A DNA stretch of 57,918 nt from an uncultured Mycoplasmatota bacterium (lineage in GTDB: Bacteria; Bacillota_I; Bacilli_A; RF39; UBA660). Of this stretch, positions 1 through 57,918 are shown piece after piece. Location: assembly GCA_948434005.1 (NCBI GenBank), contig CAOJEH010000009.1, positions 1-57,918 of the forward strand, read 5' to 3'. Numbering within the stretch: the first letter of the stretch is position 1; each line of letters starts with the position of its first letter. The notes below the pieces were generated by a model, which had not been told where the DNA came from, ran no database searches, and saw only the letters and a program-made list of their open reading frames with translations. The translations under genes were made by a program, and so were the position numbers.

Positions 1-54
1 CATATCGCTTTATTATATTTTAACTTTTTAGTGCCACATCATTGACAACTACAC

Positions 55-80
55 AAAATGACTATTACAGTCATTTTTTA
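55..80. terminator. hairpin terminator, possibly bidirectional
   Basis: An 8-bp inverted repeat (56-63 with 69-76, 5-nt loop) is followed by a T run on the plus side and a shorter one on the minus side. It lies just beyond the stop of the minus-strand gene ending at 104 and could also serve a plus-strand gene arriving from the left. Confidence 0.55.
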
Positions 81-103
81 TTATATTTTATATAAATTAT
101 TTA

Positions 104-1090
104 CTATTTTAATACTTTTTCTTTTACAGTTTGATTAAATTTATCCTGTGTATTAATATCTGGCATTAAATACTGATTTTTGGCTAATTCAAAATCTTTT
201 GGCTTATATCCTAATAAGTATTCCTCATTTATATTATAGCCTTTATTTTCTAAGTATTTTAACCATATTTCAAAAAATTCATTCATATTATAATATGAGT
301 AACCAAAGTTATAACAACCACCTCTAAAATTTATTCCTGTATAGGATGTCTTAAAATTAGTAACTTGATCATCTTCAATATTTAAAGTATTAAAAAATGA
401 AATAAGCTTTCTATAATCATCTGCATAAGGTTTAGTATCTAAAACATCTCCAATATCTACTGAAAATGGATAACCATAATGATTTCCTGTGAAAGTTAAT
501 AGTGTTAAAAAATTTCCGGTTTCCAAGTATTCTTTTAAGGTTTCTTTAGTTTTATTTTCAAGTTCAAATAATAGAAAATAAATGGGAATAGCAATCATTT
601 TTCGTTGTTTTTTATCACTTATCTTTTTTTCTTCATCATATTTAAAATCAACATCTACAAATTCTAATACTTGTTTATTACTTATACCAATTTTATTCAA
701 ATGATTATTTAGTTTTTCAAAAGAGAAATGTTGCGTTGGATAAAAATGATTATAATAAAATGAAATTGATTCAACCTTTTTACCTTCTTTTTGTTGATAA
801 TATTTAATTGGAAATTCTATTAAATCTTCTTCATTAAAAGTTGGACCATAATTCAAAATTCTCTTATCTTTGCAAGTTAATATATAAGCTAGATTTCCCA
901 ATGCAATATACATAATATCATAATTTAGATGATTATCTTCTATTTTTCTACAAATATCTGTATTATCAGGAATTGCTACATGTGGATAATTTGATAAAAC
1001 AATCAATTTATTTTCTTTAAAAAATTCTTCTAAATTAATTTTATTTATAACTTGTTCAAAATTTCTTTCTTCTATATATACTAATTTCAT
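104..1090 (-). CDS. hypothetical protein, 328 aa
   Basis: I do not recognise this family. The protein is soluble-looking, without signal peptide or membrane segment, rich in Asn, Lys, Tyr and Phe, with an aromatic Gly-rich stretch near residues 250-270 (FRGGCYNFGYSYYN). The start is set by an AGGAGGG Shine-Dalgarno immediately upstream of the ATG at 1090. It is the last gene of a minus-strand run downstream of serS, separated by about 40 bp, and could be cotranscribed with it. A hairpin terminator follows at 55-80. No function is proposed. Confidence 0.8.
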   Translation of the reverse strand: MKLVYIEERNFEQVINKINLEEFFKENKLIVLSNYPHVAIPDNTDICRKIEDNHLNYDIMYIALGNLAYILTCKDKRILNYGPTFNEEDLIEFPIKYYQQKEGKKVESISFYYNHFYPTQHFSFEKLNNHLNKIGISNKQVLEFVDVDFKYDEEKKISDKKQRKMIAIPIYFLLFELENKTKETLKEYLETGNFLTLLTFTGNHYGYPFSVDIGDVLDTKPYADDYRKLISFFNTLNIEDDQVTNFKTSYTGINFRGGCYNFGYSYYNMNEFFEIWLKYLENKGYNINEEYLLGYKPKDFELAKNQYLMPDINTQDKFNQTVKEKVLK

Positions 1091-1131
1091 AAACCCTCCT
1101 GAACTAAATATATAATAAATTTTACTACTTA

Positions 1132-2412
1132 CTAAATCTTTATACTTTCCTTTCCACCCATATAAGGTTGCAATGCTTTTGGTATTTTTATAGAGCCATC
1201 TGGTTGATAATTGTTTTCAATTACTCCAATTAATCCTCTTGGTGTTGCTAATACGGTATTATTTAGAGTAGATACTAAATAATTTCCTTTTTCTCCTTTA
1301 GCTCTAATACTTAGTCTTCTTGCTTGCGCATCTCCTAGAGTAGAACAAGATCCAACTTCAAAATACTTTTGTTGTCTTGGACTCCATGCTTCTACATCAC
1401 AAGATTTAACTTTTAAGTCAGCTAAATCTCCACTACAACATTCTAATGTTCTAACAGGTACATCTAAGCTTCTAAAGAATTCTACAGTGTATTGCCACAT
1501 TTTATTATACCAATCCATTGCATCTTCACTCTTACATAGTACTACCATTTCTTGTTTTTCAAATTGATGAACTCTATATAATCCTCTCTCTTCAATTCCA
1601 TGTGCTCCTACTTCTTTTCTAAAGCATGGTGAATAACTTGTTAGGGTTATAGGTAGTTCTTCTTCTTTTACGATTTGACCTTTAAATTTACCAATCATAG
1701 AATGCTCAGAAGTACCTATTAAATATAGGTCTTCATCTTCTATTTTATACATCATATCATTCATTTCTGCAAAAGACATAACTCCATCAACTACATCACT
1801 TCTTATCATAAATGGTGGAATACAATAAGTAAATCCTTTATCAATCATAAAGTCTCTAGCATATGATAACATTGCAGAATGAAGTCTTGCTATATCACCC
1901 ATTAAGTAATAAAAACCATTTCCACTTGTTCTTCCTGCTGACTCCTTATCTAGGCCATTTAACTTCTCAACAATATCAGCATGATATGGTATCTCATAAT
2001 CAGGTACTATAGGGTCTCCAAACTTCTCTATTTCAACATTTTTACTATCATCTTCACCAACTGGTACAGAATCATCTATAATATTTGGAATTAACATCAT
2101 TTTACTTCTTAATTCCTTACCTATAGTTCCTTCTTCTTTTTCAATAGCTTCTAATTTTTTATTAATTTCTGCCACTTCTTCTTTTTTCTTATTAGCTTCA
2201 TCTATATTTTTATCTCTCATTAATGAACCTATTTCATTACTAATTAAATTTCTATTTTTTCTTAATTCATCTCCTTCTAACTGAAGTTTTCTTTTCTTTT
2301 CATCTAAATCTATTACTTCTTGTACTAAAGGTAATTTCTCATTCTGAAATTTTTTCTTTATATTTTCTTCTACTTTTTCTTTATTTTCTCTTATAAATTT
2401 TATATCTAACAT
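1132..2412 (-). CDS. serS: serine--tRNA ligase
   Basis: Charges tRNA-Ser with serine in the cytoplasm. The 426-aa length is normal for bacterial SerRS. The N-terminal 110 residues form the long antiparallel coiled-coil arm that contacts the tRNA variable arm (alternating K/E-rich heptads, residues 30-100). The class II catalytic core follows: TSEHS at 234-238, motif 2 with CFRKEVGAHG and the arginine near 280, and motif 3 with TPRGLIGVIENN near residue 390. SD GGAGATG precedes the ATG. The gene lies 29 bp after an M19 dipeptidase gene and both are downstream of a T-box leader, so it is probably controlled by uncharged tRNA. Confidence 0.97.
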   Translation of the reverse strand: MLDIKFIRENKEKVEENIKKKFQNEKLPLVQEVIDLDEKKRKLQLEGDELRKNRNLISNEIGSLMRDKNIDEANKKKEEVAEINKKLEAIEKEEGTIGKELRSKMMLIPNIIDDSVPVGEDDSKNVEIEKFGDPIVPDYEIPYHADIVEKLNGLDKESAGRTSGNGFYYLMGDIARLHSAMLSYARDFMIDKGFTYCIPPFMIRSDVVDGVMSFAEMNDMMYKIEDEDLYLIGTSEHSMIGKFKGQIVKEEELPITLTSYSPCFRKEVGAHGIEERGLYRVHQFEKQEMVVLCKSEDAMDWYNKMWQYTVEFFRSLDVPVRTLECCSGDLADLKVKSCDVEAWSPRQQKYFEVGSCSTLGDAQARRLSIRAKGEKGNYLVSTLNNTVLATPRGLIGVIENNYQPDGSIKIPKALQPYMGGKESIKI

Positions 2413-2441
2413 TACTACTTCATCTCCTATTTCTATACTAT

Positions 2442-3353
2442 TTAATTTTGTATTTCAAAATATTTTTCTATATTCCTATACATAATTTTTTCTATTTCTT
2501 CTTTATTATAATAGCTACTTAATAATCTAGTCAATCTATCTTTAATATTACTATGCTTATATAGTGAAATATCTTCATCTTCTTTAAGCAAATCTTCTAC
2601 AAAGTCCATATTATCAGTTGCGATTGCAATATTATCTATTCCCATTAGATTTTCTACATGTTTTATATGTTTTAAGTAATTATTTTCTAGGTCTTTTTCA
2701 TCTTTATCTATAAATGGTCCATAGGAGACTAATCCTATTATTCCATTAAGTTTTTTTATAGCAAGTATTTGCCTATCATCTAAATTTCTTTTATTTTGAC
2801 ATATATTATAACTATTAGAATGACTTGCAAGTACTTTAACTTCTTGTCCTTTACTTTTTAACTCATCTAATAATTCTATTGTATCCCAAAATGTATTTTT
2901 ATTCATATGAGATAGGTCTATACTAATTCCTAAAGATACTGCTTTTTTTATGAAACTTTTTCCTAAATCTGTTAGTCCTTTATTACTTTTATTACCTGAT
3001 CCATATTTATTTTCATTATTCCATACTAATAATATATTTCTAAGACCAAGTTTATATAAATTCTCTAATTCTTGTTCATCTTCTATATAATCACAGCCTT
3101 CAATACTAAATATAATTTTATTATCTTTAAAGTACTCTTTAGCTAGGTTAGTACTTATTTTAAACATTTCATATACATCAAACTCTTCTATACCTAGTTC
3201 TTCTATCATTCTTTCTTTTTCCATAAAATAAAGGTTAGCAATTACTCCATCAATATTTTTAAAATCTTCCTTTATTTTTTCTATATAAGAAAAGTCCTTT
3301 TTAATATAACAATAGTATAGAATTGTTAATAAATCATAATGCGTATCTAGCAT
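2442..3353 (-). CDS. membrane dipeptidase family (peptidase M19)
   Basis: A zinc dipeptidase of the renal dipeptidase family, which hydrolyses dipeptides and some amidated or D-containing substrates. Family marks: DTHYD at residues 3-7 (the metal-binding HxD), bridging Glu in SIEG near 85, DLSHM with His149, ASHSN with His178, and an R-N-L-D-D near 189-193. Length 303 aa is slightly short for M19 (about 310-400). No signal peptide, so cytoplasmic. SD AGGAGG precedes the ATG. It sits directly under a T-box and 29 bp before serS, suggesting that it supplies amino acids (perhaps serine from dipeptides) when the cognate tRNA is uncharged; that role is inference. Confidence 0.85.
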   Translation of the reverse strand: MLDTHYDLLTILYYCYIKKDFSYIEKIKEDFKNIDGVIANLYFMEKERMIEELGIEEFDVYEMFKISTNLAKEYFKDNKIIFSIEGCDYIEDEQELENLYKLGLRNILLVWNNENKYGSGNKSNKGLTDLGKSFIKKAVSLGISIDLSHMNKNTFWDTIELLDELKSKGQEVKVLASHSNSYNICQNKRNLDDRQILAIKKLNGIIGLVSYGPFIDKDEKDLENNYLKHIKHVENLMGIDNIAIATDNMDFVEDLLKEDEDISLYKHSNIKDRLTRLLSSYYNKEEIEKIMYRNIEKYFEIQN

Positions 3354-3366
3354 ATCATTCCTCCTA

Positions 3367-3575
3367 ACAAAAAAAGAATAGTACTAAAGGAGTGCATAGC
3401 ACGGTACCATCCTTTTATTTACTTAATTTGATAACGGTTTCCCGGCGTATTTATTACGCATCTATAGAGTAGATAAATAAGTATTATTAGTTATTTGCAC
3501 CTACCATAACTTCTCTTAAAATAATTTAACTTATTATTGTCTCTAATTATTGATTTGTTATTATTATATGATATT
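3367..3575 (-). promoter_or_regulatory. T-box riboswitch leader
   Basis: Read on the minus strand, the leader has the stem I AGAGA motif followed by a GGTAGGTGCAAA apical element (around 3500-3525), an AATAAG/CTTATT stem, the T-box core GGATGGTACCGTGC (about 3400-3413), and a terminator with a T7 run before the dipeptidase start. A UCU triplet occurs in the specifier region (either in ATCTAC or in CTCTATAG near 3460-3475), consistent with serine because serS is in the operon, but the exact specifier is ambiguous. The UGGU of the T-box would pair with discriminator A, or wobble with the G usual in tRNA-Ser. Confidence 0.9.
3369..3413 (-). terminator. T-box intrinsic terminator
   Basis: GGATGGTAC (3405-3413) pairs over nine base pairs, some G-U, with GTACTATTC (3377-3385); an inner GTGC-TAT-GCAC hairpin lies inside, and a T7 run follows on the minus strand. 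The 5' arm overlaps the T-box antiterminator element, as expected for mutually exclusive folds. Confidence 0.85.
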
Positions 3576-3600
3576 TTTTATATTTTATCAATACTATAAC

Positions 3601-3621
3601 AGAAAAAGCCTATTTGGCTTC
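3601..3621 (-). terminator. terminator of spoVS
   Basis: AAGCC/GGCTT stem with a 5-nt loop overlapping the spoVS stop codon, followed by TTTTTC on the minus strand. Confidence 0.7.
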
Positions 3622-3870
3622 TATGATTAATTTGATAGCTGTTCTTTCTTCTCCATCTATGGCAATATCTGAAAAAGCTGGTATACAAACTAAATTTTTA
3701 CCACTAGGTGCGACAAATCCCCTTGCAATTGCAACTGCTTTTATTGCTTGATTTAGTGCTCCTGCTCCTACAGCTTGTATTTCAACGCTACCTTTTTCTC
3801 TAAAGACATTGGCTAAGGCTCCAGCAACACTATTTGGATTAGATTTACTACTTACTTTGAGTATTTCCAT
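3610..3870 (-). CDS. spoVS: stage V sporulation protein S
   Basis: A small Alba-like sporulation regulator; in Bacillus its loss blocks a late stage of spore formation. The 86-aa length and the whole sequence match the family, including MEILKVSSKSNPNSVAGAL at the N-terminus and the Gly/Ala-rich QAVGAGALNQAIKA helix. SD GAAAGGA precedes the ATG. It is monocistronic, with its own terminator, between the T-box operon and ldh. One of several sporulation genes in the window, it supports a spore-forming lineage. Confidence 0.97.
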   Translation of the reverse strand: MEILKVSSKSNPNSVAGALANVFREKGSVEIQAVGAGALNQAIKAVAIARGFVAPSGKNLVCIPAFSDIAIDGEERTAIKLIIEAK

Positions 3871-3942
3871 ATATATTATTCATTCCTTTCTATGATTAAT
3901 ATATATGTTTTTAAATTATATAAAATACTAAATTATTTATAA

Positions 3943-4854
3943 TTAATCTTCTATCTTTTCAATAGCTTCTTTTATTATATCAACACAGTTTTGCATTTTT
4001 TTAGTTTCTTCTTCTGTTAATTTTATATATATTCTTTGTTTTACACCATTTCTATTTATTATTGCTGGTGTTCCCATAAAAATATTATTATCTTTATCAT
4101 AGCTTGATACAGTTAAAACAGTATTTTCATCACTTAATATTGCATTAGTTATTCTAACCAAACTCATACCTATACCATAATAAGTAGCACCCTTTCTATT
4201 GATTATATCATAAGCGGCATTTTTTACTTTCTCATGAATTTTATTTAACTCATCCTCTTCTAGAAAAGTAGATATATTTTGAAGTCCGATATTAGCATTA
4301 CTCCAAGGAACAAATTCAGAATCCCCATGTTCTCCTACTACATATGCATGAATGTTTTTAGGATTAATACCTAATCTATTACCTACTAAAAATCTAAGTC
4401 TTGCAGTATCAAGGCAAGTACCCGAACCAATTATTTTATTAGGACTAAATCCTGAATATTTCCAAGTTAGATATGTCATTACATCTAATGGGTTAGTTGC
4501 TACTAAAAAAATTCCATCGAAACCATTATCTATAACTGATTTTACTATTGTTTTAAATATTTTACTATTTTTATTTATTAAGTCCATTCTAGTCTCTCCA
4601 GGTGCTTGATTAGCTCCTGCAGCAATAACTACCAAAGTGGCATCACTACAATCACTATAGTCTCCTACTTTAATATCTATTTTACTAGGTGCAAAGGCTA
4701 AACAATGATTTAAATCCATCGCTTCTCCTTCAATTCTTTTTTCATCTAAATCAATTAATACTAATTCTCCTACATTTGTTCTTTGGTTTAATAAGGCATA
4801 AGCATAACTCATACCTACATTTCCACAACCAATTATAACAACTTTATTTTTCAT
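3943..4854 (-). CDS. ldh: L-lactate dehydrogenase
   Basis: Reduces pyruvate to L-lactate with NADH, regenerating NAD in fermentation. The N-terminal Rossmann motif is VVIIGCGNVGMSYA; the substrate loop reads GANQAPGETRMDL, where Gln at the specificity position marks lactate rather than malate dehydrogenase; the catalytic His is in GEHGDSE and the substrate-binding Arg in DTARLR. 303 aa from the ATG at 4854, chosen because AGGAGGATAGTT is ideally placed before it. The frame stays open further upstream to 4950 but that part has no family similarity and runs into the next gene's terminator. Confidence 0.96.
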   Translation of the reverse strand: MKNKVVIIGCGNVGMSYAYALLNQRTNVGELVLIDLDEKRIEGEAMDLNHCLAFAPSKIDIKVGDYSDCSDATLVVIAAGANQAPGETRMDLINKNSKIFKTIVKSVIDNGFDGIFLVATNPLDVMTYLTWKYSGFSPNKIIGSGTCLDTARLRFLVGNRLGINPKNIHAYVVGEHGDSEFVPWSNANIGLQNISTFLEEDELNKIHEKVKNAAYDIINRKGATYYGIGMSLVRITNAILSDENTVLTVSSYDKDNNIFMGTPAIINRNGVKQRIYIKLTEEETKKMQNCVDIIKEAIEKIED

Positions 4855-4900
4855 AACTATCCTCCTATCTTTATTATAGACGGTTTTAATTTTTTTAACA

Positions 4901-4926
4901 AGAAAAAAAGAAAGTAAAACTTTCTT
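4901..4926 (-). terminator. terminator of the repeat-rich membrane protein
   Basis: Stem AGAAAGT/ACTTTCT (4909-4915 with 4919-4925) touching the stop codon, followed on the minus strand by a T7 run. Confidence 0.8.
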
Positions 4927-6031
4927 ATTGGTTATTTGGTGTAATATCAACTACTGGAGCAACTGGATCTGTAATATTAGTTGAGGTCTCTACGACCGGT
5001 GCTACCTCAGTTGATGATTCTGATATAGGTCCTGCATCTACTACAGGCGCAACTTCTATTGGGGTTTCATTAGCAGTAGCATCTACAATTGGTGTTACTT
5101 CTGCTGATGCTATATTTTCAGCAGCAGGTACTACCGGAGTACTTGCCTCTGGAATTACTTCTGCACTTACCGGCGGTGTCATATTAATCTGTGTATTTTC
5201 TAAAGGATTTGCTCCTCCATATATTTCATGTGGTTCATTATTTGTTGAGTTTATATCAATATTTGAAATAGGACTTGCGCCTCCATATATTTGACTACTA
5301 TCTATAGAATTTGCTACCGGTATTTCAGGTGTTGCTTCAACTACTGGTTCACTTACTTCTGGCATTGGACTTACCGCATCCATTACTGGAGCATTTGTCT
5401 CTGGCATTGGACTTACCGCATCCATTGCTGGAGTGCTTGCCTCTGGCATTGGGCTTATTGTATCCATTACTGGAGTATTTACTTCTGGCATTGGACTTAC
5501 CGTATCCATTACTGGAGTGTTTGTCTCTGGCATTGGATTTACTGCATCCATTACTGGAGTGCTTGCCTCTGGCATTGGACTTACCGCATCCATTACTGGA
5601 GCGTTTGTCTCTGGCATTGGATTTACTGCATCCATTACTGGAGTGCTTGCCTCTGGCATTGGATTTACCGTATCCATTACTGGAGTGCTTGCCTCTGGCA
5701 TTGGACTTACCGCATCCATTACTGGAGCGTTTGTCTCTGGCATTGGATTTACTGCATCCATAGCTGGCATTCCTATATTATTAGGATTTTCAACATTTTG
5801 AGATTGAGCCATATCTATTCCTGGAGTTCCAATAGCATCATTTGTAGGTGATATTGTCATTCCACTATCTACCATTTCTTTTGCACCTTGTGCTGATTCT
5901 GCGCTTACTTTGTCAACTTTATTTCCTTTTTTGTTAGAGGTACTAATAAATATTATTAGAGCAACTATTAATAGTATTACACCACCACTTATTAAAAGGC
6001 CTGGTATTGTTAAAAACCATTGAAAATCCAT
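4925..6031 (-). CDS. membrane-anchored protein with 14-residue tandem repeats
   Basis: Function unknown. Residues 7-31 form one hydrophobic N-terminal membrane segment followed by basic residues (NKKGNK), so the rest is probably outside if the segment is a signal anchor, though orientation is not certain. Residues 90-229 are ten tandem copies of a 14-residue unit of type MDAVSPMPETNAPV. The C-terminal 140 residues are Pro/Val/Ala/Thr-rich, with two IYGGA(S/N)P motifs near 246 and 268. Such low-complexity Pro-rich stalks occur in wall-spanning proteins. No LPxTG motif is present. SD GGGAG lies before the ATG at 6031. A monocistronic unit with its own terminator. Confidence 0.85.
   Translation of the reverse strand: MDFQWFLTIPGLLISGGVILLIVALIIFISTSNKKGNKVDKVSAESAQGAKEMVDSGMTISPTNDAIGTPGIDMAQSQNVENPNNIGMPAMDAVNPMPETNAPVMDAVSPMPEASTPVMDTVNPMPEASTPVMDAVNPMPETNAPVMDAVSPMPEASTPVMDAVNPMPETNTPVMDTVSPMPEVNTPVMDTISPMPEASTPAMDAVSPMPETNAPVMDAVSPMPEVSEPVVEATPEIPVANSIDSSQIYGGASPISNIDINSTNNEPHEIYGGANPLENTQINMTPPVSAEVIPEASTPVVPAAENIASAEVTPIVDATANETPIEVAPVVDAGPISESSTEVAPVVETSTNITDPVAPVVDITPNNQ
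5345..5764. repeat. 42-bp tandem repeat array, 10 units
   Basis: Ten in-frame 42-bp units encode the 14-residue repeats of the surrounding gene. Neighbouring units share blocks of identical DNA, with recurring pairs of unit types (ETNAP and EASTP endings) arranged in alternating order, which suggests expansion by unequal recombination of two-unit blocks. Long open frames on the plus strand here are only by-products of the repeat. Confidence 0.95.
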
Positions 6032-6127
6032 ATTATCTACTCCCTTATTTTATTCTATTCTTATTCTATATATAATAATATCAAAAAAAAGAATCAATTG
6101 CAAATAATTCTTTATTTTGACATTTTT

Positions 6128-6793
6128 TTACGTTGTAAATTTTGTCCAGTATACATTTTGCTTTGGTTCTAATTTAAACTCCATATTTTCTTTAGTTATA
6201 GGATGATTAAATTTTATTTTATAAGCAAATAGTGCGATTGGCGTCATATCTTGATTTCCATATCTTTGATCTCCACATAGTGGATAACCTCTATTAGAAA
6301 ACTGAACTCTAATTTGATGATGTCTACCCGTTTTTAAATCTATTTCTATAAGAGTCATATTATCTTTTTTGTTTTTTTGTAACACTTTATATTTAAGTTC
6401 TGAATATTTTCCGTCATCTTTTGTCGTAACTATTGTATTACCATTTGGAGTTTTCTTTAAATAATCTATAAATATATCTTCATTTTTATCCATAACTCCA
6501 TTAACTACAGCTAGATATGTTTTTTCAAACTTATGATTTTTTATTTGCTCTGTCATCCTTTTAGCTGCCTTAGAAGTCTTCGCAAAAACCATAATACCTC
6601 CAACAGGTCTATCTAGACGATGAAGTAATCCTAAATAAACATTACCTGGTTTATTATACTTTTCTTTTATATATTCTTTAACTATAGTAAATAGATCTTT
6701 ATCTTTAGTAATATCACTTTGGCTTAAAATATTAGGTTCTTTTTCTACAACAATTAAATGATTATCTTCATACAATATATTTAATTTATTCAT
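6128..6793 (-). CDS. RluA-family RNA pseudouridine synthase
   Basis: Converts uridine to pseudouridine in rRNA or tRNA. The catalytic motif HRLDRPVGG carries the essential Asp; upstream is ILYEDNHLIVVEKEP and downstream KTGRHHQIRVQFSNRGYPLCGDQRYG, the standard RluA/RluD signatures. There is no N-terminal S4 domain, so it is the short form (about 222 aa). The ATG at 6793 is preferred because family members begin just before LNILYEDNHLIVV; a GTG at 6820 in the same frame would add nine atypical residues. It overlaps the methyltransferase gene by 8 bp, indicating translational coupling of two RNA-modification enzymes. Confidence 0.92.
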   Translation of the reverse strand: MNKLNILYEDNHLIVVEKEPNILSQSDITKDKDLFTIVKEYIKEKYNKPGNVYLGLLHRLDRPVGGIMVFAKTSKAAKRMTEQIKNHKFEKTYLAVVNGVMDKNEDIFIDYLKKTPNGNTIVTTKDDGKYSELKYKVLQKNKKDNMTLIEIDLKTGRHHQIRVQFSNRGYPLCGDQRYGNQDMTPIALFAYKIKFNHPITKENMEFKLEPKQNVYWTKFTT

Positions 6794-7658
6794 TACTTTC
6801 CCATCTTCCATATATTCCACATGGGAGAATTAAGTTATTGCTAGTTATCTTTAACCCAATTTCTCCACATGTTATTTTTCCTTTATGGTTTTTATCCACA
6901 ATTATTGTTAATAAATTATTTAATACTGTTGGAGAAAGTCCTGTAGTATAAGAATTTATTAAAAAGAATAGTGGATTATTACTTAATATTTCACTACATA
7001 ACAAAACTAAATTATATAAATCCTTCTCTATATTCCAAATTTCTTTATTAGCACCTCTACCATAACTTGGTGGATCCATTATAATAGCATCATATTTATT
7101 ACCACGTCTTATTTCTCTTTTTACAAATTTAACTACATCATCCACTAAATATCTAATTTCACTATCTTTAAAACCTGATTTATCGACATTTTCTTTACAC
7201 CATTCAACCATTCCTCGTGATGAATCAACATGAGTCACATTAGCATTAGCAGATAAACATGCGACTGTGGCACCTCCAGTATAAGCAAAAAGGTTTAGAA
7301 CTTTTATTTTTCTATTACTATTTTTAATTTTATTTATCATAAAATCCCAATTATAGGCTTGTTCTGGAAATAACCCAGTGTGTTTAAATCCCATCTGTTT
7401 TATATTAAATTTTAAATCCTTATAATTAACAATCCAACTAGATGGAGTCTTTTTTAAATTTTCCCAATGTCCTCCACCCTTATTACTTCTATAATAAATT
7501 GCATTAATCTTATCCTTATACTTTTCTTTTAAATCTCCATTATCCCAAATTATTTGAGGATCAGGTCTTAATAGATATACATCTTTCCATCTTTCAAATT
7601 TTTCTCCTCTAGAGGCATCTATTAATTCATAATCTTTAAAACTATCTGCTACTTCCAT
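6786..7658 (-). CDS. class I SAM-dependent (rRNA) methyltransferase, RlmI/RlmK-like
   Basis: A Rossmann-fold methyltransferase of the COG1092 group, which includes 23S rRNA methylases. SAM motif I is NLFAYTGGATVA and the catalytic motif DPPSYGRG; the N-terminal part has the family block YLLRPDPQIIW. 290 aa from the ATG at 7658, chosen because AAAGGAGAATA immediately precedes it; this SD overlaps the stop of the preceding gene. It is coupled to the downstream pseudouridine synthase by an 8-bp overlap, so the operon probably serves ribosomal or tRNA modification. The exact target is unknown. Confidence 0.88.
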   Translation of the reverse strand: MEVADSFKDYELIDASRGEKFERWKDVYLLRPDPQIIWDNGDLKEKYKDKINAIYYRSNKGGGHWENLKKTPSSWIVNYKDLKFNIKQMGFKHTGLFPEQAYNWDFMINKIKNSNRKIKVLNLFAYTGGATVACLSANANVTHVDSSRGMVEWCKENVDKSGFKDSEIRYLVDDVVKFVKREIRRGNKYDAIIMDPPSYGRGANKEIWNIEKDLYNLVLLCSEILSNNPLFFLINSYTTGLSPTVLNNLLTIIVDKNHKGKITCGEIGLKITSNNLILPCGIYGRWESNE

Positions 7659-7659
7659 A

Positions 7660-8115
7660 TTATTCTCCTTTACTATTTTCATAAATAAGTGCTTCGTATA
7701 ATAGATCTACTATATGTTCTGATGGAACTAAATTGTATTTTACTATTACATTTTCTATTACATCATCAGAAAAATCCATATTTAAATATTTAAATACAGA
7801 TTCTTTTTTATTATTTATTCCTTCTAAATAGTTACTTGTATATAAATTATCTATAATTAATAAATCATAATCCTTAATCCATTCTTTAAACTTTTTAATT
7901 ATAGTACTTGTTCTTTTCACATATTTAAAATTATCTTTATCATAACTTATCATATTGATAATATCTGGTATACTTATTTTACTTTCATCTAATCTATAAT
8001 CAAATCTGTCTTCTAAAGTTAGACCATTTATTTTTAAAGCTGAAAGTTGTGCGATATCTCCATCTTTTATCTTAGTAGGAATAATTTCTAAAATAATATA
8101 CTTTTTTCCATTCAT
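7660..8115 (-). CDS. degenerate DnaQ-like exonuclease-fold protein
   Basis: The order of elements resembles a DEDD 3'-5' exonuclease: a first strand (ILEIIPTKIK, where an active enzyme has DxET), a second strand (IAQLSALKINGLTLEDRFDYRL, like the usual EIGAVKI..G), a central segment WIKDYDLLIIDNLYTSNYL (normally AHNA..D) and a final helix EHIVDLLYEALIY (normally H.ALDDA). The acidic metal ligands of the first motif are absent, so catalysis is unlikely. 151 aa. It abuts the methyltransferase gene, whose SD overlaps its stop. The fold assignment is inference from pattern; a simple hypothetical label is the alternative. Confidence 0.6.
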   Translation of the reverse strand: MNGKKYIILEIIPTKIKDGDIAQLSALKINGLTLEDRFDYRLDESKISIPDIINMISYDKDNFKYVKRTSTIIKKFKEWIKDYDLLIIDNLYTSNYLEGINNKKESVFKYLNMDFSDDVIENVIVKYNLVPSEHIVDLLYEALIYENSKGE

Positions 8116-8162
8116 TTATATCACCAGTTTTATTATACAATAAAAATAATAAATATCATAAT

Positions 8163-8666
8163 CTATTTTTTTATTTTGGCAGGTATTCCTGTTACTGTTA
8201 CATTTTCTTTAACATCTTTTAATACTACGGAATTAGCACCTATTTTAGAATTTTTACCGATAGTAATATCGCCTAATACTTTAGCACCACAACCAATTAC
8301 TACATTATCTTCTATAGTTGGATGTCTTTTGCCTTTATTATTAGTAATACCTCCTAAAGTAACTCCATGATATAGCATTACATTATCTCCTATTATTGTA
8401 GTTTCTCCGATTACTACACCAGTACCATGATCAATAAAGAAATCTTTACCTATTACAGCACCTGGATGTATTTCTATACCTGTTCTTTTTTTTGCTTTTT
8501 CACTTAAGCACCTTGCTAAAAAGAAGTGTTTTTTCATATATAGATAGTGTGCAATTCGATAATAGGTTACTGCTTTAAAACTTGGATACAATAATACTTC
8601 TATATTCTTCTTAATCGCAGGATCTTTTCTTTTTATTAAATCTAGTTGAGATTTTATATATCCCAT
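8163..8666 (-). CDS. cysE: serine O-acetyltransferase
   Basis: Transfers acetyl from acetyl-CoA to L-serine, the first step of cysteine synthesis. A short N-terminal helical part ([18 protein letters not shown]) precedes a left-handed beta-helix of hexapeptide repeats with [18 protein letters not shown] and YHGVTLGG, all typical of CysE. 167 aa is the short form found in Firmicutes. The ATG at 8666 has AGGTG six bases before it; GTG/ATG codons just upstream overlap the SD. Monocistronic. No cysK is visible in the window. Confidence 0.93.
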
Positions 8667-8805
8667 AATCATCACCTATAGTAATTTATGATGATATAAA
8701 AATCTAGAGTAATTGATAAAACCATTATATATTTTTTATAATATAAAAATACTATGAGTGTCATAGTATTGGTATAAATTGGTATAAATAATTTACCTTG
8801 TTCGA

Positions 8806-8834
8806 TTGTTTTAAAATATTTCGTAGTATATAAT
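8806..8834 (+). promoter_or_regulatory. promoter of small peptide gene 1
   Basis: TTGTTT, 17-bp spacer, TATAAT, about 70 bp upstream of the ATG at 8904; predicted transcript start near 8841. Confidence 0.75.
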
Positions 8835-8903
8835 TCATTTGGAATACTTAGTTAGTTTAGGTACTATTCCCCTTTACTTTTAAAAGTGAAAGGGGGTGAT
8901 TTT

Positions 8904-8996
8904 ATGACAAAGAGAGAGTATTATCTTTTTCTAATCATATTACTCCTTATTATTATGATTTTTATCATTCTAATAAAAATAGTACCAACTGTATAA
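8904..8996 (+). CDS. small hydrophobic peptide, type I toxin candidate (copy 1)
   Basis: A 30-residue ORF, too short for ordinary gene callers: MTKRE head, then about 19 hydrophobic residues (L/I/M/F) and a KIVPTV tail; a single predicted membrane segment. The SD AGGGGGTGAT is ideally placed, but a CCCCTTT...AAAGGGG hairpin in the leader covers it. It ends with TAA inside a stem that also forms the antisense-RNA terminator. The locus has its own promoter and terminator and a convergent antisense promoter, the plan of type I toxins such as Fst or TxpA. It does not clearly match a family I know; toxicity is inference. Confidence 0.8.
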   Translation: MTKREYYLFLIILLLIIMIFIILIKIVPTV

Positions 8997-9082
8997 GTCG
9001 GTACTAACCACATTTTTGGGATAGTACCTAACGCTTCAAAACTAGGTATCCCCTTTTTTATTGTATGAAGTTTCCTTCATCT
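8972..9082 (-). ncRNA. antisense RNA to small peptide mRNA (copy 1)
   Basis: Predicted from the minus-strand promoter at 9089-9117 and an intrinsic terminator on the same strand (AGTACC 8981-8986 with GGTACT 9000-9005, followed by a T-rich run). The RNA of about 110 nt would be complementary to the mRNA 3' region, including the last codons and the mRNA terminator loop. Ends are estimates. Confidence 0.7.
9017..9059 (+). terminator. terminator of small peptide gene 1
   Basis: GGGATAGTACCTA pairs with TAGGTATCCC (one bulge), then T6. The 5' arm is also complementary to the leader (TTAGGTACTATTCCC near 8858-8872), so the mRNA 5' and 3' ends can pair. Confidence 0.85.
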
Positions 9083-9088
9083 ATATAC

Positions 9089-9117
9089 AATATATCATAA
9101 CCAAATAATAATTTCAA
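9089..9117 (-). promoter_or_regulatory. antisense RNA promoter, copy 1
   Basis: On the minus strand: TTGAAA, exactly 17 bp, TATATT; transcript start near 9082, running back into the peptide gene. Confidence 0.75.
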
Positions 9118-9168
9118 TTTATTTATAATATTTGGTATAAATTGATATAAATAATTTACCTTGTTCGA

Positions 9169-9197
9169 TTGTTTTAAAATATTTCGTAGTATATAAT
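9169..9197 (+). promoter_or_regulatory. promoter of small peptide gene 2
   Basis: Identical to copy 1: TTGTTT, 17 bp, TATAAT. Confidence 0.75.
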
Positions 9198-9266
9198 TCA
9201 TTTGGAATACTTAGTTAGTTTAGGTACTATTCCCCTTTACTTTTAAAAGTGAAAGGGGGTGATTTT

Positions 9267-9359
9267 ATGACAAAGAGAGAGTATTATCTTTTTCTAATCA
9301 TATTACTCCTTATTATTATGATTTTCATCATTCTAATAAAAATAGTACCAACTGTATAA
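9267..9359 (+). CDS. small hydrophobic peptide, type I toxin candidate (copy 2)
   Basis: The 30-codon product is identical to that of the gene at 8904-8996; the one base difference inside the ORF (TTT to TTC) is silent, which suggests selection on the peptide. The same AGGGGGTGAT SD is masked by the same leader hairpin. Only the region after the shared 237 bp differs: the terminator loop reads CTCGTC here and CGCTTC in copy 1, so each antisense RNA may act mainly on its own mRNA. Confidence 0.8.
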   Translation: MTKREYYLFLIILLLIIMIFIILIKIVPTV

Positions 9360-9448
9360 GTCGGTACTAAAACATTATACTAATGGGATAGTACCTAACT
9401 CGTCAAAACTAGGTATTCCCTTTTTTATTTTATGCAAATTTCTTTAAC
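9335..9448 (-). ncRNA. antisense RNA to small peptide mRNA (copy 2)
   Basis: Predicted from the promoter at 9455-9483 and the terminator stem equivalent to copy 1 (AGTACC/GGTACT, 9344-9368, then a T-rich run on the minus strand). Ends are estimates. Confidence 0.68.
9385..9427 (+). terminator. terminator of small peptide gene 2
   Basis: GGGATAGTACCTA pairs with TAGGTATTCCC, followed by T7. Confidence 0.85.
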
Positions 9449-9454
9449 ATATTA

Positions 9455-9483
9455 ATACTAACATATTTTGATAACTTTGTCAA
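9455..9483 (-). promoter_or_regulatory. antisense RNA promoter, copy 2
   Basis: On the minus strand: consensus TTGACA, 17 bp, TAGTAT. It lies just after the CotF gene stop. Confidence 0.72.
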
Positions 9484-9490
9484 AAATGTA

Positions 9491-9808
9491 TTATCCATTT
9501 AAATCAGTAAATTCTTGGTTAAGAGTATTATATTTAGCCCCTACTTTTGCTCCTTCTGCTTGTTCTAGGACATACCATCCTTTACGAAACATTAATTCAT
9601 ATGTTTCTCTTTGTAATTTAATATAAGTATCAAACATATCTTTAAATTCTTGATATAGTGCCTCATTACTTGCTTCAGTTAGGGCAACTGTATAATTCTT
9701 AGTCATCTCTTTTAAACAACTAAGTAATGAATTAATATAATCTTTTTCATTTAATTCTACTCCTGTAGGAACCTCTGTCTTTTGATTTTTTATTTGATTA
9801 TTATTCAT
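9491..9808 (-). CDS. spore coat protein, CotF-like
   Basis: A four-helix-bundle (ferritin-like) coat F domain protein. Family marks include DYINSLLSCLKEMTKNYTVAL near the N-terminus, a central YQEFKDMFDTYIKLQRETYELMFRKGWY and the KGWY(V/L)EQA end. 105 aa from the ATG at 9808, which has AAGGAGG before it. It overlaps the preceding small coat gene by 8 bp, the usual pairing of two CotF-like genes in spore formers. Expected to assemble in the coat around the forespore; late mother-cell expression is inferred from the family, not from a visible promoter. Confidence 0.85.
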   Translation of the reverse strand: MNNNQIKNQKTEVPTGVELNEKDYINSLLSCLKEMTKNYTVALTEASNEALYQEFKDMFDTYIKLQRETYELMFRKGWYVLEQAEGAKVGAKYNTLNQEFTDLNG

Positions 9809-10025
9809 TGCTTCCTCCTTCATTTAATATATTTAAGACTTTTTGCATTGACTCATAAAATATATTTGAAGCTTTTTCTAATTGTTTTCTTAATTCTTCA
9901 TCTTCTACACTATTAATGGCATTATATGCACTTTTATAAGCTCCATAATTCCAAGTAAACATATCACTTAAATAGTCTAAATCCTTACAACTTATAATAC
10001 TAGGTACTTCTTCATAATTATTCAT
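9801..10025 (-). CDS. small spore coat protein, CotF-associated
   Basis: A 74-residue helical protein with ISCKDLDYLSDMFTWNYGAYK followed by two amphipathic helices, a pattern common in the short partner of CotF-like proteins of clostridia and Erysipelotrichia. The ATG at 10025 has GGGAGGAAA before it; the frame continues five codons upstream without support. It is coupled to the downstream CotF gene by overlap. The upstream neighbour is a Rieske flavoprotein 20 bp away. Confidence 0.75.
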   Translation of the reverse strand: MNNYEEVPSIISCKDLDYLSDMFTWNYGAYKSAYNAINSVEDEELRKQLEKASNIFYESMQKVLNILNEGGSNE

Positions 10026-10059
10026 TATTTTTCCTCCCAATAGTATTGTGGTAAGTTAA

Positions 10060-11490
10060 CTATTTTTTTATACACTTTTTAATATCTTTTGTAGTAGGAC
10101 CATAAATAATATTTCCATCTATATCAAATCTAGAACCATGGCAAGGACAATCCCAGGTATTTTCTTCCCTATTAAAAACTAGGTTACATTTCATATGAGG
10201 GCATATTAAAGATACCATATGTCTATTACCAAATGTATCAGTAAAAACACCATATTTTACTCCTTTTATTTCTATATATTCTGGATTACTCTTTTTAAAT
10301 AATGCCTCAGGATATACTTTCATATAATGAAAACTACCTATAATTGATTCTATAATTAAAGAGGAATTAATTCTATTAGGATTAAATAACTTTTCATATT
10401 TATTTTCCTTATCCATAATTAAATCACTGATTATCTTAGAACCAATCATAGAGTTAGTCATTCCCCAAGCATTATATGCGGTAGATATATATAAATTATC
10501 TTTTACTTTACCAATAAAAGGTAAGTTATCATTACTCATAATATCTTGATTCATCCAAGTATATAAAGGATCTTTCTTAAATAAATTCTTGAAATCTTTT
10601 CTGCTTTTATCATAATTTTCTTTATAATCTATTTTACTAGTAAGTCTATGTTTGTTAGACCCATAGATTAAATAATCTTTATAATATCTAATAGACATTA
10701 AGTTATCATCTATATTAATTGCACTATAGTTACTAGTATTTTTCATCTTAGCCACATTAACATATTCTCTTTTTATATATGTTTTTAATGGTATCATTGT
10801 AGGTATTATAAAAAATGGATAATGACATGCGACTATTACTTTTTTAGCATATATTATACCTCTATTAGTTTCAACTTTATATTTATCCTTTTCTAGTGTT
10901 ATATTTTTAGCAGTTACATTTTCATATATATCTACATATTCACTAATTATTTTTACAAGTCCATCTAAATACTTTAGAGGATGAAAGGTATAAGTATCAC
11001 TTACTTTTATACCACTTACAATATTATCACTTAATATATCTTCTACTTTGATATTCCATTTTTTTAGTAATTCTTTCTCTTTACTTATCTTTTCTATATT
11101 TTTTGCATCTCTTGTAAAAAGAATAGATGCCACTTTTTCTAAATCACATTTTATCTTATTTTTATCTATAATATCTTTTATTAATTTAATGGCATCAATT
11201 TGAGAATTTAAATATAATTTAGCAGTATCCTCATCAAAATTATTTGTTAATTTAGTATAGATATTTTCTTGTAAATAACTTATTTTTGCAGTAGTTTTAC
11301 TAGTAATACCACAACCTATTTTACCTTTATCTATAATAGCTACTTGTTTTCCTATATCTTTTAAAAAATAGGCAGTATTAAGTCCTGTTATACCTCCACC
11401 TATAATTAAGATATCTGTAGTTAGTTCTTTTTCTATATTTTTACTTTTTACTTTTATATTAATATCTTCCCAAATAGAAATATTTTTCAT
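10060..11490 (-). CDS. FAD-dependent oxidoreductase with C-terminal Rieske domain
   Basis: A D-amino-acid-oxidase-type flavoprotein: the FAD-binding motif ILIIGGGITGLNTAYFL starts near residue 27. The C-terminal 75 residues are a Rieske [2Fe-2S] domain with CPHMKC and CPCHGSRF as cluster ligands. This two-domain form (476 aa) resembles Bacillus YhfW-type proteins; the substrate is unknown. SD GGTGAT precedes the ATG. Coat genes follow within 35 bp, so it may be cotranscribed with them. Confidence 0.9.
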   Translation of the reverse strand: MKNISIWEDINIKVKSKNIEKELTTDILIIGGGITGLNTAYFLKDIGKQVAIIDKGKIGCGITSKTTAKISYLQENIYTKLTNNFDEDTAKLYLNSQIDAIKLIKDIIDKNKIKCDLEKVASILFTRDAKNIEKISKEKELLKKWNIKVEDILSDNIVSGIKVSDTYTFHPLKYLDGLVKIISEYVDIYENVTAKNITLEKDKYKVETNRGIIYAKKVIVACHYPFFIIPTMIPLKTYIKREYVNVAKMKNTSNYSAINIDDNLMSIRYYKDYLIYGSNKHRLTSKIDYKENYDKSRKDFKNLFKKDPLYTWMNQDIMSNDNLPFIGKVKDNLYISTAYNAWGMTNSMIGSKIISDLIMDKENKYEKLFNPNRINSSLIIESIIGSFHYMKVYPEALFKKSNPEYIEIKGVKYGVFTDTFGNRHMVSLICPHMKCNLVFNREENTWDCPCHGSRFDIDGNIIYGPTTKDIKKCIKK

Positions 11491-11545
11491 ATAATCACCA
11501 GTATTATTATGCTATGTATATAAAAAATAATACTATTTCGTAGTA

Positions 11546-11977
11546 TTATAAATATTCTTTTAATTTTTCAACACATTTTTCTTGCATTGAGATATACTCT
11601 TTTACAATATTTGAAACTTCTTTATCTATTTCTTTTTTATTATAAATTCTTCTTCCTTCAATAATTCCCATATTAGTACCTTGCATGAGAAGCTCTGCTA
11701 TTTTAGAGTTACTATGATCAGTTAGAGTTTTCATTTCTACTCCATACCAAGTCATAGCTTTAGTAACAGCACCTGTCTCATGTGGTTCATCAGTACTATT
11801 ATATTTTTTATAAATATCTTTAATTTTTTCAGAGATATCACTATAATCATTATATTGTTTATTTAATATTTCCCTAAAGTCGCGATCTTCTACCTTATCC
11901 AATATAAAATGAATAGCGTCCATTCCCATAGATGCACCTTTATTTATTTCATCTAATGCATTAATATTTTCTTTCAT
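11546..11977 (-). CDS. ferritin-like helical protein, spore-associated candidate
   Basis: A 143-aa all-helical protein with the look of the ferritin-like DUF2383 group: MGMDAIHFILDKVEDRDFREILNK and a second pair of helices with EMKTLTDHSNSKIAELLMQG. Conserved metal ligands of true ferritins are not evident. SD GGAGG before the ATG. Its position next to two CotF-like coat genes and a Rieske flavoprotein suggests a spore or stress role, but this is context only. Confidence 0.6.
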   Translation of the reverse strand: MKENINALDEINKGASMGMDAIHFILDKVEDRDFREILNKQYNDYSDISEKIKDIYKKYNSTDEPHETGAVTKAMTWYGVEMKTLTDHSNSKIAELLMQGTNMGIIEGRRIYNKKEIDKEVSNIVKEYISMQEKCVEKLKEYL

Positions 11978-12029
11978 TAAATTATCCTCCTCTATTATTA
12001 TGATAATTTAGAAGAAAATAATACACTAT

Positions 12030-13199
12030 TTATCTTTTAATTTTAGCTGTAAAATATGCATTTAAAGGTATTGAAAAAGTTACTATTAATAATAAATAAT
12101 TTAAATACATATCAAGTTTTAATAAGATAGTTAATAAAAGTAAGGTATAACCAAATATTCTACCAATATTTAAAGCTACTTCTCTAATTGACCAAAACTC
12201 CATTGTATTATCTTCTTTTATAATACTTGAATTAGATACATTATACATTCTTATTTCTATTATCATTGTTAAAATATTAATAAGTGAATTGTATATCATA
12301 TAGTAAATTATTAAGGTTATATTATTAGTATAAAACATCAATAAGAGTAGTGATATAACAGGAATTATTCCACATATAATAATAACTCCTTTATCACTTT
12401 TATTTTTAAATTTCTTACTATAAATATGTGCCATTAATATTGTAATAATAGATGATATGGAAGAGATTAATCCTAGATTCATATCTGTTTTAAAAGCATT
12501 AAATATTAATATTGTTACTAATGTATCTAAAACTGTGGTACTCATACCTTTTAGAATTTCTTCTTTATGCAAGTTTCTTACATTTTTATCTTTCATTATT
12601 ATTTTAAATGACTTTATTGGGGTAAATTCATAGTTCTTCTTTTCAATTGTTTTTATAAAAAATGATGTAATTATCTGAATACCTGATATTACCGCTATTA
12701 CGATGGCAGTTAAATAAAAGTTTGTTGTAGTAATTATACTACCTAAAAAAATAGGTGTTAATACATTTACTATTAAATGTGTTGTTTTTCTTTTTACCTC
12801 ATACTGTTCTCTATCTTTATTCTTTATTTGCTTTGAAATAAAAAGATTATATGGATACCAATATGCTATAGTAGCAACCCCATGTATAAAAGCTAATATT
12901 AATAGATGATTTAAGATTTCTTCTTTTAATATGATAATAAATAAAATATAGAAAAAATTTAAAATAACTCCTAGTCTAAACATACCTATTTGAAATTTAT
13001 TTCTAACAATATATCCTACTATAAAACCAAATACACTTAAAAAGAAATAATGTAGTATATTATAAATTGATAAACTTGTTAAACTATCTGTTGATGTTTT
13101 AATAAAATATGCAGTTAAAAATGGGCCAAAAAATATATCTATTACCTTTCTTAAAGAACTAATTATTATAAATAAATTTTCTTTACTTCTAATACTCAA
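12030..13199 (-). CDS. MFS-type membrane transporter
   Basis: A 389-aa protein with about 12 predicted membrane helices in two halves separated by a charged loop near residue 190 (KTIEKKNYEFTP). No substrate motif is recognised. The start is a TTG at 13199 with AAAGGATG upstream. It follows a second, related MFS gene by 20 bp, so the two form an operon and may act as a pair of exporters or a heterodimer; the two sequences are only distantly similar. Confidence 0.82.
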   Translation of the reverse strand: MSIRSKENLFIIISSLRKVIDIFFGPFLTAYFIKTSTDSLTSLSIYNILHYFFLSVFGFIVGYIVRNKFQIGMFRLGVILNFFYILFIIILKEEILNHLLILAFIHGVATIAYWYPYNLFISKQIKNKDREQYEVKRKTTHLIVNVLTPIFLGSIITTTNFYLTAIVIAVISGIQIITSFFIKTIEKKNYEFTPIKSFKIIMKDKNVRNLHKEEILKGMSTTVLDTLVTILIFNAFKTDMNLGLISSISSIITILMAHIYSKKFKNKSDKGVIIICGIIPVISLLLLMFYTNNITLIIYYMIYNSLINILTMIIEIRMYNVSNSSIIKEDNTMEFWSIREVALNIGRIFGYTLLLLTILLKLDMYLNYLLLIVTFSIPLNAYFTAKIKR

Positions 13200-13219
13200 T
13201 TTTTACACATCCTTTTTTA

Positions 13220-14413
13220 TTACTTAACTAAACTATACATTTTCCTAATTAATACTACAGAAGATACTGCTCCTATAAGTAAAAAGGTAATCGCATATTC
13301 TAATTTAAATTTTAATAATATAAGAGTTATAATTCCACTAATAATAAAATTACCTATCTTTCTAAAAGTATTAAAATATATAATAGCTTGTTCATGATAT
13401 ATTGGTCTACATTTATTAAGTAGTACTGTTTTCATATAGTTTTGTAATGGATCTCTAATACTTAAAATTATTAAAAATCCTAAAGCTGATATAATTATAC
13501 CTAGAAAGTCTTTTTCTATAAAATCTCCCAATAAAATTAAAAATAAAGCAAATATTAAAGAAGTTATTATAACTCTAGGTAGTTTTTTACCTACTTTTTT
13601 ATATATTTTTATAAACAAAAGATTACCTAATACTCTAGATATTCTAGATAGTGCAATTATAAATGAAAGATATATTACAGCTTTATCTAGTTTTAAAAAC
13701 TCTTCTAAATTATATTGTAGTAATAATTTTGTATTAGTTTGGGATAATTCTATTATAGAATATACTATTGAGTAAACTAGTAATATAATTAAAACTCTTT
13801 TAGTAATTTTAAAATCTCTATTTTCTACTTCTTCTTCATTATCTTGTTTTATCTCATATATAAAGTTAGATAAAATACAATTATTAATACAAAAAGCTAT
13901 ACATATTAACATTGGAATATATGGATTAAGATTAAATAAAAAACCTGATACAAATGATACTATCATTGTTACTATTGAATAAATTAGAGTAGAAAAATTT
14001 TGTATTTTAATAAACTTATCTAACCTATTTTGAGCTTTTAAGTTTTCTCTTAATATAACACTATCCATATCTTTAAATAGAGGTGCTACATTATATAATA
14101 TATAACCTATAAGTATTAGGATATAGCTTTTAGAAAATGTTATTAATATAGATGATAGTAACATCATATATACTCCAAATTTTAGTGAGGCCTTATTACC
14201 AATTTTTTTAATTATTTTTATAACAATATTTTGAATAAGTATTACAAATAACATAGAAAACATTGTAAGTGAAGAAATATCCATTGCAGTTAAATGTTTT
14301 ACTTTAGTTAAAAATATTGTATTAATAGCTACAAAGAATACTAAATCTGCTGATAGACCATAAAATATTGGATATATTTTGTTACTTATATTTATCTTTT
14401 TATTTATATCCAT
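13220..14413 (-). CDS. MFS-type membrane transporter
   Basis: A 397-aa, about 12-helix permease, first gene of a two-transporter operon. The central loop EIKQDNEEEVENRDFKITKR near residue 195 divides the halves. SD GGTGATAA before the ATG. Upstream lie two palindromes (14449-14482) that probably bind a repressor or activator; no regulator gene is adjacent. Substrate unknown. Confidence 0.83.
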   Translation of the reverse strand: MDINKKINISNKIYPIFYGLSADLVFFVAINTIFLTKVKHLTAMDISSLTMFSMLFVILIQNIVIKIIKKIGNKASLKFGVYMMLLSSILITFSKSYILILIGYILYNVAPLFKDMDSVILRENLKAQNRLDKFIKIQNFSTLIYSIVTMIVSFVSGFLFNLNPYIPMLICIAFCINNCILSNFIYEIKQDNEEEVENRDFKITKRVLIILLVYSIVYSIIELSQTNTKLLLQYNLEEFLKLDKAVIYLSFIIALSRISRVLGNLLFIKIYKKVGKKLPRVIITSLIFALFLILLGDFIEKDFLGIIISALGFLIILSIRDPLQNYMKTVLLNKCRPIYHEQAIIYFNTFRKIGNFIISGIITLILLKFKLEYAITFLLIGAVSSVVLIRKMYSLVK

Positions 14414-14448
14414 ATAATTATCACCAATTATAATTTATCACAGTTTTA

Positions 14449-14482
14449 TTATTTACGTAAATAAATTGTAAATATATTTACA
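14449..14482 (-). promoter_or_regulatory. double palindrome upstream of MFS operon
   Basis: Two perfect 16-bp palindromes, TTATTTACGTAAATAA (14449-14464) and TGTAAATATATTTACA (14467-14482), and a third GTAAATA half-site at 14491-14497. A TATAAT lies about 20 bp downstream (minus strand) near 14428, with no good -35, so the palindromes occupy the -35 region. Confidence 0.55.
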
Positions 14483-14494
14483 TATACTTTGTAA

Positions 14495-14520
14495 ATAAAA
14501 AAGAGAAGCTAACTTCTCTT
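14495..14520 (-). terminator. terminator of the gene at 14527-15069
   Basis: Stem AAGAGAAG/CTTCTCTT (14501-14508 with 14513-14520), 4-nt loop, T6 on the minus strand. Confidence 0.85.
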
Positions 14521-14526
14521 AATATT

Positions 14527-15069
14527 TTATTTCTTAATCTTTTGTACTGACTTAGGACATATTTCAATATTTCCTAAGCCATCCTTTAAACTTTTTAATC
14601 CTTCAGCAGTATATGTTTCTTTTGTAATAGGTGATCTACGATGATTAAAAATATCTACAAGCATACAGTTAAGTCCTAAGATTGAATTTATATCATCAAG
14701 TTTTTGACTAGGTGCTTCTAATGAATTCTGTCTAATAGTTTGTGTTAGTTTTCCGTTTGTAATAGTTAATGTCTCATCTTTAAGACCAAATTCAGTAACT
14801 TCAGTTTCTCTTGAAATATTGTATATTATATTTTCATATGGATCCGTTATTGGTACTTTTTTCTTATCATGAACAACTGTTGCATTATCATCAGATATAC
14901 TAACTCTAATTGTATCAGTTATACGATCATCTTTCTTGTAGTGAACTAATTCTAATTCTATACTATCAGAACCTATTTTTTTAACACTAGCCTTATTAAC
15001 TAAATAACTATCTATACCTGTCATTTTTATATAATCAGAGTATACTCTAGCATCTATATCTAAACCCAT
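14527..15069 (-). CDS. hypothetical protein, 180 aa
   Basis: I do not recognise the family. From the ATG at 15069 (GAGGGGGAAAATATA before it) the protein begins MGLDIDARVYSDYIKM; mixed alpha/beta, mostly beta in the first 110 residues, no membrane segment. The frame continues 20 codons further upstream, but those residues are unlike the rest and overlap the likely promoter. Monocistronic, with a strong terminator. Confidence 0.78.
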   Translation of the reverse strand: MGLDIDARVYSDYIKMTGIDSYLVNKASVKKIGSDSIELELVHYKKDDRITDTIRVSISDDNATVVHDKKKVPITDPYENIIYNISRETEVTEFGLKDETLTITNGKLTQTIRQNSLEAPSQKLDDINSILGLNCMLVDIFNHRRSPITKETYTAEGLKSLKDGLGNIEICPKSVQKIKK

Positions 15070-15150
15070 TATATTTTCCCCCTCAAATAAATGTGTGCTT
15101 ATTATATCATAATGTCTTAAATATGTCAATTTATTTTAAATACCCCAAAT

Positions 15151-15717
15151 CTAGTAATAGTCTTCTTTTGAAATTATTTCTAAAGGTTCTTTTCTTCTTA
15201 ATTCCTTTAATTCTTCATCTGTTACAATTTTTATATCTTTTGATATGTCCATATGTAAGATTCCATCTAAATGATCTAATTCATGTGATAAAACTATTGC
15301 AGAAAACTCACTAAATATTTCATTTTTCTTTTCACCATTTGTATCAAAATATTCTACTTCTAACTCATATGGTCTATCTGTTAATCCTGCAATATGCTTA
15401 TTATTTTTCATACAGCTTAAACAAGCCTCCCAAAATCTACTATGTCCTTTTCTTTTTATTATAACTGGATTTATTAATACTTTACTTTCATTATAAGTAA
15501 TATCTTTCCTATCTATGTCTTTAGTATTTTTTAAATAAATCATTCTTTTAGGTATACCAATTTGTACTGCTGCTAAGGCAAAACAAGATGTTTGAAGGCA
15601 ATATTCCTCTAATAATTTTATGTCTTGTTTATAATCATTATTAGATAAATCTACTTCTTTTGATATTTGTCTTAAATATTTTTCATCATTTTCAATTGTT
15701 TTTCTAGTTATATCCAT
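15151..15717 (-). CDS. def: peptide deformylase (divergent)
   Basis: Removes the formyl group from nascent proteins. The three metal-site motifs are present in altered form: ALAAVQIG (usually GxGLAAPQ), EACLSC (usually EGCLS) and HELDHLDG (HExDH, the zinc ligands and catalytic Glu). 188 aa. SD AGGAG before the ATG. The first motif lacks the leading glycines and the second has Ala for Gly, so this may be a secondary deformylase. It is divergent from the phosphodiesterase gene with 64 bp between start codons. Confidence 0.85.
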   Translation of the reverse strand: MDITRKTIENDEKYLRQISKEVDLSNNDYKQDIKLLEEYCLQTSCFALAAVQIGIPKRMIYLKNTKDIDRKDITYNESKVLINPVIIKRKGHSRFWEACLSCMKNNKHIAGLTDRPYELEVEYFDTNGEKKNEIFSEFSAIVLSHELDHLDGILHMDISKDIKIVTDEELKELRRKEPLEIISKEDYY

Positions 15718-15781
15718 AATATTCTCCTATAAATTATAGTTATAATAACATATATATTTTTCTATTACAATATAATTAAAT

Positions 15782-16486
15782 ATGGAAAATATTAATCTTA
15801 ATAATTTAATAATTGCTCATAGAGGTATTCATAATAATCTAAATATTCCAGAAAACTCTATTAAAGCATTTAAGCGCGCTATAGATTATAAAGTGCCTAT
15901 AGAACTCGATATACACTTAACTACTGATAATAAATTAGTAGTTTTTCATGATTCTAATCTTCTTAGAATGACAGGAGAAAATAAATTAATTAGAAAATGT
16001 AGTTATGATGAGCTACAAAAGATGAGTTTACTAGATACAGATGAAAAGATTCCATTATTTGAAGATGTTTTATCTATGGTAGATGGTCAGGTTTTAATAG
16101 ATATTGAAGTAAAGAATGATAAAAGACTTAATACAACAGTTAAACAATTAATAAAGACTCTTGATAATTATAATGGGCCCGTAATTATCCAATCTTTTTA
16201 TTTGAAGTATTTACTTTCACTAAAACAAAAAAGAAAGAATTATATATTAGGAATTTTAGTTACTAATGCTGAATATTTTTACTATAAATTTCTTGATTCA
16301 AAGGCTATATTAAAACTATTAAAACCAAACTTTATTGCTTATAATAAAAGAATGGTCAAGTATTCAAGGATTCAGAATATAAGAAAAAAGGGTATATCAG
16401 TATTTGCTTGGACAATTAAAAATAAAAAAGAAAAAGAAGCTGCATTTAAATATGCAGACTCCATAATATCTGAGTATTTTAATTAA
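15782..16486 (+). CDS. glycerophosphodiester phosphodiesterase
   Basis: Cleaves glycerophosphodiesters to glycerol-3-phosphate and an alcohol. The GDPD core is clear: IIAHRG, PENSIKAFKRA, ELDIHLTTDNKLVVFHD, then LRMTGE, with the metal ligands E and D and both histidines. 234 aa, no signal peptide, so cytoplasmic. One of few plus-strand genes. No Shine-Dalgarno precedes the ATG at 15782; a TATAAT at 15771-15776 sits so close that the mRNA could be leaderless, though another TATAAT lies at 15741-15746. Its 3' end overlaps the converging OYE gene by 4 bp. Confidence 0.92.
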   Translation: MENINLNNLIIAHRGIHNNLNIPENSIKAFKRAIDYKVPIELDIHLTTDNKLVVFHDSNLLRMTGENKLIRKCSYDELQKMSLLDTDEKIPLFEDVLSMVDGQVLIDIEVKNDKRLNTTVKQLIKTLDNYNGPVIIQSFYLKYLLSLKQKRKNYILGILVTNAEYFYYKFLDSKAILKLLKPNFIAYNKRMVKYSRIQNIRKKGISVFAWTIKNKKEKEAAFKYADSIISEYFN

Positions 16487-17553
16487 TCATTATTAAAATT
16501 AGCATAAAGGCCTCTATTAATTTGCTCATCAAATATACATCTTTTATATAATGTTTTATAAATTTCAAAACATTTATTACAACTAATACATCTACTAGTT
16601 TCTTTATTCTTTAATTTTTCTATAAAATTATTATCTGCAATAAAAGCTCTACAGCATGATATTAAATCAATACCACTAAGAAGTGCATCATTCATTTGTT
16701 TTTCATCTCTAAAGCCTCCAACTAATATAATTGGAATTGATACTACGTCCTTTATTCTTAATGCATTATCTAAATAATAAGGCTTATTTTGTTTATATTT
16801 TCTGAAGTCTTCTCCACTAACTTCTATAGCACTAATACCGTCTTTTTCTAATAGTTTGCATATTTCTATTTGATCTTTTATAAAATCTATATTGTCATTT
16901 TTTAATGTTGAGTCTATTTTTACAGTTATTAAAAAGTTAGGATCTAATATAATATCATTAACTTTTGATAATATCTGATGTATTATTCTATATCTATTAT
17001 CAATAGAACATCCATATTCATCAGTTCTCTTATTATAAAATGGATTTAAAAACTCACTTAATAAATAACCATGGGCTAGATGAATTTGTACTCCATCAAA
17101 TCCTGTTTCTTTAGCTACTTTTATAGCGGATACATAACTATCTATACATGTATCAATATCTTTTTTAGTCATTATTTTAGCATTATCATTTCCACTAGGG
17201 CTGAGGGCTTTATCTCCAAATATTTTACTAGCTCTTCTACCTCCACAAGAAATTTGACAGATGATTTTTTGTCCATATTTATGAACTTCTTTTGTTAATT
17301 CTAATAACTTGTTATAGTTTTCTTTTTCATTTATACAAATATGTGTTAAATCTGCTCTTTGATTTTTTGATACAGCCATGTGGGAAGTTATAATTAGCCC
17401 TATACCTTGTTTGGCTAAATTTTTATATACATAAATATAAGCATCTGTTATTATTCCGTTCTTAGTTCCTAAATGTTCATTTGTAGCAGATCTAACTATT
17501 CTATTTTGAAGTTCAATATTTTTAATTTTAAATTTATCCCAAATACTTTTCAA
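16483..17553 (-). CDS. NADH:flavin oxidoreductase (Old Yellow Enzyme family) with Fe-S motif
   Basis: An FMN-binding TIM barrel: the start IWDKFKIKNIELQNRIVRSA, the catalytic region IHLAHGYLLSEFLNPFYNKRTDEYG and the phosphate-binding IILVGGF. A C-terminal CISCNKC...C pattern resembles the 4Fe-4S site of dienoyl-CoA reductase-type OYEs, but the further FAD/NAD domains are absent (356 aa). Start codon is TTG with AGGAG nine bases upstream. It follows an SDR gene by 28 bp, and the two may act on the same enone or enoyl substrate. Confidence 0.88.
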   Translation of the reverse strand: MKSIWDKFKIKNIELQNRIVRSATNEHLGTKNGIITDAYIYVYKNLAKQGIGLIITSHMAVSKNQRADLTHICINEKENYNKLLELTKEVHKYGQKIICQISCGGRRASKIFGDKALSPSGNDNAKIMTKKDIDTCIDSYVSAIKVAKETGFDGVQIHLAHGYLLSEFLNPFYNKRTDEYGCSIDNRYRIIHQILSKVNDIILDPNFLITVKIDSTLKNDNIDFIKDQIEICKLLEKDGISAIEVSGEDFRKYKQNKPYYLDNALRIKDVVSIPIILVGGFRDEKQMNDALLSGIDLISCCRAFIADNNFIEKLKNKETSRCISCNKCFEIYKTLYKRCIFDEQINRGLYANFNND

Positions 17554-17581
17554 TACTAAATTCTCCTATTTATATAAAATT

Positions 17582-18325
17582 TTATTGTAGTTTTAAACCA
17601 CCATCTACTCTAATAACTTCACCATCTATAAATCTAGCTTTATCTGATGCTAAAAATAGTACAACATCCGCGATTTCTTCTGGTTCTGCAAAACGTTTTA
17701 ATAATGTTTTTTCTTTTTCTTCTTGCAAATAGCTTTTAGGTAAATCGTCGTTCATACCAGTATCTACCCAACCTGGTGCTACTGCATTAACATTTACATA
17801 TGGAGCAAATTGAATTGCCAAGTTTTTAGTCAAATTTATAAGGCCTGCCTTAGACGCATCATAGTCAACACTATATGGATAAATAGTATCAATACCATTA
17901 GTAGATGTCATATTAATTATTTTTCCATATTTATTATCAACCATATGTGAACCTGCATATTTAGAAACTAAGAAAACACCAATCAAATTTGTATTTAATG
18001 TTTCTTGCCAATCTTTTATATTGTGATCTTCAAAATCATTATCAATAGCTATACCAGCATTATTAACTACAATATCTATATGACCATATTTATCAATTAT
18101 AGTATCAATCATTCTTTTTACATCTCTTTCCTTAGAGACATCAGCTTTTATACACATACAGTCAGCGTAACTAGAAATAATCTCTTCTATAACTTCTGCT
18201 TCTTCTTCATTACTTCTATAGTTAATTACTACATTAGCACCACATCTTGCAAAGCCAACTGCAATACTACGTCCAATACCTCTAGAAGATCCCGTTACTA
18301 ATACAACCCTGTCTTTAAAATTCAT
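17582..18325 (-). CDS. short-chain dehydrogenase/reductase (FabG-like)
   Basis: NAD(P)-dependent Rossmann enzyme: cofactor motif TGSSRGIGRS, NNAG near residue 90, catalytic Ser in NMTSTNG, YxxxK as YDASK, and PGWVDTGM. 247 aa, normal for the family. Close to 3-oxoacyl-ACP reductases, but the neighbours (OYE reductase downstream, unknown gene upstream) do not show fatty acid synthesis, so the substrate is open. SD GGAGAGTG before the ATG; the preceding gene overlaps it by 11 bp, indicating coupled translation. Confidence 0.9.
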   Translation of the reverse strand: MNFKDRVVLVTGSSRGIGRSIAVGFARCGANVVINYRSNEEEAEVIEEIISSYADCMCIKADVSKERDVKRMIDTIIDKYGHIDIVVNNAGIAIDNDFEDHNIKDWQETLNTNLIGVFLVSKYAGSHMVDNKYGKIINMTSTNGIDTIYPYSVDYDASKAGLINLTKNLAIQFAPYVNVNAVAPGWVDTGMNDDLPKSYLQEEKEKTLLKRFAEPEEIADVVLFLASDKARFIDGEVIRVDGGLKLQ

Positions 18326-19271
18326 TTATATCACTCTCCGAATTTAATCTATAACCATATTTATCCAGTATATAATCAAATGCTTTATTATACTCTTCTA
18401 CAGTTTCTTTTTTGCAATCAACTACACCTAAAGATATTTCATCACTATATGTATCTCTATATACACAATCATCATAGATAATTACTCCATCTAATAATTT
18501 ATTATATAATTCTAAATCATTTTTAATAAATTCTTCTTTTCTAATTAAATATATCTTATGAGTTTCAGATATATTTTTAGTTAATACTTTAAAGAAGAAG
18601 TTTTCTTTATACTTTTTATATTCTTCTTCAGTAAGTATAAATATATCTATAATATTTTGACCTCTTTTAATATTTAATAATTTTTCAGATAAATAATTAA
18701 TTTCATTTAAAGAATCATTATATACTTTTTCACTATAAAAACTTATTACTTTTTGAGTAAAATCTTCTTTTAAATTCCTATTCTTTTTAGATAACCAATG
18801 ATATGTATCACTAATAGAATCAAAACTAAATATCCAGTTATCAGTATTTTTCTTTATTTTAGTAATATCATAGATAATTCCATTATAATTATTACTGTTT
18901 TTTAATAAAGTATCTATTTGTTGTATAAATACTCTATAAATTCCATTTTGAAATAAATACTCTTTTTGAGCTTCGGTATAGTTATTATTATCATCAAGTA
19001 AATCTGTAATAATATAATTTATTATATTATTACTATTTTCAATAACACTTTTACTCTTATTTATAGAAATAATTGATATATTATTATTTATATCTAATTC
19101 TTCTAACTCAGAAATATTCCCAATATAAATTATATCTGTAATATCTTTTTCTATTTGAATACTATTAATATCTACAAATTGATAGTCTATACTTTCTTTT
19201 TCCATATAGTTTTCTATCGCATCAGTTAAATTGTTTTTATTTTGTGCTGTTACAATTACTTTATTTTCCAT
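18315..19271 (-). CDS. hypothetical protein, 318 aa
   Basis: No family recognised. Soluble, Asn/Ile/Lys/Glu-rich. The N-terminal 120 residues have alternating strand and helix like a Rossmann-type SDR domain without its glycine motif (VIVTAQNKNNLTDAIENY; ITDIIYIGNISELEEL), so it may be a degenerate SDR-like or KR-like structural domain; this is a guess. SD AAAGGAG before the ATG. Coupled by overlap to the SDR gene and part of the run GNAT - this gene - SDR - OYE. Confidence 0.75.
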   Translation of the reverse strand: MENKVIVTAQNKNNLTDAIENYMEKESIDYQFVDINSIQIEKDITDIIYIGNISELEELDINNNISIISINKSKSVIENSNNIINYIITDLLDDNNNYTEAQKEYLFQNGIYRVFIQQIDTLLKNSNNYNGIIYDITKIKKNTDNWIFSFDSISDTYHWLSKKNRNLKEDFTQKVISFYSEKVYNDSLNEINYLSEKLLNIKRGQNIIDIFILTEEEYKKYKENFFFKVLTKNISETHKIYLIRKEEFIKNDLELYNKLLDGVIIYDDCVYRDTYSDEISLGVVDCKKETVEEYNKAFDYILDKYGYRLNSESDINEF

Positions 19272-19295
19272 TATATTCTCCTTTAATAAATCGAA

Positions 19296-19739
19296 TTATA
19301 TATTTTTTATCATCTCAATATGCTTTATACCAGCTTCCATAAAAATATCAGAATCTTTAATATAACCACATTTTTCATAAAATTTATATACTTGATATTG
19401 TGAATCTAGCTTAATTATTTTTATTCCACGGTCTTTATAAAAGTCCTCTATATACTTTAGTACTTCTCTTCCAAGACCTAAGTTTCTATATTCTTTAAGA
19501 AAACAAAATCTTTGTAGTTTAACTGCATTATTTTCTTTATATAAACATCTTATGGTGCCTACACTTATATTTTTATATTTAATTAGAAAGTGAATACAAT
19601 CATTGTTTATAGAGTCATATAAATCTACTTCAATATCTTTTGATACACCTTGTTCTTTAGTAAAAACTAATTCTCTTATATTTAAACATATATTTAAGCT
19701 ATCTATATCTTCAACTTTTATTATTTCTAAATCTTTCAT
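19296..19739 (-). CDS. GNAT family N-acetyltransferase
   Basis: 147 aa. The N-terminal IRELVFTKEQGV...EVDLYD is the ElaA/YjcF-like signature and RFCFLKEYRNLGLGREVLKYIE is the acetyl-CoA binding (Q/RxxGxG/A-like) segment. Substrate unknown. SD AGGAG ten bases before the ATG. First gene of a minus-strand group leading to the unknown 318-aa protein, SDR and OYE genes. Confidence 0.88.
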   Translation of the reverse strand: MKDLEIIKVEDIDSLNICLNIRELVFTKEQGVSKDIEVDLYDSINNDCIHFLIKYKNISVGTIRCLYKENNAVKLQRFCFLKEYRNLGLGREVLKYIEDFYKDRGIKIIKLDSQYQVYKFYEKCGYIKDSDIFMEAGIKHIEMIKNI

Positions 19740-19816
19740 TTATGATAATCTCCTAACTAAAAATCTCCCTCTAAAGTACATACTTCACATCTAATTGAAA
19801 TTATAAATTTAATTTT

Positions 19817-20748
19817 CTATTTAAATACAACATTTTGTAATTTGCCAGTAGATAAAGCCACAACGTTATCACACCAAATTGTAACTAATCTATCAATTGC
19901 TTCTTTTGTATAAAATGCATAAGGAGCTGTAGCCATAATATTTCCCTTGTAGTCATACATCTTTTTCTCATTATCATATAATTCAAAAGCATAACTAATT
20001 TCTTCTTTTTCAGCCCTATTAAGAAGTAAATCATGATTATATAATTCCCTAGGGTTATTGACTACATTAATAAAACTATTACCATTCATTTTATTTATTA
20101 ACTCATCTGTAATTAATTTGCTTGTTTCCTCATTTGTAGCAAATGCCGGAAAAATAAAATCTGCTTCTTTGAATATAGTTTCTAAATCAACTTTTTTATA
20201 ATTATTTTGTTTTTCACTTCTATTCCAATAAATAACATTCATACCTAAAGCCTTACACATATCTGCTATTTTAGAACCTATTGTTCCAAGTCCAATAATA
20301 CCTACCGTTTTATTTCTTATTTCAGTTGTTAACATATATTGTGAATAATCCATTTTATAATCTGTCTTTGCTTGGATTGGAAATTTCTTTGCTAAACACA
20401 TCATAAGAAATATGCCATATTCGGCTACTGAATCAGTTGAATATTTTGGTATATTGCATACAACAATATTATTGTCTTTACAATAATCTAAATCTATCCA
20501 ATCAAATGCTGTTGTAGATAAACAAACTCCTTTTAAGTTTTTTATCTTACTTAAATGGTTCGCATTAATATCCCAATTATACCAATCTGGATCTACTACT
20601 AATATTTTTTCTTCTTCATCTATTAAATATGGTGCTTTATCTAAATCAAAAGTATCTTCCAAAAAGATTAGTTCCCCCCCCCTTGATTTAATTCTTGAAT
20701 TTGTTGTTCAGTAAAACTTTTTTTGTGATATGTTATATATAATTTCAT
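19817..20748 (-). CDS. D-2-hydroxyacid dehydrogenase, out of frame at a G9 tract (phase-variable candidate)
   Basis: NAD-dependent D-isomer 2-hydroxyacid dehydrogenase: dinucleotide motif GIIGLGTIGSKIA, AEYGIFLMM, and VNNPRE where the catalytic Arg region lies. A good start (AGGAGG then ATG at 20748) begins MKLYITYHKKSF, but nine Gs at codons 23-25 lead into AAC TAA, stopping after 26 codons. With ten (or seven) Gs the frame joins GELIFLEDTFDL and the complete dehydrogenase of about 310 residues. A TTG at 20662 could give a shorter product. It is either an OFF phase variant or an assembly length error in the homopolymer. Confidence 0.85.
20674..20682. repeat. C9/G9 homopolymer inside a coding region
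   Basis: Nine Cs on the plus strand (nine Gs in the mRNA) between codon 22 and the frame break of the dehydrogenase gene. One of only two such tracts in the window, striking in DNA this AT-rich. Confidence 0.95.
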
Positions 20749-20827
20749 TTTATTTTCCTCCTAAAAATACTATACAACTATATTACCATATATTATGCTT
20801 TATTTAAACTAAAAACAAGTATATTAC

Positions 20828-21838
20828 TTATAGTTCAACTATTTCTTTTACATATGCATATTTAGTATCTTTATATAGTTTTAAATCTTCATATTTTTCT
20901 TTTGAATCTTTGGATATTAAATCAACTCTTTTATTACCATACTTTGTATATACTAAAGGGATTGTATTTCTCTTTTTAGTTTCAAAAGAGATATAAAAAT
21001 TATTCTCGGGTAAAGCCTCAGTCTTAATTAAAACAGAAGCTTTATTAAAGTTTTTCCATGAAGCAAAATTTTTACTAAAGATACTTAAGATTTCTTCCTC
21101 TTTTTTTTCGTATAAATCGTCTAAGGTAATTAGATTTTTTTTGAAAGCTAATTTTACTATTTCTGAAATATACTTCATTACATATTTATCAGTATTCCCT
21201 TGTAATTCTTTGGCATAATTATAAACCATTGATACAAATTTTTCTGCAATCTCAATATCTTTAAATCCAATCTCTTTCTTATTATCTTCATTTTCTAAAA
21301 CGACTATATTATCATATACTTCTTTAATTTGTTTTAGAGAATGAGTATGTAACCAAATATAGCAAGTATGTAAAACACCATCAAGTCTATCAGTGCATAG
21401 TTTTGGTGATTTATTTTCTAAAATATTAAAACTTTGATAATCTATAAAGTCATCTAAAGATAAGTTATCTTCTTCTAAAAAACTTTTCATTTTTTTATCT
21501 TGTTTTATAATATCAATTATATTTCTTTCAGAGGATTCTTGTTCAAGATAATCTCCAAAAACGTAATCTATGCAATGTGCAAAACATGGTGTACCAATAT
21601 CATGAAATAGTGCCATAACAGTTTCTTTTTTATCATGAGTAAAATGCCAAGTCATATGCGCTACAACTAGGCTATGGTCAAATCTTGTATATTTAAATAA
21701 AGGTGAATAAAGTTTTGTATAATCACATCCACAAAATTGAGTTACATGTTTTAATCTATTTAAAGTATCAGTAGTTAAATATTTATCTATAAAATTAGGA
21801 TAATCATTATCAATAAATAATTTGATATATTCGTTCAT
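20828..21838 (-). CDS. HD-domain phosphohydrolase
   Basis: Metal-dependent phosphohydrolase of the HD superfamily: His55 in YTRFDHS, the HD pair His79-Asp80 in MALFHDIGT, and a further AHCIDYVFGDYL. This resembles the deoxyguanosinetriphosphatase-like/(p)ppGpp-hydrolase group in which CFAH and a later D complete the site. 336 aa from the ATG at 21838, which has AGGAGGTA before it. Substrate not predictable. Monocistronic, between the phase-variable dehydrogenase and an unknown gene. Confidence 0.85.
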   Translation of the reverse strand: MNEYIKLFIDNDYPNFIDKYLTTDTLNRLKHVTQFCGCDYTKLYSPLFKYTRFDHSLVVAHMTWHFTHDKKETVMALFHDIGTPCFAHCIDYVFGDYLEQESSERNIIDIIKQDKKMKSFLEEDNLSLDDFIDYQSFNILENKSPKLCTDRLDGVLHTCYIWLHTHSLKQIKEVYDNIVVLENEDNKKEIGFKDIEIAEKFVSMVYNYAKELQGNTDKYVMKYISEIVKLAFKKNLITLDDLYEKKEEEILSIFSKNFASWKNFNKASVLIKTEALPENNFYISFETKKRNTIPLVYTKYGNKRVDLISKDSKEKYEDLKLYKDTKYAYVKEIVEL

Positions 21839-21948
21839 TTTATACCTCCTTATTAATACTATCAATTTGATGTACTTTTATTGTATTACTAACTTTTTTA
21901 TTTCATTCATTTATAATTATCATAATTATGTCATGTATATATTTCTTA

Positions 21949-22854
21949 TTATTTTCTTACTCCTAATCTTGTTACTAATCTCTTTAATAAACTTTTATTA
22001 GGAGGGGAATCATTATAACTTGAGTGACATAGGTCTTGCTGACTCATATGCTTCACTTCAGAATTTAGTCTTTTCCTGTTATTGTATTCTTCAATTTCTT
22101 TATGTCGTTCTAAAGATTTCTCCGCTAAATATAATTTAAGTTTTTTTACCTTTTCTGGACTCATAATCATCTCTGTTGTTGGAGCACTATACATATCAAT
22201 AGATTTCTTATGTTTTTGATAATATTGGTATTTCCTATACTTTAACCATTTTTCTTTAAATTCATGATCAGGTTCTTTCAATTGCTCACTATCTATTTCT
22301 TCTTTTATACCATTCAGAGATAATCTAAAATTAATTTTACTAGAAAGTGGGTCAAATTCATTAGAAAATGCTAAATTCATATATAAATCACGCCACATAT
22401 CAGCATTTTTTTCTATTCCTTCTTCAATTGCACTAATATCCATTCCTATTGCTAATAAAGTATCAACAACGCCTTTTCTAAATGCATAATCACATTTAGG
22501 ACTAATCATGAATAATTCACCACCTAGTTTATTATCAATAATCCAGTTATCTCCACCTTGTATTATCCAATTTATTTGCCACTTTACAATTCGTTGTTCA
22601 TATTCACTTCTCAATCTATTAAAGTATGGTGAGTCGCTTATATATTCTTTTACTTCACTTTCACCTAATGAAAATAAATTGTATTTTTTCATAATTAAAG
22701 ATGCAAGCCAATCGACATCTCTTAAATGGCAAGGTAGATTAGCCTCTGAAACTGTTGATTCTCTCCTAAAACAATTACTTTTCCAACCACCACTTTTTGG
22801 AAAAAAATCTTTTAATATATTATCTAGATAATCATTTATTTCTGATTTTAGCAT
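21949..22854 (-). CDS. hypothetical protein, 301 aa
   Basis: No family recognised. The ATG at 22854 has AAAGGAGG before it. The protein is soluble with many aromatics; N-terminal segment with WKSNCFRRESTVSEANLPCHLRDVDWL (broken here as two short blocks: WKSNCFRRES and ANLPCHLRDVDWL), a middle helical region with WQINWIIQGG, and a basic, charged C-terminal tail from about residue 220. Its codon use is slightly less AT-extreme than neighbours. A structured RNA-like element lies upstream at 22935-23080. Confidence 0.72.
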   Translation of the reverse strand: MLKSEINDYLDNILKDFFPKSGGWKSNCFRRESTVSEANLPCHLRDVDWLASLIMKKYNLFSLGESEVKEYISDSPYFNRLRSEYEQRIVKWQINWIIQGGDNWIIDNKLGGELFMISPKCDYAFRKGVVDTLLAIGMDISAIEEGIEKNADMWRDLYMNLAFSNEFDPLSSKINFRLSLNGIKEEIDSEQLKEPDHEFKEKWLKYRKYQYYQKHKKSIDMYSAPTTEMIMSPEKVKKLKLYLAEKSLERHKEIEEYNNRKRLNSEVKHMSQQDLCHSSYNDSPPNKSLLKRLVTRLGVRK

Positions 22855-22934
22855 AATTGAACCTCCTTTACATATTATTTTATCACACATTCTATATTAT
22901 CTAATTATTAGTTTTGACTTTTTATAATTCTCTA

Positions 22935-23080
22935 AAAATATAAAAATCCCGAAAAGTAATCCGAGACTTATAAATGAAGCAAAAGTACCCTACCTCATTT
23001 GCATTGAGTAAAGACACCTATAATTTAAACGAACCTATTAGATTCGTATCATACACTCATGGTGCCTTAAGGAAGGACGT
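22935..23080 (-). ncRNA. structured RNA element of unknown type (candidate leader or ncRNA)
   Basis: Read on the minus strand there are three stems: ACGAATC/GGTTCGT (7 bp, loop TAATA), a long hairpin of nine plus four pairs (AGGTGTCTTTACTCA with TGAGGTAGGGTACTT, loop ATGCAAA) and a terminator-like TCTCG/CGGGA hairpin followed by T5, about 80 bp before the gene starting at 22854. It does not match a riboswitch class I can recall. It could be a regulatory leader for that gene or the 3' end of the SDR transcript. Confidence 0.4.
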
Positions 23081-23095
23081 TCAACAACTTTTTAA

Positions 23096-23821
23096 TTATT
23101 TTAAAGTAAATCCTCCATCAACAGTAAGAATTTGCCCAGTTATATAAGATGCCTCATCTGATAATAAAAAGTTTATAGCATTAGCAATTTCTTCAGAAGT
23201 TCCCATTCTTTTAATAATAGAAAAATCAGTAGTTGCTTTAGGATCCTCTCCTGTACTTGCAGTAAGGGGTGTATCAATAAGTCCCGGTGCTACAGCATTA
23301 ACCCTAATATTTTCACCAAAATATCTAGCAAATGACTTAGTTAAAGAAATTATTCCAGCTTTTGTAGCTGAATATATAGCATTATAAGGTTCTCCGATTA
23401 TTCCATCAACACTAGTTGTTGCAACTATGGAACCTTTTCTTGAAGTATCCTTAATTAAATTACCAAAGATTTTTAGAGTATTAAAAGTTCCTATTAAATT
23501 AACACTAATGGTTTTGTCAATGTTTTCTGGGGTTATATTATTGATATCGCATGGTAGTGGAATAATTCCAGCATGTGCAACAACTATGTCTAATCTTCCA
23601 AAGTTTCTTAAAATAAAATCTTTTAAAGAATTTAAATCATTAGAAGTTGAAATATCTGCCTTAAAATAATAAACTTCGTTTCCTGCAAAATTTTCTTTTA
23701 TAAAATTGTCATCAATTCCTTTATTATCATTTATAATAACAATATTATCTTCTGACAATTTCTTTGCTGTCGCAAGACCTATTCCTTGAGTGCTTCCAGT
23801 CACTAATACAACTTTTTTCAT
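23096..23821 (-). CDS. short-chain dehydrogenase/reductase
   Basis: NAD(P)-dependent SDR, 241 aa: TGSTQGIGLATAKKL cofactor motif, catalytic Ser in ATTSVDG, YxxxK as YSATK, PGLIDTPL and a GGFTL end. Substrate unknown; similar to FabG-like and glucose-dehydrogenase-like enzymes. The ATG at 23821 follows AGGGAGG. Transcribed alone from a promoter overlapped by a large inverted repeat (23877-23908), which implies specific repression. Confidence 0.9.
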   Translation of the reverse strand: MKKVVLVTGSTQGIGLATAKKLSEDNIVIINDNKGIDDNFIKENFAGNEVYYFKADISTSNDLNSLKDFILRNFGRLDIVVAHAGIIPLPCDINNITPENIDKTISVNLIGTFNTLKIFGNLIKDTSRKGSIVATTSVDGIIGEPYNAIYSATKAGIISLTKSFARYFGENIRVNAVAPGLIDTPLTASTGEDPKATTDFSIIKRMGTSEEIANAINFLLSDEASYITGQILTVDGGFTLK

Positions 23822-23876
23822 TTATTTCGCCTCCCTAACATTAAGATTATTATATAATTTGATTATCTCTATATGA

Positions 23877-23927
23877 AATAGTATATTGTTTTTTGACAAT
23901 ATACTATTGTATTTTCTAAATTGACAA
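23877..23927 (-). promoter_or_regulatory. SDR promoter with 13-bp inverted-repeat operator
   Basis: On the minus strand TTGTCA (23922-23927), 18-bp spacer, TATATT (23898-23903). A perfect inverted repeat AATAGTATATTGT / ACAATATACTATT (23877-23889 and 23896-23908, 6-bp centre) covers the -10 and the predicted start. Confidence 0.6.
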
Positions 23928-23945
23928 TAATTTAGTATAAAACTG

Positions 23946-23974
23946 TTGCATAAAGAACAAATGTTTGATAAAGT
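23946..23974 (+). promoter_or_regulatory. promoter of small peptide gene 3 (weak)
   Basis: TTGCAT, 17 bp, TAAAGT at the same distance from the ATG as in the other copies; the -10 is a poor match. Confidence 0.45.
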
Positions 23975-24035
23975 ATTTTTGGAACATTTAATAGTTGGGT
24001 GATGCCTCTTTTCTTCATAGAGAGGAGGTGATAAG

Positions 24036-24119
24036 ATGTCAAAAAAAGATTTTTTAATCTTCTCTTTGATTATCATTATCCTTTTACTTATAGTATTACT
24101 ATTTGTAATCTTAAAATAA
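24036..24119 (+). CDS. small hydrophobic peptide, type I toxin candidate (copy 3)
   Basis: A 27-residue relative of the peptides at 8904 and 9267: MSKKD head, about 20 hydrophobic residues and a terminal Lys. SD GGAGGTGATAAG; the leader CCTCT can pair with AGAGG over the SD. Leader TTGGGTGAT is complementary to ATCACCTAA just after the stop. It sits between an SDR gene and tRNA-Leu, facing the tRNA. The peptide and surrounding sequence differ greatly from copies 1-2, yet every regulatory part is kept, which argues that the whole locus is functional. Confidence 0.75.
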   Translation: MSKKDFLIFSLIIIILLLIVLLFVILK

Positions 24120-24225
24120 AAGAATCACCTAACTCAGCAATGATTTAGGTGATACCAATTCATTTGGCAACACTCAACATGCGATATTGAATGTTCCTTT
24201 TTTATTTTATGCAAGTTTCCTTGAC
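24114..24225 (-). ncRNA. antisense RNA to small peptide mRNA (copy 3)
   Basis: Predicted from the promoter at 24232-24260 and a terminator stem ATCACCTAA/TTAGGTGAT (24124-24132 with 24145-24153) followed by TCTTTTATTTT on the minus strand. Confidence 0.65.
24166..24203 (+). terminator. terminator of small peptide gene 3
   Basis: A long imperfect hairpin (GGCAACACTCAACAT with ATATTGAATGTTCC) followed by T6. Confidence 0.8.
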
Positions 24226-24231
24226 ATATTC

Positions 24232-24260
24232 ATAATAACATAAAAACGGCCTTTTGACAA
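24232..24260 (-). promoter_or_regulatory. antisense RNA promoter, copy 3
   Basis: On the minus strand: TTGTCA, exactly 17 bp, TATTAT. The -35 lies in the loop of the tRNA-Leu terminator. Confidence 0.7.
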
Positions 24261-24266
24261 GCCGTC
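24242..24266 (-). terminator. terminator of tRNA-Leu
   Basis: Stem ACGGC/GCCGT (24246-24250 with 24261-24265), 10-nt loop, T5 on the minus strand. Confidence 0.7.
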
Positions 24267-24304
24267 TTGTATTTCTACTCGAAAGTTCGAGTTTCATATC
24301 AATC

Positions 24305-24391
24305 TGGTGCCTGAGGTCGGACTTGAACCGACACGGTATTGCTACCATTGGATTTTGAGTCCAACGCGTCTACCAATTCCACCACTCAGGC
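24305..24391 (-). tRNA. tRNA-Leu (anticodon CAA)
   Basis: 87 nt with an encoded 3' CCA (24305-24307). Acceptor stem GCCTGAG/CTCAGGC, discriminator A, anticodon stem TTGGA/TCCAA with loop CTCAAAA giving CAA (reads UUG), a long variable arm typical of class II tRNA, and the TTCAAGT T-loop. Confidence 0.97.
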
Positions 24392-24423
24392 ATATATAAA
24401 TTATATCATAAAAATAAAAAGTA

Positions 24424-25008
24424 TCAAGATGATACTTCATTTTCCTTATACTTAGATGTGTATAAATCTGTTTCTTCTTTATCTTCTTTCTCTGCTTCTT
24501 TAATAAAGTTTGACATATCCGGTAATGCCTCTATATTAGGTAGACCAAAGTAATCTAAAAACTCACTTGTTGTTTCATATAAAATTGGTCTACCTGGCAT
24601 ATCACTTCTACCGACTTCTTTAATAAACCCTTTAGCAACTAATTTTCTTATCATTTGAGAACTAGCAACACCTCTTAGCTTATCAACTTGAATTCTAGTT
24701 ACTGGTTCATTATAAGCAATTATAGCAAGTGTCTCTAGTGCTGCTTGACTTAAAAAGTTAGTAGTTGGATTTTCGATTAGTTTTTGATAATACTCTTTAT
24801 GTTCAAACTTTGTTGTAATTTTAAATCTATTACCTAAAAAGTCTATTCTTAATCCTCTATCATCTTCTTCATATCTAGATTTTAGTTCCTTTACTAAATT
24901 CTTTGATTCATCTTCATTTATTTCTAATACATCCTTTATTTGGTCAAATGTAAGACCCTCTTCACCTACGACAAATAAGAGTCCTTCTAATATTGCTAAT
25001 TTATTCAT
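24424..25008 (-). CDS. scpB: segregation and condensation protein B
   Basis: Winged-helix subunit of the SMC-ScpA-ScpB condensin that organises and segregates the chromosome. 194 aa with EGLLFVVGEEGLT at the N-terminus, the central LSQAALETLAIIAYNEPVTR and the LVAKGFIKEVGRSDMPGRPILY signature. It starts within the scpA stop (ATGA overlap), the usual coupled order scpA-scpB. The C-terminal 30 residues are acidic and variable. Confidence 0.97.
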   Translation of the reverse strand: MNKLAILEGLLFVVGEEGLTFDQIKDVLEINEDESKNLVKELKSRYEEDDRGLRIDFLGNRFKITTKFEHKEYYQKLIENPTTNFLSQAALETLAIIAYNEPVTRIQVDKLRGVASSQMIRKLVAKGFIKEVGRSDMPGRPILYETTSEFLDYFGLPNIEALPDMSNFIKEAEKEDKEETDLYTSKYKENEVSS

Positions 25009-25718
25009 TTCGTCACCTCACAAGTTATATCATCAAATGTATCATTTTGAGTTATTATTAACTCTTTATTCTTAGCCATTTCTAAAACTGCTAAAAATGT
25101 AGCAACTATATATTCTCTAGAAATCACAGGAAATAATTCAAAAAATGATATTTTCTTTTTTTTCTTTAATATATTTCTTATATCATGTCTTCTTGATGAT
25201 ACAGTTATTTCCTTTTCAGTTACTTTAGTTGATAATGGTTTACTTTCTTTTTTCCTTTCTAAAAACTTTTGAAAAGCATCTACCAAATCATCTAGAGTTA
25301 TATCACTTTTAATCTCTGTATTATTTTCTATATATTCTTGAATATTACTAGGAGCTTTTGTATATATTTCTTGTCTTAACTCCTCTTTTTCTTTTAAGGT
25401 TTTAGTTATTTCTTTATATGCTTCATATTCTAACAATCTATTTATTAATTCTTCTCTTGGGTCTTCCTCTTCTTCATCTTCTACTTTTTCATTTGGAAGA
25501 AGTAATTTCGATTTTATTTCAATTAGTTCTGATGCCAAGACTAAATATTCACTATCTATTTCTAGATTCATTTTTTCTTGGCTTTCTATATATTTTAAAT
25601 ATTGGTCAGTTATTTGTTCTATTTTTATATCAAAAATATTCATTTTACTTTCTTTTATTAAATGAAGTAATAAATCTAATGGGCCTTCAAATTCATTTAT
25701 CTTTAAATCTAATTCCAC
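25005..25718 (-). CDS. scpA: segregation and condensation protein A
   Basis: Kleisin subunit of bacterial condensin, bridging the SMC heads. N-terminal FEGPLDLLLHLIKESKMNIFDI is the family hallmark; the C-terminal winged-helix domain ends with VATFLAVLEMAKNKELIITQN. 237 aa. Start codon is GTG at 25718 with GGAAGTGA before it. Followed by scpB with ATGA overlap, whose TGA stop shows that TGA is not read as Trp here. The upstream neighbour is a DUF4176 gene of the WXG100 cluster. Confidence 0.97.
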   Translation of the reverse strand: MELDLKINEFEGPLDLLLHLIKESKMNIFDIKIEQITDQYLKYIESQEKMNLEIDSEYLVLASELIEIKSKLLLPNEKVEDEEEEDPREELINRLLEYEAYKEITKTLKEKEELRQEIYTKAPSNIQEYIENNTEIKSDITLDDLVDAFQKFLERKKESKPLSTKVTEKEITVSSRRHDIRNILKKKKKISFFELFPVISREYIVATFLAVLEMAKNKELIITQNDTFDDITCEVTK

Positions 25719-25781
25719 TCTATCACTTCCTTTACTATAATAATTATAACATATAAATCCATAAAAAAATACTTATAGATT

Positions 25782-26252
25782 CTATAAGTATTCTAAATTA
25801 TCTATTTTATTTCTTTGAACATCTTCTAGATTTATATCTACAGGTTCTACAACTGGAATATTTGGAGATTCCTCTGATGACTCTTCCTCCTCAGTCTCAT
25901 CATAATCATCATCATCTTCTTCATCATTACCTATATATTCATTAAAGAACTCTGTTGTATTTTCCTCACCTGATTCAAACTTATTTGCTATTTCTATTAA
26001 TGCTTTTTTAAACTCTTGTTCTTCTTCATCAGAATATCCTACATGATATACTTTTTCTATTTGATTATGATCAAATAAACATACTTGATCAAAATCTAAG
26101 AATCCTTCTGGATAGACACAACCTGTATAATCATACATTTTTTGAGTATCCTCTTCTGCTACTGAACAAAAACCAGTTACCATTGCTTTTTTTGTTCCAC
26201 CTTTTAGTAAAACTACACTACCTATAGGTAGAAATTTATCATTAGTATCCAT
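25782..26252 (-). CDS. DUF4176 protein with acidic C-terminal extension
   Basis: DUF4176 proteins accompany type VII (WXG100) secretion genes of Firmicutes; role unknown. The N-terminal FLPIGSVVLLKGGTKKAMVTGFC, YDYTGCVYPEGFLDFDQVCLFDHNQIEKVYHVGY is the domain (shown in parts). The C-terminal 50 residues are highly acidic (DEEDDDDYDETEEEESSEES). 156 aa against 104 aa for the paralogue at 29716-30030. SD GGGAGG before the ATG. Last gene of the module. Confidence 0.85.
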   Translation of the reverse strand: MDTNDKFLPIGSVVLLKGGTKKAMVTGFCSVAEEDTQKMYDYTGCVYPEGFLDFDQVCLFDHNQIEKVYHVGYSDEEEQEFKKALIEIANKFESGEENTTEFFNEYIGNDEEDDDDYDETEEEESSEESPNIPVVEPVDINLEDVQRNKIDNLEYL

Positions 26253-26267
26253 ACATTTCCTCCCTTT

Positions 26268-28265
26268 TTATCCTAAATCATTTAATATTTCATCTTCTGT
26301 GAAAGCGTCACTGTCATCTTCTATTTGTTCTTCTAAATGTGCTGCATCATTATATTTTGTATCATCTGGTACTTCTGATAATTCATCATCTTCAAAGTCT
26401 GTATCTGTATACATACTTCCAGAAGGTCCTAAATAATCATCTTTCATGTATTCACTATCATCACTACCGCTTTCATAGTCATCTAAATTATTATTTTCAT
26501 CATCATATGTTTCTTCTGAGTCATCATTTTGTTTTCTATTTTTTACAAATCTAACTCCTGCTACTGCTGCTGCTCCTGCTGCTGCAACACCTAAACCAAT
26601 AGGTATAGCAACATTAGACTTGCTTTCCTTCTTTGGAACATCTATGATTTCTGAATTTGAGTTGCCAACCTCAGTGCCTGTTTCAGTTAACTCTTCATTA
26701 TTAGGATTATCAGGTATTATAGTAGTTTCTGAACCTAAATCCTCTTCTGGAACTGCTGGTGTTTCTACAAAGTCTGATTCAACATCTTCCACATATACAT
26801 CTGCAGATTCTGACGATGCAGTAGAAGAATTATTAGCATCGCTAGAGTTATAATTAGTATAGCTACTAGAATCACTAGAGCTAGAATCATTTGAACTTTG
26901 TTGATATACTACTGTTTCTTCGCTACTACCACTACTACTAGATTCTTCTGATACAACTGATTGACTTTCATCTTGAGTGTTAGATGGATTATTTATCTCT
27001 TGTTCTTTAGCTGAAACATCATTGTTATATGCAGTCCTACTCTCTTCTAATGATTTAGTTGATGCTTCTTTATTACCATTAGCTTCATTAATTTTAGTTT
27101 GATCAACTTCATTAGCTTTTAGTGGAGTATCAGCAGCTGTTTCTAAATCTTGTCCAGTTGTTGTTTCATTATCTAAACCATTCTCCATTATAGTATTAAT
27201 TTCTTTATCTGATCCTTTTTGAATATTTTCTATTTCAGTAGATGCTTCTTCATTTGCTTCTGAAATTTGCTGTTCAGCATTTGCTTTAACTTCTTCAATT
27301 TGTGCATTAGCATCTTCATTAGCTTGATTTATATTGCTTTCTAAATCTGACTTAATAGAAGCAATTTGTTCTTTTGCATCACTATCAGTAGGATCAATAC
27401 TATTAATTTCATTACTTGCTTGTTCATAGTAATCTGCAATATTGCTATCTCTTTCTGCTTCTATATTAGCAATCTCTGCATCCCTATCACTATTAATTTG
27501 AGATATTTTTGTATTTAAATTTAATTTAGCTTGTTCGATTTTATTAGTAGTTCCTGCTTTAATTTTATCAATAGTTGCAAATTTTTTATTCATATCTCTT
27601 TCATAACTAGCTATCATTGCAGCTGAACCTGCTGTACCTACTACTATATTCTTACCTTTTTTAAATTTCTTTTTCTTTTTCTTTGTTTTTACTACTTTAG
27701 CACCTGTGGCTGCTATACCAGCACCTGCTCCAACGGAACCAGTTTTTCCATTATCAGAATGACCATAATTTCCTCTTCCGCCATTACTGCTACCTGTACT
27801 TATTTTTGACAAGCTTTGTATTTTACCATTACTTATTTTAATATTTACCCCTGCTTTTTTTGCAAGCTGAAGTGTTAATTTTTTTGCTTCTTTCTTCCCT
27901 ACTATTTTTGATAATTTATTGTATTTCTTTTGCACTCCAGATTTATCTAACTTTTTAATTGATTTTTTTAAATCACTTTTTATTTTATTTTCAGTGTTAT
28001 CAAAATTTTCAATTGCTTTAGCATTAGCTTTAATTGCTTCATATATTTGATTTATATTTTCCATTTCATTTGCTAACATATCAACTATTGAGTTCTTTAT
28101 TGCATTGGCAATATTACCACCTGCATAATGTGTGGCACCTTTTGTTTCTTCACAAGAACTTGAAATTGCATTTTTTACTGTTTGGACACAATTATAACTA
28201 CTTTGAATTAAATCATTTGCTGCTGTTAATTTTTCTGCATCAACAGATATTTTATTTTTACTCAT
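26268..28265 (-). CDS. large WXG100-module protein with coiled coil and single membrane segment
   Basis: 665 aa from the ATG at 28265 (AGGGTGAT upstream). Layout: residues 1-100 helical, resembling a WXG/LXG-type N-terminus; a Lys-rich strip KKKKKKFKKGK near 200; a coiled coil about 225-385 with repeated Asn/Ile/Glu heptads; Ser/Asn/Thr-rich low-complexity region about 420-490; one membrane segment (VAIPIGLGVAAAGAAAVAGV) near 560; and an acidic tail. It may span or anchor in the membrane as a structural or substrate protein of the type VII module. The exact function is unknown. Confidence 0.75.
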   Translation of the reverse strand: MSKNKISVDAEKLTAANDLIQSSYNCVQTVKNAISSSCEETKGATHYAGGNIANAIKNSIVDMLANEMENINQIYEAIKANAKAIENFDNTENKIKSDLKKSIKKLDKSGVQKKYNKLSKIVGKKEAKKLTLQLAKKAGVNIKISNGKIQSLSKISTGSSNGGRGNYGHSDNGKTGSVGAGAGIAATGAKVVKTKKKKKKFKKGKNIVVGTAGSAAMIASYERDMNKKFATIDKIKAGTTNKIEQAKLNLNTKISQINSDRDAEIANIEAERDSNIADYYEQASNEINSIDPTDSDAKEQIASIKSDLESNINQANEDANAQIEEVKANAEQQISEANEEASTEIENIQKGSDKEINTIMENGLDNETTTGQDLETAADTPLKANEVDQTKINEANGNKEASTKSLEESRTAYNNDVSAKEQEINNPSNTQDESQSVVSEESSSSGSSEETVVYQQSSNDSSSSDSSSYTNYNSSDANNSSTASSESADVYVEDVESDFVETPAVPEEDLGSETTIIPDNPNNEELTETGTEVGNSNSEIIDVPKKESKSNVAIPIGLGVAAAGAAAVAGVRFVKNRKQNDDSEETYDDENNNLDDYESGSDDSEYMKDDYLGPSGSMYTDTDFEDDELSEVPDDTKYNDAAHLEEQIEDDSDAFTEDEILNDLG

Positions 28266-28276
28266 ACAAATCACCC

Positions 28277-29443
28277 TTATTTAAATATTTTTGCCAATGC
28301 TTGACTTACTTGAGAAAAAGAAGAGTTAGCATAATTCATAACCTCTATAATATTTGTTATTTCATTAATACGTGATTCAATAGCAGATAGGTTATTTTCT
28401 TTTGTGGAATAATCTAATTTATTGATTTTTTTCTTTGCATTGTTTAAATATCCAACCGCTTCATTTAAATTACCTATACTATCACTTAATGATTTAGATA
28501 TAGAATTAACACTTTTTAATCCTCTTTTTACATCAGAAGTTAGTTCTTCATCAATTTTCTCTAACTCACGTTTCGCAAGCATAGGATTAATACCATTCGC
28601 AATTAATTCCGCAATATCAAATCCGGCAAAAATTGCCATAAGAATCTCTCCTACTGCAGGGATTGAAGCAGCTCCTCCTTTAGCAAGAGCCTTTATTGAT
28701 ACCTTTTTTCCTAAATGACCTGCTATTTTGGTTGTAGTTTTTTTTCCAACATTTTTTAGGGTCTGTTTTGCAACCTTTTTTGCTGCTGCTTTAGTTGCTT
28801 TAGAAGTAATTTTAGAACCAGAACTAGTTAACACTTCCTTAACGGCTTTTTTTGCTGCTCTTTTTGATACTACCTCGCCCATTTTAGTAGATACTTTATT
28901 AGTTACTTTTCTAACAACTTTTGATTTTATTCCACCAGTAGCCTTATTTGCTGCTTTAACCATTCCTTTTTTTGTAGCTTTATTAAATGTTTTATTTACT
29001 ATGTTTTTCGCAGTTTTATTAATTAGACGTTTATTTTTAAGATTAGCAATAGAAGACTTGATGCTAACATTACTTCCTAACTTTGTAGCAACGGATTTTG
29101 CTGCATCAGTTCCGGCTTTTTTTGCTGCATATTTCGCAGCATTTCTTACTGACATTTTTGAAATTTTTGTTTGTCCTTTTGCTACAGCCCTACTAAATGA
29201 TTTATTTGCTGCATTTTTTGCTGCATCCTTTGCGGCTTTTTTTGCTGCTCTCTCACCTATTTTAGTAGATACTTTTGTTGATACTTTTTTTCCTATTTTT
29301 GATTTTATTCCACTTGATGATTTTTCTGCAGCAGTTTTAATAGCATTTTTTGTAGCTTTAGTCATTGCTTTATCTACGGCATTTTTTACAACGTTTTTTG
29401 TTTGATTTTTAGCAATTTTTTTAACAACACTCAATACGACCAT
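28277..29443 (-). CDS. Lys/Ala-rich repetitive protein of the WXG100 module
   Basis: 388 aa. Residues 1-250 are built of degenerate K-x-x-A-x-K-A-A-K helical repeats (for example AAKKAAKDAAKNAANK and KAAAKKVAKQTLKN), strongly basic. A hydrophobic Gly-rich segment (IPAVGEILMAIFAGFDIAELIA) near 265-290 could enter a membrane; the C-terminal 90 residues are helical and resemble WXG100-like chains. The start is uncertain: the ATG at 29443 touches the GAGAGGA SD, so the TTG three codons later may be used. It could be a secreted effector or DNA/membrane-binding structural protein; no known toxin domain is seen. Confidence 0.7.
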   Translation of the reverse strand: MVVLSVVKKIAKNQTKNVVKNAVDKAMTKATKNAIKTAAEKSSSGIKSKIGKKVSTKVSTKIGERAAKKAAKDAAKNAANKSFSRAVAKGQTKISKMSVRNAAKYAAKKAGTDAAKSVATKLGSNVSIKSSIANLKNKRLINKTAKNIVNKTFNKATKKGMVKAANKATGGIKSKVVRKVTNKVSTKMGEVVSKRAAKKAVKEVLTSSGSKITSKATKAAAKKVAKQTLKNVGKKTTTKIAGHLGKKVSIKALAKGGAASIPAVGEILMAIFAGFDIAELIANGINPMLAKRELEKIDEELTSDVKRGLKSVNSISKSLSDSIGNLNEAVGYLNNAKKKINKLDYSTKENNLSAIESRINEITNIIEVMNYANSSFSQVSQALAKIFK

Positions 29444-29468
29444 TCCTCTCTTTTTCTATAACTTTCAT

Positions 29469-29696
29469 TTAACTAACATCAAATTCATCAAGTAGCAATC
29501 GATTTATCTCTTCTTCATCTAAAAAGGTTGATGACCATATTAAGAATTTAGTTTCGCCACCCCAAACTCTAACTTGTGAATTATGATATCTTATAGGATC
29601 GTTAATTCCGTTTAAAAACATAGGAATTGAATTGTTATATAAAAAATTAAGACTTTCTTCTATTCTTGAATCAAAACCTGCCTTATAATCTGCCAT
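29469..29696 (-). CDS. small protein of the WXG100 module
   Basis: 75 aa from the ATG at 29696; no family recognised. Contains NSQVRVWGGETKFLIWSSTFLDEEEI, with paired Trp residues (shown only as landmarks VWGG and IWSS). The position between a DUF4176 gene and the Lys/Ala-rich protein suggests a chaperone or adaptor for the secreted proteins; that is inference. Confidence 0.65.
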   Translation of the reverse strand: MADYKAGFDSRIEESLNFLYNNSIPMFLNGINDPIRYHNSQVRVWGGETKFLIWSSTFLDEEEINRLLLDEFDVS

Positions 29697-29715
29697 AATT
29701 ATCAACTCCTATCAA

Positions 29716-30030
29716 TTAGTTTATAGTTTCATTATCAGTATTAGTCAAACTATTCTCTTCTAATAAAGTTTCTTTTAAAATTGTTTTAAACTCTTTTTCT
29801 TCTTCAGATTCATATCCAATGAAACTTATTTCTTTTATTTGATTATGATCAAATAAATATATTTCATCTAAAGAAATCAATCCTTCTGGATATGCACAAC
29901 CAGAATAATCATATTCCTTTTCTTCATCATCTGATGTTGATGTGCAAAAACCTGTAATCATTAATTTTTTTGTATCACCTTCTAGTAATACAACTGAACC
30001 TATTGGTAAATATTTTTCTCTTTCTTCCAT
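29716..30030 (-). CDS. DUF4176 family protein
   Basis: 104 aa, a short paralogue of the 25782-26252 product: YLPIGSVVLLEGDTKKLMITGFC, YDYSGCAYPEGLIS and LFDHNQIKEISFIGY all align. Typical partner of WXG100 secretion genes. SD GGAGG before the ATG. It follows the WXG100 gene after a large hairpin at 30081-30126. The two paralogues bracket the module, suggesting one tandem duplication with insertion of the large genes between. Confidence 0.88.
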   Translation of the reverse strand: MEEREKYLPIGSVVLLEGDTKKLMITGFCTSTSDDEEKEYDYSGCAYPEGLISLDEIYLFDHNQIKEISFIGYESEEEKEFKTILKETLLEENSLTNTDNETIN

Positions 30031-30080
30031 TTTTATCCTCCACTTAGTATAATTTATACAATAAATAACAATTTATTTTT

Positions 30081-30126
30081 GTACATTACAAATAAAAAGA
30101 AAATAATCTTTTTATTTGTAATGTAC
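30081..30126 (-). terminator. 20-bp perfect inverted repeat after WXG100 gene
   Basis: GTACATTACAAATAAAAAGA and its exact complement flank a 6-nt loop. On the minus strand it is followed by an A-rich, not T-rich, tail, so it is more likely a partial terminator or an RNA-stabilising stem between the abundant WXG100 mRNA and the downstream genes. Confidence 0.6.
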
Positions 30127-30142
30127 TGTTATTAAGTACATT

Positions 30143-30427
30143 TTAATTAGTTGCTTCGTCAAATGCTTTATGAGCTTGATAACTCTCATCTATTTTGTTG
30201 GCATATGTATTAATTAAATTAACAAAGTTTTCAAATTCAGCAGCTTCTTGTTTCCATTTTGTCTTGAATTCATTAGCTCTTTGTCCTGACCATCTATTTT
30301 TTACACCAACATTTTCATCAATTATTGAATCGCATTTTGATAAATAATTTTTTACCTTATTTGCTTCTTCTTGAATTTTTTGCATTGTACTCTTCGCTTG
30401 TTCATAATCAAAACTTCTTACAGCCAT
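30143..30427 (-). CDS. WXG100 family protein (ESAT-6-like)
   Basis: A small secreted helical-hairpin protein of the type VII system. 94 aa, with the turn motif W-S-G in NRWSGQRANEF at about residues 46-56 and helices on either side. SD GGAGG before the ATG. It follows a second WXG100-like gene by 18 bp, and the pair probably forms a heterodimer, as EsxA/EsxB-type proteins do. No EssC/EccC ATPase is in the window. Confidence 0.9.
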   Translation of the reverse strand: MAVRSFDYEQAKSTMQKIQEEANKVKNYLSKCDSIIDENVGVKNRWSGQRANEFKTKWKQEAAEFENFVNLINTYANKIDESYQAHKAFDEATN

Positions 30428-30445
30428 TTTCTAATCCTCCTTATA

Positions 30446-30718
30446 TTATCTTAATGATGATATTACTGTATCTAAATCATCTGCAGCAATATTTAAGCTT
30501 TCATAAAAATCATTTAATAAAATATCTAAATCATTTAAATCTGCTTTACTTTTACCTGTATATTGAGTTTTTAAATCATCATAGGCTTCATCTACCCAAC
30601 ATTGTGATAGCTTATTTACTATTAAGTCATCTATATTTTCAATTGCTGTTTTATATTTTTTTTCTTCAGCTGAAACCTGTGAAGCAGCATCTCTCATTTT
30701 TGCAGTATCTCCTGTCAT
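30446..30718 (-). CDS. WXG100-like protein
   Basis: 90 aa, two helices joined by CWVDEAYDDL, where W-V-D replaces W-x-G. First gene of the module; SD GGAGGTGA nine bases before the ATG. A heterodimer with the WXG100 protein encoded immediately downstream is likely. Cysteine next to the Trp is unusual for this family. Confidence 0.82.
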   Translation of the reverse strand: MTGDTAKMRDAASQVSAEEKKYKTAIENIDDLIVNKLSQCWVDEAYDDLKTQYTGKSKADLNDLDILLNDFYESLNIAADDLDTVISSLR

Positions 30719-30909
30719 ATTAAATTTTCACCTCCATTACTTTTTTATAATAAGAATATACTTTTATATTCATACCTTTCTATTCTTACATTTTTATCAT
30801 AACACTCATTACTCTTTTTTATCAACATAATAGAAAAAAATTTACAATTATTGTGTAAAGTTTATTTAGTTAGTTTTTTCTGCTATAATGTAATAAATAG
30901 AGGTGTAGT

Positions 30910-31212
30910 ATGAAAGTATTTAATGAATTAGATGAAGAATTTATTTGCGAAAAGTGTGGATTTCACGTTGATATATTAGGTTATTCTTGCAGGGATCACT
31001 GTCCTAATTGTTTATATTCTAAACATGTTGATATATCACCTGGTGATAGAAGTAATAAATGTAAAGGACTATTGAAGCCTATTGGGATGGAGAAATTTAA
31101 GGATACCTATAAGATTATTTATAAATGTGAAAAGTGTGGTAAGGAACATAAAAATGTTATGGCTAAAGATGATAATATAAATGTCTTAATAAACTTATCA
31201 GTACAAAAATAG
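30910..31212 (+). CDS. RNHCP-domain zinc-ribbon protein
   Basis: 100 aa with two zinc knuckles: FICEKCGFHV, then CRDHCPNCLYSKHVDISPGDR (the RNHCP signature, broken here at CLYSKHVD), and a third pair YKCEKCGKEH. Probably nucleic-acid binding; exact role unknown. Preceded by an extended -10 (TGCTATAAT, near 30885) and SD AGAGGTG. Converges on spoVAE through a bidirectional terminator. Confidence 0.85.
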   Translation: MKVFNELDEEFICEKCGFHVDILGYSCRDHCPNCLYSKHVDISPGDRSNKCKGLLKPIGMEKFKDTYKIIYKCEKCGKEHKNVMAKDDNINVLINLSVQK

Positions 31213-31236
31213 AAACTATATAGTTTCTAATTTTTT
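31210..31236. terminator. bidirectional terminator, RNHCP gene / spoVAE
   Basis: A perfect 20-bp palindrome TAGAAACTAT/ATAGTTTCTA (31210-31229) containing the stop codon of the plus-strand gene and touching that of spoVAE, with T6 on the plus strand and T5 on the minus strand. Confidence 0.88.
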
Positions 31237-31577
31237 GGTTTAAATATTAACGCTAACATAAAGGAAATAATTATAGCAGAAGTTATTCCTCCAGCAGTTA
31301 AATCAAACATTCCTGTTAATATTCCCATTACACCTAAACTATTAGCTTTAGCTAAAGCTCCATGAATTAAGGAATGTCCAAAACTAGTTATTGGAACTAA
31401 AGCTCCTCCACCTACATAAACAATTATTCTATCGTATAAGCTAAATGTATCTAAAAATGCTCCTGTTACTACTAGTATACTTGTTATATGTCCCGGAGTT
31501 AGTTTTGTATTATCTAAAATTATTTGTGATATTAAACATACAAATCCACAAAATAGAAATGAATTTAAAAGTAACAT
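31227..31577 (-). CDS. spoVAE: stage V sporulation protein AE
   Basis: Part of the SpoVA inner-membrane channel that moves Ca-dipicolinic acid into and out of the spore. 116 aa with about four membrane helices and the family blocks KLTPGHITSILVVTGAFLD and GGGALVPITSFGHSLIHGA. Its ATG overlaps the spoVAD stop (TAATG). Last gene of the spoVAC-AD-AE operon. Confidence 0.96.
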   Translation of the reverse strand: MLLLNSFLFCGFVCLISQIILDNTKLTPGHITSILVVTGAFLDTFSLYDRIIVYVGGGALVPITSFGHSLIHGALAKANSLGVMGILTGMFDLTAGGITSAIIISFMLALIFKPKN

Positions 31578-32575
31578 TATACTACCTCCAAACTTATTGC
31601 ATGTGCAATTGATAATATATTTTGTCCTTGAAATACTGTAGTTGGCGAAAAAAGTGCTCCTGTTGCAACTAAAAGGACTTTTTTTATTTCTTTATTTTTT
31701 AATTTATTCATTATTAATCCATAATTTACTAAGGCACTACATACAGGCCCACTTCCACCTGCTTGTACTTCTTCTTGTTCATCTAAATTGTATAGCATTG
31801 TACCACAATCATTATAATTTTTAGAAATATCTATTTTATATTCTTCTTTTAGAAACTCAGTTACAATATTTTTTCCATATCTTCCTAAGTCTCCAGTTAA
31901 GATTAAATCATAATATTCAGGTTTTCTTTTTGTTTCTTCTAAATGCTTTGCAATAGTATATGCTGCTGCTCCTGACATAACTGCTCCCATATTATTAGGA
32001 TCATTTTGCGCATAATCTATTATTTTTCCTATAGTTCCTGATTCGACTTTTATTTTACTCTTATCATTAGAAAGTAGTATTCCTGCAGCACCAGTTGCCG
32101 TAAAAGTAGCACTATTAGGTTTAGGTGCTCCATATTCAGTAGGATTTCTAAATTGCTTTTCACTAGTCATATTATGAGATGATGTTATACAAATAGCATT
32201 ATCTATTTTTTTACTATCAATTAAGCTCGCTGCAATAATTAATTCTTCTACACTAGTTGCACATGCATTATAAAGACCAAAATATGCATTTCCTACTCTT
32301 ACTTTATTAGTTCCAAATGTAGTAGCTGTAATCTGATTTGATAAATCTCCTCCTAAAACTAAACTAATATCATCTTTTTTCTTTTTAGTTTTTCTAAGAA
32401 GAATCTTTAAACTATCTTCTACTAATTTTTGTTCTGCTAGTTCCCAAGAGCTTTCTCCAAAATATAATTCATCATAAGCTTTATCAAAATACTTTTCTAA
32501 TGGTCCTTTCTTTTCATATGGTCCTGCTACTGTTGAGGTATCAGATACATATACATTATCAAATTTAAATGTCAT
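31577..32575 (-). CDS. spoVAD: stage V sporulation protein AD
   Basis: The soluble DPA-binding subunit of the SpoVA channel with a thiolase-like fold. 332 aa; N-terminal TFKFDNVYVSDTSTVAGPYEKKGPL, the conserved GPLEKYFD, and C-terminal VLLVATGALFSPTTVFQGQ are family signatures. The operon order AC-AD-AE is kept, with ATGA overlap at the start and TAATG at the end. Expression in the forespore is expected from the family. Confidence 0.97.
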   Translation of the reverse strand: MTFKFDNVYVSDTSTVAGPYEKKGPLEKYFDKAYDELYFGESSWELAEQKLVEDSLKILLRKTKKKKDDISLVLGGDLSNQITATTFGTNKVRVGNAYFGLYNACATSVEELIIAASLIDSKKIDNAICITSSHNMTSEKQFRNPTEYGAPKPNSATFTATGAAGILLSNDKSKIKVESGTIGKIIDYAQNDPNNMGAVMSGAAAYTIAKHLEETKRKPEYYDLILTGDLGRYGKNIVTEFLKEEYKIDISKNYNDCGTMLYNLDEQEEVQAGGSGPVCSALVNYGLIMNKLKNKEIKKVLLVATGALFSPTTVFQGQNILSIAHAISLEVV

Positions 32576-33015
32576 ATTTTTCCTCCTAACAAAAACCTAA
32601 TTAAGCCAAATACCCAGGCTGCTACTACACCATATAATATAACTGATCCTGCTAGTTTAAACATATTAGAACCAAATCCACTTATAGGGCCTTCTTTTTT
32701 ATAATCTAAAGTAGCACTAGTCATAGAATGAGCAAATCCTGTAATTGGAATTAATAGACCACATTTTGCTTTATTGACTAATTTATCAAAGAAACCTAGT
32801 GCTGTACATAATGATGCTATAAATATTAAAATTACAATCATATATGTTCCCGCATCGGTTCTTGATATTTTAAACATATAACATAATACTTCTATTATTC
32901 CTTCTCCTATTAAACCTACTAATCCACCTATTAAAAATGCAACAATAGCATTTCTTGCTCTAGTTTCTTCTGCTTTATTATTAGAAACTATCTTCTCATA
33001 TTTATCATTCTTCAT
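32572..33015 (-). CDS. spoVAC: stage V sporulation protein AC
   Basis: Mechanosensitive-like membrane subunit of the SpoVA DPA channel. 147 aa with about four helices and the block CGLLIPITGFAHSMTSATLDYKKEGPISGFG, here named by its parts CGLLIPITGFAHS and EGPISGFG. N-terminal cytoplasmic stretch is Lys/Asn-rich. SD GGTGATTAT before the ATG. It is the first gene of the operon; the small toxin locus (33077-33398) separates it from sigF, whereas in Bacillus the spoVA genes follow sigF directly. Confidence 0.96.
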   Translation of the reverse strand: MKNDKYEKIVSNNKAEETRARNAIVAFLIGGLVGLIGEGIIEVLCYMFKISRTDAGTYMIVILIFIASLCTALGFFDKLVNKAKCGLLIPITGFAHSMTSATLDYKKEGPISGFGSNMFKLAGSVILYGVVAAWVFGLIRFLLGGKI

Positions 33016-33076
33016 ATAATCACCATTTATATTATGGTATTATTTTCTTATTTCATACAAAAATGTAATTTTAATA

Positions 33077-33105
33077 TTGCACAGCGAACCTATGTTTGGT
33101 ATAAT
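33077..33105 (+). promoter_or_regulatory. promoter of small peptide gene 4
   Basis: TTGCAC, 17 bp, TATAAT; predicted start near 33112, 58 bp before the ATG. Confidence 0.75.
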
Positions 33106-33169
33106 GCTTACAGATACATTTGAAATATATCAGATGCTTTCCCTTCAGCATAGAATGGAGGTGATATTT

Positions 33170-33247
33170 ATGACAAAAAGAGAATTTTCTCTATTTATTA
33201 TAATATTACTCCTATTCTTAGTAGTAATCATTTTACTTCTAAAATAG
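33170..33247 (+). CDS. small hydrophobic peptide, type I toxin candidate (copy 4)
   Basis: 25 residues: MTKREF head, then about 18 hydrophobic residues and a terminal Lys. SD GGAGGTGAT. The leader carries AUGCU/AGCAU and CCCUUC/GAAUGG pairings that reach the SD, and leader ATCAGATGC is complementary to GCATCTGAT just after the stop. It lies in the 391-bp gap between spoVAC and sigF and is transcribed against them. The head MTKRE is shared with copies 1-2, while most of the DNA is not, so these are related but old copies. Confidence 0.77.
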   Translation: MTKREFSLFIIILLLFLVVIILLLK

Positions 33248-33363
33248 AAAAAAGCATCTGATTTCACAACCAAGTGATTTCAGATGCTATACCAATATGG
33301 GAATGCATTTGATTAGCCACAATCAAATGTATCCTTTTTTATTTATATGCAAGTTTCCTTGAC
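33247..33363 (-). ncRNA. antisense RNA to small peptide mRNA (copy 4)
   Basis: Predicted from the promoter at 33370-33398 and the terminator AGCATCTGA/TCAGATGCT (33253-33261 with 33280-33288) followed by T6 on the minus strand. Confidence 0.68.
33300..33339 (+). terminator. terminator of small peptide gene 4
   Basis: GGAATGCATTTGATT pairs with AATCAAATGTATCC (one bulge), then T6. Confidence 0.87.
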
Positions 33364-33369
33364 AAATAC

Positions 33370-33398
33370 ATAATATCATAAAATATTATTTCTTACAA
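33370..33398 (-). promoter_or_regulatory. antisense RNA promoter, copy 4
   Basis: On the minus strand: TTGTAA, exactly 17 bp, TATTAT, just downstream of the sigF stop. Confidence 0.7.
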
Positions 33399-33406
33399 GT
33401 TTTAAA

Positions 33407-34048
33407 TTACAAATTATTTTTTAGTTTCTCTAACACCTTTCTTTCTTTTCTATATACTTGTACTTGACTCATTCCTAACTGTTTAGAAGTTTCTGTTTGA
33501 GTCATATCCATATAATACCTAGAATAAATTAATTGTAATTCATTTTGATCTAAATTTCCTAATTCCTGTTTTAAATCTAGAATTTCTGGTGCAGTTTCTT
33601 TATCTGTTGTTTGTACAGAGTCATATAAAGACATACTATCTTCATCCTGTGTATAATCTAGACTCTTTGTTTCTTGATTTATTTGATCAATTTCCATAAT
33701 TTTTTCTTCATCTATTTCTAAATATAGGGATAATTCTAATGTGGTCGGTTCTCTTGATAGTCGTTGTCTCATTAAATCTCTAGCCTTTGTAATGGACCGT
33801 TTTAGTTTTATTGTCTCTTTACTTATTTTTAAGTTATTATTTTCTCTTATATATTTATTTATTTCGCCAAAGACATATGTATATGCATATGTTGTAAATT
33901 CTCCTTGATTTGGATTATATTTTTTTGACGCTTTTATTAAGCCCATTCTACCTACCTGATATAAATCCTCCATATCAAAATAACCATTAAATTTATTTGC
34001 TATACTACGTACTAGACCTTCATTATTTAATATTAAATCTACATCCAT
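33407..34048 (-). CDS. sigF: sporulation sigma factor, SigF/SigG type
   Basis: Directs RNA polymerase to forespore genes. 213 aa, shorter than Bacillus sigma-F (about 255), mainly through a reduced N-terminus. Region 2 has DMEDLYQVGRMGLIKA and FTTYAYTYVFGEINKYIREN; region 3 RQRLSREPTTLELSLYL; region 4.2 QTETSKQLGMSQVQVYRKERK. Context with a SpoIIAA-like gene before it and spoVA genes after it favours sigma-F over sigma-G. SD GGGAGG 12 bases before the ATG, within the end of the spoIIAA gene. No spoIIAB lies between them. Confidence 0.92.
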   Translation of the reverse strand: MDVDLILNNEGLVRSIANKFNGYFDMEDLYQVGRMGLIKASKKYNPNQGEFTTYAYTYVFGEINKYIRENNNLKISKETIKLKRSITKARDLMRQRLSREPTTLELSLYLEIDEEKIMEIDQINQETKSLDYTQDEDSMSLYDSVQTTDKETAPEILDLKQELGNLDQNELQLIYSRYYMDMTQTETSKQLGMSQVQVYRKERKVLEKLKNNL

Positions 34049-34374
34049 AAGTATTTAAATGCCTCCCTTTCTTCTTTTACATAAAATAACTTATCTTTTG
34101 TATATCCAATTTTCATTTTGTTATTATCATCTATACCACAGAGGACTACCTTTCCACTACTTAGAAATATTTCTACTAATTTATTTTGAATATTTAAAAA
34201 GACACTATCTTCAAAATCTATATCATATAAATCTATTACAAAATACTGCATACCTTGTTTATATAGTAAGTTATTTATAACATTACCAAAGGAGGAAAAG
34301 CTATTTTTATTTAAGTCACCTATTAGTCTAATAAACATTATTCCTCTAGATACTTCTTGCTCTATCTTTAACAT
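34039..34374 (-). CDS. spoIIAA: SpoIIAA-like anti-sigma factor antagonist (STAS domain)
   Basis: STAS-fold protein that should release sigma-F from its anti-sigma kinase SpoIIAB. 111 aa from the ATG at 34374 (GAGGTGATAA before it). The phosphorylation loop reads FEDSVFLN where Bacillus has FMDSSGLG: Asp56-Ser57 keep the phosphoacceptor pair but the following Ser-Gly are lost, so the family match is distant. It overlaps sigF by 10 bp. The identity rests on the STAS-like strand pattern (IRLIGDLN; YFVIDLYDIDF) plus position; the antagonist function is inferred. Confidence 0.75.
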   Translation of the reverse strand: MLKIEQEVSRGIMFIRLIGDLNKNSFSSFGNVINNLLYKQGMQYFVIDLYDIDFEDSVFLNIQNKLVEIFLSSGKVVLCGIDDNNKMKIGYTKDKLFYVKEEREAFKYLWM

Positions 34375-34428
34375 AATTATCACCTCGTATTTGCAATTAT
34401 AAATAAGTTTTTTTACTTGTGCTTGGAT

Positions 34429-34461
34429 TTCGACAAACGATTACAAAAGTTTTATGCGACA
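34429..34461 (-). promoter_or_regulatory. two putative Spo0A boxes before spoIIAA
   Basis: On the minus strand TGTCGCA (34455-34461) and TGTCGAA (34429-34435), the second an exact match to the TGNCGAA 0A box, lie 55-87 bp upstream of the spoIIAA start. In Bacillus the spoIIA operon is activated by Spo0A-P with sigma-H; no convincing sigma-H -10 could be assigned. Confidence 0.5.
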
Positions 34462-34491
34462 AAAAATGAGAGATTTTATATCTCTCATTAA
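34459..34491 (-). terminator. terminator of lipid kinase gene
   Basis: Stem AATGAGAGA/TCTCTCATT (34465-34473 with 34481-34489), 7-nt loop, T6 on the minus strand. Confidence 0.88.
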
Positions 34492-34518
34492 TATTATTAG
34501 CAATTTTATTGTATTTAC

Positions 34519-35442
34519 TTATTTTTTGAACAACTTTACTAAATTTTTTCTTGGAAGCATCATTTTTGTTTTTCTATCTATACTAAAACTAAATGTTTTC
34601 TTATTTGATTTATATTCTTCCCCATCTATACACCAAGATACTTTAGGACTATCCAAAAATTCTATTTCTAAGTTGTTAGTTTGATAGTATGTAATACCCG
34701 GTACATCTTTTGCGTCCATATTATTTAGTAAAATAAAATATTTCATTAACTCAACTTTATTTTTAACATGACAAAATGCTACTTCAAACTTATTATCATC
34801 TAATTTAACATCATAATATACATCATCAAAGCCAGCGACTCTAGAAGCATTAGTTATAAAGAAAAATGAGTATTCTCCTTCATAAGTTTTCCCATCTATC
34901 TTATATCTTATACGGTATGAATTTATTTTATTTCTTAGTTGTTTTAATCCATACATTACATATCCTATTTTTCCATATTTCTTTTTTAATTTTCTAGGTG
35001 TATTATAAGCCATATCAATATAATCTCCCAAACAAGCTACATATACAAATGGTGTCATATCAATAAAACAAACATCTATATTTTTTTTAACACCTTCTAA
35101 TAACAATTCTAAATTTTTAATATAATTATTCTTGGTATAACCATACATATTTGCGACATCATTGGTTGTTCCCATTGGTAAGTTTGCTAAAGTTAATCTT
35201 TCTTTTCTTTGTAAATTTCCTGTAACCACTTCATTTAAAGTTCCATCTCCACCAGCACTTATTACCAAATCAACAGGTTCCAATTCCTTAATAATTTTAG
35301 TCGCACCTTTTTGTTTACTAGTAAATTTTATTTCTGCTTCATATCCATGTTTTCTTAAAACATCATAAAATACTTGCAGATTCTCTTTTTGTTTATTTTT
35401 TTTTCCACTAGCAGGATTATAGATTATTACACACTTTTTCAT
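34519..35442 (-). CDS. diacylglycerol/lipid kinase (DagK/YegS family)
   Basis: Phosphorylates diacylglycerol or a related lipid at the membrane, recycling lipid from teichoic acid synthesis. 307 aa; YNPASGKK, the ATP-binding ISAGGDGTLNEVVTG and NLPMGTTNDVA motifs are clear. SD GAGGTGA before the ATG. Monocistronic with its own terminator, between spoIIAA and a flavoprotein gene. Confidence 0.94.
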   Translation of the reverse strand: MKKCVIIYNPASGKKNKQKENLQVFYDVLRKHGYEAEIKFTSKQKGATKIIKELEPVDLVISAGGDGTLNEVVTGNLQRKERLTLANLPMGTTNDVANMYGYTKNNYIKNLELLLEGVKKNIDVCFIDMTPFVYVACLGDYIDMAYNTPRKLKKKYGKIGYVMYGLKQLRNKINSYRIRYKIDGKTYEGEYSFFFITNASRVAGFDDVYYDVKLDDNKFEVAFCHVKNKVELMKYFILLNNMDAKDVPGITYYQTNNLEIEFLDSPKVSWCIDGEEYKSNKKTFSFSIDRKTKMMLPRKNLVKLFKK

Positions 35443-35515
35443 ATTTCACCTCGAAATAACTACATTATAATTATAACATATCATTTATTATAACCACAGT
35501 ATTATTTATATCATC

Positions 35516-36901
35516 TTATTTATTATTTTTTAAAATATCTCTTGCTGCGATTAATCCTGTTGCAGCTGCTACTACAATATTACCTGCTTTACCAGCACCA
35601 TCACCTATAAAATAAATATTATGATTTTTTAATTTCATATTATTATCTGTATCTATTTCATTACTAAAGAACTTTATCTCTGGTCCATATAATAAAGTTT
35701 CTCCATTATTAACTCCTGGAATTATTTTATCTAGTGTTTCTAAACCTTCTAAAATATTTTTAATAATTCTATGTGGCATAACTAGTGCTAAATCTCCAGC
35801 AACACAATCTTTTAAAGTTGGTTCTATAAACCCTTTATCTATACTTTTCCATGTTGATCTTCTTCCCATCCTTAAGTCTCTTAAAGTTTGTATTATTGGT
35901 TTCCCATCACCTAGAGTATTTGCAATTTTAGCAATTGACTCACCATATTCACGAGTATTAGTTACAGGTTCTGTTAATCTTACTTTAGAAATAAATGCAA
36001 AGTTTGAATTATCAGATTTAATATTTTTTAAAGAATGACCATTTACACAAATATATCCATAGTAATTTTCTTTTGCCACAAAGCCTCCTGGATTAGTACA
36101 AAATGTTCTTATCTCATCATTATATGTTTTTGTTTTAATAAAAATAGTTGGATCATATATAACACTAGTTATTGATTTTAATATTTCTTTTCTTACTTCT
36201 ACTCTTACACCTATTTCTATACTTTGTGATGTATATGGGATATTATATTTATCAGCAAGTTCTTGTACCCATTTGGCACCTGTTCTTCCTGGTGCGACTA
36301 TAACTTTCTTTGCAGTAACTTTTTTGCTTTTATTATATATTATATCGTAAGTTTTATCTTTATTTTCCGAAATATCAGAAACATCAGTTTTTTCCTTCAT
36401 ATCTATCCCATTTGATTTTAAATAATTAGAAAAATCTTCAATATATTTTGGAAGCATATCACTGCCTAAATGTTTTTGTTTTATTAATAAAAGATTTGCG
36501 CCTGTTTTTGTAATTTCTTCGCCTATTTTTCTTGCTTCATCCATATTAGTAGGATACACTTTAGCATCCATATTAAACTTATTAAATATAGCTTCTGTAT
36601 CATCTATTAATTTATTCGCTTCACTTATACTCATATATTTAAATAAATCACTTTTACCTAGTTTTGGTATAAAATTTAATTTTCCATCAGAAAATGTTCC
36701 TGCTCCTCCATATCCAGATAATATAGAACAAGGATTACAATTTAGGCATTTTTCTTTACCTATATTCATTGGACATACTCTATTTTCTGCAAAGTGTCCT
36801 CTATCTAATAATACTATCTTTAAATCTTTGTTTTTAGTAATTAACTCATATGCAGAAAAAAGTCCTGCGGGTCCTGCGCCTATTATTGCAACATCATACA
36901 T
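35516..36901 (-). CDS. FAD-dependent oxidoreductase (COG2509-type)
   Basis: 461 aa. N-terminal FAD motif VAIIGAGPAGLFSAYEL, then a Cys-rich loop CPMN...KCLNCNPCSILSGYGGAGTFSDGKL typical of uncharacterised FAD dehydrogenases (motif parts CNPC and GGAGTFSDGKL), and C-terminal IYFIGDGAGKAGNIVVAAATG. The CPMN/CLNC cysteines suggest a metal or disulfide site. The ATG at 36901 has GAGGTGG before it. Reaction unknown. Apparently monocistronic. Confidence 0.88.
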   Translation of the reverse strand: MYDVAIIGAGPAGLFSAYELITKNKDLKIVLLDRGHFAENRVCPMNIGKEKCLNCNPCSILSGYGGAGTFSDGKLNFIPKLGKSDLFKYMSISEANKLIDDTEAIFNKFNMDAKVYPTNMDEARKIGEEITKTGANLLLIKQKHLGSDMLPKYIEDFSNYLKSNGIDMKEKTDVSDISENKDKTYDIIYNKSKKVTAKKVIVAPGRTGAKWVQELADKYNIPYTSQSIEIGVRVEVRKEILKSITSVIYDPTIFIKTKTYNDEIRTFCTNPGGFVAKENYYGYICVNGHSLKNIKSDNSNFAFISKVRLTEPVTNTREYGESIAKIANTLGDGKPIIQTLRDLRMGRRSTWKSIDKGFIEPTLKDCVAGDLALVMPHRIIKNILEGLETLDKIIPGVNNGETLLYGPEIKFFSNEIDTDNNMKLKNHNIYFIGDGAGKAGNIVVAAATGLIAARDILKNNK

Positions 36902-37022
36902 GATTACCACCTCTACCTTTTACTTTTTATCATATCATATTTAGCTCTATATCATATTCTTCTATATTTTATTCATCATTTTCACTTTTATCATCTTTTT
37001 AATCACTAATTTTATTATAAAT

Positions 37023-37053
37023 TAAAAAAAATAGAATTGCAATCATTCTATTT
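37023..37053 (-). terminator. terminator of the phase-variable surface gene
   Basis: Stem AATAGAAT/ATTCTATT (37030-37037 with 37045-37052), 7-nt loop, T8 on the minus strand. Confidence 0.85.
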
Positions 37054-37059
37054 TCTTAT

Positions 37060-38007
37060 TTATTTAGAAACCTCTACTACTGCTCTAGCACCAATACCGG
37101 GATATGTAGGAGAAATTGTATACCAAAGACGCCCTTGCCGACCAATATGCCAAACAAAATCAGAACTACCAGTATAAGCATTCATTGTCCAATAACCATA
37201 TCTTCCGTCTCCTCCATCTGTGGTAGTATCAGAAACTGAACCTCCAAAATCGGTAGAGCTATATAAATAATTGTAAACCCATTTAGGACAAGAACCAGTA
37301 GCCCTAGTACACCCCACGTTAGCTAATTCTTGCACTGTAGCCAGTCTAGCCTTTGCTGTTCTTTGGGCTAATGTATATTTATTAGTAGTACATGAATTAT
37401 ATTCACTACATCCTGACAAAAAACTATTTCCTATAGTATAGGTTTGAGTATTTACATTACTCCAACTTGATGTTGCATTTTCTAACATTGGTAGTACCTT
37501 GGTAGGGCCATAACTATTAATATCTCCCGCATACCAAGCTATATTATTGATTATATTTTTTTGTGTCTGCATTGTAATAGTCTTTCCCTTATCCTGTATA
37601 ACATGAAATCTTACTCTAGTATTTGTTCCACTTACAATATAATCAATAATAGTTCCTGGAGGACAAGTTTTTGCTGATGAAGTATAACAGTCTGTTCTAG
37701 TACAAGTTGCTTCATCTCCGGTTACACAATAGTTACTTGCCCCACTTGTTTGATTATATGTATATTCTACATAAAAGTTTGACTGTGTTAGCGAACAAGA
37801 TCCTGTTGTACAATTACTTGACTTTTTATATAATTCTTCTATTGAACCTTGAACATTATTAGATAACGAATTTGATTTACTGTTATCATAGGATACTTCA
37901 CTACTAGAAAGATTAGTTGATGCATATACTCCTATACCTCCAAATACTATTCCTCCTAATATAAATGCTATTACTATTTTGTAGTTTTTCTTTATAAATT
38001 TCTTCAT
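37060..38007 (-). CDS. exported lectin-like surface protein B (phase-variable promoter)
   Basis: 315 aa from the ATG at 38007 (GGAGTGG before it). N-terminal membrane anchor or signal segment (IVIAFILGGIVFGGIGVYAS) with YA before the cut, then a SEVSYDNSKSNSL...VQGSIEELYKK motif, six or more cysteines in pairs (CTTGSC, CVTG, CTRTDC, CPPG), and a C-terminal C-type-lectin/DUF1566-like block with GYWTMNAYTGSSDFVWHI and GARAVVEVSK. Its middle 316 bp of DNA is identical to that of the neighbour at 38107-39063. The promoter contains a G9 spacer tract. Likely displayed outside the cell; ligand unknown. Confidence 0.82.
   Translation of the reverse strand: MKKFIKKNYKIVIAFILGGIVFGGIGVYASTNLSSSEVSYDNSKSNSLSNNVQGSIEELYKKSSNCTTGSCSLTQSNFYVEYTYNQTSGASNYCVTGDEATCTRTDCYTSSAKTCPPGTIIDYIVSGTNTRVRFHVIQDKGKTITMQTQKNIINNIAWYAGDINSYGPTKVLPMLENATSSWSNVNTQTYTIGNSFLSGCSEYNSCTTNKYTLAQRTAKARLATVQELANVGCTRATGSCPKWVYNYLYSSTDFGGSVSDTTTDGGDGRYGYWTMNAYTGSSDFVWHIGRQGRLWYTISPTYPGIGARAVVEVSK
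37597..37912. repeat. 316-bp direct repeat, copy in gene B
   Basis: Identical to 38662-38977 (offset 1065 bp) with no difference seen; sequence on either side diverges sharply. Confidence 0.93.
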
Positions 38008-38039
38008 TATACCACTCCGCACTTTTATTTTATACTTTT

Positions 38040-38069
38040 ATCATACCCCCCCCCAGAGGCTTTTGTCAA
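38040..38069 (-). promoter_or_regulatory. promoter with G9 spacer tract
   Basis: On the minus strand: consensus TTGACA (38064-38069), then AAAGCCTCT plus nine Gs, then TATGAT (38040-38045). The spacer is 18 bp with nine Gs and becomes the optimal 17 bp with eight. It starts directly after the T run ending the preceding gene. Slippage of the tract should switch promoter strength, as known for poly-G spacers of Neisseria porin promoters. Confidence 0.8.
38046..38054. repeat. C9/G9 homopolymer in promoter spacer
   Basis: Nine Cs on the plus strand, exactly between the -35 and -10 of the minus-strand promoter for the gene starting at 38007. Confidence 0.95.
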
Positions 38070-38071
38070 TT

Positions 38072-38092
38072 CAAAAAAAGGATCGAGGTCCA
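38072..38092 (-). terminator. weak terminator between the two lectin-like genes
   Basis: A short GGA-CCTCGA-TCC hairpin followed by T7 on the minus strand, after the stop at 38107. The stem is only three base pairs, so read-through is likely. Confidence 0.35.
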
Positions 38093-38106
38093 TTGTACTC
38101 TAGCAA

Positions 38107-39063
38107 TTATTTAGACACCTCTATTACTGCTCTTGCACCATATAAAAGAAGATTGGTTCCTGTACTATAATTAGCATATATATGTCCATTTTTGGCAATA
38201 TACCATGCATGTATAGTATCTAATTGATATGAGGACATTGTCCAATAACCATAATTATGCATAGTTCTTTCTATATTATCATCTACTGTCCCACCATAGC
38301 TCATAGCACCATATGTATAATTATACATCCATATAGGGCAAGAGCTATTAGAAGTGGTACACCCAAAAGTGTTTGCTTCTTGCACTGTTATCATTCTTGC
38401 TTTTACTGTTTTACTACCTAATGTATATTTATTTTCTGTACATGAATTATAACTACTACATCCCGTAAAAGCATTATCTTTAAATACTGTTTCCCCCATT
38501 GTATAAGTTTGGTCTTCTACATTAGTCCAACTACTAGTTGCTTTTTCTAATTGTGGTAATATTGTTGTTGGTCCTTTTGTATTGACGCCTGATGAATCCC
38601 ATGCCAAATTATAAATTGTATTTTTTTGTGATTGCATTGTCATAGTTTTTCCTTTATCTTTTATAACATGAAATCTTACTCTAGTATTTGTTCCACTTAC
38701 AATATAATCAATAATAGTTCCTGGAGGACAAGTTTTTGCTGATGAAGTATAACAGTCTGTTCTAGTACAAGTTGCTTCATCTCCGGTTACACAATAGTTA
38801 CTTGCCCCACTTGTTTGATTATATGTATATTCTACATAAAAGTTTGACTGTGTTAGCGAACAAGATCCTGTTGTACAATTACTTGACTTTTTATATAATT
38901 CTTCTATTGAACCTTGAACATTATTAGATAACGAATTTGATTTACTGTTATCATAGGATACTTCACTACTAGAAAGAATAGTTGTTGCATATACTCCTAT
39001 ACCTGATATTAACATTCCTATTGTCAATCCTATAATTAAAAAGGAAAAATTTTTTCTATGCAT
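38107..39063 (-). CDS. exported lectin-like surface protein A
   Basis: 318 aa from the ATG at 39063 (GAGTGAT before it). Same layout as the neighbour at 37060-38007: N-terminal hydrophobic segment ending GVYAT, SEVSYDNSK...VQGSIEELYKK motif, paired cysteines, and a C-terminal domain with NYGYWTMSSYQLDTIHAWYI and GARAVIEVSK. Residues about 35-140 are identical to the neighbour; the rest only about 40% similar. Last gene of the SipW operon, 6 bp after the 197-aa exported protein gene. A variable adhesin or fibre-tip protein is plausible; ligand unknown. Confidence 0.82.
   Translation of the reverse strand: MHRKNFSFLIIGLTIGMLISGIGVYATTILSSSEVSYDNSKSNSLSNNVQGSIEELYKKSSNCTTGSCSLTQSNFYVEYTYNQTSGASNYCVTGDEATCTRTDCYTSSAKTCPPGTIIDYIVSGTNTRVRFHVIKDKGKTMTMQSQKNTIYNLAWDSSGVNTKGPTTILPQLEKATSSWTNVEDQTYTMGETVFKDNAFTGCSSYNSCTENKYTLGSKTVKARMITVQEANTFGCTTSNSSCPIWMYNYTYGAMSYGGTVDDNIERTMHNYGYWTMSSYQLDTIHAWYIAKNGHIYANYSTGTNLLLYGARAVIEVSK
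38662..38977. repeat. 316-bp direct repeat, copy in gene A
   Basis: Partner of 37597-37912; identical along its length as far as I can read. Confidence 0.93.
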
Positions 39064-39077
39064 AGTTATCACTCTTT

Positions 39078-39671
39078 CTAAAATATTTCATATAATTCAT
39101 CTAGTGCACATTGAACATCTATACAGTTTGTATTTACATTAGAATTATCAAATTCTAAATGAGATGCAGTAGGCCTTTCAAATTTATAATTTATTGTAGA
39201 AATTTGTGTAATATCAGCCGGTAAATTATCATCCTTATAATGAAAAGTAATATTTAATGTTATCTTGGATTTCTTTGGTACTACCTTTACTATACCATTT
39301 TCTACTGTATATGTAATATTGGGATTAATTAGTTCTCCTATAATATCACTAACTAAATATACATGATCTGATTTATTCTCTATTTCTACTTGATAAGTAA
39401 TTTTAGAATTTATATTGGGCAGTGTTATATACATATTAGTAGAATTCTTTGAATACTTAGCATTATATGTCTCATAAGCATCATTTTCTACATTTAAAAA
39501 TTTAATTCCAACTACCCTTATTTCTTCATCCACTCTAACATATGCATCACCTGTTATCATCATAGATGTATTCATAGATGCATAGGAAATAGATACAAAG
39601 GATATAACAAGAAATAATCCAAGTATTGAAAATAATAATTTCCTATTTTTAATATAATCAATTACTTTCAT
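39078..39671 (-). CDS. exported SipW-type protein, 197 aa
   Basis: N-terminal hydrophobic segment FSILGLFLVISFVSISYAS followed by NTSMMITGDAYVRVDEEIRV, the form of SipW-dependent secreted proteins (small residues after the segment and an immunoglobulin-like beta domain). The end, FDNSNVNTNCIDVQCALDELYEIF (motif VQCALDELY), is a version of the SYDNS...VQGSIEELYKK motif of the two lectin-like proteins, so these three share a domain. Start ATG overlaps the preceding stop (TAATG). Probably a structural surface component. Confidence 0.78.
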   Translation of the reverse strand: MKVIDYIKNRKLLFSILGLFLVISFVSISYASMNTSMMITGDAYVRVDEEIRVVGIKFLNVENDAYETYNAKYSKNSTNMYITLPNINSKITYQVEIENKSDHVYLVSDIIGELINPNITYTVENGIVKVVPKKSKITLNITFHYKDDNLPADITQISTINYKFERPTASHLEFDNSNVNTNCIDVQCALDELYEIF

Positions 39672-40825
39672 TATTTTTTTCCTTTTGTATCTTTTAATTC
39701 TTCTGCATCAGGATTTCCTTCTAGATAAGCTTTAGTTAATCTATACTTATATAATGTTTTATCATTAATTACTAAAAAGAAACTCTTTTCACCTGCTATT
39801 GCTTCAAAGAATATTATGGATGTTCTATTATTTTCAGCTGCATCAACTAATTCTGTAAAACTACTTACCGGTATTACTCTTTCAAATTTTTTCTCACTAA
39901 TACTATCTGTTGCATTTACTATCAAACGATCATAATCTCTTAAAAATTTATTTAATGTTATAATATATATATTTTCCTTTTTATAAGCAGTAAATTTCCA
40001 TATAGAAATAATTAAACTGATAAGTGATATTATTAGTAAAAGTAATCCTATAACAAAAATGAATTTATTTGTTATTACTGGACCAGTTAAAGTAAATAAT
40101 CTTTCTTTATTATTTATCTTATCTGATGCAATATTAATATTAAGTGTTTGTTCTGATAATGGTATTTCAATTTGTAATTTATTCTTATGATTTAATTTTT
40201 TTTGTATTTTATTATTACTTCCGTTTACATTGATATTCATAGTTACAATTAATTTACTACCAGCACTAATACCATAATCTCTTTTATAAGAGTTAACATA
40301 ATTATTATACTCATCATAATCAATATCTAGATCTTCATTTATAACAATATTATTTGAACTTAAATTTTCTGTTTTAGAATCTAGTAAATTATACTGTTTA
40401 GTATATAATATTTTAGATGAATCATTAATATCATATATAACTAAATCACCTACAATGTTATATGTATATTTATAATCCAGATTTTTTTCAGAATGTACTT
40501 CATAATTAAATTTTGTATTAACACTACTAATTAGACTTGCTACATACTGCATACCGCTATCTAAATATTTAGAATCATAATAATTATTATCCTTTAGATA
40601 TACTTTGTAATCAACATCTCCTATTTCATTATAACCAACATTTGCTGATTTACCCTTAATTTCGATAGAACTATTAAGTAGTAATAATGATAACAGTAGA
40701 ATTAGCAAACAAGGTATAATCAATAATTTTAATACTGTTCCTTTTCTTAATATTTTCTTTTTATTTACTGTTTTTACTTTATATGATTTATCTTTACTTT
40801 GATATTGTATTTTCCCTTTACTCAT
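39671..40825 (-). CDS. DUF5305-like membrane protein
   Basis: 384 aa from the ATG at 40825 (GGAGGGA before it). One membrane segment near residues 28-50, a large beta-rich extracytoplasmic part (YKVYLKDNNYYDSKYLDSGMQYVASLI is the family-like block, here cited by YKVYLKDNNYY), a second segment near 265-290 and a cytoplasmic tail. DUF5305 proteins are commonly encoded beside signal peptidases in bacteria and archaea. It lies between the SipW-fusion gene and an exported protein, with stop-start overlap on one side. Possible role: chaperone or assembly factor for the exported proteins. Confidence 0.75.
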   Translation of the reverse strand: MSKGKIQYQSKDKSYKVKTVNKKKILRKGTVLKLLIIPCLLILLLSLLLLNSSIEIKGKSANVGYNEIGDVDYKVYLKDNNYYDSKYLDSGMQYVASLISSVNTKFNYEVHSEKNLDYKYTYNIVGDLVIYDINDSSKILYTKQYNLLDSKTENLSSNNIVINEDLDIDYDEYNNYVNSYKRDYGISAGSKLIVTMNINVNGSNNKIQKKLNHKNKLQIEIPLSEQTLNINIASDKINNKERLFTLTGPVITNKFIFVIGLLLLIISLISLIISIWKFTAYKKENIYIITLNKFLRDYDRLIVNATDSISEKKFERVIPVSSFTELVDAAENNRTSIIFFEAIAGEKSFFLVINDKTLYKYRLTKAYLEGNPDAEELKDTKGKK

Positions 40826-40827
40826 TT

Positions 40828-41967
40828 TTATCCCTCCAATATATCTTTTAACCAAACGCTTGGATATCCTATCATAGGAATTTTTAGTTTTGTTATTCCT
40901 ATAATATCATCTTCTGTAACTGTCCAAGTATCTATAGCTTGTCCTTTTCTATCTCCTTTTGTTAAAATAGAATATTTTCCATTTATTTTATCTATTTTTA
41001 CAATTCTATGTGTATATATAGTATCTTTTATTTTAAAGACTAATACTTGACCAACTTTCAACTTATTTGTTTTTTCATGATATGTTTTATCTATTAAAAT
41101 CATATCTCCTCTTTTTAAATTAGGATTCATTGAACCACTTCCTATAACCGCTATTGTATAGGGAAATAGATTACTATATAAAACTATAGTAATTATAGTC
41201 ATTACTATAATTATACCTGTTATTATCTTTAAGAGTCTAGAGTTATTTCTAAAACTTTTTATAGTTATTTTCTTGAATCTAAGATAAATAAGTGTACCAA
41301 CAAATATAGGTAATAATATTTTTAATATAGATTCTAAATATATAGATAAATTAGGAAATATTGGCATAATATATAAATATATATTTGTTATCAACTGGTA
41401 AACTATACATACCTTATATCCATATTTATAGGAAAAAAATGATAACATAATATTTTTAAATATACTAGGTAATATAGTAATTGTAATTAATTCTATAATT
41501 TTAGATTTATCATTAAAATTGTATAAATCAATAGAAAGTGATATATCAATTAGTACAAACGATAAAATAGATAATATAATTATTATTTTTTTATTTTCTG
41601 CTTTTTTACAAATATGATATCTAAGTAATTCCTCTATTAATATTAAAATAATTACTGGAAAAATATTCTTTATTATACCAACTAAGGTTAAACTATAGGA
41701 AGTTTTAATATATCCTGTAAATATACCCATTCCATATATTAAAATCAAATATGATATAGTATAAATAAGCGTATTTTTTATTATACTTTTTTTATCTAAA
41801 ATTTTTTCTTTTTCGAAGCTAGAAATAAATAAAGAAATAGTAAACATTAGTAAAAGTATAATAATTATTATATACTGATTGATAAAGTATTTTGTAAAAA
41901 TATTCATAATTAATAGGAAAATAGATATTATCTCTAATGATATCAATTTAATTTCACTTTTTTTCAT
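40828..41967 (-). CDS. multi-pass membrane domain fused to SipW-type signal peptidase
   Basis: 379 aa. Residues 1-235 carry about seven membrane helices with EELLR at 112-116, resembling the first motif of CPBP/CAAX-type membrane proteases but one residue short and without the later His motifs, so probably not catalytic. Residues 240-379 are an ER-type signal peptidase: IGSGSMNPNLKRGDMILID with Ser279, YTHRIVKI with His320 in place of Lys, and TKGDRKG with Asp. Normal SipW proteins are about 190 aa, so the extra domain is unusual. Expected to cleave the TasA-like protein and the three exported neighbours. Upstream gene is TasA-like. Confidence 0.82.
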   Translation of the reverse strand: MKKSEIKLISLEIISIFLLIMNIFTKYFINQYIIIIILLLMFTISLFISSFEKEKILDKKSIIKNTLIYTISYLILIYGMGIFTGYIKTSYSLTLVGIIKNIFPVIILILIEELLRYHICKKAENKKIIIILSILSFVLIDISLSIDLYNFNDKSKIIELITITILPSIFKNIMLSFFSYKYGYKVCIVYQLITNIYLYIMPIFPNLSIYLESILKILLPIFVGTLIYLRFKKITIKSFRNNSRLLKIITGIIIVMTIITIVLYSNLFPYTIAVIGSGSMNPNLKRGDMILIDKTYHEKTNKLKVGQVLVFKIKDTIYTHRIVKIDKINGKYSILTKGDRKGQAIDTWTVTEDDIIGITKLKIPMIGYPSVWLKDILEG

Positions 41968-41999
41968 CTATTCACCCACTTTTTATCTTTCTAAAAAAT

Positions 42000-42074
42000 A
42001 AAATAAAAGTGCAACTATTCATATATTAATACATACAAATTATTATGTTATCAGAATCATTACACTTTTATTTT
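42000..42074 (-). promoter_or_regulatory. long-loop inverted repeat between TasA-like and SipW genes
   Basis: AAAATAAAAGTG (42000-42011) and its exact complement (42063-42074) enclose 51 bp. In the mRNA this stem would sit between the two genes and could lower expression of the peptidase relative to the abundant fibre protein. A second small hairpin AGTATC...GATACT lies next to the TasA-like stop. Confidence 0.45.
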
Positions 42075-42098
42075 CATAAGTATCCGATATTTTAGATA

Positions 42099-42689
42099 CT
42101 ATGATTGACCATATATAATTGTAGTTTCTAAGCCACTAATAGCTACATCATTTTTTGGTAGTTGTTCAGATGTAATTCCATCAGCGTATTTTAATGTTAA
42201 TTTCATTGTTTTAGTTTCATTACTATTTAAAGTATCTGATTCTTGTACACTAGTTCCATCTGAATAAGTTAGTGTATAACTAATATTATTACAAACATTA
42301 TTACCATCAACTGTTGCATTATCTCCTGTTCCTGTGCATGTTGGTGTAGGAATTGTGACACTAGAAACTTTTGCATCAAATGTTCCCTCATTAACAACAT
42401 CAAAGGTATAGCTAACAGAATCTCCAGGCTTAGTTAGAGATACTGAATAATCCCCTATTTTAGTATCATTTGTAGTAATTGTTGGTGCTGTAATTTCTTG
42501 TGCTGTTCCTGTTAATGTAGCATTAGTTAAATTTGAAAATTTTACTTTCCATGTTGCTGTCCTTACTGTAGCATTACCATTAATTTTTAATGTTTGTGAA
42601 AATGAAGCATAGGCAATTCCTACTGCTGTTATTGATGCAATAATTGCAATGGCTATAGTAAATACTATAATATTTCTTTTTTCTTTCAT
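42099..42689 (-). CDS. TasA/CalY-like SipW-dependent exported protein
   Basis: 196 aa. Hydrophobic segment FTIAIAIIASITAVGIAYA followed by SFSQTLKINGNATVRTATWKV, the classic SipW-substrate N-terminus (small-residue cut, FS, then beta strands) of camelysin/TasA biofilm-fibre proteins. The mature part is a single beta domain with a Cys pair (CTGTG; NVC). SD AAGGAGG before the ATG, own promoter at 42760-42788. It is the first gene of the operon with the signal-peptidase fusion; probable fibre subunit of the matrix or spore surface. Confidence 0.83.
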   Translation of the reverse strand: MKEKRNIIVFTIAIAIIASITAVGIAYASFSQTLKINGNATVRTATWKVKFSNLTNATLTGTAQEITAPTITTNDTKIGDYSVSLTKPGDSVSYTFDVVNEGTFDAKVSSVTIPTPTCTGTGDNATVDGNNVCNNISYTLTYSDGTSVQESDTLNSNETKTMKLTLKYADGITSEQLPKNDVAISGLETTIIYGQS

Positions 42690-42759
42690 ACTTTCCTCCT
42701 TATTTACAATATCTTATAGTAATATAATAAAGCCTATTAATTATTTTTACAACTCTTTT

Positions 42760-42788
42760 ATTATATTTTACTAATTTTAGAAAAACAA
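42760..42788 (-). promoter_or_regulatory. promoter of TasA-like gene
   Basis: On the minus strand: TTGTTT, 17 bp, TATAAT; leader about 65 nt. Confidence 0.65.
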
Positions 42789-42801
42789 TTTGACATTTAA
42801 A

Positions 42802-42832
42802 ATGATATTACTTCATTTCGAAATAATATCAT
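42802..42832 (-). terminator. terminator after dacF
   Basis: ATGATATTA/TAATATCAT stem (42802-42810 with 42824-42832), followed by a weak T-rich run on the minus strand. Confidence 0.55.
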
Positions 42833-42860
42833 AAGATTATAAACTATATTTTGTATTATT

Positions 42861-44018
42861 TTACTTAATAATTCCTAATATTGAATTTTTTAACATTTCC
42901 TTACATAATTCTAGATAACTTAGTTTATCTACATTTGTATTTGATATTAATTCACCTGTAGTTACAAGTTTATTTTTTTCATATACATTTATAGTACCTA
43001 CTTTATCTCCTTTTTTTAAAGGTAGTTTGGTATCATTTATTTTCACTTTATATGAATATTCATGTTTATTTGTATTTTTATCTTGTAATACACCTATATC
43101 ATTTTTAGGAATTACTGATATTTTATCTTTATTTCCTTTATCAAAAGATATTTCTCTTACTACTTCGCCTTTAGATTTTATAGTAGTCATTTTTTTATTA
43201 TTGAAACCATAATCAAGAAGTGCCATTGCTTCACTATTTCTTACCTTACTTACTTCTTCACCTAAAACTATTGCAATTAGTCTCATACCATCTTTCTTAG
43301 CTGTTGCAGCAAGACAATATTTAGCGGCATCAGTATGACCTGTTTTTAATCCATCTGCGCCTTTATAGTATCTAACTAATTTATTGGTATTTACAAGCCA
43401 AAATTTATTTTCAGTATTTTCTCTTAAATAGTCTTCATATACTGAGGAAAAATCTAATATTTTTTCATGATTTAATAAGTTTTTTGCAATTATTGCCATA
43501 TCATAAGCAGATGAATAATGACCCTCTTCATCAAGTCCTGTTGCGTTTTTAAATTTTGTATTTTTAAGACCTAATTCATTTACTTTTTTATTCATTTGTT
43601 CTACAAATTTTTCTTCAGTACCTGCGATATATTCAGCCATTGCAACTGTAGCATCATTTGCACTTGCCATAGAAATACCTTTAAATAAGTCCTTTACACT
43701 CATTTTCTCATTAGCTGTTAAGTAAATCTGAGATCCTCCCATATCAGCTGCATTTTTACTAACTGTAACTATATCAGTCCATTTTATTTTACCGTTCTCT
43801 ATATTTTCTAATATTATAGTTTGCGCTACCATCTTAGTCATAGATGCTATCGCGACTTTCTTATCTTTATCTTTTTCAAATATTATTTCCCCTGTTGTTT
43901 GTTCCATAAGCAATCCAGATGTAGCATTAGGAATTAATTCCTTACTTTCTTCCTTTGCAAATACAGATATAGGTATAATAAATAGTCCTATTATAAATAG
44001 TTTAATAATTCTTTTCAT
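42861..44018 (-). CDS. dacF: D-alanyl-D-alanine carboxypeptidase (DacF-like, PBP5 family)
   Basis: Removes the terminal D-Ala from peptidoglycan stem peptides. 385 aa: signal peptide (FIIGLFIIPISVFA), catalytic SMTK with Ser59/Lys62, SxN as SAN in MASANDA, KTG in GLKTGHTD, and a C-terminal beta domain with amphipathic end (CKEMLKNSILGII). In Bacillus dacF is directly upstream of spoIIAA; here the pair is separated by about 8.5 kb. SD GGAGGAG before the ATG. Divergent from the VanY-type gene. Confidence 0.93.
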   Translation of the reverse strand: MKRIIKLFIIGLFIIPISVFAKEESKELIPNATSGLLMEQTTGEIIFEKDKDKKVAIASMTKMVAQTIILENIENGKIKWTDIVTVSKNAADMGGSQIYLTANEKMSVKDLFKGISMASANDATVAMAEYIAGTEEKFVEQMNKKVNELGLKNTKFKNATGLDEEGHYSSAYDMAIIAKNLLNHEKILDFSSVYEDYLRENTENKFWLVNTNKLVRYYKGADGLKTGHTDAAKYCLAATAKKDGMRLIAIVLGEEVSKVRNSEAMALLDYGFNNKKMTTIKSKGEVVREISFDKGNKDKISVIPKNDIGVLQDKNTNKHEYSYKVKINDTKLPLKKGDKVGTINVYEKNKLVTTGELISNTNVDKLSYLELCKEMLKNSILGIIK

Positions 44019-44108
44019 AAACTCCTCCTATAATTTTTTATGTCTATAGCAAAAAAAATATACATAAATAGACATTTTAATGCTATTATAGTATTAGGAT
44101 GTGGTTCT

Positions 44109-45011
44109 ATGGGTAGAAGAAGGAAAAGAAAATTAAAGAAAAAGGTTAAAAAGTTTCTTATAATGTTTTTAATTACTACTATTATTATTATAATTTCTAC
44201 TGCTACATATAAAAATATAAGTAAAAAGAGTCCTAGTAAAGAAAAGACTATTGTTATTAAGAAAAATACTTCTTTCAAAGATAAAATAAAAAAAGAATGT
44301 AAAAAAATAAGTTATTGTAATAATAAATATATTGATAGGTATTATAAATACTATAAAAATAATAAAAAGTTAAGTATTAATGATATTATAACTAGAGTTA
44401 ATTTAGGCCTAGATTATGATTTTTATACACATACTAGAAAAGCTAAAGATTTAAATAAAGACTATATACTTGTTAATAAATATTCGTATTTAGAAGAGGA
44501 TTATATACCAAATAATTTGGAGATTATTCCAGAAGAATATGCTAGAAGTGGAATGAGGTTAGTTAAGAATGCTAAGGATGCTTTTGTAGCTATGGCAAGA
44601 GAAGCTAGGAAAGATAAAAGACCAATAATTGCTATGTCTAGTTATAGAAGTTATAAGTATCAAGTTAATTTATTTGAAAAATATAAAGAAGCAGATGGGA
44701 TAAAAGATGCTGATACATATTCTGCTAGAGCAGGTTTTTCTGAGCATCAAACTGGTTTATGTGTAGATATTTATGATGGAGTTTTAGATTACACTAATTT
44801 TGAGCAAAGTGATTCTTTTGATTGGATGCAAAAAAATGCTTATAAATATGGTTTTATATTGAGATTTCCTGAAGGAAAAGAAAATATCACTGGTTATCAA
44901 TATGAATCGTGGCATTATAGATATGTTGGTAAAGATATAGCCAAATATATTCATAATAACGATATTACATTTGAAGAATACTATATCCAAAAAATAGATA
45001 AAAATAATTAG
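44109..45011 (+). CDS. VanY-type D-Ala-D-Ala carboxypeptidase (peptidase M15B)
   Basis: Zinc carboxypeptidase trimming peptidoglycan stems. 300 aa from the ATG at 44109; N-terminal basic stretch and membrane anchor (FLIMFLITTIIIIISTATY), then the catalytic core SSYRSYKYQVNLF, SEHQTGLCVDIYD (His and Asp ligands), and ESWHYRYVG (Glu base and His ligand). The upstream ATG at 44040 adds 23 residues that overlap a likely promoter. Convergent with uvsE by 4 bp. The divergent dacF-like gene encodes an unrelated enzyme for the same bond. Confidence 0.9.
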   Translation: MGRRRKRKLKKKVKKFLIMFLITTIIIIISTATYKNISKKSPSKEKTIVIKKNTSFKDKIKKECKKISYCNNKYIDRYYKYYKNNKKLSINDIITRVNLGLDYDFYTHTRKAKDLNKDYILVNKYSYLEEDYIPNNLEIIPEEYARSGMRLVKNAKDAFVAMAREARKDKRPIIAMSSYRSYKYQVNLFEKYKEADGIKDADTYSARAGFSEHQTGLCVDIYDGVLDYTNFEQSDSFDWMQKNAYKYGFILRFPEGKENITGYQYESWHYRYVGKDIAKYIHNNDITFEEYYIQKIDKNN

Positions 45012-45946
45012 ACAATAAAAGTGGTATCATCTATAAATTTGTAATTGGTTTTATACTTTATTTCTCTGATGAGTCTAAACATAGCCTCATCTTTTTTCTT
45101 AGCTTCTATCATAATATCAATATCGTAATTAAGATGTTTTATTCTCTCTATAAAATCTATAAATATTTCACTATCTATATAATCATTATGACTTCTCATC
45201 TCTTTTTTTAGTTTACTTTTAGGTGAAGAAAAGTGTATCTTAGGATTAATAGTTTTCCATGTTGAAAATATTTTATCAATATTTTTATATAAGTCTTCTT
45301 TATTATTATTACAAATATAATGATGATAATCTAAGACTATAGGAATATCTAATTTATTATTAAGATATAAGCAATCTTTTATATTAAATACTTTATCATC
45401 ATTTTCTATAACGATGGAATCTTTAATATTTTTGGGAAGTAAACTATAATTTTTTATAAATCTACTTAAAGATTTTTCTTTGCCAAATACATTACTACCT
45501 ATATGAAGTATTAATACTTTATCTTTTATTTTTAAACTATCTAAAATATCATAATGATATTTTAATATTTCTATAGAGTTACTAACTACTTCTTTTTTTA
45601 TACTATTTAAAACACAAAATTGATCAGGATGAAAATCTACTCTCATTTTATTTTTATTTATAATATCAGATATTTTTTTATATTCATTTTTATATTTATC
45701 AATGTAATTAAACTTAACATCTTCTTTTGTAGCAAGTGGTATAAGTTTTGATGATAATCTATAAAAATGGATATTATTTTTTAGATTATAGTTAAGTATT
45801 TCTTTTAGTCCTTCTAAGTTTGATTTTATTATATTATTTAATTTATCTAAATCTTTTTCTTTTATATAGTTTGTATATGTATAGTTTGTTGATGTTGTTA
45901 TATTTAATGTTTCTGTAACACATGCATAACCTAGTCTTATCTTCAT
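45008..45946 (-). CDS. uvsE: UV damage endonuclease
   Basis: UvdE-type TIM-barrel nuclease that nicks DNA 5' of UV photoproducts; found in many spore formers. 312 aa from the ATG at 45946 (AGGGTGAT before it): KIRLGYACVTETLN, FYRLSSKLIPLATKED, RVDFHPDQFCVLNS, LHIGSNVFG, IENDDKVF and LDYHHYIC contain the metal ligands. The frame extends 36 codons upstream but has no family similarity. The neighbour upstream is a membrane protein gene; converges with the carboxypeptidase gene. Confidence 0.95.
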   Translation of the reverse strand: MKIRLGYACVTETLNITTSTNYTYTNYIKEKDLDKLNNIIKSNLEGLKEILNYNLKNNIHFYRLSSKLIPLATKEDVKFNYIDKYKNEYKKISDIINKNKMRVDFHPDQFCVLNSIKKEVVSNSIEILKYHYDILDSLKIKDKVLILHIGSNVFGKEKSLSRFIKNYSLLPKNIKDSIVIENDDKVFNIKDCLYLNNKLDIPIVLDYHHYICNNNKEDLYKNIDKIFSTWKTINPKIHFSSPKSKLKKEMRSHNDYIDSEIFIDFIERIKHLNYDIDIMIEAKKKDEAMFRLIREIKYKTNYKFIDDTTFIV

Positions 45947-45986
45947 AAAAAAATCACCCTTATTAGGATGAGTTTTATTTATTAAA

Positions 45987-46559
45987 TTAGTCAAACTTCT
46001 TTTGTAAAAATTTATAAAAGTAATATAGGATTGTAAATTCAATCCAAAATGCAAATAGTAAATTACTCATTTGTATAAATGAAAGTAATGTATCATTTGT
46101 ATATAAGCTTACTGTTGATGATAAGTTTATATCATTTGTTAGGGCGATAGATATTACGGCCATAAAACAAAAATATAAGATGCTTAATACACTAGAGTTT
46201 ACTATCTTCTTAGTTCTTGGCATTTTATTAGAAAATATAGTTATTATTATATCTATTGTTACAAATAAAATTATAAAGAAGTATACTACCATAGATGGGA
46301 AATATAGATAACTTAGTACAGCTTTTATAAACGAATCTATACTTTCTACTGCATATGATCTATATGTCAAAATAATTCCTATTAAAAAGCCTATACATAG
46401 TATAGCAGATACTATTTTAACTTTTTTATTATTCTTTTTAATATTTAAAAATGTGAATAAGAATAAAATTAAGCTTAGTAGAAATAGTTCTATCCCCATA
46501 AAAGATGAGAATATGTATTTAAATATTAAAGCAACTTTATCTATTATGGTCATTTCCAT
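45987..46559 (-). CDS. integral membrane protein, 190 aa
   Basis: No family recognised. About five membrane helices; a short charged loop (LNIKKNNKKVK) after the first pair, and a basic end (FLQKKFD). SD GGAGG before the ATG. It lies 22 bp after the sortase gene and may belong to the sortase/thioester-adhesin operon, perhaps as an accessory membrane protein. The exact role cannot be read from sequence. Confidence 0.75.
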   Translation of the reverse strand: MEMTIIDKVALIFKYIFSSFMGIELFLLSLILFLFTFLNIKKNNKKVKIVSAILCIGFLIGIILTYRSYAVESIDSFIKAVLSYLYFPSMVVYFFIILFVTIDIIITIFSNKMPRTKKIVNSSVLSILYFCFMAVISIALTNDINLSSTVSLYTNDTLLSFIQMSNLLFAFWIEFTILYYFYKFLQKKFD

Positions 46560-46581
46560 TGTCTTTACCTCCTATTTACTC

Positions 46582-47259
46582 TTATACTAATTCTGAAATA
46601 TATACTGTTTGTTCAGTATCGCTATTCTTAGTGCATGTTATCATAGTTAATGTAGTTTTGGCTTCATTTCTATTGATTGTTACTGAACCTGTTTTAGCTA
46701 CATTATAAATATTAACTATTTGATATTTGTATATAATCCCGTTATAAGTAATATATACATAGTCACCTATACCTAATTTATATAAATAAGCAAAATAGGA
46801 AACATAGGCATCTCCTGAATGTGCTGCTAAAATTAGGTTGCCATTTACTACATCAGGCATTGTTGATCCACCAATAACAGTAACATTATACTTTATGTTG
46901 TTGTATTTATGTCCAAAATTATAGAAGCCTCTTTTTAAACCTATCTTAGGTATTTCTATTATTCCATTATACTTACTAAAATCTATCTGCTTTTTAGGTT
47001 CTTCTTTTTTTTCTTCTGTCTTTTTATCTACTTCTTCTACTTTAGGAACATCTTGTACTATATCATTAACATTATCTTCATTCATAAAAGATAGTTGCAT
47101 ATCTGAAAAAACCTGTTTTTTTAGTTCTTTTATATGATCCATTGATAATAGTGATATTCCTATAATTACAAGCAAAGAGCCAAATAAACATAATTGACTC
47201 TTTGTTATTTTTTTATTGTTTTTACTCTTCTTCTTGTCTTTTTGGTCTAACATTTGCAT
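46582..47259 (-). CDS. sortase (transpeptidase)
   Basis: Membrane-anchored cysteine transpeptidase that attaches surface proteins to the wall. 225 aa: Lys-rich head, one membrane helix (LCLFGSLLVIIGISLLS), Lys/Glu linker, then the sortase barrel with IEIPKIGLKRGFYN, catalytic His in LAAHSG and catalytic Cys in TLTMITCTK. The position normally held by the catalytic Arg reads TEQTVYI, so Gln may replace it. The ATG at 47259 follows AGGA; it overlaps the adhesin gene by 38 bp, strongly coupling the two. Confidence 0.9.
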   Translation of the reverse strand: MQMLDQKDKKKSKNNKKITKSQLCLFGSLLVIIGISLLSMDHIKELKKQVFSDMQLSFMNEDNVNDIVQDVPKVEEVDKKTEEKKEEPKKQIDFSKYNGIIEIPKIGLKRGFYNFGHKYNNIKYNVTVIGGSTMPDVVNGNLILAAHSGDAYVSYFAYLYKLGIGDYVYITYNGIIYKYQIVNIYNVAKTGSVTINRNEAKTTLTMITCTKNSDTEQTVYISELV

Positions 47260-48379
47260 ATATCATTCCTACTCCACATAGTAGAATTATAAATCCTATA
47301 TAGTAGACAGACTTAGAAAGAGAACTTGCAGTATCTGGAACTAATTTAAAATCCAATACTCCTTGTATTTCTTTTGTTTCTGGTCCTATTAAAACTGATG
47401 GTTGTTTACCGCTATCATTAGTATACTTATAAGCTGCATCATAAGTTATAGTTCCTGTAGCATTCAATTTAAAATTATATTCCTTGCTTTTATCTAATTT
47501 ATTTTTATCTATAGTTACATATAATTTTGTACCACCTGTTATACTAGTAGTATTTGTAACTTCTTTTCCATTTTCTGTATAAACTTTTGTTCCTTCTGGA
47601 GCATTTTCCAAAGATATAGAGAACTTAGATAATGTTGCATCAACTCCATATTCTGATTCAACTTTTATTAAGTTACTTTTTGCTATATTATCAGACTCTG
47701 TCCAAGTAACTTCTTTATCTGCAGTTACATTTAGTTTTGCATCGGCTGGATCTTTTGCTGATTTGGCTTTTTGGATAACCGAAGCTACATATTTATTCCA
47801 TGTATCTTTAGCTCCTAATTCAGCATCTGGAGTTCCGTATAAACGAACCTCTTTATTAGCAAGATTTATATTACCAGCGGATTCATTAACTTTATATCTT
47901 AATGAATCTTGATTAATTTCTGCATCAGTTATTGTTCCTTGATATCCCCATAGAGCCATTTGTGTTATCCATGTATTTGTCATTTTCTTCATTTGTTCCT
48001 TATCTGTATATTCCTTCATTGAACCATCAAGTATATAACCATATATAGAATCAATTTCATATGTCCCTTTTAAAATCGTAACATATCCATATGGTAATCT
48101 TTCTGAACTTTTCTTTAATACATCATTATGTTCATAATTTGGAATATTTCTATCAGAACAATATAATAAATAAGTTCCTGTTGTATCTTCATTATAAAAT
48201 GGATAATTAGATTTACCGTCTGTAGCATTTGTTCCTGTTGTATAACTATATGTAATCGCTCCTCTTGTTACAGTATCAGGTAACTTTTCTGCATAAGTAG
48301 TAGCAGCATTTACATCTAAAGTTCCAAATAGTATTGTAACTAATAAAATTGCGATTGTTAAAATTTTGTTTTTCTTCAT
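47222..48379 (-). CDS. thioester-domain surface protein with sortase signal
   Basis: 385 aa. Signal peptide ending DVNAA near 26; thioester domain with Cys74 in LLYCSDRN and Gln140 in ITQMALWGYQ, the pair that forms an internal thioester able to bond host or partner amines; beta-rich stalk (about 215-340); sorting signal VPDTA at 347-351, hydrophobic segment 359-376 and basic tail RPKRQEEE. The overlapping sortase gene is the presumed partner. SD GGTGAATATA before the ATG. Probably a covalent adhesin; target unknown. Confidence 0.88.
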   Translation of the reverse strand: MKKNKILTIAILLVTILFGTLDVNAATTYAEKLPDTVTRGAITYSYTTGTNATDGKSNYPFYNEDTTGTYLLYCSDRNIPNYEHNDVLKKSSERLPYGYVTILKGTYEIDSIYGYILDGSMKEYTDKEQMKKMTNTWITQMALWGYQGTITDAEINQDSLRYKVNESAGNINLANKEVRLYGTPDAELGAKDTWNKYVASVIQKAKSAKDPADAKLNVTADKEVTWTESDNIAKSNLIKVESEYGVDATLSKFSISLENAPEGTKVYTENGKEVTNTTSITGGTKLYVTIDKNKLDKSKEYNFKLNATGTITYDAAYKYTNDSGKQPSVLIGPETKEIQGVLDFKLVPDTASSLSKSVYYIGFIILLCGVGMIYANVRPKRQEEE

Positions 48380-48442
48380 ATTATATTCACCTTACCTTTA
48401 TATAACAATTATAACATGGTTTTTATATTTTCCAATATTTTT

Positions 48443-49663
48443 TTAATTTATTTCAAAATATTTACATATATAGTCATAGTTTTCGCTCTTTTCGACATAT
48501 AATGTACATAAGACCTCATTTTCTTTTACTTTATCGCCAACTAGTTTATTTAGTTTTATTCCTACCGTTGGATTAATCTCATCTTCTTTATTTTCTCTAC
48601 CTGCACCTAATTTTACTGATAGCTTTCCAATTTCCAAGGCGTCTATCTTTTCTATTATTCCAGATTTTTGTGATTTTATTTCAATAGTTTTATTACTTTT
48701 CTTTAAACCTTTTATGTCTCCTTTTTGATATGCGACAAATTCTAAAAACTTATTGTAAGCATTTTTATTTTTTATTGTTTCTATGACTTGTTTTTCTGCT
48801 TCTTCATAAGATATTTCTTTACCCATACTTACCATTTCGGATGCTAATTCTATACATAAATCTGTTAGAGCACCTTTTTTACCATTTAAAATGTCCATTG
48901 CTTCTTCTATTTCAATACTGTTACCAATAGAATCTCCTAATGGATTATCCATATTAGTTATTAAAGTTCTTACTTCTTTATTATGAAATTTTCCTATTTT
49001 AATCATTAACTTTGATAGTTTCTTTGCCCATGTTTTTGTTTTTATTAAAGCCCCTTTTCCAAGTTTTATATCTATTAGTATTTTATCCGCACCACTTGCT
49101 ATCTTTTTACTCATAATACTAGTCGCAACTAGAGGAACTGATTCTACAGTACCCGTAACATCTCTAAGTGCATATATTAGTTTATCTAGAGGTGTTAGGT
49201 TTGCAGTCTGACCAGTGACAACCATTCCTATTTTTTCTACCTCTTCTTTTACTTGTTCATCTGTTAGATTAGTTCTAAATCCAGGGATTGATTCAAGTTT
49301 ATCAATAGTTCCCCCTGTATGTCCTAATCCTCTACCACTCATCTTAACAACAGGGACACCTAAACTTGCAACTATAGGTGCGATTACTATAGTAGTTTTA
49401 TCTCCAACACCACCAGTAGAATGTTTATCAACTTTAATACCCGGAATATCAGAAAAATCTAATACATCACCACTTTTTATAAATATCTCAGTTAAATCAA
49501 ATATTTCTCTATCTGACATTCCATTTAAACATATTGCCATTAAAAGAGCAGACATTTGATAATCTTTTACTTTTTTCTTTAAATAACTATTAAATGCAAA
49601 TTCTAATTCTTCTTTTGTTAAATGTTTACCTAATCTTTTTTTATTTATAATATCTACTATCAT
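48443..49663 (-). CDS. pdp: pyrimidine-nucleoside phosphorylase
   Basis: Splits thymidine, deoxyuridine and uridine with phosphate in nucleoside salvage. 406 aa; family motifs KHSTGGVGDKT, KMSGRGLGHTGGTIDKLES and LVATSIMSKKIA. The C-terminal domain with GRENKEDEINPTVGI is standard. Its ATG overlaps the GNAT stop. In Bacillus relatives a nucleoside phosphorylase gene also lies near dacF-spoIIA. Confidence 0.95.
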   Translation of the reverse strand: MIVDIINKKRLGKHLTKEELEFAFNSYLKKKVKDYQMSALLMAICLNGMSDREIFDLTEIFIKSGDVLDFSDIPGIKVDKHSTGGVGDKTTIVIAPIVASLGVPVVKMSGRGLGHTGGTIDKLESIPGFRTNLTDEQVKEEVEKIGMVVTGQTANLTPLDKLIYALRDVTGTVESVPLVATSIMSKKIASGADKILIDIKLGKGALIKTKTWAKKLSKLMIKIGKFHNKEVRTLITNMDNPLGDSIGNSIEIEEAMDILNGKKGALTDLCIELASEMVSMGKEISYEEAEKQVIETIKNKNAYNKFLEFVAYQKGDIKGLKKSNKTIEIKSQKSGIIEKIDALEIGKLSVKLGAGRENKEDEINPTVGIKLNKLVGDKVKENEVLCTLYVEKSENYDYICKYFEIN

Positions 49664-50067
49664 ATAAGTTCCTTTCTAAATACATCTGTTTCTCTAATAC
49701 TAAATCCAAGGTTTTTATATAATTTATGTGCTTCTACTCTAGAACTATTAGAAGTTAATTCGAGATATTTTATACTCTCTTCTTTGCATATATTAAATAC
49801 TTCGTTAAATATTTTAGAGGCAATACCTTTATTTCTATATTCTTTTAATACACATACATAATTTATATGTGCATAATAACAATTTTCTATAACGTTATAT
49901 AACTTATTTATAATAGTATATCCTACTATTTCATTATTAAATACCGCTACTAATTCTATATTACCATTAGTAGTTAATCCACATCTTTTAACTTCGTAGA
50001 CTTCGTTTAATAAATTATTCAGTGATTCTAAATCATCATTTTTAAATTCTCTTATAATAACTTCCAC
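49660..50067 (-). CDS. GNAT family N-acetyltransferase
   Basis: 135 aa with INYVCVLKEYRNKGIASKIFNEVF, the acetyl-CoA-binding segment (RNKGIA), and KLYKNLGFSIRETDVFRKEL at the end. Substrate unknown. Start codon GTG at 50067 after GGTGATA. Overlaps pdp by 4 bp, so cotranscribed with it. Confidence 0.9.
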   Translation of the reverse strand: MEVIIREFKNDDLESLNNLLNEVYEVKRCGLTTNGNIELVAVFNNEIVGYTIINKLYNVIENCYYAHINYVCVLKEYRNKGIASKIFNEVFNICKEESIKYLELTSNSSRVEAHKLYKNLGFSIRETDVFRKELI

Positions 50068-50085
50068 ACTATCACCTGTCTTACT

Positions 50086-51141
50086 TTACTGATTTATATT
50101 ATTTTGATTATTAGTGGTATTTATTTGATTAGTTTCCTCTTTAGTAATATTTTGGGTATTATTCATGCTGTCTTGTCTACTATACATATTTGTTAGTGAT
50201 GGTCCACTTTGTTCTTGTGGTAAGTTATTTATAACATTATTTTTTTCGATATTAGGAGACTGTTCTAAATTACTATTAATAGTTTGTACATTATTTATAT
50301 CATTATTATTTTCATTTATAGTATTCATATTCAATTTTTCTATATTACTATTAGTAGTATCAGATGAAGTCCCAGTATTTTTCTTCTTTCTACTATTTAT
50401 AATAGCTATAACAACTATTATAATTATTAATATAAGTGCTACTGATACAATGATTATATTATTTCTATTATACAAACTAAACTCAAATTCTATATTAGAT
50501 GCTTCATTACTTGTTAAAGACCAAACCAACTCTTTATTATCATTGCTTATTTGAGTAGCATTATTACTTATAGCTGAATATGGTAGATTCACTTTAAAAC
50601 TTAAATCTAAGTTACTTGCACTATTTGTAAGTGAGTTAGTAAGTTCATCCCAATCACCTGTATTTTCACTACTATCTGTACTATAATCAGTTGTATTATC
50701 TTCTGTTGTAGTAGTACTATTTAAATCACTATCAGCTGAATCAAATTTTAAATTAGCTTTATATGTATTTTTAAAAATACCTTTTTTTAATGTAAATATT
50801 TTATTTTCTTTTTTACTATTTTTAGTTGCATTAGTTAAATTATAAATAGTATCTTCATTGGAACTTACTTCATCAATATTTGAAACATTAATTCTAATAG
50901 TATAACCTTTCATATTATCTTTACTATAATTTTCAATAGTAAATCCCTGTTTTTCTAACTCTTTTTTATCTGATTCCTTATATATTTCTTGGTCACCAAA
51001 TACACTAGTATCTACTGCATATATTATAGAAAAATCCATTGATTTATCTTTTTTAATATCCATTACGGCATTATATTTAACACATCCTGTTAATAAAAAT
51101 AAGCCTCCTATCATTATTATTATTTTTAAACTTCTTTTCAT
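50086..51141 (-). CDS. lipoprotein with C-terminal membrane segment
   Basis: 351 aa. Lipobox LLTGC at residues 16-20 (MKRSLKIIIMIGGLFLLTGC is the signal, cited by its end), then an LppM-like beta domain (VKYNAVMDIKKDKSMDFSI), a Ser/Thr/Asp-rich linker near 150, a membrane helix (IIIVSVALILIIIIVVIAII) near 230-250, and an Asn/Gln-rich cytoplasmic tail. So it is anchored twice, at both ends of the extracellular domain. Function unknown. The promoter overlaps a perfect palindrome (51181-51200). Confidence 0.78.
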   Translation of the reverse strand: MKRSLKIIIMIGGLFLLTGCVKYNAVMDIKKDKSMDFSIIYAVDTSVFGDQEIYKESDKKELEKQGFTIENYSKDNMKGYTIRINVSNIDEVSSNEDTIYNLTNATKNSKKENKIFTLKKGIFKNTYKANLKFDSADSDLNSTTTTEDNTTDYSTDSSENTGDWDELTNSLTNSASNLDLSFKVNLPYSAISNNATQISNDNKELVWSLTSNEASNIEFEFSLYNRNNIIIVSVALILIIIIVVIAIINSRKKKNTGTSSDTTNSNIEKLNMNTINENNNDINNVQTINSNLEQSPNIEKNNVINNLPQEQSGPSLTNMYSRQDSMNNTQNITKEETNQINTTNNQNNINQ

Positions 51142-51169
51142 AACTATACCTCTTCTATTTTACATTTAT

Positions 51170-51200
51170 ATTATAAGATATATTTACTATATAGTAAATA
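51170..51200 (-). promoter_or_regulatory. lipoprotein promoter overlapped by 20-bp palindrome
   Basis: On the minus strand TTTACT (51193-51198), 17 bp, TATAAT (51170-51175). The perfect palindrome TATTTACTATATAGTAAATA (51181-51200) covers the -35 and half the spacer; it could be the operator of the adjacent XRE regulator. Confidence 0.6.
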
Positions 51201-51201
51201 A

Positions 51202-51233
51202 AAAATGAGAAAGATTTTATTCTATCTCATTTT
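51202..51233 (-). terminator. terminator of XRE regulator gene
   Basis: Stem AAAATGAGA/TCTCATTTT (51202-51210 with 51225-51233) including the stop codon, then T6 on the minus strand. Confidence 0.8.
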
Positions 51234-51575
51234 TAAATCAATTAACTCTACTGTTCTTTTAGGTTCTTCAATTACTTTTTTATGCAAATTTCTGTATTTT
51301 CTAATTTCGTTTATAAATTCTAATTCTTCCTTAGCTACATACATTCCATAGTTTTTATCATTATCGGCCACTACATATTCATCATTACCTATAAAGTAAT
51401 TTATATCTACTTTAAAAACATTTGCAAGTGCTGCTAAAGTCTCAAGGGTTGGGATTCTTGTTTCTTTTTCATAGCAGCAAATACTTACTTTTGTTACATT
51501 TATCAACTTGCCTAATTCTTCTTGTGTGAGGTTATTTTCTTTTCGTAAGGATTTTATCCTTTGACCTAAAAGCAT
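51222..51575 (-). CDS. XRE-family transcriptional regulator
   Basis: 117 aa. N-terminal helix-turn-helix LGQRIKSLRKENNLTQEELGKLINV..ISICCYEKETRIPTLETLAALANVFKV (recognition around residues 15-55, cited as LTQEELGKLI and VSICCYEKE). The C-terminal half is helical and charged with no sensor domain known to me. SD GGTGATGG before the ATG. Candidate regulator of the neighbouring lipoprotein gene or of itself. Confidence 0.92.
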   Translation of the reverse strand: MLLGQRIKSLRKENNLTQEELGKLINVTKVSICCYEKETRIPTLETLAALANVFKVDINYFIGNDEYVVADNDKNYGMYVAKEELEFINEIRKYRNLHKKVIEEPKRTVELIDLKMR

Positions 51576-51668
51576 ACCATCACCTCTTTATATAATAGTT
51601 TTTCTTAAAAACATTATAATTATTCAAAAAGGTATTTTGGTTAAAGTTAATTAATAATAAACTTTTAA

Positions 51669-52013
51669 TTATTCTTCTTCAGAATTTGCTTCTTCTTTTT
51701 TTGAGGTTAAAAAGGTTACTTTTTCAGCGATAACTTCTATTATAGTTCTTTTATCGCCATTATTTTCTACTAATCTAGATTGTACTCTTCCTTTAACTCC
51801 TAATATATCGCCTTTATGACAATACTCTGAAGTATTTTGCGCTATATTATCAAATAGAGTACATTCTATAAAATCTGTATCATAGGTGCCATTCATATTC
51901 TTGAAACTTCTTGGTATTGCAAGAACCAAACTAGCTACTTGTTTTCCCTTTTCAGATTTATTTACTTGTACGTCCTTAGTAAGTCTACCTACTAGGACTA
52001 TCTGATTCAGCAT
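51669..52013 (-). CDS. ssb: single-stranded DNA-binding protein
   Basis: OB-fold protein that binds single-stranded DNA. 114 aa: MLNQIVLVGRLTKDVQV, IPRSFKNMNGTYDTDFIECTLF and GVKGRVQSR are SSB marks. The tail is acidic (EEANSEEE) but lacks the DDDIPF-type end, so it resembles a secondary, competence- or element-type SSB. SD GGAGAGATA before the ATG. Monocistronic. Confidence 0.93.
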   Translation of the reverse strand: MLNQIVLVGRLTKDVQVNKSEKGKQVASLVLAIPRSFKNMNGTYDTDFIECTLFDNIAQNTSEYCHKGDILGVKGRVQSRLVENNGDKRTIIEVIAEKVTFLTSKKEEANSEEE

Positions 52014-52099
52014 ATTATCTCTCCTTTCTTTCGATAATACTAACTTATATTTTTTTATTATTCAAATCACTATTTTTATATATTACTTAGTATTTTTAA

Positions 52100-52130
52100 C
52101 GAAAAAAAAGAAATTCAATTACTGAATTTT
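52100..52130 (-). terminator. terminator of suf operon
   Basis: Stem AAATTCA/TGAATTT (52111-52117 with 52123-52129), 5-nt loop, T8 after a C on the minus strand. Confidence 0.85.
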
Positions 52131-52167
52131 CCTATTCTGATTTATTAATTATTTATAAAAATTAAAT

Positions 52168-53490
52168 TTATAAGTTTCTTTTGATTAATCCATTTAATTC
52201 AACTGCATATTCCATAGGTAGTTCTTCTCTAAACTTATCTAAGAAACCTAATACTATTAATTCTGTTGCTCTTTCTTTAGAAATACCTCTACTCATTAAA
52301 TAGAAAAGTGTATCATCATTTATTTTTGATACTGTAGCTTCATGTTCAATATTACTCTCTTTATTACTACATATATTTACTGGAATTGTATCAGTTTTTG
52401 ATTTATCATCAAGTAACAATGTATCACATTTTACAAAAGCTTCACTATTAATTGCAGTTTTTTTAATATCAATCTTACCTCTATATGTTGCATTACCACC
52501 ATTTTGAGAAATGCTTTTTGAAATAATGTTACTTCTAGTATTTTTACCTAAATGAATCATTCTAGCACCACTATCTTGATTTTGATTAGATGATGCGACA
52601 CTTATAGTAACACATGTACCATTTGAATTGTCCCCCTTTAGTATACAACAAGGATACTTCATAGTTACTTTAGAACCAATATTTCCATCAATCCACTCCA
52701 TAGTACCACCTTCATCAACTAAAGCCCTTTTAGTAACTAAATTATATACATTAGTTGCCCAATTTTGAATAGTTGAATATCTACATTTACTATTTTTTCC
52801 AACATAGATTTCAACTACAGCGGCATGAAGTGATGATTCACTATAAGTAGGTGCGGTACAGCCTTCTACATAATGAAGATCAGAATTATCATCTACAATT
52901 ATTAAAGTTCTTTCAAATTGACCCATATTTTTACTATTTATTCTAAAATAACTTTGAAGTGGTCTATCTAGTGTTGTATTCTTAGGAACGTAAATAAAAC
53001 TTCCACCACTAAAAACAGCTGAATTAAGTGCCGAAAACTTATTCTCATTAGAATTAACTATTTTACCAAAATATTTTTTAACTAACTCAGGATATTTTTT
53101 CATAGCAACTTCTATTGATGTAAAAATAACTTTTTTCTTCTCTAGTTCTTCTAGCATACTATGGTATATTACTTCGCTTTCATATTGAACACCCATCCCA
53201 CCAAGATGTTGTTCACTTTCTAATACTCCTAAATCCTCTAATTCATCTTTTACTGGCTTTAAAACGTTATTCCAATCATTTTCGATTTTCTTATCTATTT
53301 CGTTTGATTTATAATATATTATTTTATTAAAATCTATCGCTATTTTTGGACCAAATGAAGGCATACTTTGATTAACAAATGAATTATAACCCCTTATTCT
53401 AAAGTCTTTAATCCATTCATCTTCATTTTTAATTTTAGATATTTTTTCTATATTTTCCTTGCTTAATCCTATTATCTCCACTTTTATCAC
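52168..53490 (-). CDS. sufB: Fe-S cluster assembly scaffold SufB
   Basis: Scaffold subunit of the SufBCD complex. 440 aa with FSALNSAVFSGGSFIYVPKN, VEGCTAPTYSESSLHAAVVEIYV and LGKNTRSNIISKSIS, all SufB marks, and a C-terminal FYLMSRGISKERATELIVLGF. Start may be GTG at 53490 or the GTG three codons later, since GGTGAT overlaps the first. Last gene of the operon, after an unknown gene instead of sufU, and followed by a terminator. Confidence 0.96.
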   Translation of the reverse strand: MIKVEIIGLSKENIEKISKIKNEDEWIKDFRIRGYNSFVNQSMPSFGPKIAIDFNKIIYYKSNEIDKKIENDWNNVLKPVKDELEDLGVLESEQHLGGMGVQYESEVIYHSMLEELEKKKVIFTSIEVAMKKYPELVKKYFGKIVNSNENKFSALNSAVFSGGSFIYVPKNTTLDRPLQSYFRINSKNMGQFERTLIIVDDNSDLHYVEGCTAPTYSESSLHAAVVEIYVGKNSKCRYSTIQNWATNVYNLVTKRALVDEGGTMEWIDGNIGSKVTMKYPCCILKGDNSNGTCVTISVASSNQNQDSGARMIHLGKNTRSNIISKSISQNGGNATYRGKIDIKKTAINSEAFVKCDTLLLDDKSKTDTIPVNICSNKESNIEHEATVSKINDDTLFYLMSRGISKERATELIVLGFLDKFREELPMEYAVELNGLIKRNL

Positions 53491-53496
53491 CGATTT

Positions 53497-54045
53497 CTAA
53501 ATAGTGCCTTTTGCTAACTTTTTGTGTTTGTTAAGCTGTTCTAATTTTTGTTTAAAATGGCAATTTTTATCCCAATCTCTATGTGCCATTCTTCTCAATT
53601 TTAGCCCCTTAATTCCGTTAATTCCTTTATTACTTAAATTTACTCTGCTTTCTATAATATGAATTCTTTCTTTAAAATAAATATCTGAATTTAATATCCT
53701 ATTTTCTAGTTCTCTAATAGATATTTTGTCCTGTTTTTTAATTTCTTCTATAAAGCTAGATTCCACTTCTACATAACATATTCCTTTTTCATCCATTAAT
53801 TCAGGATTTTTTATTTCACTAAAAGGAATATAATCACCTAAAGTGATGGTACTAGACTTAACTAGAGGAAGGCGCTCATTAATAACTACACCATAGCATT
53901 CATTATTTCTTTTATACACTATAGTCTTTGGCACTAATCTTTCATCTTCTTTTTCTAGTCCCTTTTCTGCATCATAAAATCTAATTTCTGCCATAAATAA
54001 GTTTTTAGTATCCAGCATAATATCTTCTAATTCACTTTTTTTCAT
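53497..54045 (-). CDS. unknown protein inserted in suf operon
   Basis: 182 aa, no family recognised, lies between sufU and sufB with 14-bp overlap to sufU and 6 bp to sufB. Mixed alpha/beta N-terminal domain (MAEIRFYDAEKGLEKEDERLVPKT cited as RFYDAEKG and LVPKTIVYKRN) and a basic C-terminal helical tail (LRRMAHRDW, FKQKLEQLNKHKKLAKG). Two cysteines only. Its place in a conserved machine suggests an accessory role in Fe-S assembly, or simple cotranscription. Confidence 0.8.
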   Translation of the reverse strand: MKKSELEDIMLDTKNLFMAEIRFYDAEKGLEKEDERLVPKTIVYKRNNECYGVVINERLPLVKSSTITLGDYIPFSEIKNPELMDEKGICYVEVESSFIEEIKKQDKISIRELENRILNSDIYFKERIHIIESRVNLSNKGINGIKGLKLRRMAHRDWDKNCHFKQKLEQLNKHKKLAKGTI

Positions 54046-54466
54046 TTCTAATCACCTCTAAAATCTTTTCTACTGCATTGCTAGGAAGTAGGGCACATTT
54101 CTTTCTATTTGGTTGCATACATATATCTTCATACACTATAAGTTCCCCTAATAGGTCCTTATCATAATCTTTTTCATTTATCATATCCTGATAATTTGTA
54201 ATAATTTTTTCTGCTTCATCTAAAGTTTTGCCTATAAGACTTTTTATAATTATACTAGTTGCTGATGTACATATAGCACATGCTTCTCCATCAAATAAAA
54301 TATCTTTAATTACTCCATTTTCTGCTTTCATCATCATATCTATATTATCTATACATGATTCATTATTAGTATTTTTTAATATATATGAATCATCTTTTTT
54401 TAATCCTTTATTTATAGGATTTTGATAATTATCTAGAATTATTGCTCTTTTTATTTCTTTATCCAC
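54032..54466 (-). CDS. sufU: SufU zinc-dependent sulfurtransferase
   Basis: Accepts persulfide sulfur from SufS. 144 aa: Cys in NNESCIDNIDM (near 38), GEACAICTSATS (near 64-67) and KKCALLPSNAVEKIL (near 128) form the zinc/persulfide site. Asp in IDM replaces the usual D ligand region. GTG start overlapping the sufS stop (TAGTG). Order sufC-D-S-U-x-B matches Gram-positive operons except for the inserted gene. Confidence 0.93.
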   Translation of the reverse strand: MDKEIKRAIILDNYQNPINKGLKKDDSYILKNTNNESCIDNIDMMMKAENGVIKDILFDGEACAICTSATSIIIKSLIGKTLDEAEKIITNYQDMINEKDYDKDLLGELIVYEDICMQPNRKKCALLPSNAVEKILEVIRNEKK

Positions 54467-55662
54467 TATATCACCACTTTAAATATATCTTTACTATTTT
54501 TTAAGGCTTTAACTAATACATCAATTTCTTCTTTAGTATTATATAAACATAAGCTAACTCTACATGTATTCTTTATTTCTAAATCATCTTTTAATATCTT
54601 AGCACAATGATTTCCTGCTCGTATTGCAATATTATAATGATTTAAATATACAGAAGTATCTTGACTAAATACGCCTTCTACATTGAAAGCTAAAATACCA
54701 CTTTTACTATTTTTATTGTATAAAATTATATTTGGTATTTTAGATAACTCTTCTACCATATACTCTTTTAATTTTAACTCATAGTCATGTATTTTTTCAA
54801 TACCAATACTTTTAATAAACTTTATAGCTTCTCCTAAACCTATAACCTCTGCGATTGGTGGAGTTCCTGCTTCAAATTTAATAGGTGTTGTTTTTAATAT
54901 ATAATCACCATTTGATTCAAAGCTTTGATTCATTCCGCCTCCATACTTAAGAGGATCAGTTTTTTCTAATAAGTCTTTTTTTCCATATAATATTCCTACT
55001 CCAGTAGGTCCCATCATCTTATGCCCAGAAAAAGCTAAAAATGAAATATTAGATTTTTCTACATCTATTTTATAATGAGATATACTTTGGGCAGCATCAA
55101 CTACAAAATAAATGTTTTTACTCTTACAGATTTTTCCTATTTCATCTATATTTCTAACATCTCCTATAACATTAGAAATATGTGCGACTGATATTACTTT
55201 GGTTTTATCTGTAATAGTTTTTTCTATATTATCTATAGTTAATTCATGATTTTCATCTAGAGGAATATATTTAACCTTAATTCCTATTTCTTTTTCTAAC
55301 ACTAACCAAGGGAGTACATTAGATGCATGTTCTGCTTTATTAATTAAAACTTCATCATCTTTTTTTAAGTATTTTTTAAAGAACCCAAACGCTACTAAAT
55401 TGATTGATTCTGTTGCACCACTTGTATAAACTATTTCTCTTATATCTTTTGCATTAATGAAATCTTTTACAATTTCTCTTACTTTATCATAGACTTCATT
55501 TGTTTTCATTGCGTTATCATAATCGCCTCTATGTATATTAGAAGTATATTTAGTGTAATAATTTACCATTTCATTAACAACACAGTTTGGTTTAAGTGTT
55601 GTCGCACCATTATCGAAATAAATTACCCCATCTTTTAAAATTGGGAAATCATCTCTATTCAT
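54466..55662 (-). CDS. sufS: cysteine desulfurase SufS
   Basis: PLP enzyme that takes sulfur from cysteine. 398 aa with YFDNGATTLKP, YTSGATESIN, the PLP-Lys in SGHKMMGPTG and the active Cys in AGNHCAKIL. SD GAAGGTGA before the ATG. Directly overlaps sufU, its acceptor. The normal ligand residues for PLP (Asp in DAAQS, His in AEHASN) are visible. Confidence 0.96.
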   Translation of the reverse strand: MNRDDFPILKDGVIYFDNGATTLKPNCVVNEMVNYYTKYTSNIHRGDYDNAMKTNEVYDKVREIVKDFINAKDIREIVYTSGATESINLVAFGFFKKYLKKDDEVLINKAEHASNVLPWLVLEKEIGIKVKYIPLDENHELTIDNIEKTITDKTKVISVAHISNVIGDVRNIDEIGKICKSKNIYFVVDAAQSISHYKIDVEKSNISFLAFSGHKMMGPTGVGILYGKKDLLEKTDPLKYGGGMNQSFESNGDYILKTTPIKFEAGTPPIAEVIGLGEAIKFIKSIGIEKIHDYELKLKEYMVEELSKIPNIILYNKNSKSGILAFNVEGVFSQDTSVYLNHYNIAIRAGNHCAKILKDDLEIKNTCRVSLCLYNTKEEIDVLVKALKNSKDIFKVVI

Positions 55663-55673
55663 ATTATCACCTT

Positions 55674-56294
55674 CTATATATTTTCTATTTTATTTTTAAA
55701 CTTAATTAACTCTTCACTATCCTCACTATCATTTACTAATAATGAATATATTAATAACTTAGTAGAAATATCCCTACTTATTCCTCTACTCATAAGATAA
55801 AATAATATATCTTCTCTAAATTTACCAATATATGCAGAGTGAGATGATGATACATCATAGTTATCTATTAAAAGTATAGGTAATATTGTACTATCTCCAT
55901 CAGATATGTTAATTATTTGATTTTCTTGATTACAAGTACAATTTTTTATATTCTTTTTTACTATACCAGATATATCAAAATGTAGTTTATTATTTAAAAT
56001 ATTTACTCCATGATTATAAATATTACTAATAGTATTTTTTCTATTATGATTGACTTCTATTTTAAATGAATTATCTTTATAACTAATAGTACTATAATGA
56101 TATTCTACTTCTGCACCTTCGGTATTTATATTAATAATTACTTTAGCATTACTATCTACATTATAATGATATATTTTTAATAATACTTTTTCTTCTATAT
56201 TATAGATTCTTTCTGTATCATCTTCATCATATATATATATTTCTTTTGAAGAGGTAATAGTTATTTTTTTACTATCTATATCTATTTTATTCAT
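55674..56294 (-). CDS. sufD: SufD-like protein, short form
   Basis: SufB paralogue that completes the SufBC2D complex. Only 206 aa against about 400-430 for usual SufD: the long N-terminal region is reduced. The C-terminal half keeps SSHSAYIGKFREDILFYLMSRGIS, where the conserved His and the SufC-contacting helix lie. Beta-helix strands from residue 30. Overlaps the sufC stop by 8 bp; SD GAGGAAAG. It may be a minimal SufD or a divergent partner. Confidence 0.85.
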   Translation of the reverse strand: MNKIDIDSKKITITSSKEIYIYDEDDTERIYNIEEKVLLKIYHYNVDSNAKVIININTEGAEVEYHYSTISYKDNSFKIEVNHNRKNTISNIYNHGVNILNNKLHFDISGIVKKNIKNCTCNQENQIINISDGDSTILPILLIDNYDVSSSHSAYIGKFREDILFYLMSRGISRDISTKLLIYSLLVNDSEDSEELIKFKNKIENI

Positions 56295-57051
56295 TAGAAC
56301 TCTTTCCTCTTACTTCATTTATACTATTATATCCTTCTTTTTCTGTTGTGAATGCTAAATCTATATCACCTGTTTTTTTAATTTTACCATCTGTCATTAT
56401 ATGTACATAGTCTGGTTTTATATATTCTAATATTCTTGGATAGTGCGTAATTATAAGAAGAGATGTATCTTTATTATCTTTTAAATAATCGTTTATATTA
56501 CTGCATACTATCTTTAAACTATCTACATCTAGACCAGAATCTATTTCGTCTAGAATAATAAACTTAGGTTTTAACATTTTTAATTGGAGGATTTCATTTT
56601 TCTTCTTCTCTCCTCCTGAAAAACCTTTATTTAGAGAACGATGTATCATATCTTCACTTAACTCTAAATCATTAAGACATTTATCTATACCTTTTATAAA
56701 GTCAAAATAGTTTATACGTTCTTTAGTTATCTCTGTCGTTGCAGTTTTTAAAAATTCACTATTAGTTACACCATCTACTACTGTAGGATCTTGCATTGCT
56801 AAAAATATACCTAACTTTGCTCGCTCATCTACTTCTAAATCAATTATAGATTTATTATTAAATAGTATATCGCCTTTAGTTAATTCATATTTATAATTAC
56901 CCATTATTACTTTTGATAGTGTAGATTTACCAGTACCATTTGGACCCATAATAGCATGTACTTCTCCATCATTTATTTTTAATGATAAATCTTTTATAAT
57001 TTCTTTTTTACTATCTTTAGTTATGACAGTTATTTTATTTATATCTAACAT
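56287..57051 (-). CDS. sufC: SufC ABC ATPase of Fe-S assembly
   Basis: ATPase subunit of SufBCD. 254 aa from the ATG at 57051 (GGAGATG before it): Walker A GPNGTGKST, Q-loop FLAMQDPTVVDGV, signature SGGEKKKNE, Walker B FIILDEIDSGLD and switch His in ITHYPR. The SufC-type signature with KKKNE is diagnostic. First gene of the operon. A TATAAT-like promoter is likely in 57052-57120 but not assigned. Confidence 0.96.
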   Translation of the reverse strand: MLDINKITVITKDSKKEIIKDLSLKINDGEVHAIMGPNGTGKSTLSKVIMGNYKYELTKGDILFNNKSIIDLEVDERAKLGIFLAMQDPTVVDGVTNSEFLKTATTEITKERINYFDFIKGIDKCLNDLELSEDMIHRSLNKGFSGGEKKKNEILQLKMLKPKFIILDEIDSGLDVDSLKIVCSNINDYLKDNKDTSLLIITHYPRILEYIKPDYVHIMTDGKIKKTGDIDLAFTTEKEGYNSINEVRGKSSNE

Positions 57052-57147
57052 ATAAATCATCTCCATTTATATTTTATATGACTATTATTAAAAAAATTGT
57101 TAGTTTTTGAAACAGTTATATTCTATCACAGTTTTAGCTTTTTTTAA

Positions 57148-57171
57148 AGAAAAAGAACACCTTTGTGTTCC
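57148..57171 (-). terminator. terminator of coiled-coil gene
   Basis: Stem GAACAC/GTGTTC (57155-57160 with 57165-57170), loop of four, followed by TTTTTC on the minus strand. Confidence 0.85.
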
Positions 57172-57172
57172 A

Positions 57173-57918
57173 TTAAGCAACTTTACTTTTTGATTTGGCA
57201 TTACCCAAGTAAGTAAAGTCACCATATATTAAATTATCTCCACTATTATTTTCTGCAGGTTGTACTAAAGCATTAGCTTCCATAACAGCGTTATTTAAGT
57301 TAGATAGTCCTGCTACTTGTCCAAGTAACTCTTTAACTTGTCTATCTTTTTCTTTACTTATATCAACTTGTCTTTCTAAAGCCCCTCTTAATTTAATAGA
57401 TTCTCTATTACTTTCGGCAGCTTGATTTTTATATAAAGCTTTTTCTTCTCTTTCTTTAGCAAGTTCTTGTCTTAATGATTTATTTTCTTCATCTTTTGCT
57501 CTAGAATCTTCATTAAGAATTTCTAAATTGGATTCTAAAATACTTATTTTCCCATCACGTTTATCTAATTCTTGCCTTAATTTTCTATTTTCCCCTACTA
57601 TATTTATAATTGTTTGAGTTGCATCTCTAATTACTGGAGTTGAAATATCTTCGTCGTTTAATTTATATATATTTGGAAAATCTATTACTTTTGATTGTTC
57701 TTCATCTTCCTTAGTTTTAATTTCTCCTGGTTCTTTACTTTCGGCAGTGATTTCATCTTCATCTGCTTCAGCTTCCATCTCTTCTTTATCTTCACCTTCG
57801 GCAGTCATTTCATCTTCACCTGCTTCAGCTTCCATCTCTTCTTTATCTTCGCCTTCGGCAGTCATTTCATCTTCATCTGCTTCAGCTTCCATCTCTTCTT
57901 TATCTTCACCTTCGGCAG
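57173..57918 (-). CDS. acidic repeat, coiled-coil protein (5' end outside window)
   Basis: Only the C-terminal about 248 residues are present; the frame is open to the right edge, so the start lies beyond it. The N-terminal visible part is a tandem 19-residue acidic repeat (EMEAEADEDEMTAEGEDKE, at least 2.5 units, 57 bp each), residues about 85-200 are a coiled coil (QELDKRDGKISILESNLEIL, cited as ELDKRDGKI), and the end is Asn/Ser-rich, finishing SKSKVA. No membrane segment seen. Function unknown. Confidence 0.75.
   Translation of the reverse strand, partial: AEGEDKEEMEAEADEDEMTAEGEDKEEMEAEAGEDEMTAEGEDKEEMEAEADEDEITAESKEPGEIKTKEDEEQSKVIDFPNIYKLNDEDISTPVIRDATQTIINIVGENRKLRQELDKRDGKISILESNLEILNEDSRAKDEENKSLRQELAKEREEKALYKNQAAESNRESIKLRGALERQVDISKEKDRQVKELLGQVAGLSNLNNAVMEANALVQPAENNSGDNLIYGDFTYLGNAKSKSKVA

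Follow-up and report, generated by a model that had tools for sequence, protein, structure and literature searches.

A poly-G tract between the -35 and -10 elements suggests probable phase-variable expression of a gene for a surface-type protein in an uncultured gut bacterium and its relatives

We report a promoter with a tract of nine consecutive guanines between its -35 and -10 elements on the minus strand of a 57,918-nt stretch of DNA (hereafter: the window) from an uncultured Mycoplasmatota bacterium. Phase variation by slippage in this poly-G tract is very probably the right reading of the locus, and is the best that we can offer, with the mechanism itself inferred. Slipped-strand mispairing within the G run at 38046-38054 would shift the distance between the two hexamers in steps of 1 bp, and the changed spacing would raise or lower transcription of the downstream gene (37060-38007), predicted to encode a membrane-anchored surface protein. 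Such switching would affect a small fraction of the cells per generation. Nine Gs correspond to a spacer of 18 bp, which would be the weaker or off setting, and the loss of one G would lead to 17 bp, the spacing of ordinary promoters in these genomes. The window tract appears to be one of several such switches in its genome, and the arrangement is spread through the order, a group of uncultured gut Bacilli, and into other gut Bacillota.

The -35 hexamer TTGACA (38064..38069, minus strand) and the -10 hexamer TATGAT (38040..38045, minus strand) are separated by the 18-bp spacer AAAGCCTCTGGGGGGGGG (38046..38063, minus strand). Read on the minus strand from 38063 to 38046, this spacer consists of AAAGCCTCT followed by GGGGGGGGG and ends in the G9 homopolymer (38046..38054), the proposed slippage switch. 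The first-pass annotation had described these two hexamers, 18 bp apart with nine Gs between them, and they can be read directly in the sequence. When a stretch of 8 kb was scanned, the locus promoter was one of the two top sigma-70-type matches (both 11/12), and of these two only the locus promoter contains a perfect TTGACA. The homopolymer is placed between -35 and -10, as in porA-type switches. The ATG at 38007 is located 33 bases 3' of the -10 hexamer and is preceded by the probable ribosome binding site CGGAGTGG, which includes GGAG (38012..38019, minus strand). On the 3' side of the gene, an A/T-rich hairpin with a T run behind it (37015..37055, minus strand) constitutes a possible terminator; this hairpin was missed by the G+C-based terminator scan.

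Upstream of the promoter lies a tandem paralogue with 67% identity that lacks a poly-G promoter (38107..39063, minus strand). It is the last gene of a cluster of co-directional genes reaching from 40855 to 38107, which stops 37 bp short of the -35 hexamer. In the scan for G+C-rich terminators and stable hairpins, no terminator was found between the paralogue and the window gene, so that read-through from the cluster could bypass the switch. The tract could then be real but idle, with the gene expressed by read-through and the promoter being a relic. We regard this explanation as improbable, because the perfect -35 element, the near-perfect -10 element and the ribosome binding site have all been retained, an identical promoter precedes an unrelated gene elsewhere in the same genome (G000:C4), poly-G promoters also precede genes of this protein family in five other species, and terminator-like hairpins set the individual family units apart in a sister species (G006).

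Long G tracts are enriched throughout the genome to which the window belongs (G000; 1.45 Mb, 26% GC, 96% complete). The chance expectation for tracts of at least eight Gs is 0.09 in the window, and that for G/C runs of 8 or longer is ~0.8 in the genome, as calculated from the G-G and C-C step frequencies over 1.45 Mb. There are 16 such runs in this genome, which were counted as 14 distinct tracts because contig C9, which is the window, duplicates part of contig C1. The earlier judgement that a G9 run at this very place is unlikely by chance is borne out by these numbers, and by a reversed control pattern without any match (see below). In a 373-kb sample, 32 runs of length 5 were counted, followed by 1, 2 and 0 runs at lengths 6, 7 and 8, and by 3 runs at length 9. 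This gap at lengths 6-8 with a return at 9 is the signature of maintained simple repeats.

The locus itself is present on both C9 and C1, with 99.992% identity over 52.3 kb, and no difference in tract length was found between the two copies, which both have G9. The duplication spans positions 5609-57918 of the window and the end of G000:C1, with 4 mismatches in 52.3 kb, and represents either two strains or a binning duplicate. The contig ends lie in tandem repeats, located at ~5.4-5.8 kb and 57.7-57.9 kb of the window.

Four of the distinct tracts in the genome lie precisely in the interval from a TTGACA to a TATGAT hexamer, and the context of a fifth is promoter-like but weaker; hence promoter-type tracts account for 5/14, while most of the remaining tracts are intragenic. 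A spacer identical to that of the window precedes a gene for a prepilin-type protein (G000:C4:127278), where the complete arrangement TTGACAAAAGCCTCT-G9-TATGAT recurs at G000:C4:127272-127301. Further promoter tracts are found before an ABC ATPase gene (G000:C2:236126) and, with a spacer of 23 bp, before the gene for a membrane-anchored serpin (G000:C11:3808). The fifth tract, in a degenerate context, precedes the gene of a 386-aa protein that begins with a hydrophobic segment (G000:C4:48019).

Coding-frame tracts that are opened or closed by a one-unit change are the usual second form of phase switches, and known sets of contingency genes likewise mix promoter and coding tracts. The second G9 tract of the window (20674-20682, minus strand) is located close to the 5' end of a D-2-hydroxyacid dehydrogenase gene, the frame of which is closed at nine Gs and open at seven or ten (~310 aa). 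Three intragenic tracts leave the frame closed as assembled and open at +/-1 G: one in a metallo-beta-lactamase-like gene (C6:23827), one in an inositol monophosphatase gene (C7:6179) and one at C7:49896. The frames are open as assembled in a DUF6020 gene (C2:128450) and in a DegT-PglD sugar aminotransferase gene (C11:35907). In addition, a G10 tract at G000:C11:9606 (L050) is positioned three bases 5' of a start codon, where it could affect the ribosome binding site.

The promoter layout recurs far beyond this genome. Of the 385 genomes in the order sample, 70, belonging to 29/117 genera, contain the strict pattern TTGACA-N6-12-G7-N0-10-TATNAT, with at most 21 sites per genome. The same pattern reversed, which served as the control, matched 0 times across the 385 genomes. 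The layout was also found in other families of the class, and GTDB species contigs yielded at least 119 stretches containing it, mainly from gut Clostridia and Bacilli but, among the matches listed, also from Saccharibacteria, Streptobacillus and Helicobacter. The same poly-G promoter pattern was seen on four viral contigs (L282-L285) from IMG/VR. The offset of the G tract from the -10 hexamer ranged from 0 to 9 bp among the sites. When copies with the same flanks within one genome were compared, the number of Gs was the sole difference in 11/16 sets, for instance 8/9/10, 9/10/11 or 14/15/16. G runs are a weak point of short-read assembly, and in two related species (G003 and G008) contigs break off within such tracts or beside them, as would fit an artefact of homopolymer assembly or sequencing. 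We consider such an origin hardly credible, given the non-random placement of the tracts between the hexamers, the zero matches of the control and the occurrence of the tracts in many independent assemblies, isolates among them.

The length of the spacers is informative about the possible setting of the switch. Ordinary TTGACA/TATAAT promoters without a G run in the genomes of the order have a spacer of 17 bp at 52/81 sites (lengths of 15-21 bp were counted), and the same peak at 17 bp was obtained for G000 alone (10/25 sites). Hence the statement in the first-pass annotation that the loss of one G gives the optimal 17-bp spacing agrees with the peak of the ordinary promoters of these genomes, from which the locus spacer of 18 bp is one unit off. 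Among 306 poly-G promoters, spacers of 15, 16, 17, 18, 19, 20 and 21 bp were found 16, 31, 25, 69, 117, 34 and 14 times, respectively; the main peak is at 18-19 bp, a lesser peak is at 16 bp, and only 25/306 (8%) are at 17 bp. For the share of 17-bp spacers in ordinary versus poly-G promoters, the nominal Fisher P is 8e-25, with the reservation that sites within one genome are non-independent. The genus-weighted distribution of poly-G promoters in the order agrees, with 0.65/22 genera at 17 bp and 10.1/22 at 19 bp. Likewise, the GTDB set is bimodal among the matches listed, with 22 at 16 bp, 7 at 17 bp, 26 at 18 bp and 40 at 19 bp. The assembled poly-G promoters flank the 17-bp optimum on both sides and are mostly one or two Gs off. 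On the simplest reading, the majority allele would be the off or low state, one or two slips away from on. We also considered selection on the total spacer length through compensation between flank and G count. This signal was strong over all sites and gone with one site per genome, and the idea was therefore dropped.

The same distribution permits another explanation, in which promoters with such a tract form a class of their own and the tract serves them as a constant structural element. Its premise is that the A-like geometry of poly-G DNA shifts the optimal spacer, so that 18-19 bp with G9-G10 would be the true optimum and the length would be selected to stay constant. The peak of 117/306 poly-G promoters at 19 bp is in line with this explanation, as are the G9 tract in both copies of the window locus and the near-uniform G9 tracts with 19-bp spacers across the ~76 promoters of the sister species G006, described below. 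It is unlikely nonetheless, because the number of Gs differs between same-flank copies and the position of the tract within the spacer is variable, with distances of 0-9 bp to the -10 element. Moreover, one shifted optimum does not predict the two peaks of the GTDB set (16 and 18-19 bp, among the matches listed), poly-G tracts occur in coding frames of G000 as well, and the poly-G promoter of tp0126 has its optimum at 17 bp (PMC7864442). We therefore favor slippage as the reading of the locus. Two points weigh most against it: the G9 tracts of the G006 promoters are uniform, and transcription from the upstream paralogue may read through into the gene.

The gene controlled by the window promoter (37060..38007, minus strand) encodes a protein of 315 aa with an N-terminal membrane segment, and its family is conserved in the genus. 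Behind its hydrophobic N-terminal segment the sequence continues as a long soluble part, and the C-terminal stretch preceding GARAVVE is hypervariable among relatives. The membrane segment is in line with a surface-type product, as had been proposed. Such segments are common behind these promoters: an N-terminal hydrophobic segment was present in 71/99 genes behind poly-G promoters compared to 203/806 background ORFs (GTDB loci, among the matches listed). There are 4 distinct copies of the family in G000; matches elsewhere numbered 32 in G003, 14 in G007, 10 in G008 and 8 in G002, and G006 gave 98 match rows including fragments. Family genes with poly-G promoters of 8 to 12 Gs were found in G000, G002, G003, G006, G007 and G008. 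Five contigs from G003 and G008 (L244, L255, L261, L262 and L268) terminate in or beside a G tract, and these breaks look like mixed lengths, repeats or sequencing failure.

Profile searches of the window protein and its family against Pfam, NCBIfam, PHROGs and PDB gave no meaningful match, and no viral relatives of the protein were found. An AlphaFold2 prediction from two sequences only had a pLDDT of 32 and did not provide a usable fold. The designation "lectin-like" in the first-pass annotation is therefore unproven, lacking a known domain, a solved relative or a usable model. Annotated variable regions of diversity-generating retroelements (DGRs) have been described as C-type lectin folds (PMC8144416). 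The sole hint of a lectin would be an indirect one, namely that relatives of the window protein appear to be targets of DGRs.

These relatives are best represented in the sister species G006, in which ~76 distinct promoters following the pattern TTGCAA-N9/10-G-TATAAT precede genes of the window protein's family; the reversed control of this pattern yielded 0 matches. Most of these genes stand in tandem at intervals of ~1 kb. The units are separated by TTACACTTCGGTGTAATTTTTT hairpins that resemble terminators, and the C-termini of the proteins are hypervariable between YWTMS and GARAVVEI. Nearly all promoters have G9 with a 19-bp spacer, a few have 18 bp and one tract is interrupted. This is more uniform than free slippage would lead one to expect and counts against a switch.

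Inside this array of homologues lies a DGR (L099, G006:C3:13000-22000, positions 3750-6055), with genes for RVT_1, bAvd/DivGenRetAVD and a MutS_I-like protein. The RVT_1 match is the only one in the G006 genome and falls within one cluster of family genes. Compared with the template repeat (L099 3750-3855), the adjacent target has 17 differences, 17/17 of them at adenine, and two further close copies have 16/18 and 16/19 of their differences at adenine; in older copies other changes are present too. A second DGR with the same layout was found in G003 (L291, G003:C41, 100-2652, minus strand), comprising genes for the RT, Avd and a MutS_I-like protein, with 7/7 differences between template (TR) and variable repeat (VR) at adenine. 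Judged by gene content and repeats, both cassettes are DGRs that act on the family of the window protein.

In the 96%-complete G000 assembly, no template repeat for the window gene was found, since the VR query returned itself plus short chance matches. On a contig of 3 kb (G000:C16, L237), a DGR-like RT is present as a fusion with a MutS domain I, and the Avd-like frame beside it is broken by a stop; no template repeat was seen on this contig. Our model for the genus, which we hold with about even confidence, is that the DGR writes C-terminal variants and that individually insulated poly-G promoters (~76 in G006) slip to select the expressed ones, with the window locus as a small member in which the switch was kept and the template repeat was lost or left unassembled. 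The joint working of DGR and poly-G promoters in the sister species is likewise put forward as a hypothesis whose chances we judge to be balanced.

Among known systems, the closest is porA of Neisseria meningitidis, for which 11G gives high, 10G intermediate and 9G low expression (PMC3639595). In both cases a poly-G tract separates the -35 and -10 elements of a gene for a surface-type protein, and its length is, or would be, altered in one-G steps. The window locus differs by its phylum and protein, by hexamers that are both near consensus and by the many loci per genome; moreover, the switch at the window locus is a prediction from sequence. The original comparison had named porA and opc together. 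The porA-type poly-G spacer holds, whereas opc is the weaker match because its poly-C tract overlaps the -35 region (PMC7864442). Poly-G promoters as at the window locus also exist in Treponema pallidum: tp0126 has its tract between -35 and -10 with an optimum of 17 bp, tprE/G/J are on at 8 Gs or fewer, and tprL has a modal tract of 9 Gs (PMC7864442). These differ in that the tprL tract overlaps the -10 region instead of the spacer and that the products are spirochaete outer-membrane proteins. The vlhA genes of Mycoplasma gallisepticum form a large paralogous surface-protein family with a variable repeat at each promoter (PMC6258824); the repeats described there are GAA repeats upstream of the promoter, whereas here the G run lies within the spacer.

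The TvpA-type DGR of Treponema denticola resembles those of the G006 and G003 relatives in its RT, Avd and MutS_I-like genes and its adenine-specific TR/VR pairs, but has 2 to 7 targets (PMC4891356), compared to ~76 family genes with poly-G promoters in G006. T. denticola genomes without a DGR retain leftover targets (PMC4891356), to which G000, without a matching template repeat, may be likened.

Among the matches in the openly accessible literature that was searched, we recognised no paper that links poly-G switching to this group or to DGRs. New here are the wide occurrence of the arrangement among gut Bacillota, the rarity of the optimal spacing in assemblies and the union with a DGR in a sister species. 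The findings would carry porA-type promoter switching beyond the well-studied pathogens and into a large group of gut commensals, most of them uncultured, in whose order the layout is common (70/385 genomes under the strict pattern). They offer a comparative sign, namely that assemblies avoid the 17-bp optimum, and counting tract lengths in reads is a test open to anyone with metagenomes. By joining a hypermutating retroelement to a putatively switchable gene array, the sister species may provide a setting for asking what purpose the targets of bacterial DGRs serve.
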